From Candidatus Melainabacteria bacterium (GTDB lineage Bacteria > Cyanobacteriota > Vampirovibrionia > Obscuribacterales > Obscuribacteraceae): DNA of 64,000 nucleotides. Shown here piece after piece: positions 1 through 64,000 of the stretch. The notes under the pieces are model-generated. The model saw only the letters and a list, made by a program, of their open reading frames with translations. It did not search any database and was not told where the DNA came from. Where the stretch lies: assembly GCA_003963305.1 (NCBI GenBank), contig RXJR01000015.1:186001-250000 (forward strand), read 5' to 3'. Positions within the stretch are counted from its first letter, which is position 1. Every line of letters starts with the position of its first letter. The position numbers and the translations under genes are program-made.

Positions 1-331
1 GTCCCAGCAACACGGTCCCGCACAGAATTAGCACTACCCCTATCCATCGTTCTCTTTGCACACGCTCCTTGAGAAATACACGAGACATCAACAGCACCAT
101 TACGAAACTCAAGCTGCCCATCGGATAAGCAATGCTTACATTCAGATTCTGCAGCACAACCGTCCAGACAACAGCTTCAATCGACATACAGGCAATTCCA
201 CCGGCAAGCCAGAGGCGGCTGCCCAGGTCGCCATCTTCGCTTCGCGTGGACTTCTTCTTGAAACACAGTTGTCCACCCGCTTCAATAGTAGTGGCACATA
301 CAACAAGAAGAATGGCGACCAATTGATTCAT
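1..331 (-). CDS. EamA/SMR-type small membrane transporter, 3' part cut by window edge
   Basis: The frame opens with ATG at 331 and stays open to the window edge, giving 110 residues starting MNQLVAILLVVCATT. It shows about four hydrophobic helices, with a conserved-looking segment NVSIAYPMGSLSFVM followed by FLKERV and WIGVVLILCGTVLLG. That is the layout of small multidrug resistance/EamA half-transporters (EmrE, ArnE/ArnF type), about 105-130 aa long. The start overlaps the stop of the upstream gene by four bases (ATGA at 331-328), so the two are translationally coupled and may form a heterodimer, as ArnE/ArnF and paired SMR proteins do. Substrate unknown. The last residues lie outside the window. 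Confidence 0.75.
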   Translation of the reverse strand, partial: MNQLVAILLVVCATTIEAGGQLCFKKKSTRSEDGDLGSRLWLAGGIACMSIEAVVWTVVLQNLNVSIAYPMGSLSFVMVLLMSRVFLKERVQRERWIGVVLILCGTVLLG

Positions 332-813
332 AAAATGGCACCACTTTTTGATTGTGCATCAGCACCGATGGCACCATTGACGGTGTTGTGATCGGTTTTA
401 CTTATAAACCAAACCCCGACAAGTACCAGCGAAATTCCTAGTATTTGCAGAAGAGTAATCTGCTCATGCAAGATCGCTGCAGAAAGAATGCCCACTGAGA
501 TGTAACTAAGCGACGTGATCGGTTGCGAGTAACTCAGGTCAGCATGTTCGAGCACTTTGAGCCAATTAGCAAGTTGCAACAGAAACAGAGTGACAACCAG
601 CCAGAAGAGCGGATGTTCAAACGTAGCAATCAAAGGGGAAGGTGCATGCTCAGTCGCTTGAACAGCCATCTTCCAAAACACCTGAACGCCGGTATCCAAA
701 ATAATTGCAATCGAGAGCCCCAGACAGATATGCAACGGCACTCGCTTGAACAACGGCAGCGATTCAACTTGCTGGTATAAAGGCAGTTTTCGAAGTTTCT
801 GCAGAAGACTCAT
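328..813 (-). CDS. EamA/SMR-type membrane transporter subunit
   Basis: 161 residues. A short polar N-terminus is followed by a first helix around residues 30-52 and three further helices, including LFWLVVTLFLLQLANWL and ITLLQILGISLVLVGVWF. The segment LSYSQPITSLSYISVGILSAAILHEQIT is the typical EamA/SMR core with a buried acidic residue after the third helix. Longer than a classical SMR protein (about 110 aa) because of N- and C-terminal extensions. It begins ten bases after the stop of the 3-hydroxyacyl-CoA dehydrogenase gene and overlaps the next SMR-like gene by four bases, so the three form one transcription unit. Probable role: half of a two-subunit lipid-linked or drug/metabolite carrier in the inner membrane; substrate not deducible. 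Confidence 0.75.
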   Translation of the reverse strand: MSLLQKLRKLPLYQQVESLPLFKRVPLHICLGLSIAIILDTGVQVFWKMAVQATEHAPSPLIATFEHPLFWLVVTLFLLQLANWLKVLEHADLSYSQPITSLSYISVGILSAAILHEQITLLQILGISLVLVGVWFISKTDHNTVNGAIGADAQSKSGAIL

Positions 814-822
814 TGTCGTACT

Positions 823-2016
823 CTACAAAACCGAAGTTCGTTTCGCCCAGACATATCGCTTCAGCAACGGAGCTGGTCTGAATCGCTCTCCATAGACTTG
901 ATTGAGGTTTTCGATCTTCTTCAAACATTCCGCCAGACCGATCTCGCTAGCCAGTGCCAGAGGTCCGCGCCTCATTCCCAGCCCGGCCATCATGGCAGGG
1001 TCGAGATCTTGCACATCGCAGACTTTTTCTTGCAGCACGAGAAAAGCTTCGTTGATCATTGGTAAGAAGAGCCGCTCGGCATTGAACGGCGGCGCATTCT
1101 CTTTGACTCCACCAATCTTCACCAGAATCTCGGCAATTTTTGCTGAGTTTGGACCGGTGCGCTTACGAGTATTCTCGTCGTATTTGTAAAAGCCTTCTCG
1201 CGTTTTTTGCCCCAATAGATTCAACTTGACCATTTCTTCCAAAATAGGAGCGGGCAAGAATCTATCGCCGTATTCCTGGAAATTGAATCGCGCAACAGCC
1301 AGCCCGACGTCAGATCCATTCATGTCACGCAGGGCCAGCGGTCCTATTGGCATGACGTAATCGCAGGCAGCTTTATCGATCTCCTCGACCGGTGCCACTC
1401 CTTCTTGCAAACAGTAGAGCGATTCATTGATGTAACGACCCAACAAACGATTTACCAGGAAAGAGGCGCACTCCTCGACACGCACGGCGAGTTTTCCCAG
1501 GGAAACGCCTAAATCAATAGCGCTGTTCACGGTGTCATGCGAAGTTTCCAAACCAGGAATGACTTCCACTAGCTTCATTAGATGTGCAGGATTGAAGAAG
1601 TGCAAACCGACGACTTTATCGGGGCGGCGGGTGAACGCACCGATTTGTGTGATGGATAAGCTGGATGTGTTGCTGCCGAAGATTGCATCGACGTTGCACC
1701 ATTCGTCCAGGTCCTGGAAAACCTTCTTTTTCAATTCAATAGATTCAGGCACAGCCTCGATTACAAAATCGACATCGGCGAACGTTCCGTAATCCGTGGT
1801 CGGCAAGATCAAGGCGCGCTGGGCTTCAGCTTCTTTGGGGCTGAGACCTTTGTCGACCCTGGATTTCAAGAGTCGGTCGATATTGTTCAAACCAGCCTGG
1901 ACACTCTTGTCATCTATGTCTTTCAGAATAGTTGGATATCCGCGCGAGATCAAAGCAACAGCTATGGACGAACCCATCGTTCCAGCGCCCACGACTGCGA
2001 CCTTATTAACTTGCAT
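823..2016 (-). CDS. 3-hydroxyacyl-CoA dehydrogenase (NAD)
   Basis: Oxidises (3S)-3-hydroxyacyl-CoA to 3-ketoacyl-CoA in fatty-acid beta-oxidation or the reverse step in butanoyl-CoA/PHB-type pathways. The N-terminal Rossmann fold has VAVVGAGTMGSSIA near residue 5, and FVIEAVPESIELKKKVF and SNTSSLSI follow. The catalytic His lies in GLHFFNPAHLM, and FLVNRLL supplies the conserved Asn. A second 3HCDH C-terminal domain follows (from about residue 300, GLGMRRGPLALAS), so it has two C-terminal repeats like the dehydrogenase part of FadB but no hydratase domain. I chose ATG 2016 over the longer frame (2052) because AGGAG sits about eight bases upstream and the protein then begins just before the nucleotide-binding strand. 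First gene of an operon with two SMR-like transporters. Confidence 0.9.
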   Translation of the reverse strand: MQVNKVAVVGAGTMGSSIAVALISRGYPTILKDIDDKSVQAGLNNIDRLLKSRVDKGLSPKEAEAQRALILPTTDYGTFADVDFVIEAVPESIELKKKVFQDLDEWCNVDAIFGSNTSSLSITQIGAFTRRPDKVVGLHFFNPAHLMKLVEVIPGLETSHDTVNSAIDLGVSLGKLAVRVEECASFLVNRLLGRYINESLYCLQEGVAPVEEIDKAACDYVMPIGPLALRDMNGSDVGLAVARFNFQEYGDRFLPAPILEEMVKLNLLGQKTREGFYKYDENTRKRTGPNSAKIAEILVKIGGVKENAPPFNAERLFLPMINEAFLVLQEKVCDVQDLDPAMMAGLGMRRGPLALASEIGLAECLKKIENLNQVYGERFRPAPLLKRYVWAKRTSVL

Positions 2017-2601
2017 GCCCCTGCTCCTCTCAGTACGCCCATAGGGTATCAACCGTGCGCACCGTCTGCCAGTTCAACATCTTCATATGGAAGACGTCGT
2101 CTGGCCGGCGAAATCAAAAAACGAAAGGACTTTGTCGCAGGAGAGAAAAATTCGTTCTTCTGAAGCTGTTTAAAACGCTTTTGAGCGGCGAAAACTGCGC
2201 TGAACGCTTTACCACTCATTTCCTTCAAATACACCTTTCCAGTTGGTTATTACCTCTTAACCGAAAGGAACGGAACAAACGCGCCAGGCATCAGTCGCAT
2301 GACAATTCCATGTGCCACCAATTCAATCATTACAGTTGCCAAGTGAAATTATAAAAACAATTAGTGCAATAAGGAAAACACGAGCGCCGCTTGTCAAGCG
2401 ATCGGAGGCGCAGCCGGTGAGGTTTGTAGCCAGATAGCTGAAAACGCAGTTTTAGACCTCGATAGCGACTTTTAGATTTAATCGCTTGACAATCAGATAA
2501 TTATTAAAAACCCGTAGCTTTTTTGTAACCTTTCGTTAGAATACTCACAACCTTAAGCAAACATAAATCTGCTGTCGGACTGGAACCCTAATCAAGAGCT
2601 C
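2017..2601. other. Divergent intergenic region with promoter-like elements
   Basis: About 585 bases separate the divergent dehydrogenase operon and the small membrane protein. I see no convincing gene. On the minus strand a perfect TATAAT lies at 2353-2348, about 330 bases from the dehydrogenase start, without a good -35. On the plus strand TTGACA at 2486-2491 is followed by an AT-rich spacer but no good -10; a TAGAAT near 2536 is an alternative. A promoter on each strand is expected from the gene layout but not proven by these boxes. Confidence 0.35.
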
Positions 2602-3003
2602 ATGGGAGCTCAGGAGGCGGTTGTGTACGCCTATCTAATCATTGGCTTTGAACTTGCGATTCTATATGCAGTTTTCTGGTACGTGTTCATTCGTGAGCCA
2701 CGTCCATACACACTGAAAGGTGATCTCTGGGGAACTTATTCCCAGTCCTCATTCACCACAGGTGATGACTATGCATCGTCAAGTGCTCGCCAGTGGGAAC
2801 AGAACATGGAAGTTTTGAGACAGATTCAGAATGGTCGCACCTTGAATCAGATGCACCAATCTAAATTGCCGATGAAACCCATCGAAAACACAAAGCAGTA
2901 CGGTTGGGTTTTGAACCAACGTGAAGCCGAAGCTGGTGCAGTCGCCAAGTTGTTCGGACGTTTTAGAGATTCCGTCGAAGTTATGAGCGTCAAGGTTCCA
3001 TAA
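2602..3003 (+). CDS. Single-span membrane protein of unknown function
   Basis: 133 residues. One strong transmembrane helix at about residues 8-30 (VVYAYLIIGFELAILYAVFWYVFI) with almost no N-terminal tail. It is followed by a polar, Gln/Ser/Asn-rich cytoplasmic part containing MEVLRQIQNGRT and ending in VAKLFGRFRDSVEVMSVKVP. I do not recognise the family. The gene stands alone: a promoter region lies upstream and a strong hairpin terminator begins 30 bases after the stop. The start ATG has only a weak upstream AAGAG. The residue pattern and a dedicated terminator make it a real gene rather than a chance frame. Confidence 0.6.
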   Translation: MGAQEAVVYAYLIIGFELAILYAVFWYVFIREPRPYTLKGDLWGTYSQSSFTTGDDYASSSARQWEQNMEVLRQIQNGRTLNQMHQSKLPMKPIENTKQYGWVLNQREAEAGAVAKLFGRFRDSVEVMSVKVP

Positions 3004-3033
3004 GAGCTTCCGCTATAATTTGACAGGCTTTTG

Positions 3034-3071
3034 CTTGCCGCAGCGATATCGCCTCGGCAAGTTCTTTTTTT
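3034..3071 (+). terminator. Rho-independent terminator
   Basis: Perfect seven-base stem CTTGCCG (3034-3040) / CGGCAAG (3055-3061) with an inner palindrome GCGATATCGC, followed by TTCTTTTTTT. It ends the transcript of the small membrane protein gene and lies before the ABC ATPase start. This also argues against reading the ABC protein from an upstream TTG at 3031. Confidence 0.8.
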
Positions 3072-3108
3072 AGTCCTCTCAACACTTCTGCGGATATCCA
3101 GCCAAACC

Positions 3109-4179
3109 ATGACTCAATCAAATACAACAGCTGCGCAGAGCAATTCGGTTGCTACTTCGGTAGCTCAGCCAGAGAGAGAGAAATTGCTGGAAGTGCGAGA
3201 TTTGAAAAAGCACTTTCCGATTCGAAAAGGATTTTTCAACAAGCAAGTTGGAGCGGTTCGCGCACTTGATGGAGTTAATTTAGATGTTTACGCCGGTGAG
3301 ACGCTCGGACTCGTAGGCGAGTCAGGCTGCGGGAAATCAACATTAGGTCGCGTCATGTTGCGGTTGCTTCCGGCGACATCTGGATCTGTAGTTTTTAATG
3401 GAACCGATGTTATGAATTGCGACACCGCAACCATGAAAAGTCTGCGGCGCGAAATGCAAATTGTCTTTCAAAATCCCTACGCAAGCCTCGATCCGCGTAT
3501 GACCGTTTCACAAATTGTCGCGGAACCACTGGAAGTTCACAAAGTTGCTTCCGGAAAAGAGCTAAAAGAAAAAGTTTATTCACTGGTCGAATTGGTTGGA
3601 CTGTCACGAGAAATGGCCGACCGTTATCCTCATGAATTTTCCGGCGGGCAACGTCAGCGTGTTGGAATCGCCCGCGCGCTGGCGCTAAGACCGAGATTGA
3701 TCATTGCTGACGAACCGGTGTCTGCGCTCGACGTAAGTGTGCAAGCTCAAATTCTGAATTTGCTGATTGATTTACGCAAGGAATTTAAACTGACCTACGT
3801 TTTTATTGCGCACAACCTGGACGTCGTCCGTTACATAAGTGACCGCATCGCGGTCATGTACCTGGGAAGAATAGTAGAACTCGGAAATTGCGGCGAGGTC
3901 TACAGTGCGCCGTTGCATCCGTATACGCAAGCACTGATCAGTGCGGCTCCCGTTCCCGATCCAAATTATGATCGCTCTCATCGAATTTTATTGCAGGGAG
4001 ATCTTCCCAGCCCGGCTAATCCGCCGCCAGGATGCCCCTTCCACACGCGCTGCCCCATGGCGCAAGACCAGTGCAAAGCGGATGTTCCCGCTTTGCGCGA
4101 GGTAATTCCCGAGCATTTTTCAGCCTGCCACTTCGCCGAAACGCTTTTGGAACAGCATAAAGCGTCAGGCAAAATTTGA
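3109..4179 (+). CDS. Oligopeptide/dipeptide ABC transporter ATP-binding protein (OppF/DppF type)
   Basis: 356 residues from ATG 3109, an ATPase subunit energising peptide or nickel import at the inner membrane. Visible motifs: Walker A GESGCGKST (70-78), Q-loop Gln near 121 in VFQNPYASLDP, signature FSGGQRQR (177-184), Walker B LIIADEPVSALD (197-208) and H-loop IAHNLDVVRY. The C-terminal extension LHPYTQALISA, GDLPSPANPPPGCPFHTRCP and CHFAE is the Opp/Dpp-specific oligopeptide/dipeptide transporter C-terminal region with conserved cysteines, as in OppF/DppF. No permease, binding protein or OppD partner lies nearby, so it must work with subunits encoded elsewhere. The upstream TTG start is rejected because it lies within the preceding terminator. 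Confidence 0.9.
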   Translation: MTQSNTTAAQSNSVATSVAQPEREKLLEVRDLKKHFPIRKGFFNKQVGAVRALDGVNLDVYAGETLGLVGESGCGKSTLGRVMLRLLPATSGSVVFNGTDVMNCDTATMKSLRREMQIVFQNPYASLDPRMTVSQIVAEPLEVHKVASGKELKEKVYSLVELVGLSREMADRYPHEFSGGQRQRVGIARALALRPRLIIADEPVSALDVSVQAQILNLLIDLRKEFKLTYVFIAHNLDVVRYISDRIAVMYLGRIVELGNCGEVYSAPLHPYTQALISAAPVPDPNYDRSHRILLQGDLPSPANPPPGCPFHTRCPMAQDQCKADVPALREVIPEHFSACHFAETLLEQHKASGKI

Positions 4180-4182
4180 TGA

Positions 4183-4977
4183 ATGAAGATACGTCGATTT
4201 GTCTTAAAAGCCGAACATGCGATCGATCGATTGCTAGGCGTCTATAACAATCGATTACCGGCAACGACCTATGCTCCACTGAAAGAGCTAGCTCGCCAGT
4301 ACGGCTTGGAAATCGTCACTAACGCACGCTCGGAAGATGACGAAATAGAATTCGAACAGCCGTCTGCAACACAGATCAAAATCTATGCCAACTTGCTCGC
4401 TTCGGAACTGGCAATTTACCCGACTGAGATTTTTCAGCTCTGCAATATTGAACGATTGGTTCTCTGCGCAAATCTGCGCTCTTTGCACCACAAAGTTTCT
4501 GGATTGACCGATATGGGTCTGTTCAAGATAGACACGCTATTTTTAGATTTATCGCACGCCTCAAAGTACTGGGACTTCAGTCGTCGCACGTTTCATCACG
4601 AGCTCTTTCACGCCATAGACTTCAGCGACTCACTGGAGGGATTTATCGATACTGAATGGCGCAAACTCAACTCTGGAGATTACAAATACTTTGCTAACGA
4701 GGACAACTTTCGCGCCACTGAGATCACGACTGCCGGATTTATAACGGCTTACTCAATGCGTTCGGCCATCGAAGACAAGGCAGAATTGTATTCCTACATG
4801 GTTATGGCAAGCGAACAAGTTAACACCAGGTGTGCAAGCGATCCGGTTCTCGCACGCAAAGTCGAACGAATGAAGACACTGTTGCTCAAATTCAGTCCAG
4901 CATATGACGAGTCGTTTTGGTCAAAAATGCAAAACAGAGCCGATCAAATCGCACGTATCAAGGGCACTAAGAATTAA
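4183..4977 (+). CDS. Putative zinc-dependent metallopeptidase (HExxH)
   Basis: 264 residues, no signal peptide. The core is FHHELFHAIDF around residue 139, a clear HExxH zinc-binding/catalytic motif. It is followed some 60 residues later by GFITAYSMRSAIEDKAELYSYMV, which resembles the second conserved block (third ligand, ED.AE pattern) of the putative zinc-binding metallopeptidases found in many environmental bacteria. A cytoplasmic protease or protein-processing role is inferred; substrate unknown. It starts three bases after the ABC ATPase stop, so the two are probably co-transcribed. An alternative ATG at 4179 is in another frame and gives only a short peptide. Confidence 0.7.
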   Translation: MKIRRFVLKAEHAIDRLLGVYNNRLPATTYAPLKELARQYGLEIVTNARSEDDEIEFEQPSATQIKIYANLLASELAIYPTEIFQLCNIERLVLCANLRSLHHKVSGLTDMGLFKIDTLFLDLSHASKYWDFSRRTFHHELFHAIDFSDSLEGFIDTEWRKLNSGDYKYFANEDNFRATEITTAGFITAYSMRSAIEDKAELYSYMVMASEQVNTRCASDPVLARKVERMKTLLLKFSPAYDESFWSKMQNRADQIARIKGTKN

Positions 4978-5024
4978 TCAAGTCCTTTACTCGTTCTTAA
5001 ACGAACAGCTTCTATATTTAAAGC

Positions 5025-5171
5025 ATGAAAATAGAAAACAGAAGAAAGTTAAAAGCGTCACGCAAGCAGACAGAAACAAGAAATAAAAACGTCATGCAAG
5101 CACACAGGGGCGAACAGGAAATGGACATGACAGACATAAAAACAGGCGTCATCAGCCAGGAGGTTCTCTAG
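5025..5171 (+). other. Short Lys/Arg-rich reading frame ending in TAG, in frame with the next gene
   Basis: ATG at 5025 opens a 48-codon, basic, glutamine-rich frame that ends in TAG at 5169-5171. Downstream the same frame stays open without a canonical start through residues such as NKTYGLDENRDSRLKEEQ and SEKLKALWA into the ATG at 5298. A strong AGGAGG lies at about 5159-5164, just before the TAG. It could be a nonsense-interrupted 5' end of the following membrane protein gene, a leader peptide, or chance. I do not call it a gene. Confidence 0.3.
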
Positions 5172-5297
5172 ACCGTTGACAATAAAACATACGGTCTGGA
5201 TGAGAACCGCGACAGCAGGCTAAAAGAAGAGCAAGAAAAGCTGCTTTCGACACCGAGAAGATTTAGAAAATCAGAAAAACTAAAAGCGCTGTGGGCT

Positions 5298-5972
5298 ATG
5301 CAACTATTTCTGCTCCCACATGTGGTGGCGGGTCCTGCCATTATCGGATTTGCGCTGCTTCTGGCTACTATACTTTTAACAGGAAGCACCGTATATGGAA
5401 CCATCAGCAGAATGGATGAAAAGCCTGGCTCAGAAAGCGGAACCGATTACATTTTGCACTATGACTACAGCGTCAGCGGTCAACAATTTCATGCCAGCGG
5501 CAGCACAAGCAAGAGAACATACCAGCACCTGAAGCCGGGTGATTCTTTAACCCTGAAAGTCCTGCCCATATGCCCGGGACTTGCACCGCAAGTCATGGAT
5601 GGCAATTCACACGCATCCATAGTGGCTTTTACCCTTGGTTTCGGTGTGCTGTGGTCTTTACTCATGTTTCTGCCAGGCTACGATATCTTTATAGGACCGC
5701 ATAAACGAACGAAAGTAATGACACACGGCAAGGTTCTGACCGGCACAATTACAGAAAAAATTATTTCGGGCGAAGACAATGATCGCTTCTCCTTGCGCTT
5801 CCAATACGAGCCGACTCCTGGAAAGCTTCAAACAACGCAGAGAGTGGTCACCAGAGAGCAGTTCACGCAAGCTCAAACTGGCGAAAGAGTCAGTGTTCTG
5901 TACGATGCCTCGTGCCCGGCAGAAAGTTTGATCTATCGTTATAGCGATTACGAACTGACTTCCTTGTTATAA
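5298..5972 (+). CDS. DUF3592-like two-span membrane protein
   Basis: 224 residues. The first helix is at about residues 8-32 (VVAGPAIIGFALLLATILLTG), then an extracytoplasmic beta-rich segment YILHYDYSVSGQQFHASGSTS with GDSLTLKVLP. A second helix at about 107-128 is followed by a further beta-rich domain ending GERVSVLYDASCPAESLIYRYSDYEL. This alternation and the V.VLYDP..P-type ending are characteristic of DUF3592 proteins, function unknown. Coding-like sequence extends upstream in frame to 5172 (charged, helical), so the real N-terminus may be longer with a non-ATG start. The ATG given is the first canonical one and has no clear ribosome-binding site. Confidence 0.6.
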   Translation: MQLFLLPHVVAGPAIIGFALLLATILLTGSTVYGTISRMDEKPGSESGTDYILHYDYSVSGQQFHASGSTSKRTYQHLKPGDSLTLKVLPICPGLAPQVMDGNSHASIVAFTLGFGVLWSLLMFLPGYDIFIGPHKRTKVMTHGKVLTGTITEKIISGEDNDRFSLRFQYEPTPGKLQTTQRVVTREQFTQAQTGERVSVLYDASCPAESLIYRYSDYELTSLL

Positions 5973-5984
5973 GCTGCATAAAAA

Positions 5985-6137
5985 CAAGCTCTGACAAGCC
6001 CTAGCAGCTCTACAGCTCTACAGCTCTAACAAGCTCTACAGCTCTAACAAGCTCTACAGCTCTGACAAGCCCCAGCAGCTCTACAGCTCTGACAAGCTCT
6101 ACAGCTCTAACAGGGCATACAGCCCTAACCAGCTCTA
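5985..6137. repeat. Degenerate short tandem repeat (9/18-base unit)
   Basis: Successive near-identical units of CAAGCTCTACAGCTCTAA and its half-unit AGCTCTACA, with variants such as CAAGCCCCAGCAG, fill the gap between the convergent DUF3592-like and SGNH-like genes. Units are contiguous with no spacers, so this is a slippage-type minisatellite and not a CRISPR array. Its repeated AGCT cores could pair with each other in the 3' UTRs of both genes. Confidence 0.85.
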
Positions 6138-6150
6138 AAACCTCACCTGG

Positions 6151-7356
6151 TCAATGCAAAGACTGGTGAGCCAGAGCAAGTTTTTCACGATAAGGAGACG
6201 ATTTGAAAGTCTCTACGAGTTTCGCTTGCCATATTCTGGCGCCAGCCGCATTGAGATGGGCGACATCTCCGTAATCGCTATCTTTGAACTCCGGAGAGTT
6301 AAAATCCAGCAGCGAAGCCCCGTATCTGGTGGCAAGCCTGGCAACATCCTTCGAGTAAGAAGCCAAAAGCTCTTTCGGCATAATGGCGACATGCTCTCGC
6401 TTCAATGGCATTTCAACGACAACTACTTGCACTCCGATATTTTCCAGGTGTGCTAGAAGCAACTCGAGGAACACGACTTGTCGATTGTATCGCTCGGAGC
6501 AATAGGGATTGTAGCGAAAAATAGTGACACCCTTGGAAATTTGCTGCAACAATTCGAAAGCGGCAATCTTCTTCGCCATGGGGTCTGTAGGTTTAACAGC
6601 AGCCAGTTGCGCAGGCGTAAAATGATCAACTCTCTTTGGCTTATCACCTGGCTTATCAGGAGCCATAAGTTGCGCCTGTGCCTGCGCAATCTTCTCTTGC
6701 TCAGACGCCCTCTCTGATTTGCGGATCGGTCCGGCTGGCACCATATTCGATATCAAAGTCACAGCAGTATCATTTGCAGCTTTTGAAAAGACATTCTTTC
6801 TATCGACAAGAAAGGAAACTTGCTTCAACATGCAATTGACGCGATCATCAATAGAAGTGAACGCATCGCCAGGCAAACCAAGCACAGAGTCTAAACTACT
6901 CAGATAACGAAAAATATCTGTGCTGACAGGAGATTTGACATTGTTATCGAGCAAATCGCGGGGCGCTATGCCATAAATGAGAAGCTTCGGCTTTTTCTCT
7001 TTTGACATCAGACGCTGCGCAATCATGTAAGAATCGGAGGCATTTTCGCCGCCCAGCGCCCAGGAGAATGACGGCGATTCGTTCAAAAAAGTGGGCGAAG
7101 AATCTTTCAGTGCGCATTGCATCAAGGACGAGCCCATGAAACAAATTTCCGGAGCTTGAGGTGCAGCCTTCCAGGCCCGCACAAGGTCTGCCAGTAAGGT
7201 CTTTTCGCGTGGTTCATATTGCTCTAACATCGCTGAAGGGCAAAGCAGTTTCGCGGTCACATCGAAAACGACAAAACCAAGAAAAGCAACAACTGCTCGA
7301 CTCGCCCAGAAGCGAAGATCCATTGCGATGGTCCAATTGCGGTGGTCCAACAGCAT
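6151..7356 (-). CDS. Membrane-anchored SGNH-hydrolase-like protein
   Basis: 401 residues. The N-terminal signal anchor FWASRAVVAFLGFVVFDVTAKLL (about 15-38) would place the rest outside the cytoplasmic membrane. ICFMGSSLMQCAL resembles the nucleophile block (GDSL/GSS) of SGNH/DltD-like acyl hydrolases. The C-terminal stretch VVVVEMPL ... DFNSPEFKDSDYGDVAHLNAAGARIWQAKL matches the last block with DxxHLN. Related proteins are O-acetyl or D-alanyl transfer accessory proteins of cell envelope polysaccharides, so a role in envelope polymer acylation is inferred. An alternative ATG at 7323 lacks a ribosome-binding site as well. No biosynthetic neighbours are present. Confidence 0.6.
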   Translation of the reverse strand: MLLDHRNWTIAMDLRFWASRAVVAFLGFVVFDVTAKLLCPSAMLEQYEPREKTLLADLVRAWKAAPQAPEICFMGSSLMQCALKDSSPTFLNESPSFSWALGGENASDSYMIAQRLMSKEKKPKLLIYGIAPRDLLDNNVKSPVSTDIFRYLSSLDSVLGLPGDAFTSIDDRVNCMLKQVSFLVDRKNVFSKAANDTAVTLISNMVPAGPIRKSERASEQEKIAQAQAQLMAPDKPGDKPKRVDHFTPAQLAAVKPTDPMAKKIAAFELLQQISKGVTIFRYNPYCSERYNRQVVFLELLLAHLENIGVQVVVVEMPLKREHVAIMPKELLASYSKDVARLATRYGASLLDFNSPEFKDSDYGDVAHLNAAGARIWQAKLVETFKSSPYREKLALAHQSLH

Positions 7357-7399
7357 CGGTCAAGGGATACCCCAATCACCTTTTCCGAATCAGCGCCTA

Positions 7400-7436
7400 G
7401 CGGGCTGACTCCGGCATTGTGCCTTAGTCAGCCCGC
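7400..7436. terminator. Stem-loop downstream of katG, terminator-like
   Basis: Perfect 11-base inverted repeat GCGGGCTGACT (7400-7410) / AGTCAGCCCGC (7426-7436) between the katG stop and the start of the SGNH-like gene. It lacks a T-run on either strand, so it may stabilise the katG 3' end rather than terminate on its own. Confidence 0.5.
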
Positions 7437-7465
7437 AATTGTCATTAGGCTCAGCTTAGTTTGCC

Positions 7466-9694
7466 CTAACCAGCCTTGAGATCGTAACGGTCGTTATTCA
7501 TGACTTTGGTCCAGGCATTCACAAAATCACGAATGAATTTTTCTTGCGAATCGTCCGAACCATAGACCTCAGCGACTGCACGCAACTCCGAACTTGAACC
7601 GAAAATCAAATCAACCGGACTCGCTGTCCATCTCAACTTGTCAGTCTTGCGGTCATGTCCCTCATAAACGCCCTCGGTTGTGGATTTAGACCACTTCGTA
7701 GACATGTCGAGCAAATTGACGAAGAAATCGTTGCTCAACGTGCCCGGGCGACTTGTAAACACTCCCAGCTGGGAATGCCCCTCATTGGCGTCGAGTGCTC
7801 TCATTCCGCCGACCAGTACGGTCATCTCAGGAACAGTCAAACGAAGCAAATCAGCTCGCTCAACCAACAATTCTGCTGGAGAACGCTCATTGCCTTTGCC
7901 GTAGTAGTTACGGAAGCCATCAAAAGTCGGCTCTAGAACCGCAAAAGAAGTCTCATCAGTCTGCGCTTGCGAGGCATCAGTGCGACCGGGAGCAAATGGT
8001 ACAGTCACATTCGAACCCGCTTTCTTTGCAGCTTGCTCAACGGCTGCATTGCCACCCAGCACAATCAAATCGGCAAGAGAAACCTTCTTACCGTCAGCTG
8101 AATGCTGGCTGTTGAATTCACTTTGAATGCCTTCCAGAGTTTTCAAAACTTTCGCCAGCGATTCAGGGTCATTTACAGCCCAGTCTTTCTGCGGCGCAAG
8201 GCGAATGCGTGCACCATTTGCACCACCTCTCTTGTCAGTGCCACGGAAAGTAGCAGCTGAAGCCCACGCAGTTTTGACCAGTTCTGAGGAGGAAATTCCA
8301 GATGCGAGAATCTTTGCTTTCAATGCTGAGGCATCAGAATCATCGATCAATTTGTAATCAACTGCCGGAACTGGATCTTGCCAGATCAGCGCTTCCTTAG
8401 GCACCTCAGATCCCAGATAACGAGACAGTGGACCCATATCGCGATGAGTCAACTTGTACCAGGCTTTCGCAAATGCAAGTTTGAATTCTTCTGGATTGTC
8501 GCGGAAACGTTTTACGATTGGAGCGTAGACCGGATCGAACTTCAAGCCGAGATCAGTTGTGAACATCATCGGAGCATGTCGTTTGGAAGAGTCGTGCGCA
8601 TCGGGTACCGGTTTCACCTTTGCCGGATCTTTCGGAGTCCACTGGATTGCACCAGCCGGACTCTTTGTCTGCACCCAATCGTTATCAAGCAAATTGTTCA
8701 AATACTGCATCGTAAAGAAGATTGGTGAGGACGACCAGGCACCTTCCAAGCCACTAGTGATGGTGTCAGCGCCTTTGCCGGTGCCATACTTGTTTGCCCA
8801 GCCGAATCCCTGTTGCTCGATTGGTGACCCTGCTGGTGCGGGACCGAGGTTCGACCCAGCAGCAGCTCCATGAGCCTTACCGAAAGTATGACCGCCGGCA
8901 ATCAAAGCGACAGTCTCTTCGTCATTCATCGCCATTCGTCCAAAAGCTTCACGCGTATCCTTTGCAGCCAGCAAGGGATCTGGATTGCCGTTGGGTCCCT
9001 CTGGATTTACATAAATCAAACCCATTTGAGTTGCAGCGAGCGGTTTCTCTAAGGTTCCGCCTTTGCTGCGATTGTCTGACATAAACTTCGCGCCTGGTCC
9101 CCAGTAAACCAGGTCCGACTGCCAGTCGTCAGATCGTCCACCACCGAATCCATAAGGTTTGAAACCCATCGATTCCAATGAAACGTTGCCAGTCAATACC
9201 ATCAAATCGCCCCACGATAGCTTGCGACCGTATTTCTTCTTGACCGGCCACAACAATCTTCGCGCCTTATCAAGGTTGGCGTTATCGGGCCAGCTGTTGA
9301 GTGGCTCGAACCTCTGTTGTGCACCAGCGGCGCCACCACGTCCGTCGAATATTCTGTAAGTACCTGCGCCATGCCACGCCATGCGAATGAAGAACGGAGC
9401 ATAACTGCCAAAATCTGCAGGCCACCAATCTTGCGAAGTACTCAAAACAGTTTTGATATCTTGCTTAACCGCATTGAGATCAAGGGTCTGAAACTCTTTG
9501 CCGTAATTGAACTCATTACCAAACGGATTTGACTCAATGTCGTGTGCTCGCAAAGGCGATAGGTCAAGTCGATCCGGCCACCAGAACTGATTTGGGCGAG
9601 CAGCACCATCTGCCCAGGCTGGAATAGCCTGTGCAAGTAAGGAAATCACAACGGACTGGACTATTAAGGCGGCGGTTGTTCGTTTCGTCATCAT
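7466..9694 (-). CDS. katG: Exported catalase-peroxidase
   Basis: 742 residues; bifunctional haem enzyme that dismutates hydrogen peroxide and oxidises donors. Distal-pocket residues are visible as [14 protein letters not shown] (Arg104, Trp107, His108) and proximal His269 as [10 protein letters not shown]. The unique Trp-Tyr-Met cofactor is accounted for by Trp107, Tyr228 ([12 protein letters not shown]) and Met254 ([10 protein letters not shown]). The duplicated C-terminal peroxidase-like domain is complete. Unusually for KatG, the N-terminus ([24 protein letters not shown], then PAWADG) is a Sec-type signal peptide, which indicates a periplasmic enzyme of the KatP/KatG2 type. Either of two adjacent start codons is possible. 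It has its own promoter region with overlapping palindromes and a 3' stem-loop, so it is monocistronic. Confidence 0.95.
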
Positions 9695-9764
9695 TGAATC
9701 CTTTAATCAGAGGGCACCTTTTGAGATCGCTTCGAGCCACGGCTACACAAAAGAAGCCGATTAG

Positions 9765-9794
9765 ACTTATAATAAGTTTAGACTAACTCTAAAC
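9765..9794. promoter_or_regulatory. Overlapping palindromes upstream of katG, candidate Fur/PerR-family operator
   Basis: Two inverted repeats sit 70-100 bases upstream of katG: ACTTAT-A-ATAAGT (9765-9777) and GTTTAGA-CTAAC-TCTAAAC (9776-9794), sharing two bases. AT-rich palindromes of this kind are typical of Fur/PerR-family boxes, and PerR commonly controls katG; here that is inference. Read on the minus strand, a TATTAT/TATAAG -10-like element lies inside the first palindrome, so a bound repressor would block the promoter. I see nothing else in the rest of 9695-10008. Confidence 0.5.
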
Positions 9795-10008
9795 ACCACC
9801 ACTGTCAAGGCTGTCGTTCTCAGCAAGAGCGATGTATATTCTGGCAGCTTTTACCAGAAAATATCGACAGAAGTGACGAGTGATTTTTGCCAATTCTGGG
9901 CGATTACAAGGTGAGTTCGTTGCCTGATAGAGCGACCCGAAAAACGTAGCCTATCGGATACGTCCGGTCCGCAGACATCCCTAATGCTGAGTTCGTCAAC
10001 AGCCGTCG

Positions 10009-10437
10009 TCAAATCGGTGCTCGCGTCAACACGATCGAACTTCGATATCCCGTTGACTCTGCAATCGCGCGCACTTGTACCTTACAGCGGTCGCCATCTT
10101 TGGTCTGGGCCATGAGCATGGTTGGAGATTTGAGAATAATCTTCCATCCCTGCCCTTCGATTTGATCCACATACCAGTCCATGATCTTTTTTGGAACCTG
10201 CTGAGAGTAGTATGTTTCACTGGCTGCATTATGCTCGTGAAAACATCCGTCTTTAAAAACGGCACCACTATAAACAGGAATATTTCGCAAGTTGATCGGA
10301 CCCGCTAATGTAGTCAACGGTACCGTCGGTTTGACTGTCTGCCTCGCGCCTCGGTACTGCGCAAAAGAGGCAGCCGGAGTAAGACCGAGCAGCACCAAAC
10401 ACGCCACCATACATTTGAATTTTAGATCTTGATTCAT
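10009..10437 (-). CDS. Small exported protein of unknown function
   Basis: 142 residues from ATG 10437. The signal peptide (KFKCMVACLVLLGLTPAASFAQ) has an Ala-x-Ala cleavage site. The mature part contains NIPVYSGAVFKDGC, SETYYSQQVPKKIMDWYVDQIEGQGWKI and a C-terminal beta-rich stretch with LMAQTKDGDRCKVQV. The pattern of a helix with YxxxVPxxxMDWY followed by GWK and strands recalls small lipoprotein-like sensor domains seen in exported proteins, but I cannot name the family. It begins four bases after the TadG-like gene ends, so it is translated from the same message. The longer frame to 10470 would overlap that gene and is not preferred. Confidence 0.65.
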   Translation of the reverse strand: MNQDLKFKCMVACLVLLGLTPAASFAQYRGARQTVKPTVPLTTLAGPINLRNIPVYSGAVFKDGCFHEHNAASETYYSQQVPKKIMDWYVDQIEGQGWKIILKSPTMLMAQTKDGDRCKVQVRAIAESTGYRSSIVLTRAPI

Positions 10438-10441
10438 TTCG

Positions 10442-12748
10442 CTAATTGATATGAGAGAAGGTTGTACCACTCGCCAGACCAGTTTCTCTGAAAGTCAACC
10501 GACCCAGCGTTCTGAGGGCTCCCGAACCCGGCCACCAGAGAGCGCGATCGGTCGCGGTCATTCCAGTTGGAGGGTCCATATCTACATAAGGTGCGATGTG
10601 AACATACTCATCGCCCTGGCTCGCGCCTTGATCGATCGTATCGACCAATGTGCTCTGCAGATCGTATTGCACCGTCATGCAGCTGTCGCTGAAGTTGGGT
10701 GCTGTACCGTCTGGATCGACAATGGTTGCACTGGCGCCCGGAGGTGGTCCAGCATCGATTTGGAGAGGCTTGCTCAGATCATTGTTCGGCAAATAGATGT
10801 ACAACTTATTCGCCGTCTGATCTGACGCCTTTGTGGTGGGTGATGTATTAAACGCAGCCATCGGAAATGGCTTATTCAACAGGGCATCAACTTCCGCAGG
10901 AGTTGTTCTTGGCTGGATCTGTTGGCAACGAACCAGAATGTCGTGCTTAATGTCATTAAGACATTTTTGACCCATCGTCTGTTGCATCATCTGCCAGATC
11001 GTGCCGACATCCTCCAGGGGCAAAGTGTAGCCTTGGTTTGGAACAGGCATGTTGTTCGGTGGATTTGTGATCCGCTGTCCACGCGCACCGTAATCTTTAT
11101 ATACGCCCAAACCGGAATCATCCGTGGCATACATATTGATCGTCACACCGTTATTGATACTCTGTCCATTCAAATCACCCTGGTTATGATTGATCGTCTG
11201 CGACGTGACCGACCCAGTTGCAGGGTTATGTGTGACAAATCCATTAGGACCACCCTTTCCCTGGAATGCCACAATCACCGTCGCCTTTGCCCAATCAACT
11301 TGTGAAAAGTTTTGACTGGAATTAGCCGTACCAGTTTGAGGAACCGTTCGCTGAAAAGTTGACTGCATGGCTCCGAAACCGGATACACAGGGACCAGTCA
11401 AACCATAATTTGGTCCGGTTGCAACTTGCAATCCACAGTCGTTGATTACATTTGGATTGCTCTGATACATCGCATAAATTGCCTTCAGCGTATTTTGAGC
11501 TGCCGCCGGAGGAAGATTTCCAGCGTTATATCCCGGCTTCAAATCCGCACCTTTGGCACCGACGAAGATTGTTCCCTGCGGAGGAGTGCCGGTGCCACCA
11601 TCGTTAGCCCACTTACACCAGGCTGCCAGCAAATTTGCGCTGCCAAAACCAGTAGTAGCATTAGACATGAATGCAACATTCTGAATTGTATTTACGTTGC
11701 TTGTGTCCCCGGCGATCCAGGTACTATAAATGCCACCGGGTCCACCGCCGATCTCCTCGTTGAAGATGTTGTCACCGTTGAGAGCATTGGGATCGTAACC
11801 AGGAGGCGTCGGATTTGCACGCCAGTTGAGAAACTCAATATAACCATTGGGAATTGCTGCCGGGAACTCGAAACCATTTCCCAGAGGACCGTTTGTACCA
11901 CCCTGGTTAATAGCTCCCGCTATCGCACAAGCAAGCGCACCACCAAAGACTGCCGACTTTTGCTCAAAGGAACTAGCATCAGCTTTAAGTGCATTTGGCG
12001 GAGCAGATCCAAACTTGGCCTTGTTGGCATTAAAATCAGCCAGCGACACTAGATGCGGTGCCTGCTGAGGCATTATCGGTGTGCCGTATAACTGACCTCC
12101 GACAGGAGGGTTAATAGGCTTGTATCCAGCCATGTATTTGCCAGGATTCTGAACTCCTCCCGGCACCTGATTGAGCGGACTGAATTGAGTGGGCGACGTA
12201 GGAAGCGCAAACCCATCCAGCGAATCAGTATTGAAGTAAACGTTTGTCGCGCCAGGGTCTTGAGACTTCATGTAAGCAACATCACTAACTGCGCCGTTGA
12301 CACCATGATTGCCCCACATTCTCGTATCATTCTTCAAGTCTGAAAAAGTCGACCCGCTAAGAATCTGAGCAGTCAAAGCGTCGCCCATCTTATTAACTTC
12401 AGCGATAACCTGAGCGGCTTTGCCCGGAGCACTGCCACCAACTTTTTGGGCATTAATCGAGATCAGAAGCGCTGTCGCGACCGCTCGATTATACGTGAGC
12501 AGTGTTATGCCAGTGGCATTCGGAGGATATACGAGACCAGAAAAGTCATATGGGCTAGTCTCCGGCGGCACAGAAATTTTCAACATTTGCTTGGCTGCGT
12601 TGAGAGTGCCGGCGTCTGTCGCGTTGGCTACCTCGCGACCGCCGCCCATGATTTTAGAAAGAAAGAAAACCGCGATACCAATGACGATGATTACCAGAAC
12701 GCAAATGGCTACCAAACCGAGAGTTGACCCTCTTCTACGTCGGCGCAT
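10442..12748 (-). CDS. Large TadG-like (pilus/Flp-associated) exported protein
   Basis: 768 residues. A short arginine-rich N-terminus (MRRRRRGSTLG) is followed by a single helix (LVAICVLVIIVIGIAVFFLSKI), and then GGREVANATDAGTLNAAKQML, the arrangement of TadE/TadG proteins (the Asp-Ala-x-x-Leu-Ala-Ala part). The remaining 700 residues are extracytoplasmic, rich in Asn, Gly, Pro and Thr, with no enzyme motif I recognise. No other tad genes (cpaF, rcpA, flp) are nearby, so a pilus link is only family inference. A good Shine-Dalgarno sequence GAGGTGAG precedes the start. Co-transcribed with the small exported protein downstream. Confidence 0.55.
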   Translation of the reverse strand: MRRRRRGSTLGLVAICVLVIIVIGIAVFFLSKIMGGGREVANATDAGTLNAAKQMLKISVPPETSPYDFSGLVYPPNATGITLLTYNRAVATALLISINAQKVGGSAPGKAAQVIAEVNKMGDALTAQILSGSTFSDLKNDTRMWGNHGVNGAVSDVAYMKSQDPGATNVYFNTDSLDGFALPTSPTQFSPLNQVPGGVQNPGKYMAGYKPINPPVGGQLYGTPIMPQQAPHLVSLADFNANKAKFGSAPPNALKADASSFEQKSAVFGGALACAIAGAINQGGTNGPLGNGFEFPAAIPNGYIEFLNWRANPTPPGYDPNALNGDNIFNEEIGGGPGGIYSTWIAGDTSNVNTIQNVAFMSNATTGFGSANLLAAWCKWANDGGTGTPPQGTIFVGAKGADLKPGYNAGNLPPAAAQNTLKAIYAMYQSNPNVINDCGLQVATGPNYGLTGPCVSGFGAMQSTFQRTVPQTGTANSSQNFSQVDWAKATVIVAFQGKGGPNGFVTHNPATGSVTSQTINHNQGDLNGQSINNGVTINMYATDDSGLGVYKDYGARGQRITNPPNNMPVPNQGYTLPLEDVGTIWQMMQQTMGQKCLNDIKHDILVRCQQIQPRTTPAEVDALLNKPFPMAAFNTSPTTKASDQTANKLYIYLPNNDLSKPLQIDAGPPPGASATIVDPDGTAPNFSDSCMTVQYDLQSTLVDTIDQGASQGDEYVHIAPYVDMDPPTGMTATDRALWWPGSGALRTLGRLTFRETGLASGTTFSHIN

Positions 12749-13101
12749 ATCTCACCTCTACTGCCTCGATGGCATCGACCGGACACATTAATAGTGCTTA
12801 ATAAATAGTATACCCGTATTCCTTTTATACGAATCAGTCAAATAGCCCGAAAGTGCCAACCAGGTACCTTGGAGCTCAGAAATTATCGAATGTAAGGACT
12901 TCGGGGGTAAGGAGTTTAGAGCAACAAATTTTTGGGATGCCGAATCAGCTTAAGCACTGATTTCAAAAAAGATACTATCTTCTCGACAGGCCAGTTCGCA
13001 TGGAAAAAGGCGAATTAGAGACGTTTTGCATCGATTTGCACAGTTCCGCAAGCGGCCCGCATTTACATTATCGACGGGTCCAATTGATATATGATGTCGG
13101 C
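12749..13101. other. Divergent intergenic region
   Basis: 353 bases between the TadG-like gene and the sugar kinase. On the minus strand a TATACT preceded by GGG (12812-12807) could be an extended -10 for the TadG-like gene. The kinase frame is open from 13000 but lacks homology-like sequence before the ATG at 13102. No RNA gene or repeat is evident. Confidence 0.3.
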
Positions 13102-13956
13102 ATGGCAAACATCCTGATCATCGGCTGCGCCTCACTCGACACAATTCACATCGAAAAGGACGGCTACAGAACGACATACCAAACAGTCGGAGGAGCAGGG
13201 CTCTACACCGCACTGGCCGCACGTATGTCGGTTGATGTCACACTCTACGCCCCAAAGCCGAACCCTATGCCGGAAGCATTGGCATTCCTGGATCGGCTGC
13301 TCGATTGGCAGGGTCCCAGTTGTCCGCCGGTCGAATTGCCTTGCCTGGAGATAGTGCATCACGGTGGAGGCAAAGCAACGCTTCTCAACGCCAGCTGGGG
13401 CGCTGAAGCACTACTGACACCAGACCAACTGCCAGGGCTGCAAGACACGAATATCGTTCACATCGCCGCCCTCAGTTCCGCGCAGGCGCAAAGAAGTTTT
13501 CTCGAAAAATGTCGTCAGGCAAAAGCAAAAGCAATCTCGGTTGGCACGTATGCAAAGCTGGTGTATCAACAAACGCAAGAAGTTCATCAGCTATTTAAGG
13601 CTGCCGACTATTTTTTCATGAATGCAAACGAAGCAAACGGATTATTGAAAGAAGGCGAATTAGAGTCCTTAACAGGTGCTCCAAAAGTATTCATTACTGA
13701 TGGTGAGCACGGCGCCACTGTATATGATGGCGCAAACAAATTCCATGTACCTGCCACTAAAGTCAACGAGTTAGATCCGACCGGTGCCGGTGATACTTTT
13801 TGTGGTGCCACCCTTGCTCATATTTTGCACGACATGCCGCTCCAAGAAGCAGCCGAAGTAGCGTGCGACATTGCCTCTCGAAACGTTGAACAGATTGGTC
13901 CACAATTTGCTATAAGCGCCCTGAAACGCAGAATCAAATCTGAACCAGCCTTGTAG
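13102..13956 (+). CDS. PfkB-family carbohydrate/nucleoside kinase
   Basis: 284 residues from ATG 13102, where the first strand MANILIIGCASLD begins. The frame itself starts at 13000 but the extra 34 residues look non-homologous. PfkB/ribokinase fold: GGAGLYTALAARM (near residue 30) is the substrate-side Gly-Gly motif, and DPTGAGDTFCGA (about 225-236) is the C-terminal signature with the catalytic base Asp and the anion hole. FITDGEHGATVYDG precedes it, as in adenosine/ribokinase and sugar kinases. Phosphorylates a sugar or nucleoside hydroxyl using ATP in the cytoplasm; substrate not deducible. It stands alone, convergent with the histidine kinase gene. Confidence 0.85.
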   Translation: MANILIIGCASLDTIHIEKDGYRTTYQTVGGAGLYTALAARMSVDVTLYAPKPNPMPEALAFLDRLLDWQGPSCPPVELPCLEIVHHGGGKATLLNASWGAEALLTPDQLPGLQDTNIVHIAALSSAQAQRSFLEKCRQAKAKAISVGTYAKLVYQQTQEVHQLFKAADYFFMNANEANGLLKEGELESLTGAPKVFITDGEHGATVYDGANKFHVPATKVNELDPTGAGDTFCGATLAHILHDMPLQEAAEVACDIASRNVEQIGPQFAISALKRRIKSEPAL

Positions 13957-14009
13957 CACAAGCCAGCGTTCCTGGCACCCTGGCACGGGAAACGTAATTC
14001 AAAAGCAAA

Positions 14010-14975
14010 CTACAAGGAAACCATCAAAGGAAGTCGAACGATAAATTCTGTTCCACGACCTAGTGAACTAACACAGTCAACTCTTCCTTCCAGTTTTTCA
14101 ACCAGAGTCTTACATAAGTGAAGCCCGAGCCCTGTGCCCATGGTCGAATAAGGTCCTCTCTTACTTTGCCAGAATTTTTCGAAAATCTGTTTTTGATCCA
14201 GTGCACAAATACCATTACCGTTATCTTTGACCTTAATTATGAGATGCTCGACTTCCAGCTCAGCTGACACCGAAACAATCGAGCCTTCCGGGCTAAATTT
14301 GATAGCGTTATCGAGAAGATTCGTGATGATGCGCGCCAATATTTGCTTGTCTGTCAGCACGGGCGGCATTTCGGTCTGAAGTTGTAAATCCAATCCTATG
14401 TGGTTGATCGCAATCGAACTCGCCAACTGCTTACTGCATTCTCTGATCAGTTCCGGCACATCAACCGCTTCCAGCCTTAGAAGCAGTGACGACTCTTTTG
14501 CTCGATAAGCTTCCAGAATATTCCAAAGAGTGCGCAACATCGATTGATGCGAATCAGTCAAACTATCTAGAAGCTGGCGGTAAGTGGCGTCGGAGATACC
14601 TTTCTTGAGCACTTCGAATATTCGAAGTCCGCCTGTAAGAGAGCTCTTCAAATCATGCGCAACAGCAGCCAGAAATTCTTCATTTCTTATAGCCTGCTCT
14701 CGTAGTTCTTGATTTTCCTTTTGAAGCTGCGCACACTTAAGCTCTAATTCTCTGATTCTCGTTTTAAGATGTAATTTCTTTCGGTAGTCACGATCGATAG
14801 AATCAATTTGCTTGAGGTCAGAGGCGCCGGAATCACTTGAAACGAGCAAGTCGGAGGGATTGATTATGTTTAGAGCATCCCGGCACCCGTCACTAATTAC
14901 TAATTCAGACGGAATTATTACTTCAATCGCCCTTTCAAGGTCGTGCTCGATATGGTTTTCGTTAGTCCGCTGCAT
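14010..14975 (-). CDS. Soluble sensor histidine kinase
   Basis: 321 residues, no transmembrane segment. The N-terminal 65 residues have no recognised sensor domain. A coiled coil (about 66-100: KTRIRELELKCAQLQKENQELREQ) leads into the HisKA domain with phospho-acceptor His107 in LAAVAHDLKSSL. The HATPase domain has NLLDNAIKFSPEG (N box), VKDNGNGI (G1) and GTGLGLHLC (G2). Autophosphorylates on His and passes phosphate to a receiver. Its obvious partner is the receiver-Ser/Thr-kinase protein encoded immediately upstream in the same operon, about 48 bases away. ATG 14975 follows GGTGA at good spacing; GTG codons at 14987 are alternatives. Confidence 0.9.
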   Translation of the reverse strand: MQRTNENHIEHDLERAIEVIIPSELVISDGCRDALNIINPSDLLVSSDSGASDLKQIDSIDRDYRKKLHLKTRIRELELKCAQLQKENQELREQAIRNEEFLAAVAHDLKSSLTGGLRIFEVLKKGISDATYRQLLDSLTDSHQSMLRTLWNILEAYRAKESSLLLRLEAVDVPELIRECSKQLASSIAINHIGLDLQLQTEMPPVLTDKQILARIITNLLDNAIKFSPEGSIVSVSAELEVEHLIIKVKDNGNGICALDQKQIFEKFWQSKRGPYSTMGTGLGLHLCKTLVEKLEGRVDCVSSLGRGTEFIVRLPLMVSL

Positions 14976-15023
14976 ACACTTCACCACATAAGAATTTCGA
15001 AGTACGAGAGACCACCGGATTAG

Positions 15024-16610
15024 CTAGAGAACAATCGAAATTTCATCACAATCAAGATCAGCAAATTGATCGAAATACGCTTTGGATAGAGCTAATTTGA
15101 GCTGCATCGGCGTTTGAAACCTGGCGTCAGGGTTCTTGTCGAGCAGCTTAAAAACTATCTCCTCAATGCTGTCGGGCAGGTGCAACTCCGGAGCGACACT
15201 GGCAAAAGACGCTGGCATCTCCTGCAAGTGCTTCGAGATGCATTCCATTGCACTGAGACCAGACGCGGCTTGATGCCCAGTAAGTGCCTCATACATGACA
15301 CAACCAAGAGAGTACAAATCGCTTCGCAGATCCAGGCGTCCGCCTCTGCACTGTTCAGGACTCATATAGGCAGGACTTCCACACAAGTCGAAGCTATCCG
15401 TCAGCTGCATCTGAATAGAAGCTTGCGGCGGTGGCAAGATTTTAGCCAAACCAAAATCAATTAGCTTGGTGGTCATTTGCCCATCGTTAGTGCCTAGCAA
15501 AACTATGTTGCCGGGCTTAATATCGCAATGGATTACATCTTTAGAGTGCGCGGCAACAAGAGCATTACAAACCTGGTCGAAGATATTATGAAATTCCGGC
15601 AGTGTCAGCCGACCCTTTTGCCGCAAAAGAGTTTCCAGGGTCGTTCCCTCGATGTAATCCATCACTATAAAGGATTGCCCCTTTTGGGTGATGCCAAAAT
15701 CAAAAACTTGAACTGTATTCGGATGCACTAACGCTGCGGCAGCACGTGCTTCGTCTTGAAACAACCGAACGACACGACGATCTGCGGCGAACTGGGGGAG
15801 TAAGACTTTGATGGCGACAATCTTCTCTGTATGAATATGCTTGGCTTTATATACTCGCCCCATGCCTCCGCGACCAACATGGGAAAGGATCAGATATTTA
15901 TCAGCAAAAATCTCTCCAATAGTAAGTATGGATGACTGATGAGTATCTACTGATACATCGGCGATCTTGGCAGCAAACTGCTTCCGAAGCTGTTTGCTAC
16001 GCTCATTTTTGTCACCCGTCAAGAAGAGCGCCTCCACCGCATCACGCATCATGACCCGCAATTGTTCAGTTGTGGCACCCATTTCCGAGGCAATTTCTTC
16101 ATTGCTGAGCCCCTGCTCTACGTAACACAACAGATCAAGCATATCGGCATCCAGACTCTTTGACTCAGGCTGTTGATCATAAGATCCCATACGGGTTTGT
16201 TGCAGCCGCTCGGCAATTCTCGAATCCAGCCACATTCCATTGTTGTGCACGGTTACAATCGCCTCAGACAGCTGCTCGATTGGGACATCCTTCAAGCAAA
16301 ATCCATCAGCGCCACTGCCCAGAGCAGCGAGGATGTCTTTGTCTGTGTCATGAGACGTGAGCATTATCACCCGAGTCTGAGGGCATCTACTCTTGATTTG
16401 ATAGCTTGCTTCGATTCCATCCATGGTGGGCAGAGCGATGTCCATCAAAACAATATCCGGCTTCAGCTCAATCACTTTATCCACAGCCACACGACCATCG
16501 GATGCCTCTCCAACCACCAAAAACTTTTCCAAACTCTGGAGCAGTACACGCAGCCCGATACGAACAATTTGGTGATCTTCTACGATCAATATCTTTATCA
16601 GTTCAGTCAT
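15024..16610 (-). CDS. Receiver-HTH-Ser/Thr protein kinase fusion
   Basis: 528 residues. Residues about 4-120 form a NarL-type receiver (IKILIVEDHQIVRIGL, phospho-acceptor Asp57 in IVLMDIALPTMDG, Thr85, Lys107). Residues about 150-200 resemble a LuxR/sigma-like helix-turn-helix (LSNEEIASEMGATTEQLRVMM). Residues about 235-500 form a complete Hanks-type kinase: VGRGGMGRVYKAK, Lys268, HCDIKPGN with catalytic Asp363, DFGLAK, and APE-like SPEQC. The usual HRD is HCD, which in other kinases tends to remove dependence on activation-loop phosphorylation. Output is therefore phosphorylation of Ser/Thr in target proteins gated by a two-component phosphorelay, with the histidine kinase encoded directly downstream. 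ATG 16610 is preferred to 16622; neither has an ideal ribosome-binding site. Confidence 0.9.
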   Translation of the reverse strand: MTELIKILIVEDHQIVRIGLRVLLQSLEKFLVVGEASDGRVAVDKVIELKPDIVLMDIALPTMDGIEASYQIKSRCPQTRVIMLTSHDTDKDILAALGSGADGFCLKDVPIEQLSEAIVTVHNNGMWLDSRIAERLQQTRMGSYDQQPESKSLDADMLDLLCYVEQGLSNEEIASEMGATTEQLRVMMRDAVEALFLTGDKNERSKQLRKQFAAKIADVSVDTHQSSILTIGEIFADKYLILSHVGRGGMGRVYKAKHIHTEKIVAIKVLLPQFAADRRVVRLFQDEARAAAALVHPNTVQVFDFGITQKGQSFIVMDYIEGTTLETLLRQKGRLTLPEFHNIFDQVCNALVAAHSKDVIHCDIKPGNIVLLGTNDGQMTTKLIDFGLAKILPPPQASIQMQLTDSFDLCGSPAYMSPEQCRGGRLDLRSDLYSLGCVMYEALTGHQAASGLSAMECISKHLQEMPASFASVAPELHLPDSIEEIVFKLLDKNPDARFQTPMQLKLALSKAYFDQFADLDCDEISIVL

Positions 16611-17097
16611 GGGAGATTCCATTCCTTTGCACCCAACCAGGCAGGCACGTTAACACAGGAAAACTGCGACGCAGCCTACACTGAGAGTGAGACAAAAATC
16701 AGCTGAGTCCATCTTTGTCGGACAAATGGACCATTTAAATAAGCAGGAAATTAAGCCCGATGCTTAAAACGCGATTGATGTATATCTACTATAAGTCACG
16801 TTACCAATATTAGTAATCACGCTGTTGAGGTATTAATTGCACCAGCGAAATACAGTCAACTCAACAGTTTATCTAAACTCCATCTCGTCTGTCGACTTGA
16901 TTTATTCTGCCGACAAAGACTCGAATCGCATACATCCGATTCGCTTAAAACCAACAAAACCCTCTATTATTGAGCGTCTTCACAGACAGCCAACGAAGAA
17001 GCAGAAAAAACTCTTCGTGATACCGCCCCGCATCTGTTGTATATAATCGACAATGCCGATGCATTATATTCGGCTGAGTTGGCAACCGCACGTAACA
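16611..17097. other. Intergenic region with a 16-base near-palindrome
   Basis: About 490 bases between the REC-kinase operon and the GATase-like gene. TTACCAATATTAGTAA at 16801-16816 is a near-perfect palindrome (one mismatched pair) about 190 bases upstream of the operon start and could be an operator. Small frames here have no support. The remainder is AT-rich and featureless to me. Confidence 0.35.
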
Positions 17098-18168
17098 CTA
17101 TTGAGGGTGAGAAAGCGCGCTCATTATGAAGTTCAGCGAAATTACCTGACGCAGACTGATGGTGCTTTGAGGCGCTGGATCGGGAAGAATCGACTGCGAC
17201 GAAAGATCTGTATTATTGTCGACGTGACCTATAGTATGCAGAACATGCCCTTTTCCAAAATCGAAAGTTAGAGCAAGTACTCCTAGACCGACCGTGTCTT
17301 GATTGCTCAAGGCGCGACTGCGCGCCAGCACCTGCAGACTTCTGCGTGCACCGGGCTTGACTAACTGACTTTTGTCATCGAGTTTCCATGGGCCCGTTGG
17401 GCTGGCTCCTTTAACAAGTGGCGAATCAGGAATGACCACGACGCCATCAATGATTTCACTTGTTGAGTAGGCACCATCCCAATAAACATAGCCTGGACAA
17501 ATCTTTTGCAGACAACCACTCAAAGACCAATCTGTTGTGAGCAAACAACCACCAGCCTCGACAAATTTTCGCACGACTTCAACACTGCTGTCCGAGAGTT
17601 CCCCTGGACAATTGATTATAAGTAAACGCGCCCGATTCAAGCGGTTTGCCAAATTCGAGTTATCGCCTGTAACGTACGGAATTTTGCAGGCATCTAGAAC
17701 ATGCTCGGCATGATCATATCGCCCTTTGATAACAACGACGTCTGATGGTTTGATAGCAGCCACAGGCAGATCAGGATAGTTGACGTTTATCCACCGCCGA
17801 AAAACATCCGAAGCCAGATGCACTTGCTTGACGCGACCAAGAACTGGAGCCTGTTTCAAGAGATCGTTGGCAACATCGCCGGTGCCTCGGTTGACACCGT
17901 CGTCTAGATTGTCATCTTCACCAACTCGTCCAGTTAGAACTGTCGGCGCTTTTTGAGGCAAGACATGTTGCACCTGCGTGTGCACCACAGGCGGTTTATA
18001 TCGGGAATATTTTCCAGTATTCGGAACCTTTTGAACGCGAGTAGTGTAGTAAGTTGTTGCAGGCTGCACTTCAATCACTTCCACACGACTTGTGGAAGAT
18101 TGTCCAGCGCAAGCAGGTAAGATTTCAGACGAAGCGCAGAAAGTCATCATCGCAATACTAAGGATCAT
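17098..18168 (-). CDS. Exported protein with class I glutamine-amidotransferase-like fold
   Basis: 356 residues from ATG 18168; signal peptide MILSIAMMTFCASSEILPACAG. After a linker, residues from about 155 show alternating strands and helices: SDVVVIKGRYDHAEHVL, IPYVTGDN, RARLLIINCPGEL, VRKFVEAGGCLLTTDW. This is the DUF4159/ThuA-like GATase1 fold in which a domain predicts a flexible 'lid' but lacks a convincing Cys-His-Glu triad. A C-terminal LALTFDFGKGHVLHTIGH is typical of this group (a beta strand then GKG.V). Role unknown, perhaps binding in the periplasm. The longer frame to 18231 (TTG) remains possible. First of several exported proteins in this stretch. Confidence 0.6.
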   Translation of the reverse strand: MILSIAMMTFCASSEILPACAGQSSTSRVEVIEVQPATTYYTTRVQKVPNTGKYSRYKPPVVHTQVQHVLPQKAPTVLTGRVGEDDNLDDGVNRGTGDVANDLLKQAPVLGRVKQVHLASDVFRRWINVNYPDLPVAAIKPSDVVVIKGRYDHAEHVLDACKIPYVTGDNSNLANRLNRARLLIINCPGELSDSSVEVVRKFVEAGGCLLTTDWSLSGCLQKICPGYVYWDGAYSTSEIIDGVVVIPDSPLVKGASPTGPWKLDDKSQLVKPGARRSLQVLARSRALSNQDTVGLGVLALTFDFGKGHVLHTIGHVDNNTDLSSQSILPDPAPQSTISLRQVISLNFIMSALSHPQ

Positions 18169-18262
18169 CCTGGCTGATCTGGCTTGCGTAAATGATAGAT
18201 TCAGCAATTTAAAATCATCCTGGCATTTCAACTTGCAAGCGACCTATTCGAAATCAGAATTA

Positions 18263-19366
18263 CTACTTTCTGATCAGCGTGCCTTTGACTTTGAGATCGG
18301 TTCCGGGAGAGTGATTCTTTAGCTTATCCTGCTCTGCAGCAGAAGGCTCTCTGACAATGCGGTATCTATTGCCACCGCCTGTGGTATGAGGTTCAAGCAA
18401 CATCTTCTCAGGAGTGGCCATCAATTCATCAACAAACGGTTCCGGCTTCTTGACTGCTGCGCTGCGGGGGTCACCATACTGGCGGTTATAATAATTAGTT
18501 CCAACTGCCTGCAATGCCGGCGTTCCGCGAAGATGACGAGTATCCATCAATTGACTTCGCAGGTTATCTACATCTGAGATCATCTTGTTGGCATCTTTTG
18601 CAACTTCTTCCTTCTTGTAATTCGCCTCCTGCTTTGCTAACAACTGCGCTTCTTTAATACGATTCTCGTAATCACGTTTTATTTGTTCAATTTCTGCAGT
18701 GTGATCTAAGTAAATGGGATTTCCTGTAATACTAATTGCGTCTGGCTGAAGAAGATTGCGAATCTTCAGATCGCGTTCCATTTGAAGCTGCTGCACATCG
18801 TGAACGCCGCGTGTCAACTTATCTTTCGCATCGGCATCACCATTGCGAATCTTATTGTCTTTCGCGAGTTCACTCTGCCGCTTGATTCGCTCCAGTGATT
18901 GAGCGACATCACTACTTTGCCTTGAAACGTCGGTGTTCTGCCTTGAACTATCAGGATTTTGGATCGTTGCTCCAGCCTTCGCAGCATCTCGATTTTGACC
19001 AACCCCAATTGGTGAAACATGCTCCATGGCCTGTAGGCAATATTGCTTCATTGTCTGGTCTTTAGACAGGTCGTAAGCCTTCCGGTATTCGGCTATCGCC
19101 TTTTCGGTCTGTCCAAGCTTGAGCAGCGAATTGGCTAGATAATAATGTGCAACCGCATCATTTTGATTCTTCGAAAGATGAGCATGCAAGTAGGAAACAG
19201 CTCTACTGTGATCAGCGGCGTTATAACTGGCGATTCCCTGTTGAAGTTCGGGATAACTCGTCGCGGCAAGGGTGGCCACAACCGGCGAGCACGAGACCGC
19301 CAAACTGAGCCAAATAGAACGCATCTTTCGCGGCATAATCATCGAGCACAACAAGCGATTATCCAT
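18263..19366 (-). CDS. Exported TPR protein
   Basis: 367 residues. The signal peptide is contained in MRSIWLSLAVSCSPVVATLAAT, preceded by a short extension with several possible Met starts. TPR-like helices run from about residue 40 to 115 (GIASYNAADHSRAVSYLHAHL; AVAHYYLANSLLKLGQTEKAIAEYRKAYDLS). Then comes a long charged helical region (about 120-270) with QNPDSSRQNTDVSRQSSDVAQS, rich in Lys/Glu/Gln and likely coiled. The C-terminal 90 residues have no recognised fold. Likely a periplasmic scaffold. 94 bases separate it from the GATase-like gene downstream, so co-transcription is plausible. Confidence 0.65.
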   Translation of the reverse strand: MDNRLLCSMIMPRKMRSIWLSLAVSCSPVVATLAATSYPELQQGIASYNAADHSRAVSYLHAHLSKNQNDAVAHYYLANSLLKLGQTEKAIAEYRKAYDLSKDQTMKQYCLQAMEHVSPIGVGQNRDAAKAGATIQNPDSSRQNTDVSRQSSDVAQSLERIKRQSELAKDNKIRNGDADAKDKLTRGVHDVQQLQMERDLKIRNLLQPDAISITGNPIYLDHTAEIEQIKRDYENRIKEAQLLAKQEANYKKEEVAKDANKMISDVDNLRSQLMDTRHLRGTPALQAVGTNYYNRQYGDPRSAAVKKPEPFVDELMATPEKMLLEPHTTGGGNRYRIVREPSAAEQDKLKNHSPGTDLKVKGTLIRK

Positions 19367-19438
19367 AAACTGACGACCGTTGAGCGTCTGTGTTCCTCAG
19401 TATAGATCCGCATTGTGGAGTACGGATGAAATAACCAA

Positions 19439-20008
19439 TTAATGCGAATGCAATTTCGCTCCATTGAGCTGGCTTCTCAAAAATGCTCCGACACTATAAT
19501 CCTGATTCATGAATGTGTAGCGTCCGGGCTCAACATCGGGAACCAAATCCTCGAATTGATAGAAGTAGACTGAAACTTCTCGGCCGAAATCGCCCGGGAC
19601 CTGAGACTTTAATGAATTCATAGACGGTATCGCGCCGCGAACGAGGGTGATTTCCCGAACCTTGTCCCCTGTTTGCAGCTTCAATTTAACGTGAGAACCG
19701 CTTTTACCACGAATTTTGGCGACCATCTCGTCTACGGTTTTATAGTTTTCTGCCGCCACGCCGTCTACTGCCAGAATAGCGTCACCGGCTTGCACATTCG
19801 CTCTGGCAGCGGGCATGTCCGGCAACACGACTTCCACCCAGAACCGACCTTTCTCCAAAATGACGACCATTCCTACACCAGCCGGCGGAGGCTCTGTCTG
19901 CGTTGCCGGTTGCGCAGCCGGTTCAGACGCGATAGCCGACGCGCAAGCATTGCCAATCGCAAATAAACAAACTATTGCAATGAAACTTTGATACCAGACT
20001 TTCAACAA
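19439..20008 (-). CDS. Exported PDZ-domain protein
   Basis: 189 residues. The signal peptide is within SFIAIVCLFAIGNACASAIAS. A Pro/Thr/Gln spacer precedes a PDZ domain at about 44-125: VGMVVILEKGRFWVEVVLPDMPAARANVQAGDAILAVDGVAAENY, with the G(D)AILAVDG strand, then VDEMVAKIRGKSGSHVKLKLQTGDKVREITLVRG. No protease domain is attached, so it probably binds C-terminal tails of exported proteins. The last 50 residues are unusual (FYQFEDLVPDVEPGRYTF). There is no ATG at the apparent start; a TTG (20008) gives the signal peptide, with GGTGAG rather far upstream, so the start is uncertain. Confidence 0.7.
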   Translation of the reverse strand: MLKVWYQSFIAIVCLFAIGNACASAIASEPAAQPATQTEPPPAGVGMVVILEKGRFWVEVVLPDMPAARANVQAGDAILAVDGVAAENYKTVDEMVAKIRGKSGSHVKLKLQTGDKVREITLVRGAIPSMNSLKSQVPGDFGREVSVYFYQFEDLVPDVEPGRYTFMNQDYSVGAFLRSQLNGAKLHSH

Positions 20009-20286
20009 ATTGAGCCAGACTCACCTGGTGGTCGCCATCAATGTGACAATCATACAGCAGGTTAATGCGTATCTTTACACAACGTACACGTCGTCACCAA
20101 TCGCCCCAGCAAAGCTTCTGGAGCGACTGGCAACAACCATGTGTGATGGAGGCGCCTGAATTCTGTGCGATAATCACCTCGCTTAAGTCATCAGCCAAGC
20201 TCGGTGCGTACGGTATGAATTTAGAAAACAACCAAGAGGAGCCGAAAGCGCTTGCAAAGCACTATTGCTTTTGCCCGCGACAGTTC

Positions 20287-20580
20287 ATGAAACGGCAGAA
20301 CCGGTTAACCGCCAGGAAACTTGTTGCGCCGTTAGTGCTGGCGCTAGCGATTGTCAGTGTTCAACCCGGTGTTAGCTCGTCCAACGGAGACCTGTTCCTG
20401 CGACTGCAGACGACCAGAGACGCATTGTTGACACAGGAGCGCGACATACGCAAGTCTTATGACGACGTGACGCGTCAAATCGACGAACTCAGACAGAAGC
20501 AAGCTTTGCTTGATTCATACCTGACTCAGACACGTAACGCCATTCGAGATGTTGAAAGAGCTATGGGGAGTGCGCAATGA
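20287..20580 (+). CDS. Small exported coiled-coil protein
   Basis: 97 residues from ATG 20287: signal peptide KLVAPLVLALAIVSVQPGVSS, then one long amphipathic helix (LQTTRDALLTQERDIRKSYDDVTRQIDELRQKQALLDSYLTQTRNAI, coordinates 20400-20550) predicted as a coiled coil. The same frame is open back to 20065 and ATG 20215 is an alternative, but only the inner start gives an orthodox signal peptide. The stop overlaps the next start by four bases (ATGA), so the two exported proteins are coupled and probably act together. Confidence 0.6.
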   Translation: MKRQNRLTARKLVAPLVLALAIVSVQPGVSSSNGDLFLRLQTTRDALLTQERDIRKSYDDVTRQIDELRQKQALLDSYLTQTRNAIRDVERAMGSAQ

Positions 20581-21284
20581 AGACGTCACAAAGTAGCAAT
20601 CCAGTCAACTGGCTGTGCCTCGGATCACAGCGGATAGTAATTGGTGCAGCGCTCGCGGGTTGTTGCATCTCACTTCCGGCGGCACTGTCGGCAAATGCTG
20701 AATCGGCTTCAACAGAACCAACAACAACCGAAACTTCCAAATCGGCTAAGTCTGAATCCACCAGAGCTGAATCGGCCAGAAATAAATCGACAAAGACTGA
20801 ACCGGGAAAAGCCGACCTGGCTGAATCTGAACCTGTCATAAAAGTCGTTAAACCATATGCCACGCAGGAGACCGAATCATCCAAAAGCGAAGCTCAAGAC
20901 GTGCTCGACGTTCTGCTAATAATGGGCAAAGCCTATGCTAGCGGCGACATAGCCGGATACATCAAGCATCTCGACGATCACTGCAGTGTATTCGACGAGC
21001 ATAAAAACCAGATGGTGAACGGTAAAGACGCAGTAATTGCGGCACTGAAAGAGAAGTTCGACAAGCGCTCACAGAAGGCCTCTGAACACATCATCTCTTA
21101 CACTATCGATCAGCCCTACGTAAAAGTGACCGGAAAGACTGCGGTAGTGACCTATCGCGCCATCGAAGAAGTTGGCGGAGCGCATCCCCGAAAGTTGGAA
21201 GGGTCGATGAGCGACGTGTTTGAGAAAGAAGATGGGCACTGGATGAAAGTGCACCAGAGTGCTGTCTGGAAACGCATCAAGTAG
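20577..21284 (+). CDS. Exported NTF2/SnoaL-like protein with a repetitive linker
   Basis: 235 residues. Signal peptide-like segment IVIGAALAGCCISLPAALSANA, possibly a lipoprotein because of the paired Cys. Then a Ser/Thr/Glu/Lys linker (about 44-95) with short imperfect units such as KSES, RAES and NKST. Residues about 105-235 form an NTF2-like fold: LLIMGKAYASGDIAGYIKHLDDHCSVFDEHKNQMVNGKDAVIAAL, AVVTYRAIEEVGG and DVFEKEDGHWMKVHQSAVW (SnoaL/DUF4440-type). Such domains bind small hydrophobic ligands or act as oligomerising platforms; no catalytic residues are evident. Translationally coupled to the preceding coiled-coil protein. Confidence 0.7.
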   Translation: MKTSQSSNPVNWLCLGSQRIVIGAALAGCCISLPAALSANAESASTEPTTTETSKSAKSESTRAESARNKSTKTEPGKADLAESEPVIKVVKPYATQETESSKSEAQDVLDVLLIMGKAYASGDIAGYIKHLDDHCSVFDEHKNQMVNGKDAVIAALKEKFDKRSQKASEHIISYTIDQPYVKVTGKTAVVTYRAIEEVGGAHPRKLEGSMSDVFEKEDGHWMKVHQSAVWKRIK

Positions 21285-21329
21285 TCTTACTCACAGACGA
21301 ACAAAGACACGACGCGGCATTACTCGGCA

Positions 21330-22880
21330 CTAGTCTTCGGGCTTATTCGTTTCATCGACGCGGTTTCTTTTCCGGCGTGGACGAGCCGACGGCTGTTCGC
21401 CTCTGTTCAAATTTTTTCGAGAGAACAAATCAAGCTGCACGTCAGGCGCAGGCTCGTTACTGAGCAAAAGAAGCTGAGAATTCTGCCGCGGCCAGAGATC
21501 AGAATCTGTCTGTCCCTGAGTTGCTACCTGATCCAGCTCTTCTTCGGCAGATTCATCGATGAGCATATCCTCAAGGGCTTCCTGATCGGCTGGAACCGGG
21601 AAAACCTCGACACCAAGCTCCTCTTCAACAAGCCAGAGCGGGAAGTTTTTCAAAGGTTCAGGCTTTTCAGACTCGCCTTTGTCGATCACCGCGAAATTGA
21701 AAGGAGACTCATCGTGCAAGTCTTCGCTTAAGTAATCGGGCAAAGCGACCTCGCTCTCGGACAAGACGTCAGCCAGATTCTCAGGCAAGACGTCCAACAT
21801 ATCCTCGGACAAAATGTCTTCCAGGTTATCAACGGATACTTCGTCCTGCTCCTCGGACAAAACGTCGTCGAGATTCTCAACCGGTGCGTCATCCTCGGAC
21901 AAAACGTATTTCAAATTCCCAGGCGCATCTTGGGCGGAAAGATCGTCCTGGTTCTCAGGCGCATAATATTCGAGACTTTCATAAGCCTGCTTATTGTCTC
22001 GAGCCTGATAAGTCGTTTCTCTAGTGAACAAATTTACAGACGGTTCTGCAGTGGAAGGAAAAGGCAATTCAATAACATTGGTCGGTCGGAAAGTATTTTC
22101 GTCGAGTGGAACTTCAACAAACGAGCCAGTTTCGCCATAATGAGAGATAGGTACTTCGCTCTGAACTTCCTTAGTCAACTCGGCAGCTTCCGCTTCAACT
22201 TTATTGGGATTCAATCCCCAGAATTCGGCCGCTGTTAGATCGGCGCTTGGAAGCATGTTGGCGCCATCGATGACAGCTTCAAACTCAGTTGCGTAACGTG
22301 AGGCTTCCGAACAAAAGAGAGCGAGTGCTGAATCAAGCGCAATCTCGTTGCGGCTGACGATGGGCTGAAGGTCTTCATTCAGCCACACAAAACCACGTTG
22401 CAAAGGAAGCGGAAGCGCAACATCAGATGGATATACAACCAGCTTATCTGCGCGCAACGAAAAGCCGTTCCAGGACAAAACTTTTGCCAGTGCTTCCTGG
22501 ACGATGGCACACTTATACGGCTGCGAAAAGAACAGAAAAAGCTGAACATCTCGAGAGCCGGAAGCCATATAGACTCTAGGTTTCAGCCCCAAACCGCCAA
22601 GCAATTCGATCAAATTTCGAAAAGCGCTGATTTCGAGATAAGGCGAGTGATCAGGCAATTCAATTGCCGCATACCTCGTTGTTCGATCGAATGAAACCGC
22701 CCTTATAACTGAGGAGCCATCACTGAGAGCCGCCATTATTTCATCGTCAGTAAGCAGATGAAATTGACTCATGCGGCGCCAGGAGCCTGACTCAGCGTTT
22801 CGAATCATGCTGTCGCCGCGAGCTGAAAACAGACTCAGAAATTGATGCCTGAACGCAGAATCGGGTTCGACATCAGACAT
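21330..22880 (-). CDS. Protein with possible degenerate primase-like domain and acidic repeats
   Basis: 516 residues, no signal peptide. Residues about 50-170 (FDRTTRYAAIELPD, FRNLIELLGGLGLKPRVYMASGSRDVQLFLFF, then LPLPLQRGFVWLN) resemble in order and spacing the archaeo-eukaryotic primase domain of mobile elements (colour: SRSGNGaHvWiFF ... GNLIALPLQ). However, the acidic metal-binding residues expected near the first block are not clear, so the enzyme may be inactive. The middle region carries Asp/Glu repeats around LSED (NLDDVLSEEQ, NLEDILSEDM, NLADVLSESE) and the C-terminus is basic (RPRRKRN). Next to the replication-relaxation gene, which supports a DNA-handling role. The primase link is inference. 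Confidence 0.5.
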   Translation of the reverse strand: MSDVEPDSAFRHQFLSLFSARGDSMIRNAESGSWRRMSQFHLLTDDEIMAALSDGSSVIRAVSFDRTTRYAAIELPDHSPYLEISAFRNLIELLGGLGLKPRVYMASGSRDVQLFLFFSQPYKCAIVQEALAKVLSWNGFSLRADKLVVYPSDVALPLPLQRGFVWLNEDLQPIVSRNEIALDSALALFCSEASRYATEFEAVIDGANMLPSADLTAAEFWGLNPNKVEAEAAELTKEVQSEVPISHYGETGSFVEVPLDENTFRPTNVIELPFPSTAEPSVNLFTRETTYQARDNKQAYESLEYYAPENQDDLSAQDAPGNLKYVLSEDDAPVENLDDVLSEEQDEVSVDNLEDILSEDMLDVLPENLADVLSESEVALPDYLSEDLHDESPFNFAVIDKGESEKPEPLKNFPLWLVEEELGVEVFPVPADQEALEDMLIDESAEEELDQVATQGQTDSDLWPRQNSQLLLLSNEPAPDVQLDLFSRKNLNRGEQPSARPRRKRNRVDETNKPED

Positions 22881-23090
22881 GTCCGGATGGTTTTCAAAAG
22901 TATCGATTGGCTGCCGTTCTTTCTAGTTTTTAGTTTGGCACCACTGCCGGTGATGCAACCGCATCTCCACGCTACTAGATCGTAGGGCAAGAATGCGGAA
23001 TGTTCAAGCTAAATTTAGTCATAGATGACGTTTTCGAGGAATTCTATACGCCGCGCATATACATCAAAGATCTAATACGGGTACTCGAGC
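22881..23090. other. Short intergenic region
   Basis: 210 bases between the acidic protein and the replication-relaxation gene. A short hairpin CACCActgcCGGTG-type (about 22939-22954) is the only structure I see. Confidence 0.25.
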
Positions 23091-23912
23091 TCAGAGTTTA
23101 TCCGAGAGCTTCGGTCGAAGATCTGTGATACTGCCATCGGTGCGCTGCCAGGTCGATCCGAAAATGCCCCGATCGACCAGCTCTTCGTAAACTGTAAAAA
23201 CGCACTTCCCAGGACCAACGCCCGCCTCTTCCAGCAAAGGTTGAGTCCACTTGCGTAATGTGGCGATACGAGGAGCACTGCCAGTTACCACCCATATTGG
23301 ATATCCGGTTTTCAAAAAGGCTTTGATTTTTGGCTCCCAATGCCGCGTCTGCCTAAAGTTACCAGTATCGATCTCCAGCAAAACTTTGATTGGATCCAAC
23401 CCTGGATATCTAAAAGCTATGGTGGCATCCGCCTGCTCTTCAAGATTAGTGAGATCACCAGACAGTTCCTTCCAGAACTCTCGCCCGGTCGTAAACTCTA
23501 AATCAAGCAGAAGATTCTTCCCCTCGGCGTCTTCCATGGCCAGACGCACGTCAACAAGACGCAAAAAATGCTCTTTGTGATATGTGTGCGGTGGACCAGT
23601 GGGAATTGATTCCCAGGAGATACCCCGGTTTTGCTCCAGCGCCTTGGCACCGGCTGTAGTCAGAAAGTAAATCAGCTCAGGTCTGCCACGACCTTCCATG
23701 CGTCCGCTAGAAGTCGACCCGGTAAATCCGGCTTGTTGAAGACGGCGCAAGCGCTTTCTCGCGGTTTCATAGCTGATATCGGGAAAGCAAAGTTTGGCAA
23801 GCTGACTGGAAGCCACGGTGCGGTGAAGATAGAGCTGGACAAGAGCCCAAATGTCACGCTGCATGAGCACCAAACTTTTCTTTTTGGGCTTAGGCTTAGC
23901 CAGTTTGTCCAT
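23091..23912 (-). CDS. Replication-relaxation family protein
   Basis: 273 residues. A basic N-terminus (KPKPKKKS) leads into a winged helix-turn-helix: LMQRDIWALVQLYLHRTVASSQLAKLCFPDISYETARKRLRRLQQAGF, then a wing ending RPELIYFLTTAGAKAL. The second half (from about 110: KEHFLRLVDVRLAM ... ADATIAF.. VLLEIDTGN .. KIKAFL) is a PD-(D/E)xK-like restriction-endonuclease fold seen in the family. These proteins occur with plasmids and integrative conjugative elements. It is therefore a marker for an integrated element in this region, close to the VirD4-like gene. Start ATG 23912 is the natural choice. Confidence 0.85.
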   Translation of the reverse strand: MDKLAKPKPKKKSLVLMQRDIWALVQLYLHRTVASSQLAKLCFPDISYETARKRLRRLQQAGFTGSTSSGRMEGRGRPELIYFLTTAGAKALEQNRGISWESIPTGPPHTYHKEHFLRLVDVRLAMEDAEGKNLLLDLEFTTGREFWKELSGDLTNLEEQADATIAFRYPGLDPIKVLLEIDTGNFRQTRHWEPKIKAFLKTGYPIWVVTGSAPRIATLRKWTQPLLEEAGVGPGKCVFTVYEELVDRGIFGSTWQRTDGSITDLRPKLSDKL

Positions 23913-24306
23913 AAAGCAAAGGGTCCCTGAAGATCTTTACGTAGAGGGTCAACATTGACAAGTGAGCCTTGCCGATTTACTACCCCACAATTAAATTGTA
24001 TGCCAACTAATGACGAACTAACCAACTAATTATTCGAATTAGCGAAAATCTGAAATGGCGACCGATAAAATAGCGAGCTGCTGTAATTTCGCACCACAGG
24101 TAATGCCAAACGGACAGGATCTCAAGAGAGCACTGCGCACGAAGACCTTGATACCCGCATAAACAGCACAATGAAACATTTGCCTGGCGTAATCAAGACT
24201 CAACAATAACGTCCTATACTTGCACGAAAGCTACTGGGCACCCAGCCAGCATCATCTGCATGGCAGCGGCACTTAGAGCGGAAGCGTAAGTGCAAAGGAA
24301 ATACCG
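23913..24306. other. Divergent intergenic region
   Basis: 394 bases between the replication-relaxation gene and the exported hydrolase. TATACT at 24215-24220 could be a -10 for the hydrolase, without a clear -35. No gene, RNA or repeat detected. Confidence 0.3.
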
Positions 24307-25404
24307 ATGAAAACTCCGAAATTGGCTAAAGCGGCAATAGCACTTCTGGCCTTAGCAACTTGTTTGACGTCCACAAACGCGTTCGCCGCCGAAAGCACGA
24401 TGCCAATGCCTCCATATACTGACGATGTGAGCCCCGACCTCGCCAAGCTCTATGTCTTTACTCAAGACGGAGACTATACAAAAGCATTGAACATGCCAAC
24501 TTACGAGTGGCTGCCTGCAGATACGACCCAACCCTTAAAAGCGATAATTCTGGGAGTACACGGGCTCACCCTGCACGGACGCCGCTTCAGAGTGATCGCC
24601 CGTTCGCTGGCCATTCACGGCGCTGGTTTCGTGTCGCTCGACATGCGCGGGTTTGGTCGCTGCAAATTTGATGACGAGCACAAATTCAGCACCAAAGATG
24701 ATGACAAAACCCGAGTCGATCACGAGAAAAGCTATCAGGCAATTGTGCAGCTGGCCACTCTAATGAAACAAAAATATCCAGACGTGAAGCTAATCGCGCT
24801 GGGTGAAAGTCTCGGCTGTACATTTTGCGTTCGTCTTGCAGCAGAGCACCCTGAGCTGATTAACTCGATTGCAATTTCTGCTCCGGCTGTGAAAGTCAAT
24901 AAGGACATGTACTACGGAAAAGGTCAGATTAAGCAGGGCGTTAAAGCATTGCTCAACCCCGACCATGAAATCGATCTGAAGCCATTTTTCGCTGATCTCT
25001 GCTCCAGTCGTCCAGAGGTTCAAAAGGAAATGATGGACGATCCGTTGATTCGAAAAAAGCTGAGAATCAAAGAACTGCTGTCAACAGACAAATTTGTCGA
25101 CAAGACTGCGGATTACGGCAAGAATACAAGCCCCGATCTGGGTGTGCTAATTCTGCAAGGCAGTGCAGACGGCTGCGTTTCGCCCAAGCACGTAACAGAC
25201 TTGATGAATGCCATGCCATCCATTGACCAGACACTTGAATGGCGCGGAAATTATGGACATCTGCAGCTGGAAACAGCGTTTATGCGTGCCCAGACAATTT
25301 CAGGCCTAGCCAATTGGCTGATAGCACACGGCAAAGATCAGCAAGCAAAAATTGCCGGATTCCAGAGCGAGATCAAACAGCTCGGCGGAACGCTCTCCAA
25401 ATAA
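24307..25404 (+). CDS. Exported alpha/beta hydrolase (serine lipase/esterase type)
   Basis: 365 residues. Signal peptide MKTPKLAKAAIALLALATC then LTSTNAFAAE with Ala-x-Ala cleavage. The alpha/beta hydrolase domain covers about 65-345: VHGLTLHGRRF oxyanion region, nucleophile Ser168 in GESLG, acid Asp in ILQGSADGCVSP, and His in NYGHLQLET. The pattern and the cap region resemble monoacylglycerol lipase/S33-type hydrolases (Hydrolase_4). Probable role is hydrolysis of an acyl ester or lipid in the periplasm or outside. The start ATG follows AAGGAAATACCG. Convergent with the VirD4-like gene, 17 bases apart. Confidence 0.85.
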   Translation: MKTPKLAKAAIALLALATCLTSTNAFAAESTMPMPPYTDDVSPDLAKLYVFTQDGDYTKALNMPTYEWLPADTTQPLKAIILGVHGLTLHGRRFRVIARSLAIHGAGFVSLDMRGFGRCKFDDEHKFSTKDDDKTRVDHEKSYQAIVQLATLMKQKYPDVKLIALGESLGCTFCVRLAAEHPELINSIAISAPAVKVNKDMYYGKGQIKQGVKALLNPDHEIDLKPFFADLCSSRPEVQKEMMDDPLIRKKLRIKELLSTDKFVDKTADYGKNTSPDLGVLILQGSADGCVSPKHVTDLMNAMPSIDQTLEWRGNYGHLQLETAFMRAQTISGLANWLIAHGKDQQAKIAGFQSEIKQLGGTLSK

Positions 25405-25421
25405 GACGAGAAGTAGAAGAT

Positions 25422-28400
25422 TTAGAATTCTACGTTTGCGGTCTTACCGCCGCCTCTTTTCGCCTGCTGTGGTTGCTGTTGCGTGTAGCCCAGGCGCGAT
25501 GGGTCGAGATTGAAGCTCGTCATCGGCTGACGACGTCCGCCTTGCAAGACACTGTTCGGTTGTTCACCGGGAGCTTGATAAGCGTTCCCTGAAAGTGCTT
25601 GTTGAGCAGCCTCGGCTATCTGCGCTGGAGTGTGAAATGGAGATTGCTTCCTCGCAGGTGATGACGGACGTTGCGGAATCTCGGCTGTTGCCGGTGGTGC
25701 CGCTAGTGCCGGCATTGGAGGTAACTGCGGCTGCCCGACTGCTGCTCCGACCCCCGCTCCAACTGGCTGGGGAGCGTGTTGAGGAGCGGCGATAGTCTGT
25801 TGCGCATGGTTCATCACAACGGCAGACGTAGCCAACTCAGCTTGTGGTTGAGGCTGCGGAGCCGCTGACTGAGCGGGTCCAATGAACTGCCCGCATTCGA
25901 TGCAGAACTTACCCTTACCTGCTGCTTTGCTGCAACTCGGGCAAATGCGCACGCCGTTCACGGTTGTAGCTACCGCTGATGCTGGAGTCGCACCAGGAGC
26001 TGGTCCCGGCTGAACGAAGGATGGCATGGCCGGCGGTGCTGCCGGTACCGTGGAAGGGAATGGTGGCAACGCCTGGGCAATTCCGTTTGCCGCTTGTGAC
26101 GCAGCTGCAGCCAGGTCTGGCATCTCACCCAATTCTGGTGGTGTCATATCAGGCATCGGCTCATTGCCGATTTCCGCACCCGGAGTAGGTTTTCTGCTCG
26201 ATACGTTGTGCAACAAGTGCAGTCTGGCGATCTCTTCAATTCCGCGCAGGTCGACCATGAGTGGCTTAACTTCACCGAACTCAGGGTCACCGGCAGGAGC
26301 CAGATAGACGAGCGCGTGATGTTTTTCCATACGCTTGATTGAGTCTGTGTCGACTCGAGCTACAACTTGTTGTGAGTGAATTCTGTTCCAACTGGTCGGG
26401 AAGATACCGAAGCCGGTCGCCATGTAGTGGTCTGAAATACCGGGAACGACTACCGCGTGTTTTCCAATTTCTTGCGAGAAGAATGCCGCCGTGGTTTCGT
26501 CTGCGTTGTGCAAGCAAACACGAACCGCACTGTTGGAGAAAATCGTTTTGATTTCCGAACCACCTGCGCCACTGCCGGCCGCATCTTTGCTGCTTCCGCC
26601 ACCACCGCTTATCTGCGAGATGTTCTGCAGGATAACGGTCAATCCGCCGTTGGCACCACGAACGATAGCTGACAATCTGCCTGCCAGGTCGATATTCAAT
26701 GTTTGATATTCGTCGAAGAATGCAAACAATGGAAGTACAGATTTCGTACCGTATCTGGTGTGCAATGCTTGTTGGAGCTGATAGACGAAGCAGGCAGCAA
26801 GTGACTCTGCGTCTGGACCCATCGATGCAGGAGCACCGAAGATGAGCACTGTCGGGTGGTGCATCGAAGCGCGAATGTCTACGTTGGATTGTTCAGTAAC
26901 GCGCAGAACGCCTGGGTTCTTGAACATTCTCAAACGACCGCGAACACCCTGAATGTTCTTGTCCCAATCTGAGTCTGTGCGGATGATTGAGGACAACATC
27001 TGCGTCAACTCGCTCAACTCGCCAGGATCGATTTCGGGATTGTTCTTCAGGCGACGCAACGACTCAACGATGTTGCGGCGGTTGTTGACGAGACGCATCA
27101 GACCGCGCGGGTTGCATGGCAGCGGCGTCACTTCCGAAGCTTGTCCGTTCTCGTCTTCACCTGATACCGAGATAGCACCCCACTTGAGCAATTGAGTCAG
27201 ACCAAAGATATAACCGTGGTCGCGCTCTGCCCAGTGTTGCTCTTCCGGTGGAAGTGAGTTGACGTCTTGAACGATTGAAGATGCAAATTCAACAGCGCTG
27301 AGATCGAGTGGATTCCAGTGAATCGAGCCAGAGTCGAGCGGGTTGAAATAGAGTGTGTCGAAACCGGCGTGTTCAGCTTCCGGCAAAATTGTGTATTTGA
27401 AACCTTCGCGCTTTTCGTCGAGATTGGGGTCGTTGGCTTTTGCTTCCAGGGCGATGACAACGCACGGCTTGGCGAGCAAGGCTTTAATCACGGCTCTCAT
27501 CAAGGTTGTTTTACCTGAACCAGACGGAGCTACGATGAACATGTTCTTGTTTGGAAGTCTGCCCATCGGAATCGTGACGGGAAGGTGGGTGCGCGCAAGG
27601 AATCCGAACGGCAAAACGGTACCGTCTTGCTCGGACCAGGTGGCATTAGGATTGCGCTTGCCGAGACGTCCATGTCGACGCAAGTTAGGAGGACATAGAT
27701 ATGAACGCTCGTAGTCGCGTGGATTCATCAAGCCGGATGGCGGATTGAATGTGCGAATTGTCTGCCATGGGAAGAGTCTCTTCTTGTGCGCAGCAGCGAT
27801 GATCAACGCGAGCAAAACTAGAGTTGGCAGCAAAATTGCAATCGAAGTGGCATCCAAAAATCCGTGACTCGGACGACCAAGCGACATTTGATTGACGTGG
27901 TTTGGATTGCCTTCCATACGCAGGTTCTTGCCCTGAATGGCTTGTCCTGCTGTTGGACTGATTCCCACTGTCTGGTTATTCAACGGCGAGGCGCCAGGCG
28001 CAGCGAGCGGATTGCTTGCCATCGGGTTGGCTGCCATCGGGTTGGCTGCCATCGGGTTGCCCATCGGGTTGCCTGCAGGCGAGGCTGTGGCTGAGAGCAA
28101 GTCGGCTCCGCCGCCAGCAACACTGCGAGCGCCTGGTTGAACCAACGGGTTCGAGCCAGGCTGCTGAGGTAAAGCTTGAGGTGCCATAGGTGCGGGATAT
28201 CCGCCCATCTGACCGGCTGCACCGGGTACTGGAGCACCAGTCGGGGCCATGCCCATCTGACCTTGAGGGTAGGGGCTCGGCGTTGGCTGATAGCCACCGT
28301 AGCTGCCACCCACAGGCATCGCGTATCCACCGGCTGACTGACCAGCACTGAAGCCGGGTGCCATCGACGTTCCGCCCATGCTCGACTGCATCTGCATGCG

Positions 28401-28496
28401 TCGGTCATATTCCTTGGAACTTATGACTTCATTGGTTTCAGTGTCTTTGTATCGAACGCAAACGCCACGCTCGTCTAACTGTGGTCTCCAACTCAT
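25422..28496 (-). CDS. VirD4/TraD-type conjugative coupling ATPase with C-terminal zinc ribbon
   Basis: 1024 residues. Order: disordered Pro/Gly/Met-rich N-terminal 210 residues with NPMAA repeats (143-165); a membrane helix about 216-236 (TSIAILLPTLVLLALIIAAA); an ATPase domain with Walker A APSGSGKTT (323-331), Walker B LPLFAFFDEYQTLN, and a TraG/TraD-like motor (VILQNISQISG, SNSAVRVCLHNAD). A Pro-rich tail carries a zinc ribbon ICPSC...FCIEC at about residues 860-880. It couples substrate (DNA or protein) to the VirB machine. Only one membrane helix, unlike classical VirD4 with two. The tail with a ribbon is unusual for coupling proteins and could bind the cargo. Flanked by an exported hydrolase and an acidic tail-anchored protein. 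Confidence 0.9.
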   Translation of the reverse strand: MSWRPQLDERGVCVRYKDTETNEVISSKEYDRRMQMQSSMGGTSMAPGFSAGQSAGGYAMPVGGSYGGYQPTPSPYPQGQMGMAPTGAPVPGAAGQMGGYPAPMAPQALPQQPGSNPLVQPGARSVAGGGADLLSATASPAGNPMGNPMAANPMAANPMASNPLAAPGASPLNNQTVGISPTAGQAIQGKNLRMEGNPNHVNQMSLGRPSHGFLDATSIAILLPTLVLLALIIAAAHKKRLFPWQTIRTFNPPSGLMNPRDYERSYLCPPNLRRHGRLGKRNPNATWSEQDGTVLPFGFLARTHLPVTIPMGRLPNKNMFIVAPSGSGKTTLMRAVIKALLAKPCVVIALEAKANDPNLDEKREGFKYTILPEAEHAGFDTLYFNPLDSGSIHWNPLDLSAVEFASSIVQDVNSLPPEEQHWAERDHGYIFGLTQLLKWGAISVSGEDENGQASEVTPLPCNPRGLMRLVNNRRNIVESLRRLKNNPEIDPGELSELTQMLSSIIRTDSDWDKNIQGVRGRLRMFKNPGVLRVTEQSNVDIRASMHHPTVLIFGAPASMGPDAESLAACFVYQLQQALHTRYGTKSVLPLFAFFDEYQTLNIDLAGRLSAIVRGANGGLTVILQNISQISGGGGSSKDAAGSGAGGSEIKTIFSNSAVRVCLHNADETTAAFFSQEIGKHAVVVPGISDHYMATGFGIFPTSWNRIHSQQVVARVDTDSIKRMEKHHALVYLAPAGDPEFGEVKPLMVDLRGIEEIARLHLLHNVSSRKPTPGAEIGNEPMPDMTPPELGEMPDLAAAASQAANGIAQALPPFPSTVPAAPPAMPSFVQPGPAPGATPASAVATTVNGVRICPSCSKAAGKGKFCIECGQFIGPAQSAAPQPQPQAELATSAVVMNHAQQTIAAPQHAPQPVGAGVGAAVGQPQLPPMPALAAPPATAEIPQRPSSPARKQSPFHTPAQIAEAAQQALSGNAYQAPGEQPNSVLQGGRRQPMTSFNLDPSRLGYTQQQPQQAKRGGGKTANVEF
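28015..28078 (-). repeat. 15-base in-frame repeat encoding NPMAA
   Basis: Successive units of GCCATCGGGTTGGCT, with one variant GCCCATCGGGTTGCC, lie inside the coupling-protein gene. On the coding strand they read as repeats of Asn-Pro-Met-Ala-(Ala/Ser) in the disordered N-terminal region. The number of units probably varies by slippage. Confidence 0.8.
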
Positions 28497-28648
28497 TGGA
28501 ATGTTGCTCCAGAAGAAACTATTGCACTTTCCCGGTATTGTGCAGAAATTAATATGGGTCGTCTATGGTGGAATGCCCCCAAACTTTCGGTCTCAACTTA
28601 ATGCTGTGGGAAGCTTACGGCTAGCGCGAATTCGAGCCTGAACGAGGT

Positions 28649-29254
28649 TCAGGCAGGAAGAGCCCAGAAGGCAAGCAGGATTAGGGTTGCAAGAATCAGC
28701 CAGGCTATCGAGATTCGCCTCCCGGCTCCTTGCTCAGAGGAAACAGACTGCTCGGCAGGGAAATTGTCCAAAAATTCCGCCGAGATTTTATCTTCTAATT
28801 CCTTATCAATCTCCGCATCAGCGCAGTTAGCTTCTCTTTCGAGCTTCGCTCTTTCGTGCTTCTCCACCATATCTGCAATAGCTCGGCGATCGAGCATGGT
28901 TTTGGCGACGTACTTCCTCTTTCTCAAATTTGAGAAGTCAGCTTCGAGAAGTGTTCTTTTGCAATTGGCTTTTACATTGCTCCCGGAAAGCGCTGGCTCA
29001 CCTGGTCTACCCGGCGGGTTACGCCCTGGCTGCGGTGCTCCGTGCGCTGGTCCCAGGGTTTCCCACTCGGGGATGTGTTGTTCTATCAGTGTTTTCTTGC
29101 AAGTAGTTTTTTCGGTGCCCGCGAGACGCGGGCGCGCCAGGTCGTACCTTGCTTCATTCAGCTTATCATCGGTGCCCGCGAGACGCGGGCGCTCCATGTC
29201 GTACTTTGCTTCATCGTCGCTGCCTGGACGGCGAGGGCTCTCCATATGAGTCAT
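28649..29254 (-). CDS. Tail-anchored acidic protein with REP-derived N-terminal peptide repeats
   Basis: 201 residues. The N-terminus has three related units, MESPRRPGSDDE, MERPRLAGTDDK and LARPRLAGTEKT, encoded by copies of a GC-rich palindrome. Then comes a Pro-rich spacer, a basic CKRTLLEADFSNLRKRKY segment and a charged helix with DMVEKHERAKLEREANC. The C-terminus is one helix ISIAWLILATLILLAFWALPA with nothing after it, so this is a tail-anchored membrane protein. No known family. Its position directly upstream of the VirD4-like gene (152 bases) suggests a part in the same apparatus, perhaps anchoring or regulating it. Confidence 0.6.
   Translation of the reverse strand: MTHMESPRRPGSDDEAKYDMERPRLAGTDDKLNEARYDLARPRLAGTEKTTCKKTLIEQHIPEWETLGPAHGAPQPGRNPPGRPGEPALSGSNVKANCKRTLLEADFSNLRKRKYVAKTMLDRRAIADMVEKHERAKLEREANCADAEIDKELEDKISAEFLDNFPAEQSVSSEQGAGRRISIAWLILATLILLAFWALPA
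29114..29247. repeat. REP-like GC-rich palindromes, coding copies (two exact and one degenerate)
   Basis: The exact 22-base unit GGTGCCCGCGAGACGCGGGCGC lies at 29114-29135 and again at 29171-29192, 57 bases apart, and a decayed copy lies at about 29221-29247. Each contains the stem GCCCGCG-AGA-CGCGGGC. The flank GTCGTAC(C/T)TTGCTTCAT is also repeated, so these arose by tandem duplication. Intergenic copies of the same palindrome exist at 55915-55988. Confidence 0.85.
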
Positions 29255-29516
29255 AATCGGATGCTCCGGCTACAGGCACCGTAAATAAGTGGGGCAACAA
29301 CTAATCCCGTCCGCCTGTATTCCTATTGTTAGAACAAAGATGTATCAATCGTGTTTATGCCGCAAACCTCTGTGGCGGTACTCCACAGCTTCAATATTTT
29401 CTGGCTCTTCCTGACCTACTGCCAGGGCTGAAACATTGGATTAACTGTACTTCGAAGCTCCTAATTACCTCAGGATTGATGTTTCATGAAGTAACGACCC
29501 ACTCAGGAATGAATAA

Positions 29517-30284
29517 ATGAATTGCCAACACTGTGGATGCTTTATTCAGCAAAACGAGAAAAAGTGTTCCAAATGCATTGGTCATTTTTCTACGTCATTG
29601 TTGACTATGGCAAACACAGCTCGACAGACGGAAGAAACAGATTCACTTAAGCGCTCAATTATTGAAAACGACACGAAATTCTCAAAATCGGACAAGGCTT
29701 TGCTTGCGGCTCAAACAGCTGCTCTATCAATGACTTTTGAACGGGAGCATGTCACTCATGAGCTTCACTATGCATCATTTGTTGAGCGCGTCTTTTCTGG
29801 AGTCATAGATGCAGCGCTCCTGACAGTATCCGAAACTGTATTGATTTGTTCAATAAATTTCCTCTTCCCGCTCGAACGCGACCTCTGGACAATTGCTTTA
29901 CACACGGCGTTACCGATGCTTATCAGCTTTATGTATTACCCTCTGCTTGAAAGCTCGAACTGGCAAGCAACGTTCGGCAAGAAATTTCTGGGGTTAATGG
30001 TGACTGATATAAGAGGCCGCAAACTAACCTTAACGCGAGCACTCTTTAAACAGACCTTACAAGCAGTAACTGCAGCAATTCTTTTTGGATCTATCATTTT
30101 CCTGTGCTCTTCCTATTCATTTCACAGCGCGTCGGAGCCAACAGGTCTGCTCTTTGCAGGAGTTTTTGTTGCCAACCTGCTCTACTTCGGCATGCACAGC
30201 GCCATCGTTTTCACGGAGAAGAAGCAATCTGTTTTCGACAAGATAACTGGTCGCCTGGTTCACAAGCGCAAACGCATCACTTGA
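29517..30284 (+). CDS. RDD-family membrane protein with N-terminal zinc ribbon
   Basis: 255 residues. Residues 3-21 carry CxxC...CxxC (CQHCGCFIQQNEKKCSKC), a minimal zinc ribbon. After a Ser/Thr/Glu-rich linker, RDD-type membrane domain: VERVFSGVIDAALLTVSETVLI (start with Arg..Asp), a second hairpin IALHTALPMLISFMYYPLLESS, then QATFGKKFLGLMVTDIRGRKLTLTRALFKQTL, which is the conserved core, and two further helices. RDD proteins are thought to be transporters or channel-like proteins; zinc-ribbon fusions are frequent in bacteria with large signalling repertoires. Start ATG 29517 lies at the beginning of the ribbon. Upstream 262 bases are a divergent spacer. Confidence 0.8.
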   Translation: MNCQHCGCFIQQNEKKCSKCIGHFSTSLLTMANTARQTEETDSLKRSIIENDTKFSKSDKALLAAQTAALSMTFEREHVTHELHYASFVERVFSGVIDAALLTVSETVLICSINFLFPLERDLWTIALHTALPMLISFMYYPLLESSNWQATFGKKFLGLMVTDIRGRKLTLTRALFKQTLQAVTAAILFGSIIFLCSSYSFHSASEPTGLLFAGVFVANLLYFGMHSAIVFTEKKQSVFDKITGRLVHKRKRIT

Positions 30285-30378
30285 GTCGAAATTGACGCAG
30301 GATTGATTTATACGGCGCAACCGTCTAATCTTGCATTACTCAGGCTAGACCCTGGTATTTCCGCTTGGAGGCTTCACT

Positions 30379-30987
30379 GTGAAAAAGTTCCAACTTTTTA
30401 TTCTGACTGCACTAACCGCAACGGCAATGTCACCATCTGCGGTGCCAGCTAACGAATTAAAGCCCAGTGCGTCACCACACCCGGTGCAAGGAAATAATTT
30501 TGGAGTGATCACGTCTTATGCCTGCGGATCCGGCTCGGCAACATACATGTCGGGACCAGGCAAGGCGGGGTATCTCTTAAAAAACACAAACCATACCTAT
30601 GGCTGTCAGGGCACGCCCACAGGCGGTGGTGCAGGCGTAAACTATTTCACAGAGAACGTCACCCTGATACCGTTCTCGAACATGTCATTTTCTCTTCGTA
30701 ATGGCAAAAACGGAACAGTGAATGTTTATTTGATTACGCAAAACGCTCCCTATCCCACCTACTCGGTATCTTTTTCCAACTTGCAGGGCGCCGATTTCAC
30801 AGTTTCACCGGCTCAATTCAACCCACCGGTAGCCGTCGGTACCCAGGTACTGGGTGTCGTACTGGACGCAAATCCGTGCCAGCAAGTGACAATCAAGAAC
30901 GTCGCAATAAATGGAACACCCGGCGTTCTGCAAGTGCACGGGGGCACTAGCTGTCCAGTGTTCATTACCTGCCAACAGCCGAATTGA
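30379..30987 (+). CDS. Exported protein of unknown function
   Basis: 202 residues. Signal peptide MKKFQLFILTALTATAMSPS ending near VPANE. The mature part is beta-rich with several short Gly/Asn/Thr-rich stretches (GSGSATYMSGPGKAGYLL, TPTGGGAGVNYF, RNGKNGTVNVYLI) and four Cys residues (two pairs likely disulphides). It looks like a single all-beta extracytoplasmic domain such as an adhesin or pilus-associated module, but I cannot place it in a family. GGAGG lies 12 bases before the start. Located between an RDD protein and the EF-hand protein. Confidence 0.6.
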   Translation: MKKFQLFILTALTATAMSPSAVPANELKPSASPHPVQGNNFGVITSYACGSGSATYMSGPGKAGYLLKNTNHTYGCQGTPTGGGAGVNYFTENVTLIPFSNMSFSLRNGKNGTVNVYLITQNAPYPTYSVSFSNLQGADFTVSPAQFNPPVAVGTQVLGVVLDANPCQQVTIKNVAINGTPGVLQVHGGTSCPVFITCQQPN

Positions 30988-31088
30988 CTTCATTCGAATC
31001 AGTGCTCTGAGTGTCCATCTTGTTGAACACAAGTCGGACACAACTTGCCTTTAGATTAAGCTGGCTTTCAGTTTCTACGGAGCATACT

Positions 31089-32441
31089 ATGTTTAAAGAG
31101 TCGTTCGAAAAATCGGACGGCGGTATCAGTCATGAGCAAAAAACCGCCCTGGCAGCCGACTTTACTAGTAACAACAATGTCCAATTGTTCCGCACCGTCG
31201 ATCAGAGCTTGAATTTTAGCTCCGACAAAAAGTATCTGGTCTTTGATACAAGATGTATCTATCCAGAGCCAGAACTACCTTCAAGCCCCGAGTTCGACAA
31301 ACTCAACACTCATCACAGCAGATACGGGGAAGAGTCTCTTTCTCGTCGCGAAATTACAAAAGGTGCATTCGATCTTGTTGTAGCTTCAAACACGAACGGC
31401 AACAATAAAGTTGATCTCAACGAATGGCTAAATGTAGCGCCTATGCTCGGATACGACAGACAAGAAGCGATATCAGCCTATGGAGAGGGTGTTAGAGAAG
31501 CCAATGAAGGCAAGTCGCTTTACCAAATTACTAAAGACCTTATTACACCAAAGATAATGGATGCCGCTGACATTGATGATGACGGCAGAATCGATCGATA
31601 TGAATTCGACAACTGGCTAACTGATATTGTCAATCATCGCCACAGACCCTGTCACCCCGAGATTCCAAACTTTCCGCCATCCTATGGACCACCTGAACCG
31701 CCGGATTCTCCAGAGCCGTCGGTGCCTCCAATAGACATACCGCCTGTAACTGTTCCCCCCATAGACGTGCCGGTGCCGCCACCAGTTCAAATTCCGATCG
31801 AGCCCCCCACAACACCAACCTTACCAACGAACCCGCCTCCCGAGACACCGCCAGTTACTAATCCCAATCCATCACCAAATAAAGGAACAGACCTGTCTTC
31901 TCTAATTACAGCGGGTGATTCCGGTGTAACCTCAAATGAACTGCAACACGCTAGAGATATCGCCAACGCAATGCCTGAGGAAATGAAGAAAACACTTCTT
32001 GCCAATCGCATAAGACTGAGTGTTCAGAGTGGCTATAGATCAGGCGAAGCTCAAGGTCAGAACTCCGGTATGGATGGAATGTTCTATGCCGACAGCGGTA
32101 TGGCAGATCAATCCGAAGTACACGAACTCTACGAGATGTATGGTCAACTTACGTCCGGTGGAGCCGGCAGTTGGAGCGATTCCAAGGCTGTTACGCTGGC
32201 AGACAACGGCATGAGAGCAGCCGGACCGTCGGTCTACCATGAGGGAGATTTGAACGACACAATCGGAAATTTGACAGGTGACGGCGATCACTTGAGCAAT
32301 GCTTTCACTGCCGACTTTTTTGCCACTCATCCCGAGCTCTATAAAGATCGCTACGGGCAAGACACACTAGCATTGGTGGCACAAGACGATCCCAATCTCA
32401 CCGCCTACATCGCCCAGGTAACAGGATTGAGCCAGGCCTAG
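31089..32441 (+). CDS. EF-hand and proline-rich protein with unidentified C-terminal domain
   Basis: 450 residues from ATG 31089, which follows ACGGAG at seven bases; the longer frame from 31011 lacks a ribosome-binding site. No signal peptide is visible. Residues about 80-190 contain an EF-hand pair: a weak loop SNTNGNNKVDLNEW and a canonical loop DIDDDGRIDRYE. Residues 210-275 are a Pro/Pro-Glu/Pro-Thr linker. The C-terminal 165 residues (ARDIANAMPEEMKKTLL ... EVHELYEMYGQLTSGG ... THPELYKDRYGQDTLALVAQDDP) might be a small globular domain of secreted type; a HELYE motif is reminiscent of zinc peptidases but is not a full HExxH. Stop overlaps the stop of the opposing VirB8-like gene (CTAG). 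Confidence 0.6.
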   Translation: MFKESFEKSDGGISHEQKTALAADFTSNNNVQLFRTVDQSLNFSSDKKYLVFDTRCIYPEPELPSSPEFDKLNTHHSRYGEESLSRREITKGAFDLVVASNTNGNNKVDLNEWLNVAPMLGYDRQEAISAYGEGVREANEGKSLYQITKDLITPKIMDAADIDDDGRIDRYEFDNWLTDIVNHRHRPCHPEIPNFPPSYGPPEPPDSPEPSVPPIDIPPVTVPPIDVPVPPPVQIPIEPPTTPTLPTNPPPETPPVTNPNPSPNKGTDLSSLITAGDSGVTSNELQHARDIANAMPEEMKKTLLANRIRLSVQSGYRSGEAQGQNSGMDGMFYADSGMADQSEVHELYEMYGQLTSGGAGSWSDSKAVTLADNGMRAAGPSVYHEGDLNDTIGNLTGDGDHLSNAFTADFFATHPELYKDRYGQDTLALVAQDDPNLTAYIAQVTGLSQA

Positions 32442-33112
32442 GTTCCTCCCACACCGGGGGTCTCGGTAATGCCCGCGATTCGGTAGCCCTCGGGCAATTT
32501 CTTCACCAGATACTCCATCTTCACAGGTCGGGCTCGCGCTGGTTTGCCAGCCACCTGCAAGATCTGCTCACCTTCGACATAAATTACTACAGAGCCATCA
32601 GCCTGATTCTGACCGGCAGAAACCTTCTTCGCGTTGAACGAACTCTGCAAACCAGACTCAACCACTTGCTTTGCGGTATCGGCAGTCCAGATGCTTTGAC
32701 GATAGGCAGTGGCGCATTCGGGGGTCATGTAAGCAATTGCCTTTTCCTGACTATCTTGCGCAGTGGTTGCACTGAGGTCCCAAACCACCGGTAACCAGGT
32801 GGAAACGAGATTGAGAGCCATGTTCGGATCTGCGAGTTCATACTGCTGTCCCGCCGGCGGCTGCCCTGGTTGCGGCGGCACACCAGCAGCGGTGGCGCCA
32901 TCACCATCGCGTGGCACATAGCCGCTGCGCGGTGCTCGACCATAACCAGCATCAGGGTCTTTAGTCCACGCTGGTCTCTGACGCGCCTTCATAGCACGAG
33001 GATCAGGCTGCGGCATAACCAACATTGTGAAGAGCATGCCTGCCATGAGCCCGGCAAATCCAACCATGATCAATGTAAGTTTGTATTTTTCCCCAGCTTG
33101 ATAGTCGAACAT
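32438..33112 (-). CDS. VirB8/TraE/TcpC-like membrane protein of the type IV machine
   Basis: 224 residues. One N-terminal transmembrane helix at about 11-33 (KLTLIMVGFAGLMAGMLFTMLVM). A Pro/Gly-rich linker leads to an NTF2-like domain at about 95-220 with helices ALNLVSTWLPVVWDLS and EKAIAYMTPECATAYRQSIW, then strands GSVVIYVEGEQIL and ARPVKMEYLVKKLPEGYRIAGI. A short cytoplasmic tail plus one helix plus an NTF2-like periplasmic domain is the VirB8/TraE layout. Encoded 66 bases after the VirB4 stop in the same direction, which is the expected order in a VirB3-VirB4-VirB8 operon. The assignment is from architecture and context. Confidence 0.7.
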   Translation of the reverse strand: MFDYQAGEKYKLTLIMVGFAGLMAGMLFTMLVMPQPDPRAMKARQRPAWTKDPDAGYGRAPRSGYVPRDGDGATAAGVPPQPGQPPAGQQYELADPNMALNLVSTWLPVVWDLSATTAQDSQEKAIAYMTPECATAYRQSIWTADTAKQVVESGLQSSFNAKKVSAGQNQADGSVVIYVEGEQILQVAGKPARARPVKMEYLVKKLPEGYRIAGITETPGVGGT

Positions 33113-33178
33113 TACCCCGTACCTGACGAATGTTTTCGGTCAATTTCGCGATTAGCTCCTTAACCGAAGGCAAGCTCT

Positions 33179-36007
33179 TTAGCCTGCTTTTAGAAGATCC
33201 GGACTGAACGTCTCCGGTGTTATTCCCTGCCCCAACAAATGGCAGGCCCAACGAGAGTCTCCATTGCACAATTCAATCATACGCGAACGCATAGGTTGAT
33301 CTGTGTTTGGTTCAGTTGTGGCAACCCAGTACATGAAGCGAGGCACAACCAGCTTTACGACACCTCTCGACAGCTTGTGATAGATAAGGAATGCATCCGA
33401 ATACTCTCTGTTTTTACGAGTCAAGTGCCCAATCGCTGACATTTCTTGTGGCGTCAAACCGCAAGCATCGCGAATAGCATCGAAGTTGCTCGGGTCGTTA
33501 CCGAGAATGATCTTCATCGAACTGTTGGTCGCGAGGTTGCGGGCGCGATCGTCTTTCAACAGGTCGCCGAGCTCCTGCGAGATGCCTATGAAAAATAGCC
33601 CCAAGTGGCGTGATGTACGTGAAGCGTCTTCAACCAGCGTCTTACCGCCTTCGTAACGAAGCAGTCTCCACAACTCGTCTATACAGAATACAAAACGAGC
33701 CGGTTTACCTTGAGCCATCTTTTCAGCCTTATGCTGGGCGGCTCTTCTCAGAACGAAGTCCGAAACGAACAGCGTCACGACACCTTCGAGAGTCTTGTCG
33801 TGTGCCAGATCGGAAGTATCGAACACCATCAACTGAGCATCCATTGGAATTGATGTCGGACCGTCGAACAACTTGCCGAAGATTGCGCCTTTGCAGTAGA
33901 GACTGAGTCTGTTAGCCAGATCTTCACAGGTCTCAGCGCGTTTACCAGAGTTGGTCATCTGCTCATTTTTGAGCCATGCCACCAGATCCGATTCATAGGG
34001 AATACGACCCTGAGCCGCACAACTCTTATAAATTGCCTGAATGCCCTGCATCAAAATCGGCTTTTCGTCTTTTGACATTGACTGCTCGCCGCGCTCTCCC
34101 AACATAACCGAGTGGAAGTTGAGAATTTTGATGATGTGCGATTCGGGCGGATTAGCAGGGTCAATCGCCTTGCCGTCATAAGTGGTCAAAGGCAAGTCAT
34201 AGAGATTTATGCAAACCGAACCATCCGGACCCAAACGAATATAAGCAGTATCGTCATAGACTTCAGTGAGCATGCGATAGCTGCCGGAACGGTCGATAAT
34301 CACAGTCTTGGCGCCAGCCAGAGTCTTCATTTGAATCAACTGTTGGGCAACCATGGATTTACCTTCCCCTGGTTGACCGAATACGATACAGAGAGCGTTC
34401 GGTAATTTTTCATCATAAGCGTTTAAGAAAACCGGTTCTAGAGTCTCTTTCGAGAAGCCCAGCCAGTCTCCCTTTTCCGAACCCAATTTGGCATGAACAA
34501 AGGGAAATGAATTTCTTACTGTCGGTGTTCTCACCGCTTTGCCACGGCGGGTGGTGTCAATTCCCAGCCCAGGCAAGCTGCCAATAAAGAGATTCTTTTG
34601 CTCGTGATAGCCAACAATGAAGCGAGCACCACGGCATTGTGGTGCGGCAGAACGGACATACTCAGTAGCGCGATTCAATTCTTCGAGCGACTCTCCGTTG
34701 AGAGTGAAATAGACAGCGTAATTGAATACTTCCATGTTGGATGTATACAGCTCAGAGCCTATGTTTGCGGCTTCTTGCGCTTTTTCGGCTTCTTCCTGGT
34801 TCGGCGCAGAGCGCGGTCCCATGATGCCCTGATAAGTGTTGGCATGAGATTGTGCCTGCTTGCGCTGCATCCTCTTACGGAACAGATCTTTGTCTAGCTT
34901 GTGCGCAAAAATATTCATGCGCCATTCGCAATTCAAGCGCAAAAGCGGCTGTAACCAAAGCGGTCCAGTGCGCTCAGGCAGTCTGTTCATGTAGAGCGAA
35001 CGAATGAACTTAGCTTTCTCTTCCTTGTTCTCGTCGAGTTCGGTCATCTCGGAGATCACGATATAGTCAGGCTTGCTGAAATCATATCGAGACTCGGTCA
35101 ATTGCTGACGAATCGTAGCCGGCTCCATATCCGGAAAAACGCGACGCAGACCAGGAGGAATTGGTTGTTGCTTCGGTCTCTGCGGAACAGGCAATGTCTC
35201 GACAGGATCCGCGCCGGTCTTGGGATTAAGCTCTGCATAAAGCATGCGGAAGTATTCAACGGCACCGATCGGTCGCGCCGTCATCCCGCAGTTACCGAGC
35301 TGCGACACATATCCTTGCGCACGTTGAATTAACGTCGTGACGTTCTTGAGGTGACTACCGACTGTCTGTCGCGAGGCCTGGTTTGTGAATACATCAAGTA
35401 CGTTGCCGACAGCACGGTCGATCCAGCCCTGCTTCGCGGGCTTTTCTTTGGGAGGACGATAACAGAAGGTGACATAGAATTTGAGTTCAGGGATGAAGTT
35501 TTTGGAAAGAAGAAACGCTGCATCGTTTTCCACAACTTTTGCGACGTACTTGAGAAACTCATCATTTTCAACAACCTCGACGGGATGACGCTCGAAATAC
35601 TCTCTTTTACTTATGTTGTGGCAGACGATAGTCAGCTGGACCGATGTATCAATGCCGTTCAAGAAGCCGGTGAAGTGGTTCATCAGAGACACCAGCCGCA
35701 CTTCATCGAATCCGCTTACATGCACACCATCCAACTCGAAACAGCAACGGTATGTGCCGTCTTTCAAAACTACGACACCGAGCCCTGATTGATCGTCCTG
35801 GAACAAGTCCCACAAAGGAATCAGTCCGGGAGCTGATGGGTGCGGTCTGGGCACCGAGAGCGGTGGCAGTTTGGAGAGACCTTCCGCAGAGTATTGCTCT
35901 TGCGGCTGTTTCTTAAGGAGGTTAAGTATGCTGCTGGGCTTACGTAAGTTATCAGAGATTGAGGAAACCATGGGGTGATTACTCACTAAAATCGGGGAGT
36001 TGTTCAT
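33179..36007 (-). CDS. VirB4/TraC-type conjugation ATPase
   Basis: 942 residues. Residues about 60-480 form the N-terminal VirB4 domain (GLGVVVLKDGTYRCCFELDG, ARFIVGYHEQKNLF). The ATPase part has Walker A GQPGEGKS (544-551), IIDRSGSYRML, and Walker B RFVFCIDELWRLL near residue 790, with LGLFFIGISQELGDLLK after. VirB4 energises pilus and channel assembly at the inner membrane. The frame overlaps the upstream VirB3-like gene by 29 bases; a second ATG at 35971 would avoid overlap and may be used. Its neighbours (VirB3-like before, VirB8-like after) confirm a VirB operon. Confidence 0.93.
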   Translation of the reverse strand: MNNSPILVSNHPMVSSISDNLRKPSSILNLLKKQPQEQYSAEGLSKLPPLSVPRPHPSAPGLIPLWDLFQDDQSGLGVVVLKDGTYRCCFELDGVHVSGFDEVRLVSLMNHFTGFLNGIDTSVQLTIVCHNISKREYFERHPVEVVENDEFLKYVAKVVENDAAFLLSKNFIPELKFYVTFCYRPPKEKPAKQGWIDRAVGNVLDVFTNQASRQTVGSHLKNVTTLIQRAQGYVSQLGNCGMTARPIGAVEYFRMLYAELNPKTGADPVETLPVPQRPKQQPIPPGLRRVFPDMEPATIRQQLTESRYDFSKPDYIVISEMTELDENKEEKAKFIRSLYMNRLPERTGPLWLQPLLRLNCEWRMNIFAHKLDKDLFRKRMQRKQAQSHANTYQGIMGPRSAPNQEEAEKAQEAANIGSELYTSNMEVFNYAVYFTLNGESLEELNRATEYVRSAAPQCRGARFIVGYHEQKNLFIGSLPGLGIDTTRRGKAVRTPTVRNSFPFVHAKLGSEKGDWLGFSKETLEPVFLNAYDEKLPNALCIVFGQPGEGKSMVAQQLIQMKTLAGAKTVIIDRSGSYRMLTEVYDDTAYIRLGPDGSVCINLYDLPLTTYDGKAIDPANPPESHIIKILNFHSVMLGERGEQSMSKDEKPILMQGIQAIYKSCAAQGRIPYESDLVAWLKNEQMTNSGKRAETCEDLANRLSLYCKGAIFGKLFDGPTSIPMDAQLMVFDTSDLAHDKTLEGVVTLFVSDFVLRRAAQHKAEKMAQGKPARFVFCIDELWRLLRYEGGKTLVEDASRTSRHLGLFFIGISQELGDLLKDDRARNLATNSSMKIILGNDPSNFDAIRDACGLTPQEMSAIGHLTRKNREYSDAFLIYHKLSRGVVKLVVPRFMYWVATTEPNTDQPMRSRMIELCNGDSRWACHLLGQGITPETFSPDLLKAG

Positions 36008-36317
36008 CGAGCAGGAACCTTACCGGATTAGGGTCAGGTCCTGGAATCAGGACTTGAGAGGTCATATAGAAGTTAAGCAAATTTTCCCAGTAACCAGTTG
36101 AATGGTTCAGGGTCACCAGTGAATAAACGGGACCGCACAGACCGATGAATATACAGATGTCGAGCCGTAAATCATGGCCGAAGAATGGCGTTTCGTTCAT
36201 CCAAGAATAAATCTGAGTCGACGCTATCAAGCTAATCAGGATAGCAATGAGTTGATCAAAGCGCATCCCAAAGAGCTTTGGCGAGTCTTCTAAGTTTAGG
36301 GGTGTGATATCTTCCAT
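35979..36317 (-). CDS. VirB3/PrgI-like two-helix membrane protein
   Basis: 112 residues. Two helices at about 20-39 (FDQLIAILISLIASTQIYSW) and about 54-71 (ICIFIGLCGPVYSLVTL), followed by a hydrophilic tail with WENLLNFYMTSQ and a short acidic end. This is the VirB3/PrgI pattern: short N-terminus with a conserved Gly-Phe-like FGMRFDQL, two membrane spans, and a gene directly upstream of virB4. The stop lies 29 bases inside the VirB4 frame, so the two are translated as one unit. Confidence 0.8.
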   Translation of the reverse strand: MEDITPLNLEDSPKLFGMRFDQLIAILISLIASTQIYSWMNETPFFGHDLRLDICIFIGLCGPVYSLVTLNHSTGYWENLLNFYMTSQVLIPGPDPNPVRFLLDEQLPDFSE

Positions 36318-36468
36318 CGACTTATTCTTTCGTTTTTGGATTCTCTGTGGACTGGGTTTCCGGGTTTAGGACTGGTTGGGCTTGGACTGGTTTGGGTTGG
36401 GTTGGATGCTTCCTGGGACTCCGTCTATTTAATTTTAGCTGCTTCCGTAGGACACCTGTTCGAATTGA

Positions 36469-37386
36469 CTATGCGGACAAAATTTGCGGAATGTTGATGT
36501 AGCCCTCGTACTGCTGGTTTGGCTGGACTCCGCCTGGTCTTGCCGCTCCGCCGGGAGGAGTTGGCATGCCGGGTCTGGCGTAACTTTGAGGCTGGTTGTT
36601 GCCATAATTCTGCGGTGGAGTCGGCTGAGCAGGCTGAGCCGGTTGCGGAGGAATCTCATATTTAGTGTATGTCGGTTGCTGAACCGGTTTGGGCAGAAAA
36701 ATTTCTTCCACCAGATGCGGTGGCAGGGTGACAATCTGTGCCTGGTGGGCAGCCGCCATCTGTTTTTGATGTTCGACGAGTTGCTTTGGCAGCAACGAAC
36801 GGCGGTCGACAACGTTGAAATAACCAAGAGCCGCATCGAACTCACCCAACTGGCGGAGAATTTCGCCCATTATGTACGAGTAGCGATTACGGTTGCCTGT
36901 CCACGATTCATCAAGCAGAGCCTCTTGAAGCTCCTGCGCAGCCAACGTCAGCCAGCGAGTATTATCAGCCTGATACTCAGCAGAACCTGTGGTACCGGCA
37001 AGGACGTGACACTCACGGGCACACCAGGCGCCATTAAGAGCCAGATTGGCTCGGTCAAGGCTGTGAGAGCCGTTGTTTCGACCGGTCAAGACGGCATGGG
37101 CAAACTTTTTGGAGAGCTCGATATCCGGCGTGTCAGGCACCAGCTCAGGCAATATGTAATGCGATGAGAAAGCGCTGAACCACCAGGCATAGATGCAGGA
37201 GGGACAAACCGCTACAAAGGAAGCGCGGATAATCGGGTCGGGAAGAACTCTGTGCAGATCGGCTTCGACCTGGCTATCGCGAGTCATATTGGGCAACCGA
37301 GTCACATTCGGGGTGGCGAAAACTGTGTTGCACGCGGGGCAAATCACTGACTCAGGACGTAGAACGAAATTTTCAATAACAAGCAT
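36469..37386 (-). CDS. DUF2225-like zinc-ribbon protein with proline-rich tail
   Basis: 305 residues from ATG 37386 (GAGAAG eight bases upstream). N-terminal DUF2225-type zinc ribbon: ICPACNTVFATPN (Cys16, Cys19), ADLHRVLPDP, VCPSCIYAWW (Cys61, Cys64). Middle part helical with TPR-like LGEFDAALGYFNVVD and the sequence RNNGSHSLDRANLAL. C-terminal 80 residues are Pro/Gln/Gly-rich (QPTYTKYEIPPQPAQPAQP). Function unknown. The gene reads in the same direction as, and 150 bases upstream of, the VirB3-VirB4-VirB8 set, and may be the first gene of that operon or act as a cytoplasmic accessory. Confidence 0.65.
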   Translation of the reverse strand: MLVIENFVLRPESVICPACNTVFATPNVTRLPNMTRDSQVEADLHRVLPDPIIRASFVAVCPSCIYAWWFSAFSSHYILPELVPDTPDIELSKKFAHAVLTGRNNGSHSLDRANLALNGAWCARECHVLAGTTGSAEYQADNTRWLTLAAQELQEALLDESWTGNRNRYSYIMGEILRQLGEFDAALGYFNVVDRRSLLPKQLVEHQKQMAAAHQAQIVTLPPHLVEEIFLPKPVQQPTYTKYEIPPQPAQPAQPTPPQNYGNNQPQSYARPGMPTPPGGAARPGGVQPNQQYEGYINIPQILSA

Positions 37387-37702
37387 GGTGATACTTCTCG
37401 ACAGCAATCCGATGCCTATAGATTAGGCGGTACTCAGGCACGGGTAAATCGGGGAAAGTCCCATGATCGGCTGAAATTTATCTTCCAGCATGGGGAAAAT
37501 ACGGCGATCTGTAACGGTTGTCGTTACTGACAGCCAGGTTGTTTTGAAGGTAGTAAGGCAGGATTCCATTTTTTAGAAACGATCTCTTCCAAATCACCCG
37601 ATGGGCGATGAGCAAAAATGATCCATATATGCTTTAGTTTACCCGCGAATCAAGATCTTTGGGAGCCAAGCGTCTTATAAGATTTCATATTAATTCTGAA
37701 AG
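37387..37702. other. Intergenic region
   Basis: About 316 bases between the DUF2225-like gene and the TPR gene, AT-rich towards 37620-37700. No gene, RNA or repeat is evident. Confidence 0.25.
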
Positions 37703-38599
37703 TCAAAAATTCAGGTTGACGAAATCCCGTTGTGGGTCAGCCAAATTGACCGAAAAGAACTTCAGCTCCAGGTTGCTTGCCGTGCTCAAATCAGCTTCAG
37801 CATCGCTGGACCGGCCCAGGTCTTTATAAACAGCCGCACGCTTTTCAAAGACCGGCTTGAATTCGGACAACTTTTCACACGCAAAATTGAGGTTCACTAG
37901 AGCAGCATCCAGGTCACCCTGTGCGTGCTGGGCATATGCTCGGCAGAATTCAGAGGCACCCTTCGATGCGCCAAACCAGTCATCGAAGCGCTGAGCATCC
38001 TCTAACGCCTCCGCATACCGACCAAGTTCAGTCAGACAAATAGACCGGTAAAACAAGAACACTTTCGAGGCTCTGTGCGAAAGCAAAAAATTGAGGTCGT
38101 CGAGCGCAAGCTGCCAGGATTGTAAGTTAGCATAGCCGTACGCACGATAGACCAGAGCCTCATAGCCGTCAGGATCACAATCGAACGCAGAGGTCGCATC
38201 TTCGACACAATGATCGAACTGACCGATGGCAAGGTAGCACCCGGCTCTTTGAATATAGGCGTCGAACTTTCCGCCAGTCAGTTCTATGACTCGACTGCAG
38301 TCAGGAATTGCTTTCTCTGGGTTACTCTTTCGCTGACAGTAAGCTCTATTGCTGTAAGAGACCCACCGCTCCGGATCAATTTCAATTGCTTTCGTGCACT
38401 CGCTGATCGCACTCTCGTTGTCATTCAATCTCTCGAATATTTCGGCGCGACACAAATATCCATCAACATTTTCAGGGTTGTGCTTCAGCGCTTGCTCGAC
38501 AAACTTGAACGCTCCATCAAAGTCTTTATCGCGGATACTATCATAGGCGCAATCCAGGAGTTTCCGAGCTTGAATTCTGTTGTAAGCTGTGGCCATCAT
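37703..38599 (-). CDS. Cytoplasmic TPR protein
   Basis: 298 residues, no signal peptide. At least six TPR units: NRIQARKLLDCAYDSIRDKDF, EQALKHNPENVDGYLCRAEIFERL, CTKAIEIDPERWVSYSNRAY, KAIPDCSRVIELTGGKFDAYIQRAG, CVEDATSAFDCDPDGYEALVYRAYGY and QLALDDLNFLLSHRA. A scaffold for protein-protein contacts; the partner is unknown, but its place between VirB components and the muramidase suggests an assembly or regulatory factor for the apparatus. The first of two ATG codons at 38599 is taken as start. Confidence 0.75.
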   Translation of the reverse strand: MMATAYNRIQARKLLDCAYDSIRDKDFDGAFKFVEQALKHNPENVDGYLCRAEIFERLNDNESAISECTKAIEIDPERWVSYSNRAYCQRKSNPEKAIPDCSRVIELTGGKFDAYIQRAGCYLAIGQFDHCVEDATSAFDCDPDGYEALVYRAYGYANLQSWQLALDDLNFLLSHRASKVFLFYRSICLTELGRYAEALEDAQRFDDWFGASKGASEFCRAYAQHAQGDLDAALVNLNFACEKLSEFKPVFEKRAAVYKDLGRSSDAEADLSTASNLELKFFSVNLADPQRDFVNLNF

Positions 38600-39169
38600 C
38601 GTCCCTTTTTCGCCAGTTTGAGCTCTTAGTACACATTTCTAAGTTTACCCTTTGCTGACGATTCTCGAAGGAAGTTAGATCTGGTACATGACGCCACACC
38701 ACAAAAAACAAAAAAGAAACCCAAGCACTATATTCGATACCAGAATAGATAGTCAGCAAAATTTCGATTCCGAACACCAACTAAATCTTAAACAGCAACC
38801 GAAAAGCTCTGCCTGTATACATGCACACGATTTTCGCAAATTCGTGAAATAGAAAAGTATCCAACAAAATTTTATCAATAGTCGAAAGTATCAGATGTGC
38901 AAAGCAAAAATTTAAGGCATCACAAATGGTGACATCAATACACAAGCAGATCACTCGAACACAGACTGAGAGCCAGAAAGCAGAATCAGGCTAAAACCAG
39001 AAAACAATCACTCAACGATTTCGAAGCAGAGAAATTCAAATTGTATTATTGACATGCGACACAAACATTGCTATGTTCAAGTTGCCCAAAACATAGACCT
39101 AGTGCCGAGACATCTGACTCTAAGAGATAGAGTGAGAAATCCATTTCGGCAAGATCAGGAAGGTGCCGA
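38600..39169. other. Long AT-rich intergenic region
   Basis: 570 bases of A-rich sequence upstream of the muramidase gene and divergent to the TPR gene. Apart from the good promoter at 39049-39077 I see no gene. A short frame at 39054 (63 codons) overlaps the promoter and is unlikely. Confidence 0.4.
39049..39077 (+). promoter_or_regulatory. Sigma70-type promoter for the muramidase gene
   Basis: Perfect -35 TTGACA (39049-39054), 17-base spacer, -10 TATGTT (39072-39077). The predicted start near 39084 gives an untranslated leader of about 85 bases to the ATG at 39170, which follows GGAAGGTG. Confidence 0.7.
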
Positions 39170-40828
39170 ATGTCTCGACCACCCGCAGCTGCTGCGTTGG
39201 AACACTGTCAATTACCAATCGAAAATGTTGGTGCACCGCGGTTAGCAGAGCACGTGTACGCGCAGACTGCATCAAACTGGACGCGCGAACGGCCGATTGC
39301 ACCAGACAATATCGATTGTCTCGATTTCTCACCTTGCATCTATCCACGCGAAGCACCTATCGCTACCGATCAATTGCCTGCTGCAACGCCCGAACAAATA
39401 CGAAGCTCATTAGACAATGCCACAAGCATTACATTCACCAGCGCAGCAGACAATAATCGAACCGGACAACAGCCAGACTTCTTCCTTGGCGCTGACGGAG
39501 TTTTACGTGCTAATCCCAACAAGAAAACACCTAATGCCGATGGCTCCATTAACATTGAATTACAAGCAAAAAACAAGTACGACACTGATGCAAAGAAATT
39601 CGCCGATCAGCTGCAGAAAGCAGCCATAAAGGATTTGATCAGCTACTTCAGTAGAAGTAATCCTGGGGCAAAGATTCCACAAGATTGGCTGGATCAACTC
39701 AGCAAAGAGCCTGACTTACCACCACCACCGGTGCCCATTGCAATTGACACTCCTGCCCCTTCAGACTTACCAGCGCCCCAACCGCAACAGCAAACACAGG
39801 AGCAGCCGCAGCCGATCAATCAGCAGTCTGTACAAAACAATAATTTTGGCGGCGGCGACAACGCTTCGATTAGTAATTCCCAGAGCGGCGGTGGCGGCGG
39901 TGGCGGCTACAGCGGAGGAGGCGGCTACAGCGGCGGCGGTGGTGGCGGTGGACACTTCGTTAGTGGCGGTGACAGTGGAAGTGGTTCTTCACACGCCGGT
40001 TCGAATGCTGCAAGCGGATCGGACAAACTTAGTAACATCAGAACAATAGTTGAGGTAGCAAAGGAAAAAGGAATCGACCCTGCATTAGCCGTCGCCACTG
40101 CCTACATAGAAACGGGTGGCACTTTCGACAACAAAATAGTTGGAGACAATGGACATAGCATCGGACTTTTCCAGCTCAACGACCAGGGCGAAGGCTATAA
40201 CATCCCTCTGGCAGCCAAGGAAGATCCACGGCAGAATGCCGAAATTGCACTCGGTGTGATGTCGCAATATCTAAACAAGGCAACCGACTATAACGGCGAT
40301 GGCACCATAAGCGGTGGCGAGATAGCAGCATCAGCACAGCGTCCTGCAGATCAAGCAGGCTATGCGCAGAAAGTCGACGCTGCTATTCCACAAGCGAAAG
40401 CACTGATAGACGAGGCGGAAAAAGCACCACAGATCGTCGATATGCCGGTCGGAGCATGGGGTGGTTATTCCAATGGTCAAATCCCAACCTCGGCTCTTGA
40501 AAGTGTTTATGGATTCAAAGTTGCGCCAGGAGTTGCAGATAATCTAACGGCGCTCTTAAATGCCGCTCAGCAGGCAGGAGTGTGGGACCCTAGCGAAAAA
40601 TATGCAACAGGCACCTACCGCACCTACGATCAGCAGGTGAGCCTCTATGCTCAAAAAGGACCAGACTGGGCAGCTACTCCCGGAAAGTCAATGCACGGAT
40701 GGGGCGAAGCCATAGACTTCACGATGAACAATCCGCAACTGATCAGCTGGCTAAAAGATAACGCCGAAAAATACGGATTCAAAAATCATACGAAAGAGCC
40801 GTGGCACTACAGCACCAGTGGAAATTGA
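39170..40828 (+). CDS. Two-domain cell-wall hydrolase: lysozyme-like muramidase and M15 (VanY-type) peptidase
   Basis: 552 residues. Order: variable N-terminal 200 residues; Pro/Gln linker; Gly/Ser-rich low-complexity stretch (about 232-285); lytic-transglycosylase/lysozyme-like domain about 295-420 (IDPALAVATAYIETGGTFDN with the catalytic Glu, then GHSIGLFQLN) that also carries an EF-hand-like DYNGDGTISGGE; and an M15 D-alanyl-D-alanine carboxypeptidase domain about 450-550 with zinc ligands His509, Asp516 (SMHGWGEAIDF) and His546 (EPWHYS), catalytic Glu543. It cuts glycan strands and peptide stems, a VirB1-like activity for channel passage through peptidoglycan. No signal peptide is visible, so export would need another route. 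Its promoter is at 39049-39077. Confidence 0.85.
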   Translation: MSRPPAAAALEHCQLPIENVGAPRLAEHVYAQTASNWTRERPIAPDNIDCLDFSPCIYPREAPIATDQLPAATPEQIRSSLDNATSITFTSAADNNRTGQQPDFFLGADGVLRANPNKKTPNADGSINIELQAKNKYDTDAKKFADQLQKAAIKDLISYFSRSNPGAKIPQDWLDQLSKEPDLPPPPVPIAIDTPAPSDLPAPQPQQQTQEQPQPINQQSVQNNNFGGGDNASISNSQSGGGGGGGYSGGGGYSGGGGGGGHFVSGGDSGSGSSHAGSNAASGSDKLSNIRTIVEVAKEKGIDPALAVATAYIETGGTFDNKIVGDNGHSIGLFQLNDQGEGYNIPLAAKEDPRQNAEIALGVMSQYLNKATDYNGDGTISGGEIAASAQRPADQAGYAQKVDAAIPQAKALIDEAEKAPQIVDMPVGAWGGYSNGQIPTSALESVYGFKVAPGVADNLTALLNAAQQAGVWDPSEKYATGTYRTYDQQVSLYAQKGPDWAATPGKSMHGWGEAIDFTMNNPQLISWLKDNAEKYGFKNHTKEPWHYSTSGN

Positions 40829-40911
40829 AACGTGCCATATAGTCGACACTACGACTTCTCACTGTAAAGGAGCGGATGTAGAATAGACTGAATAGTGTCT
40901 CGTAGATCCGC

Positions 40912-42558
40912 ATGAACGAAAAGATACAAGATTCAGACATAGTGCTTAAAAACACGGATGAGTTCGCAACAGAACCATCCGAAACTCAGCTACCCGGCTT
41001 CCATGACTTAAGGTTAATCGCAAACGGCACATCCGGCTACGTTTACTCTGCGCGGCGTGACATCGACAACAAAGCCCTCGCCGTCAAAGTCTACGAGAAG
41101 TCGCTCATACCAGACGCAGATGCGGTCAGACGCTTCGAACATGAAGTGAGTACTCTTCAACAGTTATCACATCCGAATATAGTCAAAATTTTCGGCTACG
41201 GCACGACCGAGTCAGGACAGCCATACATCGTCATGGAGAACGTCGAAGGGAAAAACCTTCGCAAACTACTCAGCGAAAACGGTGCGCTCGAAACAAATCG
41301 TGCGGCCACGGCTGCCAGAGAAGTTTGTCGAGCACTGATCGCAGCACACGAACGGGGCATCATCCACAGAGATTTGAAGCCAACCAACATTATTCTGGAC
41401 GACAGAAACATAGCAAAAGTCGTTGATTTCGGCATAGCCAAAGCAGTCGGTTCTGCAAATGATACCATTACCGAATATGGTGCCATCATAGGCACCCCGG
41501 CTTACATGAGCCCTGAGCAATGCTTAAATCAGCGTACTGACGAAAGGTCAGATATCTATTCTCTCGGTTGTACTTTATTTGAGTTGCTGACAAATGAGAA
41601 AGCATTCGAGGCGGAAACAGCCATCACTGCGCTGGCAAAACAAATCAACAAAGATCGCAGTCACCTCAAACCAGTTCTTGACAGACATAAAATTCCTCCT
41701 GAGCTTCAACAGATAGTGCTGAAGTGCCTCGAAAGGAATCCTGAGAATCGGTACAACACCGCTCTGGAACTTGATCATGCTCTAAGCGGATATCTGTTGC
41801 AGGTCGAACAAACGCCAGCAATCAGTGCCAAAATGAGCACAAGCACTCAAACTATTCTCTGTGTCTGTGCTTTGATTGCTGTCCTGGTTGTATTTGAAAC
41901 GGCGTTATTCCACGCCCGAGAGACGATAGAAGCAGATCCAGGACACCCTATGCCGACGTCAAATGTAAGTGTAGTAGGCACGACCAACGGATCAGAGCTG
42001 AAAACAGTCGAAATCAAAAATCGTCTTACAGGCGCGGTGATCTTTTCAGAATCTGCTGTCGGATTGAACATTAAAAGGGCTGTCAAAGATGCAGCCAGCA
42101 AAGGGGTTTCGCTAGCATATGCCGATCTGAAGAATGCAGACCTGACTCAGGTGGAGTTGAATGACGCAAATTTGCACTTGGCTGACTTGACCGACGCAAA
42201 GCTTATACAAGCCCGGCTCTCGGACGACAAGTTCGACGGAGCCATTTTGACTGGAGCCAACTTGAGCCAGGCAAATCTAAACAGATGCACTTTTCGCGAT
42301 AGCAAAATGAGTTCCGTAGACCTTGTCCAAACACAAGCTCCATTCACGGATTTCCGGGACGCGGATCTGACTAATGCAAAACTGGTACAAGCGAACTTAA
42401 CCAACTGTGACTTGAGAAACGCAGATCTAACCGAAGCAAAATTTTCGCAGGCTCGATTTGCAGGATCAAACATTACCAATGCAAAGATGGCTTCCAACGA
42501 TCAGTTTAACAAACCTGACATTAAAGGCAGCACTATAAATGGTGTCACTATTAGATAG
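40912..42558 (+). CDS. Membrane Ser/Thr protein kinase with pentapeptide-repeat sensor
   Basis: 548 residues. Kinase domain about 28-290: Gly-rich IANGTSGYVYSA, Lys59, catalytic HRDLKPTN (Asp154), DFG (Asp172), GTPAYMSPEQC. One transmembrane helix at about 308-327 (TILCVCALIAVLVVFETALF). An extracytoplasmic C-terminal region carries pentapeptide repeats (A(D/N)LxxAxL pattern: ADLKNADLTQVELNDANLHLADL ...) from about 400 to 535, which form a right-handed quadrilateral beta helix, probably a sensor or binding surface. Closely similar to the next gene, so the pair is a tandem duplication. Sits between the muramidase and an MDR enzyme on the plus strand, within the type IV machine region. Confidence 0.92.
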   Translation: MNEKIQDSDIVLKNTDEFATEPSETQLPGFHDLRLIANGTSGYVYSARRDIDNKALAVKVYEKSLIPDADAVRRFEHEVSTLQQLSHPNIVKIFGYGTTESGQPYIVMENVEGKNLRKLLSENGALETNRAATAAREVCRALIAAHERGIIHRDLKPTNIILDDRNIAKVVDFGIAKAVGSANDTITEYGAIIGTPAYMSPEQCLNQRTDERSDIYSLGCTLFELLTNEKAFEAETAITALAKQINKDRSHLKPVLDRHKIPPELQQIVLKCLERNPENRYNTALELDHALSGYLLQVEQTPAISAKMSTSTQTILCVCALIAVLVVFETALFHARETIEADPGHPMPTSNVSVVGTTNGSELKTVEIKNRLTGAVIFSESAVGLNIKRAVKDAASKGVSLAYADLKNADLTQVELNDANLHLADLTDAKLIQARLSDDKFDGAILTGANLSQANLNRCTFRDSKMSSVDLVQTQAPFTDFRDADLTNAKLVQANLTNCDLRNADLTEAKFSQARFAGSNITNAKMASNDQFNKPDIKGSTINGVTIR

Positions 42559-42668
42559 GCGTACTCGGAATGAGCACACAACAACAGAGGAACAAAATAT
42601 TCGTAGAGCAACTCTGACTCAACCGACTATGAAGGAATTCAGCGCCAACTCAAATGCAGGAAAGCCCA

Positions 42669-44387
42669 ATGGGAAATGACGACGATAAAGAACTCCAATC
42701 AGACCAAAACAAATTCAAGCAAAAACAAGAAGAACACGTCAATCTCAAGATCAGCGACCCGGTTCAGACATCTTTGAAGATTGCAACTGAATGCGCAGCT
42801 CCGGTCCAGGGATTTCATGACTTTGAACAACTTGCAGAAGGAGCCACTGGCGTCGTCTATTCAGCAAAATCAGATGAAGACGAATCCAAAGTGGCAATCA
42901 AGATATACAAACGTGAACTTATTTCGGACAGTGATTCGGCCAAACGATTTGAGCGCGAAGTAAAAGCACTTGGACAGATCAATCATCCGAACATCGCACA
43001 AATCATCACGTCTGGTCAGACGACTTCCGGTCAGGCTTACATTGTCATGGAACTGGTCGACGGGGCCAGCATTCGAACCCTTCTCGAAACAGAAGGCGTC
43101 TTCGAACCAATACGCGCAGTCAAAGTAACACGCGAAATCTGTCGCGCCCTGGAGGCGCTGCATGCTCAAGAAATCGTTCATCGAGATCTCAAGCCAAACA
43201 ATATTATTCTGGATTCGAATAACATCGCAAAAATAGTCGACTTCGGAATCGCCAAACTTCTCAATTCCAGCGGAGACACAATCACTCAATATGGCTCGAT
43301 ACTTGGAACGCCAGCCTACATGAGCCCAGAACAATGCCTGGGTCAAAGAGTGGATGAAAGATCAGATGTCTATTCTGTAGGTTGTACACTCTTCGAAATG
43401 CTAACCGGAATGAAAGCATTCGAGTCTCAGACAGCAATGGAAGCTCTTGCTAAACAGATAGACGAAGATCGAAGTCATCTGGAAAAGCCACTCGCCGCCG
43501 CGGGAGCCCCCAAAGACCTGCGAGCCATCATTCTCAAGTGTCTCCAGAGAGAGCCTGATGGACGCTACAAGAACGTTGCTGAGTTATCGCATGACCTTGG
43601 TGCTTTCCAGCTGGGTCATCCGCTCACGTTCGCGCACAAAAACAAATCTGCCGGTTCGGTGCACGATTTCAAAAAACTGAATCTGGAGAAAATTCGTCCA
43701 TACTGGCAAATCATCGCATGCTGCGCGGCCTTTCTCCTTGCGGCCTCTGTCATTCGGTTCAATCTGGAATCGCTAAAGCAAGACCATTCTTATTCACCAG
43801 AGGTGAATCATCGAAACGAGACGCCTTTTGTAATCCGCAACAGAAAGACGCTGGAGCCGCTTTATTCAGACCCGAAGTGCTTCACCCCCAAAGATACCCT
43901 GGTCAGTGCTCTAAAGCGTCATGCGGACCTGCAATACGCCGATCTTTCAGGGAGAGAATTATCCAACTGCAATCTCGACGGCATTAATCTAGCGAATGCC
44001 GACCTGTCACGCGCCAATCTCAGCTACAGCAGCCTTCAGAATGCTGACCTGCACGGAGCATTTTTGCGGTATACAAATTTCGAGCAGGCTAATTTAAGAA
44101 GAGCAGACTTATCAGCTTCGATACTTGATGGAGCAAACTTGCGCCAAGCATCAGCAAGATATGCAAGTTTTATGGGCGCCGATTTGTCGCGAGCAGATTT
44201 GAGCGATGGAAATTTCCAGGAGACAAATTTTCGCAACTCAAATATGTACGTTACCCAACTTCGCGGAGCCACATTGATGGGCGCAGATTTCAGTTATGCA
44301 GACTGCAACTACACTCACTGGAAAAGCCGTTCGTCGCCTGCTGAAAGCAAGTTTGAAGGCACGAAGAATCTGAATTTCAATTTATGA
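42669..44387 (+). CDS. Membrane Ser/Thr protein kinase with pentapeptide-repeat sensor, paralogue of the previous gene
   Basis: 572 residues from ATG 42669, five codons inside the open frame, because AGGAAAG lies at ideal spacing. Kinase domain from about 40 (EGATGVVYSAK, KIYKRELISDSD, HRDLKPNN, DFGIAKLL, GTPAYMSPEQCLG). Membrane helix near 352-370 (YWQIIACCAAFLLAASVI) and a pentapeptide domain (ADLQYADLSGREL, NCNLDGINLANADLSRANL ...) to the end. Kinase sequence and repeat design match the preceding protein, including an identical activation-loop stretch, but the linker and sensor have diverged. The spacer between the two genes is 110 bases with no obvious terminator. Confidence 0.92.
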   Translation: MGNDDDKELQSDQNKFKQKQEEHVNLKISDPVQTSLKIATECAAPVQGFHDFEQLAEGATGVVYSAKSDEDESKVAIKIYKRELISDSDSAKRFEREVKALGQINHPNIAQIITSGQTTSGQAYIVMELVDGASIRTLLETEGVFEPIRAVKVTREICRALEALHAQEIVHRDLKPNNIILDSNNIAKIVDFGIAKLLNSSGDTITQYGSILGTPAYMSPEQCLGQRVDERSDVYSVGCTLFEMLTGMKAFESQTAMEALAKQIDEDRSHLEKPLAAAGAPKDLRAIILKCLQREPDGRYKNVAELSHDLGAFQLGHPLTFAHKNKSAGSVHDFKKLNLEKIRPYWQIIACCAAFLLAASVIRFNLESLKQDHSYSPEVNHRNETPFVIRNRKTLEPLYSDPKCFTPKDTLVSALKRHADLQYADLSGRELSNCNLDGINLANADLSRANLSYSSLQNADLHGAFLRYTNFEQANLRRADLSASILDGANLRQASARYASFMGADLSRADLSDGNFQETNFRNSNMYVTQLRGATLMGADFSYADCNYTHWKSRSSPAESKFEGTKNLNFNL

Positions 44388-44421
44388 TTTGCCTGATGCA
44401 AAAGTGAGCCTATCGAATCAT

Positions 44422-45414
44422 CTAGACAGTGACAACAATCTTTCCGAATTGCTGATTGTCCTCGAGATAGCGGTGAGCTTCTGCAATCTGATCGAGTGAA
44501 AATTTCTTTGCATCTATGCACGGCACGAGACTGCCATTCTTCAAACCATCAGCTACAAAGTCAATACCAACTTTCAATTTCGCCGGATCACCTGTCGTGG
44601 TCATAAGCAGTGAACCTGTGATGACTGGGCGCTTTCCAATCACATCAAGCAATGAAATCGCAGTCGGTTCCTTGCTCAATGCACCATACAGAATTAAACG
44701 CGCCTCGGGTGCAGAAGCCGCCATCAACTTAGCAAATGTAGGTCCGCCTACCGGGTCGAAAGCTACAGTTGCGCCTTTACCGCCGGTTATCTTCATCACT
44801 TCTGCAACGAGGTCCTGCTCTTCCGTCGCAATCACGTGAGCAGCTCCTGCCCGCTTGAGCTGCTCAGCTTTGGCACTGGTTCTTGTCAATGCAACAGACT
44901 TCGCACCGACCATATTTGTTATTTGTATTGCGGCAATTCCAACACTACTCGAAGCAGCTGGAATCAACACCGTATCACTCGCTTGCAGCTTCGCCGTGGA
45001 GAGCAAGCCATCATATGCGGTGAGATACATCATCCAGATCGAAGTAGCTTGTTCAAATGACAAATTGGAAGGATGCTTAGTAACCGCATAAGTTGGTGCA
45101 ACAACAAGGTCGCCGTACATTCCATATTCATTCATGGAAAAATTTGGAATTGTGCTGACTGCATCTCCAACCTTGAAATCAGTGACACCATCACCGACTG
45201 ACTCAACAGTTCCTGAAGCTTCATAGCCCAGAATAGCTGGAAGTTTCGCACGCTCCAGATACTGCCCCATTCGGAACATTGCTTCAGCGCGATTCAATCC
45301 GATAGCCTTAACAGCAATGCGAACCTCATTTGCCTTTGGTGCCCGCACCTCGGTGTTGACAATCTTGAGCACCTCAGGACCACCAAATTCGGCAAACTGA
45401 ACAATTCTCGACAT
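44422..45414 (-). CDS. NADPH-dependent quinone reductase/alcohol dehydrogenase-like MDR enzyme
   Basis: 330 residues of the medium-chain dehydrogenase/reductase superfamily (zinc-independent quinone reductase-like group). N-terminal GroES-like fold EVRIAVKAIGLNRAEAMFR and GYEASGTVESVGDGVTDFKVGD. Rossmann domain with VLIPAASSSVGIAAIQIT (the dinucleotide-binding loop) and GAKSVALTRTSAKAEQL. No structural zinc cysteine pattern, so it is a quinone oxidoreductase/crotonyl-type reductase using NADPH. Orientation opposes the kinases, ending 34 bases from the second kinase gene. No pathway partner nearby; it may be a housekeeping bystander. Confidence 0.85.
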   Translation of the reverse strand: MSRIVQFAEFGGPEVLKIVNTEVRAPKANEVRIAVKAIGLNRAEAMFRMGQYLERAKLPAILGYEASGTVESVGDGVTDFKVGDAVSTIPNFSMNEYGMYGDLVVAPTYAVTKHPSNLSFEQATSIWMMYLTAYDGLLSTAKLQASDTVLIPAASSSVGIAAIQITNMVGAKSVALTRTSAKAEQLKRAGAAHVIATEEQDLVAEVMKITGGKGATVAFDPVGGPTFAKLMAASAPEARLILYGALSKEPTAISLLDVIGKRPVITGSLLMTTTGDPAKLKVGIDFVADGLKNGSLVPCIDAKKFSLDQIAEAHRYLEDNQQFGKIVVTV

Positions 45415-45552
45415 AGTAACCTCTTCACTGCATCAGACGTTGAGCGAAGAAGCCTACAGCAATCGACTGGTTTGATCAACTGCACTGATATCCGCCGAGT
45501 CGGTACGCACTCAGACGATACCAATCTACTTATTAGTTACTGGAATTGCCGC

Positions 45553-46170
45553 CTAATTGACCTGGTAGTTTTCCAAATCGTCGTCGCTTTCTTCGACAAA
45601 GCTATCGATCACAACTCCCTCGTATACTGCATCCAAAGACAACTCCAGGGCTGCGGAAAACGAGTCGAAAACAATGCTGTCGCCTCTTCCGAGTGTGGAA
45701 ATCTCCCAATTGCCGTCTTTGCACTTTCGGTAAGAATCAACTCGATACCTGTTCTGGTGCACAAGCAGATATTGTCGCAAACTTTCCAGTTGCCGATACG
45801 CCATCATCTTCTCACGTCGATCGATGTGTCTGGTCGATGGAGACAAAACTTCCATCAGAACGAGCGGAGCTTGTTTAAAGACGCTCTCGCCGTCATAAGG
45901 CTCGCAAGTGACCATAATGTCCGGATAGTAGAAACTATTCGCGGCCTCGACTTTTACCTTCATGTCGTTCATAAAAGCGCGGCAGCCTGAACCTCTTAAA
46001 TGCCCATGCAGCGCCGCAAATACATTGCCGCAAATAATGTTATGAGCCTCGCTTGCACCGGTCATGGCAAAAAGCTGACCGTCAATATATTCGTGCCGCA
46101 CAGTGGCACGTTGCTCTCGATCGAGGTACTCCTCGACACTCAATCTTGGCATTTTCGAAAAATGTGCCAT
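45553..46170 (-). CDS. Uma2-family (DUF820) putative nuclease
   Basis: 205 residues. Matches the Uma2 pattern: MPRLSVEEYLDREQ start, RHEYIDGQLFAMTGAS, YYPDIMVTCEPYD with the first Asp of a PD-(D/E)xK-like site, LVLMEVLSPSTRHIDRREKMMAYRQ with the Glu and Lys, and LREYLLV-like LRQYLLVHQNRYRVD. Uma2 proteins are very abundant in cyanobacteria and their relatives and are thought to be restriction-endonuclease-fold proteins of unknown function. Its abundance supports a cyanobacteria-like lineage. Stands alone between the MDR gene and the VirB6-like gene. Confidence 0.85.
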   Translation of the reverse strand: MAHFSKMPRLSVEEYLDREQRATVRHEYIDGQLFAMTGASEAHNIICGNVFAALHGHLRGSGCRAFMNDMKVKVEAANSFYYPDIMVTCEPYDGESVFKQAPLVLMEVLSPSTRHIDRREKMMAYRQLESLRQYLLVHQNRYRVDSYRKCKDGNWEISTLGRGDSIVFDSFSAALELSLDAVYEGVVIDSFVEESDDDLENYQVN

Positions 46171-46242
46171 CTGATGCCCGCAAAAAATATCCTCTTCAAA
46201 TTATATGAGAAGCCGTTCTGCAGAATAAGCAATCCTCAAATT

Positions 46243-46270
46243 AAAAGCGCCCGACTTGTCGGACGCTTTT
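46243..46270 (-). terminator. Rho-independent terminator of the VirB6-like gene
   Basis: Stem AAAAGCG.CCGA / TCGG.CGCTTTT around the loop, with A/T runs on both sides, 25 bases after the VirB6-like stop. It can also work for the opposite strand (Uma2 gene is on the same strand, transcribed away). Confidence 0.65.
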
Positions 46271-46294
46271 GGTGTTTTGGAGTTTTGCAACGGT

Positions 46295-49200
46295 CTAGAA
46301 GTTACGACCACCCAACAAGCTGCGCACCCAATCATCCATTCCACCAGTAGCGCGCTGGCGCTGCATTTCTGCGGCAAGGTCCGGAGGCAACATGGCTTGT
46401 GGTCTCGGATTGTAGTCCTTATTGGTTCGTACAATCTGAACGACTGACGGAGATGGTGTGCCACCATTGGCGACGATCGATTGAGCAGTGTAGACGTCCG
46501 GCCTGGAGATGCGGTTGGAGCTCCAACCAGCGTCAATCATCTGTTGAACAACTTGCGTGGTGCCACTGCTGAACTCAGTTGGTCCCATAATGCGAGCGGT
46601 AACCGATGCGGTGCCGAGCATGGAAGCATCTTTCTGATAGACGTCGAGAGCAGCTTGAGCAATGCGTGGATCTTGAATCTGATCATCGGTGAAGCCTGCT
46701 GCGTGCATGTCCATAATGATTTGCTGAGCGGTGTGGATGTTGTTTCTCATGCCGGCAGCGGTTTGCTGAGCGATTGAGTTGACATCAGCGGCACCATCAG
46801 AGTATCCGCCGTTCGACGACTGACCGTAAGCTTCGACGAACTGGTGAGCGGTTACGCTGCCGTCGCTGCCGCCGTTTCCGACAACGCGAACTTCAGGATT
46901 GCCCGATGACAGAGTCGAATCGACATTGACGCCAATCGACTGACTGCTGGTTGTAACGCTGTTTGGCGCCTGATCTGCTCTGACATTGACGTCAATGACC
47001 TGACGAACTTGCTGATTGCTTGGAGGAAGTGCATTGACTGGCACATTGCCCATCGGAACATTGTTGCCACCAACCAATCGAGCATTGACATCGAGTTCAG
47101 TGCGCTGAACTTGTGCAGGACCAGCGCCGTTTCCGACCATGCGAACATCTTGCTGACCGCTTGGAACTCCGGAGACCGGCATATCCATTTGCACACGATT
47201 CGTGCCGAAACCGCCACCGTTTGAACGGAAATTGACGTCTGTCTGTTGACGAACTGGAGGATTCATCGAAGGCAGATTGATATTGCCGAGCGATCCCATG
47301 CCGCCCATTGCTGAATTGCCGCTGTCGACTGCGTTGATATCGAGCGTGTTCTGCTGAGTCATCGGAGCTGCACCGCCGCCGACCTGGTTGAATGCACCGA
47401 TGCTGACTGGACCTGCTCCGCCGACATTGTTGCCGCCAGGAGCTTGCATGGTCAGCGTCTGTGCCGAGCCACGGCTTGCACCGCCACCACTGCTACCACC
47501 GAGATGACGAACCATTCCACTCAAGCTGCGATAGGCAGAACCGTAATCTTTAGCATGACCACCGGCCACGAGTTGAGCAACTGTCTGAACCATATTGGTA
47601 TCAGCACAAGCAGCTTCACCCGCTTCAACTGTCGGTGATTCGAGCATGATCGCAAGGCAAGCGCCGACTTCAGCAGCACCGACGTTTGGCGCGACCTTAC
47701 CGATGAGAGCATCCTTGACCATGGCGTGTGTGTCTGGTCCGACCTGACGACCAACGATCGAGTTGACGTAAGAAGCGACACCGCGGATAGCAGGACCTCT
47801 GCCCCATGCTGGTTGCTTCAATACGGCAGTGTTGGAAGCAGCGGCTCTGTATCCGGCAGTGATAGGCATACCGGCTGAGAGCAAGGTGTCTGTAGCTGGA
47901 CCGACGCGTGGGTTCCATCCTGATTCTGGCGACGTATCGTCGGTCATGATGTGAATACCCCAGGCTTGCTGATCCGGAGTCATTTCGCCGTATCTGCCTT
48001 TCAGGTATTCAGTGAAAGCGTTGCCTTCCTGACCATTGACGTATGCTTCTGAACCGAGCACTGCGTGCTTGAGGAGAGATTTCTGGAAGCGCTGCTTAGC
48101 GACTGCGGTCTGCTTGAATGAGCCACCGTTGTATGCCATGAATCCGGCTGCGGCGCGCTCGAACATGCCGCGTGGTCCGTCTTCGTTGGCTTGAATTGCG
48201 GCTTCTCTGGCTGCATCAAATGCTTCTGAGTCGGTAGCGAATGTTTGAGCATAACCTGCTGCCATGATCTGCATAGCTTTCTGTTCAGGTGTAGCGTTGG
48301 CGGCGAAACGAACGTGGTTAACATGTCCCTTGCCGTTACCTACGATGTTTGCCTTACCGTCAGTGGAAGGACCCATTGTTGGACCAGCAGCGGTTCTGAT
48401 GTCTACTGCCAGACCTCTAGGTGGAACCCAACGGTAGTTCGATTGTCTGAACTTGTCGAATGGGCTGTCGCCTCGAGGAGCAGGATTGACACCGTTTGGA
48501 GGAGGTGGTGCGTCGCTGGCTCCTTCTTGCAGTTCAGCAGGAATGTGCGATGTCGATGGATCGATGTGACGTCCCTGATTAACAGCGCTCTGGCTCAGCG
48601 ACTGGCTGAGGATGTGAGCAGCAGTGCCGGCAACAGCAGCACCGACAGCTGGCACTACGCCGGCTGGACGTACGGTCACTTGTGGTGCTTGACCCTGTTG
48701 CAGAGTCGCTTGTGGCTGTTGGGAAACAATGCCCTGTACGGTCTGGTTGCTGCCGGGGCGATTAGCACCTGGCTTGTTGGTGACACGAATCATCACCGGT
48801 TTGCCGTTGGCATCGAAGCCCTGAACCATCGTGCCTTCTTGTGGAAGCTCGATTTCACTGACAGGCAAGCTGCCAGGCGCACCAGATCCGGTGCCATGAG
48901 CAACGACACCTTTACCATCAGGAGCTACAACCGGAGCTGTAGGATTAGGCTTCTCACCAGGCAATACAGGCTTGCCGCTAACGGCAGTGCCGGTCTTCAA
49001 ATCATGAGCGACAGTGCTCTTGTCTGTAGATGACGTGGAGCCGGTTGCTGAGCCACTCTTGGTTGTGCCGGTAGCGCCTGTGCCGGTGGCATCTTTCTTC
49101 GGTCCAGGTGTAAGACCAGGCAATACAGGTCTGACTGTAACTGGCTGTTTGAGAGTAGGAGAAGCTGTAGTGCCATCACCTTTCTGCTCTTGCTCGTGCT

Positions 49201-51652
49201 CGTGGTCGGCTCCGCCCATGTTGAGGGTTTGACCGGTTTGAGCACCGCTGGCAGCACCTTTGTTGGCGGCATCTTTCTTAGCTTGATCTTCAGCAGCTTT
49301 GCTCTGATCAACAGGTCTGATAGGAGGAATTACCGGCGTTGCGTCACCAGAGCCTGGCTTTTTAGGTCCAGCTTTCGGAGTTTCAGTCTTGAGCGAGGTT
49401 TCTGTCTTAGGAGTGCCTGTCGCTGATGATTTGTCACCAGTGGTGCCGGCATTGCCAGCTCCTTTCATTGTGGAAGCGGCTACGGCTCCGCCCATAAGAG
49501 CAGCCTGAGCTTGAGCCAGAGCTTTCTTCTTCTTCTCTTCTTCGCTCAAATCTTTGTCAGATGAAGGTGGTTTCGGCTGATTCTGTGTCTGAGCTGTGCG
49601 CTGCGCATTGAGCATAGCTTCAGCTTGCTTGCGAGCTTCTTCTTTCTTGCTTGCTTCATCAGACTGGTCGTGGCTGTCGCGTTGCTGAGCAGCAGCGCCG
49701 AGGGCAGACATCGCTGCGGCAGTACCAGCGACAGCAGCAGTGGCTTTAGCAGCGGTAGCGAGACGATCTTTCGCGGTAGCACCACCGGTGCCTGCATTCA
49801 AACTCTTATCAGCGGCAGTGGCTGTGGCACCATCCATTGCAGGAGTAGCTTTACCACTGCCAGGCTTTTTAGGACCAGGCTTGGCGCCATTTTGAGCAGC
49901 GGCAGCAGCAGCGGCTGCGTCTTTCTTCTGCTGATCTGTTGTCAGCTTCTTGCCGTCGGCACCAATCGGGTTGCCGTCGTTGTCTTTCAGTTGCTCACCA
50001 GGTTTGCCTGGAGGTTTCGGACCAGTTCTTGGTCCACCTGGAGGCACAATCGGCTGACCGTTAGGACCCAGTGGAGGTCCATTCTTGCCGCCATTGGCTG
50101 GGTCTTGCAAGTTCTTCGACAACTGTGGGTTGCTCGATTGACTTGGCAGTCTGTCCAGACCGACTTTCTGTGATTGTTCAAGACCGCGAGCAGCAAATTT
50201 GTCTGAAGTCGCATATTTGAAAAGTTGAGCAGTTCTTGTCTGCGCCATGTTGCCCAGGGCGCCAAAGCCTTTCATCAAACCACCAGTGATCAATCCGGCA
50301 GAGATGAAGTCTGACATCGGGCTGATTTGAGCGCGAGCCATGAACGATGGGGTTTGAATCATCAATTGCAGTACACCCACTGCAAGAACGATTTTGCCCC
50401 AGGGGTTGAAATCGGAGAACAAGATGATAACCATGATCTTGAGCAATCCGACCCAGACGAATGTCCACAAGCTGACTTCGACGAATGATCTGACGAAACC
50501 GGCGCAAACACTTTCTGTATCGGGAGTAGCGAAGAAGACGATGAAGATTGGAGCGAACATGTACTGCGCGGTCAAAAGAGCAGTTTGAATCGCTTTCAAG
50601 ACGAGAATGTAGACGAGCTCGGCGATAAGGATGCCACCGAGAACGAGATAGATGATCAAACCGGCGAATGCGACGATGCCGCCAACCGTTCCCAGAACGA
50701 AGCCGCCAGCACCACCTCCGACGATACCACCGGCAACCGAGCCGAGCACTGGAGCGAATGTGTTGGCGAGAAGACCGACACCAGCTACCAAACCGCCTTT
50801 GACTGCTGCAGCCATAGCAGCGTCGAGCATGATTACCTGGTCGGCGGAGTTGAAATAGATAGCTTTGATCATTTCATTCGAGATTTGGATTTCGAATGCG
50901 TAGATTGTCGGCCAGGCAAGGAGCAAACCAGCGGTGAAGATAAGTCTGCCGACTGCGCCCATCAGACCTGTGCCGCCGCGCCATGCAGCTTCAGCCCAGT
51001 ACTTCCAGATGCAGAGAATGAAGAGGAGGAGAAGCAGGTCAACTGCGATTCCGTACATCGTGTCAGCACCCTGACGAATGTAGGGAGAGATATCGTCGTT
51101 ACGTCCGCTGCCGTTAGCGCCGTTAGGGTTTTGATTCAAACCGTTGACTGCGATGTTCGGGTTAAGAACGAAAGTACGGAGGAAAGCTGTGAGGAATTGA
51201 ACTGTGTCGGACACCCATCCGTTAATCAATTCAGTGATCCATCGACCAATTACTTGACCGATGTTGGCGAAGAAATTGCTGATCATGTCATCGCCCCAGA
51301 AGGCTTTCATACCAGCATATGTGTCGTTGTACTGAGCCAGCTCGCTGCCTTGCAGCAACTGGTTGTTTGTGTTGGTGATTGCGCTTTGAGTATTCTGTTC
51401 GGCAGCTTGCTGAACGAGAGTTGTCTGCCCCCTGGCGTCAACGTAAGGATTGTTCGGTACCGTGCTCTGTGTCTGTGCTGCGCCCGTGGACAATTGCTGA
51501 CCACCGCCGTTATCGATGCCGAGGTCGGCTCCGGGAGGTGGAGGTTGCGTTTGCGCCAGAACAGCGACATTAAACAAAAATGGCGCGAGCAGCATAACGA
51601 GTGCTACGAGCGCCTTGTTTATTCTTTTTGATTTAGAGCTGGACTTTATCAC
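46295..51652 (-). CDS. Giant VirB6/TrbL-like polytopic membrane protein with long low-complexity C-terminus
   Basis: 1785 residues, about five times a normal VirB6. Residues 13-34 resemble a signal peptide or first helix. A membrane domain between about 180 and 450 has at least six hydrophobic helices (LLLLLFILCIWKYW; GLLLAWPTIYAFEI; FAGLIIYLVLGGILIAELVYILVL; FAPIFIVFFATP; LKIMVIILFS; KIVLAVGVLQLMI) with the TrbL/VirB6 pattern GGxxxGxxxG around them. From about 480 to 1070 the chain is a Pro/Gly/Ala/Lys-rich, disordered tail; the last 700 residues contain repeats around QxxDxNxR and GNNVPMGNVP. VirB6 forms the inner-membrane pore. Downstream of the pilin gene and separated from it by a structured spacer. 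A C-terminal region of this length could be an effector or surface extension. Confidence 0.8.
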   Translation of the reverse strand: MIKSSSKSKRINKALVALVMLLAPFLFNVAVLAQTQPPPPGADLGIDNGGGQQLSTGAAQTQSTVPNNPYVDARGQTTLVQQAAEQNTQSAITNTNNQLLQGSELAQYNDTYAGMKAFWGDDMISNFFANIGQVIGRWITELINGWVSDTVQFLTAFLRTFVLNPNIAVNGLNQNPNGANGSGRNDDISPYIRQGADTMYGIAVDLLLLLFILCIWKYWAEAAWRGGTGLMGAVGRLIFTAGLLLAWPTIYAFEIQISNEMIKAIYFNSADQVIMLDAAMAAAVKGGLVAGVGLLANTFAPVLGSVAGGIVGGGAGGFVLGTVGGIVAFAGLIIYLVLGGILIAELVYILVLKAIQTALLTAQYMFAPIFIVFFATPDTESVCAGFVRSFVEVSLWTFVWVGLLKIMVIILFSDFNPWGKIVLAVGVLQLMIQTPSFMARAQISPMSDFISAGLITGGLMKGFGALGNMAQTRTAQLFKYATSDKFAARGLEQSQKVGLDRLPSQSSNPQLSKNLQDPANGGKNGPPLGPNGQPIVPPGGPRTGPKPPGKPGEQLKDNDGNPIGADGKKLTTDQQKKDAAAAAAAAQNGAKPGPKKPGSGKATPAMDGATATAADKSLNAGTGGATAKDRLATAAKATAAVAGTAAAMSALGAAAQQRDSHDQSDEASKKEEARKQAEAMLNAQRTAQTQNQPKPPSSDKDLSEEEKKKKALAQAQAALMGGAVAASTMKGAGNAGTTGDKSSATGTPKTETSLKTETPKAGPKKPGSGDATPVIPPIRPVDQSKAAEDQAKKDAANKGAASGAQTGQTLNMGGADHEHEQEQKGDGTTASPTLKQPVTVRPVLPGLTPGPKKDATGTGATGTTKSGSATGSTSSTDKSTVAHDLKTGTAVSGKPVLPGEKPNPTAPVVAPDGKGVVAHGTGSGAPGSLPVSEIELPQEGTMVQGFDANGKPVMIRVTNKPGANRPGSNQTVQGIVSQQPQATLQQGQAPQVTVRPAGVVPAVGAAVAGTAAHILSQSLSQSAVNQGRHIDPSTSHIPAELQEGASDAPPPPNGVNPAPRGDSPFDKFRQSNYRWVPPRGLAVDIRTAAGPTMGPSTDGKANIVGNGKGHVNHVRFAANATPEQKAMQIMAAGYAQTFATDSEAFDAAREAAIQANEDGPRGMFERAAAGFMAYNGGSFKQTAVAKQRFQKSLLKHAVLGSEAYVNGQEGNAFTEYLKGRYGEMTPDQQAWGIHIMTDDTSPESGWNPRVGPATDTLLSAGMPITAGYRAAASNTAVLKQPAWGRGPAIRGVASYVNSIVGRQVGPDTHAMVKDALIGKVAPNVGAAEVGACLAIMLESPTVEAGEAACADTNMVQTVAQLVAGGHAKDYGSAYRSLSGMVRHLGGSSGGGASRGSAQTLTMQAPGGNNVGGAGPVSIGAFNQVGGGAAPMTQQNTLDINAVDSGNSAMGGMGSLGNINLPSMNPPVRQQTDVNFRSNGGGFGTNRVQMDMPVSGVPSGQQDVRMVGNGAGPAQVQRTELDVNARLVGGNNVPMGNVPVNALPPSNQQVRQVIDVNVRADQAPNSVTTSSQSIGVNVDSTLSSGNPEVRVVGNGGSDGSVTAHQFVEAYGQSSNGGYSDGAADVNSIAQQTAAGMRNNIHTAQQIIMDMHAAGFTDDQIQDPRIAQAALDVYQKDASMLGTASVTARIMGPTEFSSGTTQVVQQMIDAGWSSNRISRPDVYTAQSIVANGGTPSPSVVQIVRTNKDYNPRPQAMLPPDLAAEMQRQRATGGMDDWVRSLLGGRNF

Positions 51653-51750
51653 AGCGGTTACCGATTGATTCAGGGGGGTGTCTTGAATAACAAGATATTA
51701 GACTCTACTCATGGGGCTGTCAGTGGTGGAATTCCCATTTTCGTCGACGA

Positions 51751-51873
51751 GCCGGCATCTTTTTATAAAGACGCCGGCCCGCTTCGAGTTTTTGTTATTG
51801 CCGGACCTGGGTTCGAGTGTCTTGGGGTCTAGCCCCTGGTCAGCCTATGCAGCAGCAGTTAGCTGCTCGGCAT
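51751..51873 (-). other. Structured spacer with two stable hairpins
   Basis: Hairpin 1 (51751-51778): GCCGGCATCTTT-TTAT-AAAGACGCCGGC, 12 base pairs with one mismatch. Hairpin 2 (51845-51873) pairs TATGC and GCAGC arms (51845-51849/51869-51873 and 51851-51865). Both lie in the 256-base gap between the pilin-like and VirB6-like genes. Neither is followed by a T-run on the minus strand, so they look like RNA-processing or attenuation elements rather than terminators. Confidence 0.5.
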
Positions 51874-51908
51874 AGCCGCGACTCTCGACAGTTCGGGAGT
51901 TGGTCTTT

Positions 51909-52340
51909 TTAGAGACCGCCGCCCAGTCCACCGAAGTTGTTGATTGCGAATGTACCGATAAGGTGAACAGCGGTTGGAGCGCCGAATCCGATACCGAGAC
52001 CTTTGGCTACGTTCATGGCGGATTCACCACCATCACGCTGACCGAATGCAATCTTCATTCCTGCCATTGAGGATGGAACTGTAGATAGTGCTGTTACAAC
52101 ACGGGAGATGTCTCTTGCGGTGTCGTAACCGAAGTCAGCCATCTGACCTACTTCGTTCGACTGACCGTATCTTGGGTCAACCGGTGCTCCAACTAGACCC
52201 TGGGCATGTACGGCTTGGTCATATACGCCGAATGCCATCAGAACCAGCTGTGGAGCAAGGAGGAAGCTCAAGCGGGAAGCGACTTTGAATGAACGTGATG
52301 CAACAATCTTTTTACCGAAAGATTTGATTGTGGAAACCAT
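51909..52340 (-). CDS. Small exported pilin-like (VirB2/TrbC-type) protein
   Basis: 143 residues. N-terminal 46 residues include a long basic start (KSFGKKIVASRSFKVASR) and a hydrophobic signal segment LSFLLAPQLVLMAFGVY with a cleavage site at AVHA/Q. The mature protein of about 97 residues has a hydrophobic C-terminal half with GLGIGFGAPTAVHLIGTFAINNFGGLGGGL, matching the two-helix plan of VirB2-type conjugation pilins only loosely. Position directly upstream of the VirB6-like gene is right for a pilin. A textbook AGGAGG six bases before the ATG suggests high expression. The family assignment is contextual. Confidence 0.55.
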   Translation of the reverse strand: MVSTIKSFGKKIVASRSFKVASRLSFLLAPQLVLMAFGVYDQAVHAQGLVGAPVDPRYGQSNEVGQMADFGYDTARDISRVVTALSTVPSSMAGMKIAFGQRDGGESAMNVAKGLGIGFGAPTAVHLIGTFAINNFGGLGGGL

Positions 52341-52439
52341 GAGGAACCTCCTAGGGTTTGGGTGAGAATCGATAAACTTTTGTCAACGATTATGAGAGTG
52401 AGACGCGGACTGTGATTGGGTTTGGGTGGGTGGGATAAC

Positions 52440-53108
52440 TTAGCGGTGATTCCAGAGTGTTGCCCTTACGCTGGTCGTTGCGCCGTTTCCAGATGAACCG
52501 GAGGATGGCACCATTGGACCGGGTGTGAAGCCGAGGCTTCCGTAGTTGGCCACTGCTGGAACAGGAGCCGGGCGGTGTTGAGCAGTTAAGAGTTTTGCTG
52601 TGCCGTTTGTAGAGCGGCTAAGTGTCCGGTGAATCGGACGGGCTGAAACATGTTGTCCTGCCGATGGCGCTGCTGCTACTGGAATTGGAGGCAACGATTG
52701 CGGAGCAGAGGCAATCATCGGAGTTGGAGCAGCTGAAATTGGTTTGCCGAAAGCTTTCTGGAAAGCTTCAAGTGGGCTCGATGGTTTGATTGGCACTGCT
52801 GCAACAGATGTGGTGTTGCGTACCAGTGGAGCCGGCATTGGAGCTGGAGCTTTAGCGAGATAAGTAGGGTCGAGTCCAAGTACGTTTCTGCTAGGCACAG
52901 CACCGGCGCGTACGGCGGCTGGAGCTGGAGCATTGTAACCGCGAGGCATCGGGATGGTTTCTTTCTTCCATACGTTTGGAGCGAAATCCCAGCGAGCAGA
53001 TGGACGGCGTTGTTCCGCTTCTTGAGCTTGTGCTGGAGCAGAAGCTGCGACGGCTGCGGCGACCGAGATGATTGAGAGAGTTAGTGCCTTGATGTTCATT
53101 TGCTGCAA
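52440..53108 (-). CDS. Exported Pro/Ala-rich protein of the pilin cluster
   Basis: 222 residues. Signal peptide LTLSIISVAAAVAASAPAQAQ. The rest is low complexity: Ala/Pro-rich, with APNVWKKETIPMPRGYN, PSRNVLGLDPTYLAKAPAPMPAP and a glycine-rich end SLGFTPGPMVPSSGSSG. No known domain. Directly upstream (100 bases) of the pilin-like gene and six bases after the neighbour's start region in the same direction, so a structural or accessory part of the pilus/channel is plausible. Confidence 0.6.
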   Translation of the reverse strand: MQQMNIKALTLSIISVAAAVAASAPAQAQEAEQRRPSARWDFAPNVWKKETIPMPRGYNAPAPAAVRAGAVPSRNVLGLDPTYLAKAPAPMPAPLVRNTTSVAAVPIKPSSPLEAFQKAFGKPISAAPTPMIASAPQSLPPIPVAAAPSAGQHVSARPIHRTLSRSTNGTAKLLTAQHRPAPVPAVANYGSLGFTPGPMVPSSGSSGNGATTSVRATLWNHR

Positions 53109-53114
53109 TCCTGA

Positions 53115-53864
53115 TTAGAACCTGGAGAGACCGTTTCTGAGTGCGTAGTTAGCCATTCCGAGACCGAAGAGACCAGTTGAGTACATTGCGGCAGGGTTTC
53201 TGCTCATTGCGGCACCGACGAGTACACCGGAACCGAGCATTGTTGCCAGTCCTACTCCGTGGCTCAACTTAGCGAGTTTGGAGGGTCTGCCGATTTCGGG
53301 ATTTTTGACACCACCCGAGAGTGTTTGTGACTGCGTACCGCCTGTTGATTGTCCCGACATTCCGGATGGTGTGAGCCCCGGTGTAACCCAGGCTGATTGT
53401 CCGGTTTGCCCTGACAGCGGTTGTGTCATTCCTGGAGCCTGACCCATTTGAGCTTGCATCATTTGCAAGTTAGGGTTGACTGGAGGAGCGGCTGGTGTGA
53501 CAGGTTGACCCATCAACGAGTTGAATGCCGCCTGGCGGAAGTCCTGAGCTGATTGACCGGTTGAGAGTGGCAATCCTGCTGGGACGTTGTTGCTGCCACC
53601 GTTCGATACGAGTCCTGGTGCGGATTGTGTATCGATGCTGTCACCCATGGCGCGGGTTGCGGCTTGGGATTGAGTCATCTTGGTTGCTACTTGCGGATCA
53701 AGTGGCACCACTTCTGGTGGCAACAGGGATTCCTGGTCTGGTCCCATTCCCTGCGCTCCGGCGGCTGGCATATTGGCTGCGAACATTCCGAGAACAAGGG
53801 TCAGGGACAAGGCTGCATTTGCCATTGCTCTCTGGTTGTTCTTGGTGGTGTCCTTGGCGTTCAT
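53115..53864 (-). CDS. Exported Pro/Gln-rich protein with C-terminal hydrophobic helices
   Basis: 249 residues. Signal peptide ANAALSLTLVLGMFAANMPAAGAQ. The middle is Gln/Ser/Gly-rich with PPEVVPLDPQVATKMTQSQ. The C-terminal 60 residues hold two hydrophobic stretches: LAKLSHGVGLATMLGSGVLVGAAM and AAMYSTGLFGLGMANYALR, which could be membrane helices or a pilin-like hairpin. No known family. Six bases separate it from the downstream gene at 53108, so these are in one operon. Confidence 0.6.
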   Translation of the reverse strand: MNAKDTTKNNQRAMANAALSLTLVLGMFAANMPAAGAQGMGPDQESLLPPEVVPLDPQVATKMTQSQAATRAMGDSIDTQSAPGLVSNGGSNNVPAGLPLSTGQSAQDFRQAAFNSLMGQPVTPAAPPVNPNLQMMQAQMGQAPGMTQPLSGQTGQSAWVTPGLTPSGMSGQSTGGTQSQTLSGGVKNPEIGRPSKLAKLSHGVGLATMLGSGVLVGAAMSRNPAAMYSTGLFGLGMANYALRNGLSRF

Positions 53865-53993
53865 GTCGTTTAGCTTTCTTTGCGGAAGGAGTGGTTCGTT
53901 CGATGTAGAGAATATTACGTTTACGGTTTGCGATTTGAAAGCGGGGGGATTACGAACCGCATGGGATTTTCCCCCCTCTTTATTCTTATATGG

Positions 53994-54983
53994 CTAGAAG
54001 TTTGTCTCGACAGCCTTTGGAAGCAGCAACTGGCCGGTCTTCTGCTGGGTTACGTTAGCTGGATTGAACTGGGTGTAGTTGAAACCGAAGTCAGTTGTGC
54101 GGCTGCTGTACTGCGGGATGCGTCTCCAGCCCTGACCGAACTCTGTAGCCTGCTGGGCTGTCAAGGCAGCGATGCCGTTGTTACGTGTGTCGCTGAGACC
54201 GAAGTCCTGGATTGACGAGCCAGTCGAGATACGTTGTCCGCCTATCTTCAAGCGCTGTCCACCGCCCAGGTCAATCGAGCTGTTGCGGAGCTCAGTGCCT
54301 GCCGATGTGCCTTTGTCGAAACCGTTACCGGTCGGTACGCCAAATGGGAGACCGAAGCCAGCCAGTGGGCCTACACGGGTTACTTCGTCCTGGATGCCGC
54401 CGGCAGCTCCGCTACCAGCGCCGAATGCCATGTGCCGACCACGCAGTTCGTACTGGTGGGTGGTCTGACCGCTGCGGCGGGTCTGTGGGATGGAGGTGCC
54501 GTAGCCGCCTGTGCCTGGCAGTCCGCCGCCGCCCATGATGTTGGTCTCAAGGGCTGGATTGAAGGTGTTGGCGTAAGGCGCGATGTTCAACATGCCCGGG
54601 TCTGCGCCGGGTGTCGATGGAGGTGCAGGAATCAGACCTGTCAACGCTGGTCCAAGTACTCCGGGAGGAGAGACGATAGCCGGTGCAACGGGCAAGCTGA
54701 TACCCGAGCTGCCCTGGTCAATCTGGTTAGCTGGAACGGCTGGAATCCACGGCAGGAGGGTCGATGGTCCGGTCATACCGGGGTTGACGCCCGCAGGTGT
54801 TGCGCCGTCACCAATTGCCGGCGGCGCGCCTTCAGCGGCCGGCATGCCCACGCCCGTACTCTGCGCCCCAGGAATCAACGGCGTTCGCAGGGTGGTCGTA
54901 CCCTGAGCGAACGACGGAGTGCTCAGAACTGCGCCCAGCGCCAGTGACGCGAGGGTTGCCTTTAAAATCTTAACGTTCAACAT
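53994..54983 (-). CDS. Exported Pro/Gly-rich protein, paralogue of the next one
   Basis: 329 residues from ATG 54983, which follows AGGAGG at nine bases; the frame is open further upstream but without homologous sequence. Signal peptide ILKATLASLALGAVLSTPSFAQ. The mature part begins TTLRTPLIPGAQSTGVGMPAAEGAPPAIGDG, then PPSTPGADPGMLNIAPYAN, then a Gly-rich region TRRSGQTTHQYELRGRHMAFG. No known family. The LRTPLIPGA and STPGADPGML blocks are also in the 55051 protein, so the two share an ancestor. Confidence 0.65.
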   Translation of the reverse strand: MLNVKILKATLASLALGAVLSTPSFAQGTTTLRTPLIPGAQSTGVGMPAAEGAPPAIGDGATPAGVNPGMTGPSTLLPWIPAVPANQIDQGSSGISLPVAPAIVSPPGVLGPALTGLIPAPPSTPGADPGMLNIAPYANTFNPALETNIMGGGGLPGTGGYGTSIPQTRRSGQTTHQYELRGRHMAFGAGSGAAGGIQDEVTRVGPLAGFGLPFGVPTGNGFDKGTSAGTELRNSSIDLGGGQRLKIGGQRISTGSSIQDFGLSDTRNNGIAALTAQQATEFGQGWRRIPQYSSRTTDFGFNYTQFNPANVTQQKTGQLLLPKAVETNF

Positions 54984-55050
54984 GGGTGTGGCCTCCTGAG
55001 CCTTTTTTGATTGGAGTCGCAGTGAGCTGCGGACGAGGGTGGGCGAAAAC

Positions 55051-55779
55051 TTAGTGGTCTGCGATCGTGGCGCGTGCGCGTAATTGAGAACCTTTAAAGA
55101 GAGTGCGATTACCGTAAAGACTTTGTGTGGTCTGAGCATTGGGTAGATTGGCGCTGCGTGAGCCGCCGGCCATGCCCTGATTACTCTGTACAGAGCGGGG
55201 TCCATCTTCGGAACATTGAGGAGCCATCTTCAGCCCTGGCTTTTGTAGCAATGGCTCACCGAAGTCAGTGAGACTGGAGCCGTATTTTTTCAAGCCGAAA
55301 TCGCGGCTTGTCTGGCGTCCACTTCTGGTTTGTGGTGCGAAGTCTCCAGGCATACCACCGCCGGGGTTGATGTTGACCTCCACTCCAGCTTGAGAATTGC
55401 CGTTCATAGAATAAGGCAGCATGCCGGGATCGGCACCAGGCGTGGAAGGTGGTGGCGTCAGATATGGTGCCACCATAGAGTTGACTCCGCCGCCTGAGCC
55501 CCGATCGAGCGGACTCATTGGCGGAAGCGGAACATCAGAAGGTGGCGGCAGGTTCGGCATTCCCATCATTCCAGGCGTGACGCCCATCGGCGCATATCCG
55601 CTTCCCACAGGCGGCGGTGCACCTTCAGGCGCAGATTCGCCGGCTGCGGCGCTCGGAGCGCCAGGAATCAGCGGGGTACGCAAACTCTGGGCTTGAACAG
55701 CAATCGCAAAGCCGTTGAAAAACACTGCTGCAACGAGTGCAAACAGCGCTGATTTGAGGCTAAAGGAAATACTGGACAT
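55051..55779 (-). CDS. Exported Pro/Gly-rich protein, paralogue of the previous one
   Basis: 242 residues from ATG 55779 (AAAGAG five bases upstream). Signal peptide SALFALVAAVFFNGFAIAVQAQ, then SLRTPLIPGAPSAAAGESAPEGAPPPVG, later PPSTPGADPGMLPYSMN. C-terminal half includes RQTSRDFGLKKYGSSLTDFGEPLL, which recurs as a short tyrosine/phenylalanine motif like that in the neighbour (QTTHQYEL..TDFGFNY). It is the first of six same-direction genes ending with VirB6-like. Unknown function; probably secreted structural protein. Confidence 0.65.
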   Translation of the reverse strand: MSSISFSLKSALFALVAAVFFNGFAIAVQAQSLRTPLIPGAPSAAAGESAPEGAPPPVGSGYAPMGVTPGMMGMPNLPPPSDVPLPPMSPLDRGSGGGVNSMVAPYLTPPPSTPGADPGMLPYSMNGNSQAGVEVNINPGGGMPGDFAPQTRSGRQTSRDFGLKKYGSSLTDFGEPLLQKPGLKMAPQCSEDGPRSVQSNQGMAGGSRSANLPNAQTTQSLYGNRTLFKGSQLRARATIADH

Positions 55780-55914
55780 ATTCACTCTTTATTGTCGGGA
55801 CCGAAACAGCTCAGATCTGCTGTAGCGTGACAATAAAGTAGCTTTTGCGCGGTCGAATGTCTTGGGTGAGACTACGCACACCCATGGGATTTCTCCCACT
55901 TTGATCCAACTACC

Positions 55915-55988
55915 ATATGGAGAGCCCGCGTCCCGGGCACCAATCGTCAATTACAAACATGGAGCGCCCGCGTCCCGCGGGCACCAAT
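55915..55988. repeat. Two intergenic REP-like palindromes
   Basis: Copy 1 (about 55915-55943): TATGGAGAGCCCGCG-TCCCGGGCACCAAT, truncated in one arm. Copy 2 (55958-55988): ATGGAGCGCCCGCG then TCCCGCGGGCACC with the stem GCCCGCG-TCC-CGCGGGC. They lie between the exported protein gene and the MshEN/TPR gene, 44 bases apart, and share the core of the coding repeats at 29114-29192. The last bases overlap the TPR gene stop region. Confidence 0.85.
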
Positions 55989-57923
55989 CTAATCGTCGCT
56001 AAGTCGCTCGTTGTAACGGTAAAGCTCGTGACCCTCAGGCACGCTGACGGCCTTCCAACTTCCTGTAACTGTGCCTGTCGCCATGACGTCCATACGTTTA
56101 AGTTCCTGATAACGTCTCAAACTTTGCAGCAAGCGAGCATAGTTCTGTTGCATACGCACCGTGGTTGGGTGCTGCTCTCCCAGTTGACGCTTGCAGATGT
56201 TCAGCGCTTCTACATAATAAGGTTCGGCCTGCTCGAACTTATTCTGCATGTGATACAGCGTTGCCATATTTTGAAGCGCGCAGGCGACATCGGGATGATC
56301 GGGCGGGAAATTTGCCTTATATAAGGATAGATATCGACTGGCAAAATTTTCGGCTTCATCATATTTGCCCTGGAAATAATTGACCTTGGCGAGATTATTG
56401 ACAGTAGATGCGATATGCAAACTAGTCGGAGGCAACACACGGGTTTTGATGATCAAAGCATCGCTATAGAGAGATTCAGCGCGATCGATATGACCCAGAC
56501 GGCAATAGACATCAGCAAGACGTTCGATTGAGCCGACGAAACGCTGACTTTCACGACCGAATTTTTCAGCTTTTCGAATCACGTCAATCCACTGTCGTTC
56601 AGCATCTGAAAAACGTCCATCTTGAAAGGATTGCTCAGCCAGAACCCGTGCCGCTTCCCAATCTGCATCGGCACTGGCGATAGCTGGAGGTTTGGCGGGT
56701 TCAGCCATCAGGTCACGCTGCGTCCAGTTCAGCTCTTTCATTGCTTGCGTGACGTTGATCTGTTTCTTCCGCGCATAGTCAAACAGGATGAAGGCATGCT
56801 CGGCGGTCATGCGCCCTGCTTCCATCATGGCATTGCAGCCTGCCGCAAGATGCAAGAAGTTGGCGTCGCATACATCAGTCATGAGAAGCATCTGCAGCAT
56901 CATCTGGGAATTCTCGCGCCCCAGCTGCAAAGCTTTTTCAATGTCGTTATCGGTGATCAGACCAAGCAACTTCAAAAACTCAGTGAATGAAACACGCTTC
57001 GTGTTGCCGAGTTCGTTCATTCGAACTTTTTGAATTGCTTGTTCGATCCTCAAACCTTCTCTGTCCATCAGGAACATTACTCGAATCGCGTCCTGTTGCG
57101 AGCACTGATTAGAGATGATCATCTCCTGCAACTGCAACGCATTTTCAAGAAGGCTCTGCGTACAGTAATGCGAATCGACAAGAACCTGTCCAAGCAACTT
57201 CCCAGTGCTGACGCTGACTTCAATGGCATTACTGAGCTGCGGTTTCGTTATCGTACCGGCGGCAATCAGCAGTTCTCCCAGAAGCACCGTGCGTCGGTCG
57301 GGCAAACCATAGAAATCCCGCTCAACAGGCGTCTGAGCACCACTTGAAATATTGCGGCGGGAGCTTGACCGAAGAGATTTGATCGCTTGTTCACGAGTGA
57401 CGCGCCCATTTCGCAACAACGACTGAGCATTTAAAGTGGCGGTCAGACCGGCTTCTGAAATCATTCCAGACAACACCAGCGAACGGCCAAAAGGAAGTCC
57501 GGTCTCTTCGCTCTGCCTCAAGGCAGTATCCAACTGAGCTTGCGAGATCAATCCTGATTCGATAAGCAATTCGCCCAGCTTGTTTGCCGAGGAATCATCA
57601 GGCTTTTCATAGCCAATTGTGGAAAGAGCACTCTCGAGAGTCGGGTGCTCTCCTGCGGCGACAGCCTGCAAAGCCCGCCGCGCCGTTGCCGGATCGACAC
57701 TGTTGGTTTTCAACATCGTCTGACAATGAATAGCCGCATCGAGCAAAGGTTCTTTGATATATTGCGACAGCACCAGCACTCGACCAAGAGCCAGGCCAGT
57801 CTGGTCGACAATCTGCAACGCCGCTTCCAGCTTCTTCCGCTCAACCAGTCCAAATTCGACTAACAGCTCGCCAAGCCGTAAATCCTCGCTAATAGCTGGT
57901 GCGTCAGGATTGCCTTCTGGCAT
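55989..57923 (-). CDS. MshEN-repeat and TPR protein without an ATPase domain
   Basis: 644 residues. Four modules resembling the N-terminal MshEN/T2SSE_N domain of GspE/PilB-type ATPases: EDLRLGELLVEFGLVERKKLEAALQ (from about 11), KLGELLIESGLISQAQLDTALRQ (about 115), LLGELLIAAGTITKPQLSNAIEV (about 215) and a more divergent one (about 315). Each has the LGxxLVxxGLIxxxxLxxAL signature that binds cyclic di-GMP in MshE. No Walker motifs. A TPR region follows (about 430-620; ERQWIDVIRKAEKFG, LGHIDRAESLYSDALII, GKYDEAENFASRYLSLYK). Cytoplasmic, probably a nucleotide- or partner-responsive scaffold. Gene ends inside the REP repeat region. Confidence 0.8.
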   Translation of the reverse strand: MPEGNPDAPAISEDLRLGELLVEFGLVERKKLEAALQIVDQTGLALGRVLVLSQYIKEPLLDAAIHCQTMLKTNSVDPATARRALQAVAAGEHPTLESALSTIGYEKPDDSSANKLGELLIESGLISQAQLDTALRQSEETGLPFGRSLVLSGMISEAGLTATLNAQSLLRNGRVTREQAIKSLRSSSRRNISSGAQTPVERDFYGLPDRRTVLLGELLIAAGTITKPQLSNAIEVSVSTGKLLGQVLVDSHYCTQSLLENALQLQEMIISNQCSQQDAIRVMFLMDREGLRIEQAIQKVRMNELGNTKRVSFTEFLKLLGLITDNDIEKALQLGRENSQMMLQMLLMTDVCDANFLHLAAGCNAMMEAGRMTAEHAFILFDYARKKQINVTQAMKELNWTQRDLMAEPAKPPAIASADADWEAARVLAEQSFQDGRFSDAERQWIDVIRKAEKFGRESQRFVGSIERLADVYCRLGHIDRAESLYSDALIIKTRVLPPTSLHIASTVNNLAKVNYFQGKYDEAENFASRYLSLYKANFPPDHPDVACALQNMATLYHMQNKFEQAEPYYVEALNICKRQLGEQHPTTVRMQQNYARLLQSLRRYQELKRMDVMATGTVTGSWKAVSVPEGHELYRYNERLSDD

Positions 57924-58006
57924 TTTTCCTCTAATTGCGGGCAGCGGGCATGGACTGGATAACGTCAGTCAAATTGACGTAACCAATTCAAACATATCAT
58001 TCCCGT

Positions 58007-58216
58007 TTATGTGCCGCCTATTCGCCGCTCAGACGGTTCAGCTTTGTTCGATAATCCACAATTCAAGCGGTAAATCTGGACTTTAATGTCTTTGAGGGCT
58101 CTATCTGTGGACTTTTGGCTGTTTGTGCCACTCGCGGAAGTCTTCGTAAGGATTTCCTCGTTGAAGGAATCTTTATCCTCAAACTTCAGACGCTGTTTCT
58201 CCAAAGACACCATCAA
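58007..58216 (-). CDS. Possible small charged protein between the two TPR genes
   Basis: 69 residues with VSLEKQRLKFEDKDSFNEEIL and a Lys/Ser/Thr-rich end. The frame lies between the two same-direction TPR genes: 15 bases after the end of the upstream gene and 83 bases before the next. No known family and no good ribosome-binding site. Listed because its spacing fits an operon; it could equally be spacer. Confidence 0.3.
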   Translation of the reverse strand: MMVSLEKQRLKFEDKDSFNEEILTKTSASGTNSQKSTDRALKDIKVQIYRLNCGLSNKAEPSERRIGGT

Positions 58217-58230
58217 TCGGCCTAATCCGC

Positions 58231-58884
58231 TTAGCGTCTATTAGCAGGGTTGGATTCAAGTGTCCGCAATGCAGACATGCCTCTTTGTGTACAACGCAAA
58301 CACTGAAGCCCTTTATACGGTCGATGGCAAACCTCACAGAGTGCGGCCGGCAGCCGTGCTCCGGTAGTCGTTTGATCAAGCGTGGTGTTGATCGTGGCAC
58401 TGTCCATCACTTTGCTCATTTCCACAGCTTCAGGCGTGCGGCCCTGCTCACGCAGCAACTTGACCAGATGCCTTGCGCTCCATTGCGCTTCCGGAACACC
58501 GAGCCCAAGCGTGTCTTGAAAAATCATCAAAGCCTGTCGCAAAGAGTGCTCAGCTTCTTCGACTTTTCCATATTTGTACAGAGCGAACGCTAAGTTATTG
58601 TACGCCCGCCCCACAACGGGATGATTCTCTCCGAGAGCGCCCACTTTCTTATGCAGAGATTCGCGGTAAAGCGGCTCAGCATCTTGATGACGCCCCTGCT
58701 TGGCAAACAAGTCGCCAAGTCCATCGAGGCACATGCACACCATTTGGGCAGACTGTGCATCTTCGGCCTGACGGATTGCCAGCCACCAGTTTTCCTCAGA
58801 CTCTTCGAAAAGTCTTTTCTCAGCGGCTTGTTCCGCTAAGAGCTTATAGTGAGCCCACTTTTCCCTGCAAACTTGAGCATCCAT
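58231..58884 (-). CDS. TPR protein with C-terminal zinc ribbon
   Basis: 217 residues from ATG 58884; the longer frame to 58932 adds an implausible tail. TPR units: RLFEESEENWWLAIRQAEDA, CLDGLGDLFAKQGRHQDAEPLYRESL, VVGRAYNNLAFALYKYGKVEEAEHSLRQALMIF; the kinesin-light-chain-like GENHP.V spacing is visible. A C-terminal zinc ribbon CEVCHRPYKGLQCLRC follows. Probably a cytoplasmic adaptor; the neighbour at 55989 also contains TPRs of similar type, so the two may act together. Confidence 0.75.
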   Translation of the reverse strand: MDAQVCREKWAHYKLLAEQAAEKRLFEESEENWWLAIRQAEDAQSAQMVCMCLDGLGDLFAKQGRHQDAEPLYRESLHKKVGALGENHPVVGRAYNNLAFALYKYGKVEEAEHSLRQALMIFQDTLGLGVPEAQWSARHLVKLLREQGRTPEAVEMSKVMDSATINTTLDQTTTGARLPAALCEVCHRPYKGLQCLRCTQRGMSALRTLESNPANRR

Positions 58885-59180
58885 GATCGTTACGGGCACC
58901 AAATATGGTGAACAGGCGGACAAAGTCCTCAATTATGGCGTCTTTTGTATGTTTCCGACAATCGCCAAATCATCCTGAATCCAGTCCTCCTTCATACATT
59001 ATAGAGATTCCGATTGACATCCGGTAGGGTTACGCCAGAGTGTCAGCAGCCGATTCTGCATTCGGTCGGCAGCATTTTTACTGGACTGTATAGGGGCTTA
59101 TTGGGTATATTGCAGTCGGGTGAGCCTCCGGCAAACCTCATTCGGAAGATCTGAGAGTTTCTGGGACTATCAGTCGAAAA
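58885..59180. other. Divergent intergenic region
   Basis: 296 bases between the TPR gene and the acidic repetitive protein, no gene or strong signal detected. Confidence 0.25.
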
Positions 59181-60812
59181 ATGCAAGATCGCGAAAACTC
59201 TACACCTGAAGGTGCGGACGAGTCTGGTTTAATCAAGCCAGAGCATGAATCCGAGCATGGGGACACGCCGTCTTCCGACTCTGAGCAACCCGAAAAAGTC
59301 TACGACTTCTACCATCAGCATTTCGGCGTCGCCCTGGCAGCAGGAAGTCAGGAAATACGTAACGCCGAAGCCAATGGTCGAGCCGCGTATGCAGCTCGAA
59401 CCGAAGTTGCTGATAAAGTTAGCGCCCCCAAGAGTGAGTCTTGGAATGCCCTGAAGAGTCTAATCCGCTACCAGACTTCCTCAACGCCGGCGCCCGCCAG
59501 CCAAACCGCTAGTGATACCACTTCTGGAGACAGCTTCGAAGCTCAATGGTTTGGTAAGAACTCAGAAGACTCACCTGATGGAGTTGAGCCCCAAGAACAA
59601 GAAGGAGTTCGCCTCAAATGGACCCCGATTGTCGACAATGTGCCAGACGCTGAAATCGAAACGGAGCTTGTAGACAATGTCCCAACTTCAGAAATAGAAG
59701 CTATCGCAGCAATCGACGATGTGGTAGCTGCAGAAATAGAGACTTTGCCGGCCGACGATGTGTCAGATGCAGAAGCACAGACTTTTGCAGCCAACAGTGT
59801 CTCAGATGCACCGCCGATCCAACAAGAGATGACAGCAGAAAATCATCGGACAATTGCTGATTCATCGAATCAGTCATCGACTGCAGAGTCAATCCTCCCG
59901 CCGCCGAAAAAATTTGTCGGAATGCCATCGAGAATGGTTCGTCGCCCACAGTTGAAACAACCATCCACTGCCTATAAAAATGAGCAAGACGCTCCGGCAT
60001 CGACAGATCGATCAAAAAACCAAAATGAAACTGCAGACGAATCTACGTTGCGTCTCTCCACAGACGAGTCCACGTTGCGTCTCTCCACAGACGAGTCCAC
60101 GTTACGCCTCCCCAACATAGACGAGTCCACCCTGCATCTCCCCGTTACAGACGCGCCTAATTCAGACTTTGACCAATCGAGTCAGGAGCAGGGTACGAGA
60201 ACTGAACCAATTGCTGAAGAAGATGATGCCAGCGAAATTAAAGCGGCCGAAGTGCGCAACAAATTTGGCAGTATGAACGCATTTGCCAAGTTACAACAAC
60301 GCACGAAAGAAATAGTCGAAACAAAAGAAGAACAATCAATCACGGGCGACATCCCCGAAGAAGTGCGGGAAGAAGTGCGGGCAGAAGTACAGTCGGGCGA
60401 ATGGGAAACTATTTCTCTTCCGGAGGACGCGAAGTCTGAAGGCGCGACCGTCATGAACCAGTGGTGTTCAACGAGCACCGGAGATTCGCACCCGAAAATT
60501 TCGCTAGCTGAACTGGACAGCATTCCGACACCGAGTGTGATGAAGGACATGCCGCAGAATAAGCCTTTCTCGCTCTCGACCCCTAAACCAGCAACGCCGA
60601 TGGAGACAAGTCAGCCGACACCAGATTCGGTGCATCAAACGGCGCGTGCCTCATGGCTAAAAGCGGCTTCTGAATACTCGACATCAGTGATTAAGGCTGT
60701 AACTGAGCAAATGAAGATGCTCAGTGCCAAACCGAAAAAAGTGACACCCGAAAGTCCCGAATTCAGAACTGCTGAGCCACCCGAGTCAGAAGCAGACGAT
60801 TCATCAACGTAG
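59181..60812 (+). CDS. Long acidic, repetitive protein of unknown function
   Basis: 543 residues, Glu/Asp/Ser-rich and largely disordered. Repeats: VDNVPDAEIETELVDNVP-type units (about 156-215), and four DESTLRLST/DESTLRLPN/DESTLHLPV units (about 285-325). A short ordered-looking part is NKFGSMNAFAKLQQRTKEIVE (about 360-385). No signal peptide or membrane segment. The ends are Pro-rich. Similar acidic repetitive style to the 21330 protein. Function unknown; possibly a scaffold or substrate of the Ser/Thr kinases, which is speculation. Start ATG has GCAAGATC only, with no clear ribosome-binding site. Confidence 0.6.
   Translation: MQDRENSTPEGADESGLIKPEHESEHGDTPSSDSEQPEKVYDFYHQHFGVALAAGSQEIRNAEANGRAAYAARTEVADKVSAPKSESWNALKSLIRYQTSSTPAPASQTASDTTSGDSFEAQWFGKNSEDSPDGVEPQEQEGVRLKWTPIVDNVPDAEIETELVDNVPTSEIEAIAAIDDVVAAEIETLPADDVSDAEAQTFAANSVSDAPPIQQEMTAENHRTIADSSNQSSTAESILPPPKKFVGMPSRMVRRPQLKQPSTAYKNEQDAPASTDRSKNQNETADESTLRLSTDESTLRLSTDESTLRLPNIDESTLHLPVTDAPNSDFDQSSQEQGTRTEPIAEEDDASEIKAAEVRNKFGSMNAFAKLQQRTKEIVETKEEQSITGDIPEEVREEVRAEVQSGEWETISLPEDAKSEGATVMNQWCSTSTGDSHPKISLAELDSIPTPSVMKDMPQNKPFSLSTPKPATPMETSQPTPDSVHQTARASWLKAASEYSTSVIKAVTEQMKMLSAKPKKVTPESPEFRTAEPPESEADDSST
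60036..60149 (+). repeat. 27-30 base in-frame tandem repeat (four units)
   Basis: Units at 60036-60062, 60063-60089, 60090-60119 and 60120-60149. The first two are almost identical (GACGARTCYACGTTGCGTCT then CTCCACA); the last two have a three-base insertion. They encode the DESTLRLST-type peptide repeats and indicate recent slippage or duplication. Confidence 0.85.
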
Positions 60813-60848
60813 TACAAAAGTCTGCCACCGGCAAAATAGCACCAGCTG

Positions 60849-62168
60849 TCATTTTCCCCAGGTAAAGAACAGAGCAACAGCGGCCGCGGTCATCGCAGCT
60901 GTAGATGCCCATCCCATAACGTTCGTCATGACGCTGTTGGTCTTATCGCCCATGATCTCTTTGTTGTTAACAACCATCATGATCAAAAATAGCAGTGGCG
61001 GCGCAACCAGCCCGTTAATAACTGCCGACCAGAACAAGGCGGCAATGGCGTTCATCCCAAAGAAGTTCATCGCCATACCAACCACTGTCGAAACGGCAAT
61101 CACTGCATAGAACTGTTTTGCACGGTAGGGCTTCTCATCCAACCCATAGCGCCACCCAAACGCTTCCGAAAGAGCATAAGCTGCTGACCCGGTCAGAATT
61201 GGGATGGCCAGTAAACCAGTACCAATCAGTCCAATAGCAAGCAGCAACTCGGAGAATTTCCCGGCCACAGGTGCAAGAGCTTTGGCAGCGTCAGTGGCAG
61301 TTGCGATATGAGTCTGCCCGTGCGCATGAAGTGTGGCCGCACAAGTAAAGATAATGAAATACATGACTGAGTTGGAGAGCACCATGCCGGCGTTAACATC
61401 CATTGCCGCCACTTTCAACTCTTCGTCGGAAGCACCTCGCCGCTGCCACAGCGCTCGCTTACCCTCGCTGCGATCTTCTTCGACTTGCTGACTTGCCTGC
61501 CAGAAGAACAGATAAGGAGAGATGGTCGTACCAAGAATAGCAACGAGGGTAGACACGAATTCCGCTGTTGGCTGAAACGTAGGAATGAACGTAGCCTTCA
61601 AAACTTCAACCACATTTACATGCACAAAGAAGGCAGTAGCGATGTAGGCGAACAAAACCACGGTAAGCCATTTGAAAACATTGGCAATAAGCTTGTACGA
61701 GCCCAAAAATTGAACAACCAGGATTGAAACCGAAACCAGTAGGATAGTCGGCATAATCGGCACCGGATGCAGAAGCTGAATCGCAGCAGCGATAGCTCCT
61801 ATATCGGCACCAACATTTAGCGTATTCGCGACGAAAAGAGCAGCTACAGCAAGATATAGAAGTGGCTTCGGATAATTCTTTTTCAAAACACCGGCCAATC
61901 CCTGACCGGTCACCATGCCAATCTTGGCACAACTGTATTGCACTGCCGCCATCATAGGTAGTGTCACCAGAGCCAGCCAGAGCGTTGAAAAGCCGAGCGA
62001 GGCACCGGCTACCGAGTAAGTACCAATACCAGAGGGGTCGTCGTCGGACGCCCCTGTGATCAGCCCTGGACCAAGGACCAGAAAAAAGCGCTTGATCGGA
62101 TTTTTCTCGTCTATTGCCTTCTGGCGAGGGGTCAGGTCATCGCTGTTCGGACTGGCGGTGGCGTTCAT
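60849..62168 (-). CDS. Nramp-family divalent metal transporter with a non-canonical DPSG motif
   Basis: 439 residues, about eleven membrane helices. First helix has GLITGASDDDPSGIGTYSVAGA: the metal-binding motif DPGN of canonical Nramp/MntH is replaced by DPSG (Asp44, Ser46, Gly47). The sixth-helix MPH-type motif is not evident; the corresponding region reads NAGMVLSNSVMYFIIFT. These changes occur in a divergent Nramp subgroup whose substrate may not be Mn/Fe. Otherwise the Nramp core (PILTGSAAYALSEAFGW, AVINGLVAPPLLFLIM) is clear. Proton-coupled import of a divalent cation is inferred. Upstream untranslated region has an eight-base-stem hairpin (62202-62240). Confidence 0.88.
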   Translation of the reverse strand: MNATASPNSDDLTPRQKAIDEKNPIKRFFLVLGPGLITGASDDDPSGIGTYSVAGASLGFSTLWLALVTLPMMAAVQYSCAKIGMVTGQGLAGVLKKNYPKPLLYLAVAALFVANTLNVGADIGAIAAAIQLLHPVPIMPTILLVSVSILVVQFLGSYKLIANVFKWLTVVLFAYIATAFFVHVNVVEVLKATFIPTFQPTAEFVSTLVAILGTTISPYLFFWQASQQVEEDRSEGKRALWQRRGASDEELKVAAMDVNAGMVLSNSVMYFIIFTCAATLHAHGQTHIATATDAAKALAPVAGKFSELLLAIGLIGTGLLAIPILTGSAAYALSEAFGWRYGLDEKPYRAKQFYAVIAVSTVVGMAMNFFGMNAIAALFWSAVINGLVAPPLLFLIMMVVNNKEIMGDKTNSVMTNVMGWASTAAMTAAAVALFFTWGK

Positions 62169-62201
62169 GGTTTTTCCTTCGGTATCCGGGTATTCGGGTA
62201 T

Positions 62202-62240
62202 GCCTGAAGGGCCCCGGCAGTTGCGGAGTTCGCTTCAGGC
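62202..62240 (-). other. Hairpin in the leader of the Nramp gene
   Basis: GCCTGAAG (62202-62209) pairs with CTTCAGGC (62233-62240) across a GC-rich loop, 34-72 bases before the start codon. It could be a regulatory leader element (metal-responsive riboswitch or protein site), but I do not recognise a known class. The rest of 62169-62601 holds no gene I can support. Confidence 0.4.
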
Positions 62241-62601
62241 TAAGCTTGCGAGTATTGACAGAATCTTGATGAAACCAGACTGAAAGAAAACCGGAAAGGT
62301 TCCCCGGCAGTGCAATCTAGCGAATTCTACGTCCACGCGCCCCCCGGTAGCCCCTAACAGAGTGCTTGCGCCCCGGCTCCATATATAGGAATGCCTAACA
62401 TCGGATCCGCAAAACACTTACACCATTTCGTTAACGCGCAAAGGTCATTACCCGGTCAGACCGAAACCGATAGTATTTAAATACAGCCAACGGGTTGGGC
62501 GAAATGAGCGAGATAAACAAGGCAGCGGTTCGGCAGGAAGCCGAGCGCGCCTGACTGCGTGCTCCGGTTGACCACTTCAAGTTTAAAAGGAAGAACAGAA
62601 C

Positions 62602-62739
62602 ATGAGAAACCGTAATCAAAAGGGCGAAATGAGCGATATCGGACTGGCGGTCTTATCAATGGTCGCAACGTTCGGATTTTTCACGGTAGCCCTTTTGGGC
62701 GGTTCCTCAGCCTTACTGAGATGCATGGTCGGATATTAG
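62602..62739 (+). CDS. 45-residue single-span membrane peptide
   Basis: Starts MRNRNQKGEMSDIGLAV and continues with a hydrophobic helix LSMVATFGFFTVALLGG, ending RCMVGY. AAGGAAG lies about nine bases before the ATG. The basic, polar N-terminus followed by one helix is typical of small regulatory membrane proteins, or of Flp-type pilins, though the conserved Glu of pilins is missing. Too short for standard ORF calling. The 14 bases GGGCGAAATGAGCG also occur upstream, at 62496-62509. Confidence 0.5.
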   Translation: MRNRNQKGEMSDIGLAVLSMVATFGFFTVALLGGSSALLRCMVGY

Positions 62740-62841
62740 AGCTGCGCCGGCACCTATATGTTTTCGTGGCACCAGATGGAGTGCCGAAAGTGCAAGTGAG
62801 AAACTTATAACTTCATCACTTGGCGTCAGTCGGCTCACCAT

Positions 62842-62907
62842 AACTGGTGCCCTATAATTTTAATGAAAACGATCGTATGCCGCACTGAATATGGTGCGGC
62901 ACCAGTT
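62842..62907. repeat. Nested inverted repeats (cruciform-like)
   Basis: Outer arms AACTGGTGCC (62842-62851) and GGCACCAGTT (62898-62907). An inner hairpin GCCGCAC (62879-62885) / GTGCGGC (62894-62900) partly shares the right arm, so the two structures exclude each other, as in an attenuator or a small mobile element end. Further GGCACC/GTGGCAC words lie at 62758-62775 and 62972-62980. No gene around it. Confidence 0.6.
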
Positions 62908-63044
62908 TACAAGAAGAAATTACCGGTGTCATTTCAGGGCAAAAAAGTTCCAAACTGAATCGCCCTTACAGGTGGTGGCACAAAATTAGATTGCAAAAAC
63001 CCCAAATTTCTCGCTATCATGTTTTCGAGAAAGGGGGGGACACC

Positions 63045-63647
63045 GTGGGCAATTCAGAAGCTATAAACAACGACTTACTAATTTCGGCGTCTCAACATAA
63101 CGATGCTCTTGATACAGAAGGGCTCGAACATATATTCCGCTGGGCATCAGACATGGTGGCGGACGGTGAAGATGCTCGCGTAAAACTTGCCAGAGAAAGA
63201 AGAGTTCGCAGGCAGGTTCTTGAAGTTGTCCAGAAAGCCCGCGAACAAAAAGTTCTCAAAGAGGCTAATGACGAGCTGGCCTATTTGCAACGCCGAGTAA
63301 TCGCCCTTTTGCAAAAAATGCAGGAAGTGACAGAGGAAAACTCTTTGCTTCGCCAGATAACGATTAGCCAGTACTATGCGCTCGATCGTATTCCGGTGCT
63401 GGAAGGAGAAATCAAAAAACTTCGCGGCATGGACTACGAACGCGAAGCCGCCGTAGCCGAACGCAGATATCTCATGGATGCATTGGCAAAGTTAAAAGCA
63501 GATCGAGATTTCCTCGACGAGTTATTAACCGCCGCCGAAGAAGAGAACGCTCGGGTGGCTCGACTTCTTTCTGAAGCTCGTGCAGAAATTGCCGAACTGA
63601 AAGAGCGCAAATGGTGGCACGGCTTCTACAGAATTTTTAGACCTTAA
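63045..63647 (+). CDS. Cytoplasmic coiled-coil protein
   Basis: 200 residues from GTG 63045, which follows a G-rich AAGGGGGG at seven bases; a TTG at 62991 opens the same frame. A long helical part from about 40 to 180 (VRRQVLEVVQKAREQKVLKEANDELAYLQRRVIALLQKMQEV; EVLEGEIKKLRGMDYERE; LLTAAEEENARVARLLSEARAEIAEL, coordinates 63200-63590) is a heptad-rich coiled coil. The C-terminus KWWHGFYRIFRP is short and aromatic. Role unknown; GumC/Wzz-like coiled coils are one possibility but no membrane helix is present, so this is probably structural. Strong terminator follows directly. Confidence 0.6.
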   Translation: MGNSEAINNDLLISASQHNDALDTEGLEHIFRWASDMVADGEDARVKLARERRVRRQVLEVVQKAREQKVLKEANDELAYLQRRVIALLQKMQEVTEENSLLRQITISQYYALDRIPVLEGEIKKLRGMDYEREAAVAERRYLMDALAKLKADRDFLDELLTAAEEENARVARLLSEARAEIAELKERKWWHGFYRIFRP

Positions 63648-63681
63648 CTGACGAGCACTTGCTAGTTCAGAAACCTAACCG

Positions 63682-63717
63682 ATAGAAGGACGCTTGTGAA
63701 AGCGTCCTTCTATTTTG
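63682..63717 (+). terminator. Strong bidirectional Rho-independent terminator
   Basis: Perfect 14-base stem (63682-63695 with 63700-63713) and a GTGA tetraloop, followed by TTTGC on the plus strand and preceded by A-rich sequence on the other. It ends the coiled-coil gene transcript and faces the convergent rarA gene. Confidence 0.9.
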
Positions 63718-63761
63718 CTGAGCGCAGACGTCGCACAGTAGCGGAGATCTCGATTACCCGA

Positions 63762-64000
63762 CTACTCGCGGTCGCGAATTTTGCCTTCGAAACCACGACC
63801 GGTCGGCTCGTAGTAGGTGGTGCCTTCCAACTCAGACGGAAGACACTTCATATCGGCCTTACCCTCATCATAATCGTGAGCATACTTGTAGCCCTTCGAA
63901 TATCCCAGCTCCTTCATCAGCTTTGTGGGAGCGTTCCTCAGATGCATAGGAACAGGATGCTGACTCATATTCAAAGCATCGCGGGCAGCCAGGTTGTAAG
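63762..64000 (-). CDS. rarA: Replication-associated recombination protein A, C-terminal fragment (window edge)
   Basis: 79 residues, 5' part outside the window. The sequence YNLAARDALNMSQHPVPMHL, then RNAPTKLMKELGYSKGYKYAHDYDEG and LEGTTYYEPTGRGFEGKIRDR, is the highly conserved C-terminal end of RarA/MgsA (AAA+ clamp-loader-like ATPase acting at stalled replication forks). The AAA+ domain is not visible. Start codons seen inside the fragment are not real starts. Confidence 0.92.
   Translation of the reverse strand, partial: YNLAARDALNMSQHPVPMHLRNAPTKLMKELGYSKGYKYAHDYDEGKADMKCLPSELEGTTYYEPTGRGFEGKIRDRE

Follow-up and report, generated by a model that had tools for sequence, protein, structure and literature searches.

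In the window (the whole 64,000-nucleotide stretch of DNA analysed here), we identified a gene in which a response-regulator receiver (REC), a degenerate helix-turn-helix (HTH) and a Hanks-type Ser/Thr kinase (STPK) are joined in a single open reading frame beside a histidine kinase gene. We read the encoded protein, with a probability of roughly 70%, as a two-component response regulator whose output has been switched from transcription to Ser/Thr phosphorylation, acting through the neighbouring histidine kinase and D57 of the receiver. Because the fusion belongs to a family of 35 members, half of which adjoin a histidine kinase, the protein very probably serves as an in-built converter that links two types of phosphorylation signalling.

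The fusion protein and its genomic setting

The features of the locus are as follows:

15024..16622, minus strand: REC-HTH-STPK gene, 532 amino acids from the ATG at 16622 or 528 amino acids from the ATG at 16610
16257..16592, minus strand: receiver domain, residues 7-118 (Pfam Response_reg, E 4.5e-28)
16440-16442, minus strand: codon of the phospho-acceptor D57
16290-16292, minus strand: codon of receiver K107
16023..16160, minus strand: degenerate LuxR/GerE-type HTH, residues ~151-196, in which the core is retained and the DNA-contact residues have been lost
15108..15890, minus strand: Hanks-type (PknB-like) Ser/Thr kinase domain, residues 241-501 (Pfam Pkinase, E 8e-47)
15522-15530, minus strand: HCD motif, residues 361-363
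14010..14987, minus strand: soluble HisKA/HATPase_c histidine kinase, 325 amino acids, downstream of the fusion gene and its probable partner

Residue numbers refer to the 528-amino acid form unless stated otherwise. This form, which starts at the second in-frame ATG, matches the span 15024-16610 given in the initial annotation, where the minus strand was left unstated. That annotation had described a receiver fused directly to a Hanks kinase, with the active site of the former and the motifs of the latter intact. Pfam placed both domains within the single open reading frame, which has no internal stop, and inspection of individual residues agreed with the description. The receiver contains D12, D57, T85 and K107. 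The kinase carries the Gly loop (GRGGMG, fitting GxGxxG), the VAIK Lys (K268), the alpha-C Glu (E287), the HxD..N residues (HCD 361-363 and N368), DFG (385-387) and SPE (417-419) at the APE position, as expected of a Hanks-type kinase. Receiver residues and a catalytic domain occur in one polypeptide, as in response regulators with enzymatic output. PknB of M. tuberculosis was the best solved match to the kinase domain by both sequence and fold, and its activation-loop threonine positions are occupied by T/S in the window kinase when the two are aligned. The predicted structure of the fusion protein had a mean pLDDT of 84 over the whole model and a pTM of 0.60, so the relative placement of the domains is not fixed by the model; the linker between HTH and kinase is long and poorly conserved.

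The signalling repertoire of the genome (7.48 Mb in 44 contigs) is greatly expanded: Pkinase gave 115 matches and HATPase_c 121. Photosystem reaction-centre proteins (PF00124) were absent from this genome and from the class-mates tested, and were present in seven of eight same-phylum genomes of other classes, a pattern that points to a non-photosynthetic class of Cyanobacteriota (Vampirovibrionia/Melainabacteria). Elsewhere in the window, a tandem pair of Ser/Thr kinases of the HRD type is encoded at 40912-42558 and 42654-44387 (plus strand); both contain a membrane-like segment and, at the C-terminus, a region resembling pentapeptide repeats (A(D/N)Lxx). A catalase-peroxidase (KatG)-like protein with an apparent N-terminal signal peptide, judged from the translation alone, is encoded at 7466-9694 (minus strand). 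Upstream of the fusion, 17098-18231 (minus strand) encodes a 377-amino acid protein that had no Pfam match at E 0.1.

Spread, origin and divergence of the fusion family

The initial annotation had proposed a search for other REC-STPK fusions. A search of 60 related genomes, which included the 36 of the window genome's own family, yielded 35 loci for full-length REC-HTH-STPK proteins. They were distributed over 19 of those 36 genomes, and four lay in the window's own genome. A phylum-wide search of 292 genomes, in which the best five candidates per genome were scored, gave a full-length match only in the window's own genome among the matches listed; those listed from other genomes were essentially the kinase domain alone. 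A scan of genome contigs matched receiver halves only. Across the fusions, D57, T85 and K107 were kept in all 35 and D12 in 34. The kinase residues K, E, H, D and N and the Asp and Gly of DFG were invariant, and PF00069 was found in 34/34 aligned members.

In a tree of the receiver and HTH, the 35 fused sequences formed one clade (98/86) apart from other free NarL regulators, with one free-standing regulator nested inside it; some branches were long, and exact placement is uncertain. Since the fused receivers fall in a single clade, the tree suggests that the fusion arose once in an ancestor and then expanded within this lineage, and that the kinase was perhaps lost again in one case. The nested NarL-type regulator, L170 (G006:C120), is a possible case of such secondary loss of the kinase domain, as judged from its position in the tree. 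The histidine kinase next to it (L116) is the best match to that of the window.

We compared the HTH of the fusions with that of free-standing NarL regulators. The region up to residue ~195 aligned with the LuxR/NarL-type models NarL and MctR, and both VraR and NarL were among the relatives with solved structures. GerE gave no Pfam match above threshold in the window protein and was detectable in 20 of 34 fusion members. We scored the LTxRE and TVKxH positions, which we take, from general knowledge of the NarL, DosR and GerE structures, to be DNA-contact or DNA-face sites. The LTxRE Arg was present in 2/35 fusions versus 26/27 free regulators of the same genomes; for TVKxH, the corresponding counts were 8/35 versus 26/27 (Thr), 8/35 versus 25/27 (Lys/Arg) and 3/35 versus 25/27 (His). 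The window protein has D156, Q183, R185 and M187 at these four positions. Hydrophobic core positions were equally conserved in both groups, and the model keeps three HTH helices (159-169, 174-181 and 185-200 in 532-amino acid numbering) with moderate confidence. The window protein and its family therefore lack the combination of a GerE HTH and DNA-contact residues that marks a NarL/LuxR-type transcription factor. Because these residues were lost while the core and three helices were kept, the fused HTH has probably become a coupler, serving structure or dimerisation, and no longer reads DNA.

The same region bears on the possibility that the protein is still a transcription factor, in which phosphorylation of the receiver would trigger DNA binding through the HTH, and the kinase would have as its target the regulator itself or the transcription machinery. 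The trihelical core, the detectable GerE in part of the family and the alignment of the REC-HTH part with NarL/VraR over its length are in keeping with this idea. However, the DNA-contact positions were lost relative to free regulators of the same organisms even though the core was retained, and the window member is among those with no GerE match. We consider continued action as a transcription factor unlikely.

The family is also divided at the residue preceding the catalytic Asp, which is Cys (HCD) in 18 of the 35 fusions and Arg (HRD) in 17. Other kinase ORFs in the fetched loci (about 56 distinct) comprised 55 with HRD and one with HKD, and none had HCD; two HCD matches listed among them are slices of fusion genes. 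The change from HRD to HCD pointed out in the initial annotation is therefore real, and it is no lesion, being the normal state in about half of the fusions. With Cys in place of Arg, the window protein is not an RD-type Hanks kinase. Since RD is not needed for catalysis, HCD marks a subgroup rather than inactivity, and a dead kinase is unlikely given the invariance of the other catalytic residues and the frequency of Cys. Non-RD kinases are generally controlled otherwise than by activation-loop phosphorylation. A non-RD loop would thus suit control by a receiver; half of the family keeps HRD. A related arrangement was seen at L083:4478-5953, a PAS-STPK with HCD and a kinase similar to those of the REC-STPK family, in which PAS replaces the receiver, possibly through a sensor swap; 33 bp downstream of it is a histidine-kinase-like ORF.

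Histidine kinase linkage and the direction of signalling

The histidine kinase that the initial annotation had placed next door is a separate, intact ORF on the same strand, 36 bases downstream of the fusion gene. It matched HATPase_c with an E of 7.6e-26 and HisKA with an E of 9.8e-6 (26.0 bits, slightly below the cut-off of 26.9). The phospho-His H111 and the N, G1, F and G2 boxes are intact (motifs at 111, 223, 255, 269 and 284), as in an orthodox HisKA kinase.

Histidine-kinase ORFs lay within 50 bp of 17 of the 35 fusions versus 0 of 37 other STPK genes (69 and 58 flanks examined, respectively). Their arrangements, upstream, downstream or convergent, were scattered over the family tree, indicating that the linkage is not a single inherited accident. 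For the other 18 fusions no such ORF lay within this distance; many are accordingly orphans or have remote partners. At the two loci tested (L077 and L091), the partners are HisKA-HATPase-REC-Hpt relay kinases, which end in Hpt and therefore need a terminal receiver.

In a histidine-kinase tree, 12 partners, including that of the window, fell in one clade (99/94). In this clade, 18 of 26 rows adjoin a NarL-type receiver, fused or free, a proportion biased upward because NarL receivers had been used to fetch part of the background. When kinases of the window's own genome were sampled by Pfam score, 28 of 30 fell outside the clade, and none of these 28 adjoins a NarL-type receiver. The closest relatives of the window histidine kinase have as their neighbour either a REC-STPK (L117) or a free-standing regulator of the NarL type (L116 and L119). 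The nearest relatives of the window fusion, L085 and L067 (the latter from its own genome), have a different histidine kinase, located upstream and bearing an N-terminal receiver (REC-HisKA), which indicates that partners have been exchanged. The linkage and the tree placement thus favour the partnership that the initial annotation had called cognate, and at the window locus we infer rather than observe it.

In the mechanism that we infer, the neighbouring soluble histidine kinase would autophosphorylate and pass the phosphoryl group to D57. The phosphorylated receiver would most likely dimerise, as NarL/VraR-type regulators do, with the HTH-derived domain limited to a coupling role, either structural or in dimerisation. 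Dimerisation would bring together or release the PknB-like kinase domains, so that control would run from receiver to kinase, and the kinase would then phosphorylate Ser/Thr residues of its substrates, presumably other proteins.

Signals might instead flow the other way, with the Ser/Thr kinase, constitutive or driven by another input, phosphorylating the receiver, HTH or histidine kinase and so tuning the two-component system. STPKs are generally known to cross-phosphorylate two-component proteins, and the T/S residues at the PknB activation-loop threonine positions would fit such a kinase. Yet the relay Asp is kept in every fusion and Hpt-ending relay kinases lie adjacent, both of which fit the receiver as the input, and the kinase has no other fused sensor domain. 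Reverse flow therefore appears improbable. It is very unlikely that the receiver is only a dock or phosphate sink with no effect on kinase activity; the long, poorly conserved linker would permit this, but the active site is fully conserved and a single ancestral fusion has been kept across deep divergence. A frameshift or sequencing or assembly error joining two genes, for which we found no supporting evidence, can be dismissed, because the identical architecture recurs at 35 loci in 19 genomes and the window gene reads through without a stop. The initial annotation had named such an error, together with loss of the phospho-acceptor Asp in homologues, as grounds against its reading; D57 is present in 35/35, which rules out the latter as well. 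Recurrence of the fusion and invariance of the phospho-Asp thus support the interpretation of the protein as a receiver-controlled kinase.

More tentatively, the family may represent a lineage-specific class of receiver-gated kinases. Such a class would have arisen by one fusion, its DNA binding would have decayed to a coupling role, and half of its members would have switched to a non-RD (HCD) catalytic loop. Receiver dimerisation would replace activation-loop phosphorylation as the on-switch, and the genes would have spread in multiple copies, many with their own histidine kinase. It would be a one-protein analogue of the yeast junction between relay and MAP kinase.

Crosstalk between His-Asp and Ser/Thr signalling in bacteria is mostly described as contact between separate networks. 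Here a single polypeptide forms the junction; it is present in many copies, and a free-standing histidine kinase is encoded next to it. As the window pair consists of two soluble proteins, the direction and mechanism of signal conversion are open to direct in vitro tests. The family also offers a path from transcription factor to enzyme regulator.

Comparison with known systems

Several matches outside the family were rejected as co-linear REC-STPK fusions. The actinobacterial plasmid matches to both halves (Nonomuraea, Nocardia and Rhodococcus) are separate adjoining regulator and kinase genes. The phage match H41 is a PASTA-type kinase ORF without a receiver, preceded by a separate LysM/transglycosylase-like ORF. 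A plasmid protein of Ca. Chlorohelix (Chloroflexota; WP_341472197.1, L113:5971-7599) has the same three domains, with a histidine kinase gene 45 bases upstream. However, its domain order is the opposite (STPK-REC-HTH, kinase first) and its GerE HTH is intact (E 4e-14); on these features it is an independent, convergent fusion, the one such protein that our searches found beyond the phylum.

The word 'receiver' is absent from the text of a 2005 survey of more than 600 prokaryotic STYK architectures (PMC1262709), and Table 5 of a classification of cyanobacterial response regulators contains no class with an STPK output (PMC9953108). Enzymatic outputs are already known among response regulators, and a wider census, for example of domain databases, could still show that this fusion has been catalogued. 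The cyanobacterial dual kinases STK-GAF-HisKA (cbSTKIII, HstK) are known STK-histidine kinase fusions, which, like the family described here, join Ser/Thr and His-Asp signalling at the gene level in the same phylum (PMC2176072). In those proteins it is the histidine kinase that is joined to the STK, whereas in the window the fusion involves the receiver, and HisKA and HATPase_c lie on a separate ORF.

With NarL/FixJ/LuxR-type regulators (NarL, VraR), the fusion shares the receiver and HTH over ~195 residues; unlike them, it lacks the DNA-contact residues and has a C-terminal kinase domain. It has all catalytic motifs in common with PknB-type Hanks kinases (PF00069), but has neither PASTA nor any other domain C-terminal to the kinase, and possesses an N-terminal receiver and a non-RD HCD loop. 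In the yeast HOG-type relay, the receiver protein Ssk1 activates a MAP kinase kinase kinase. This resembles the arrangement proposed for the window protein, a Ser/Thr kinase under the control of a phosphorelay receiver, but in yeast the two are separate proteins, whereas in the window they form one bacterial polypeptide.
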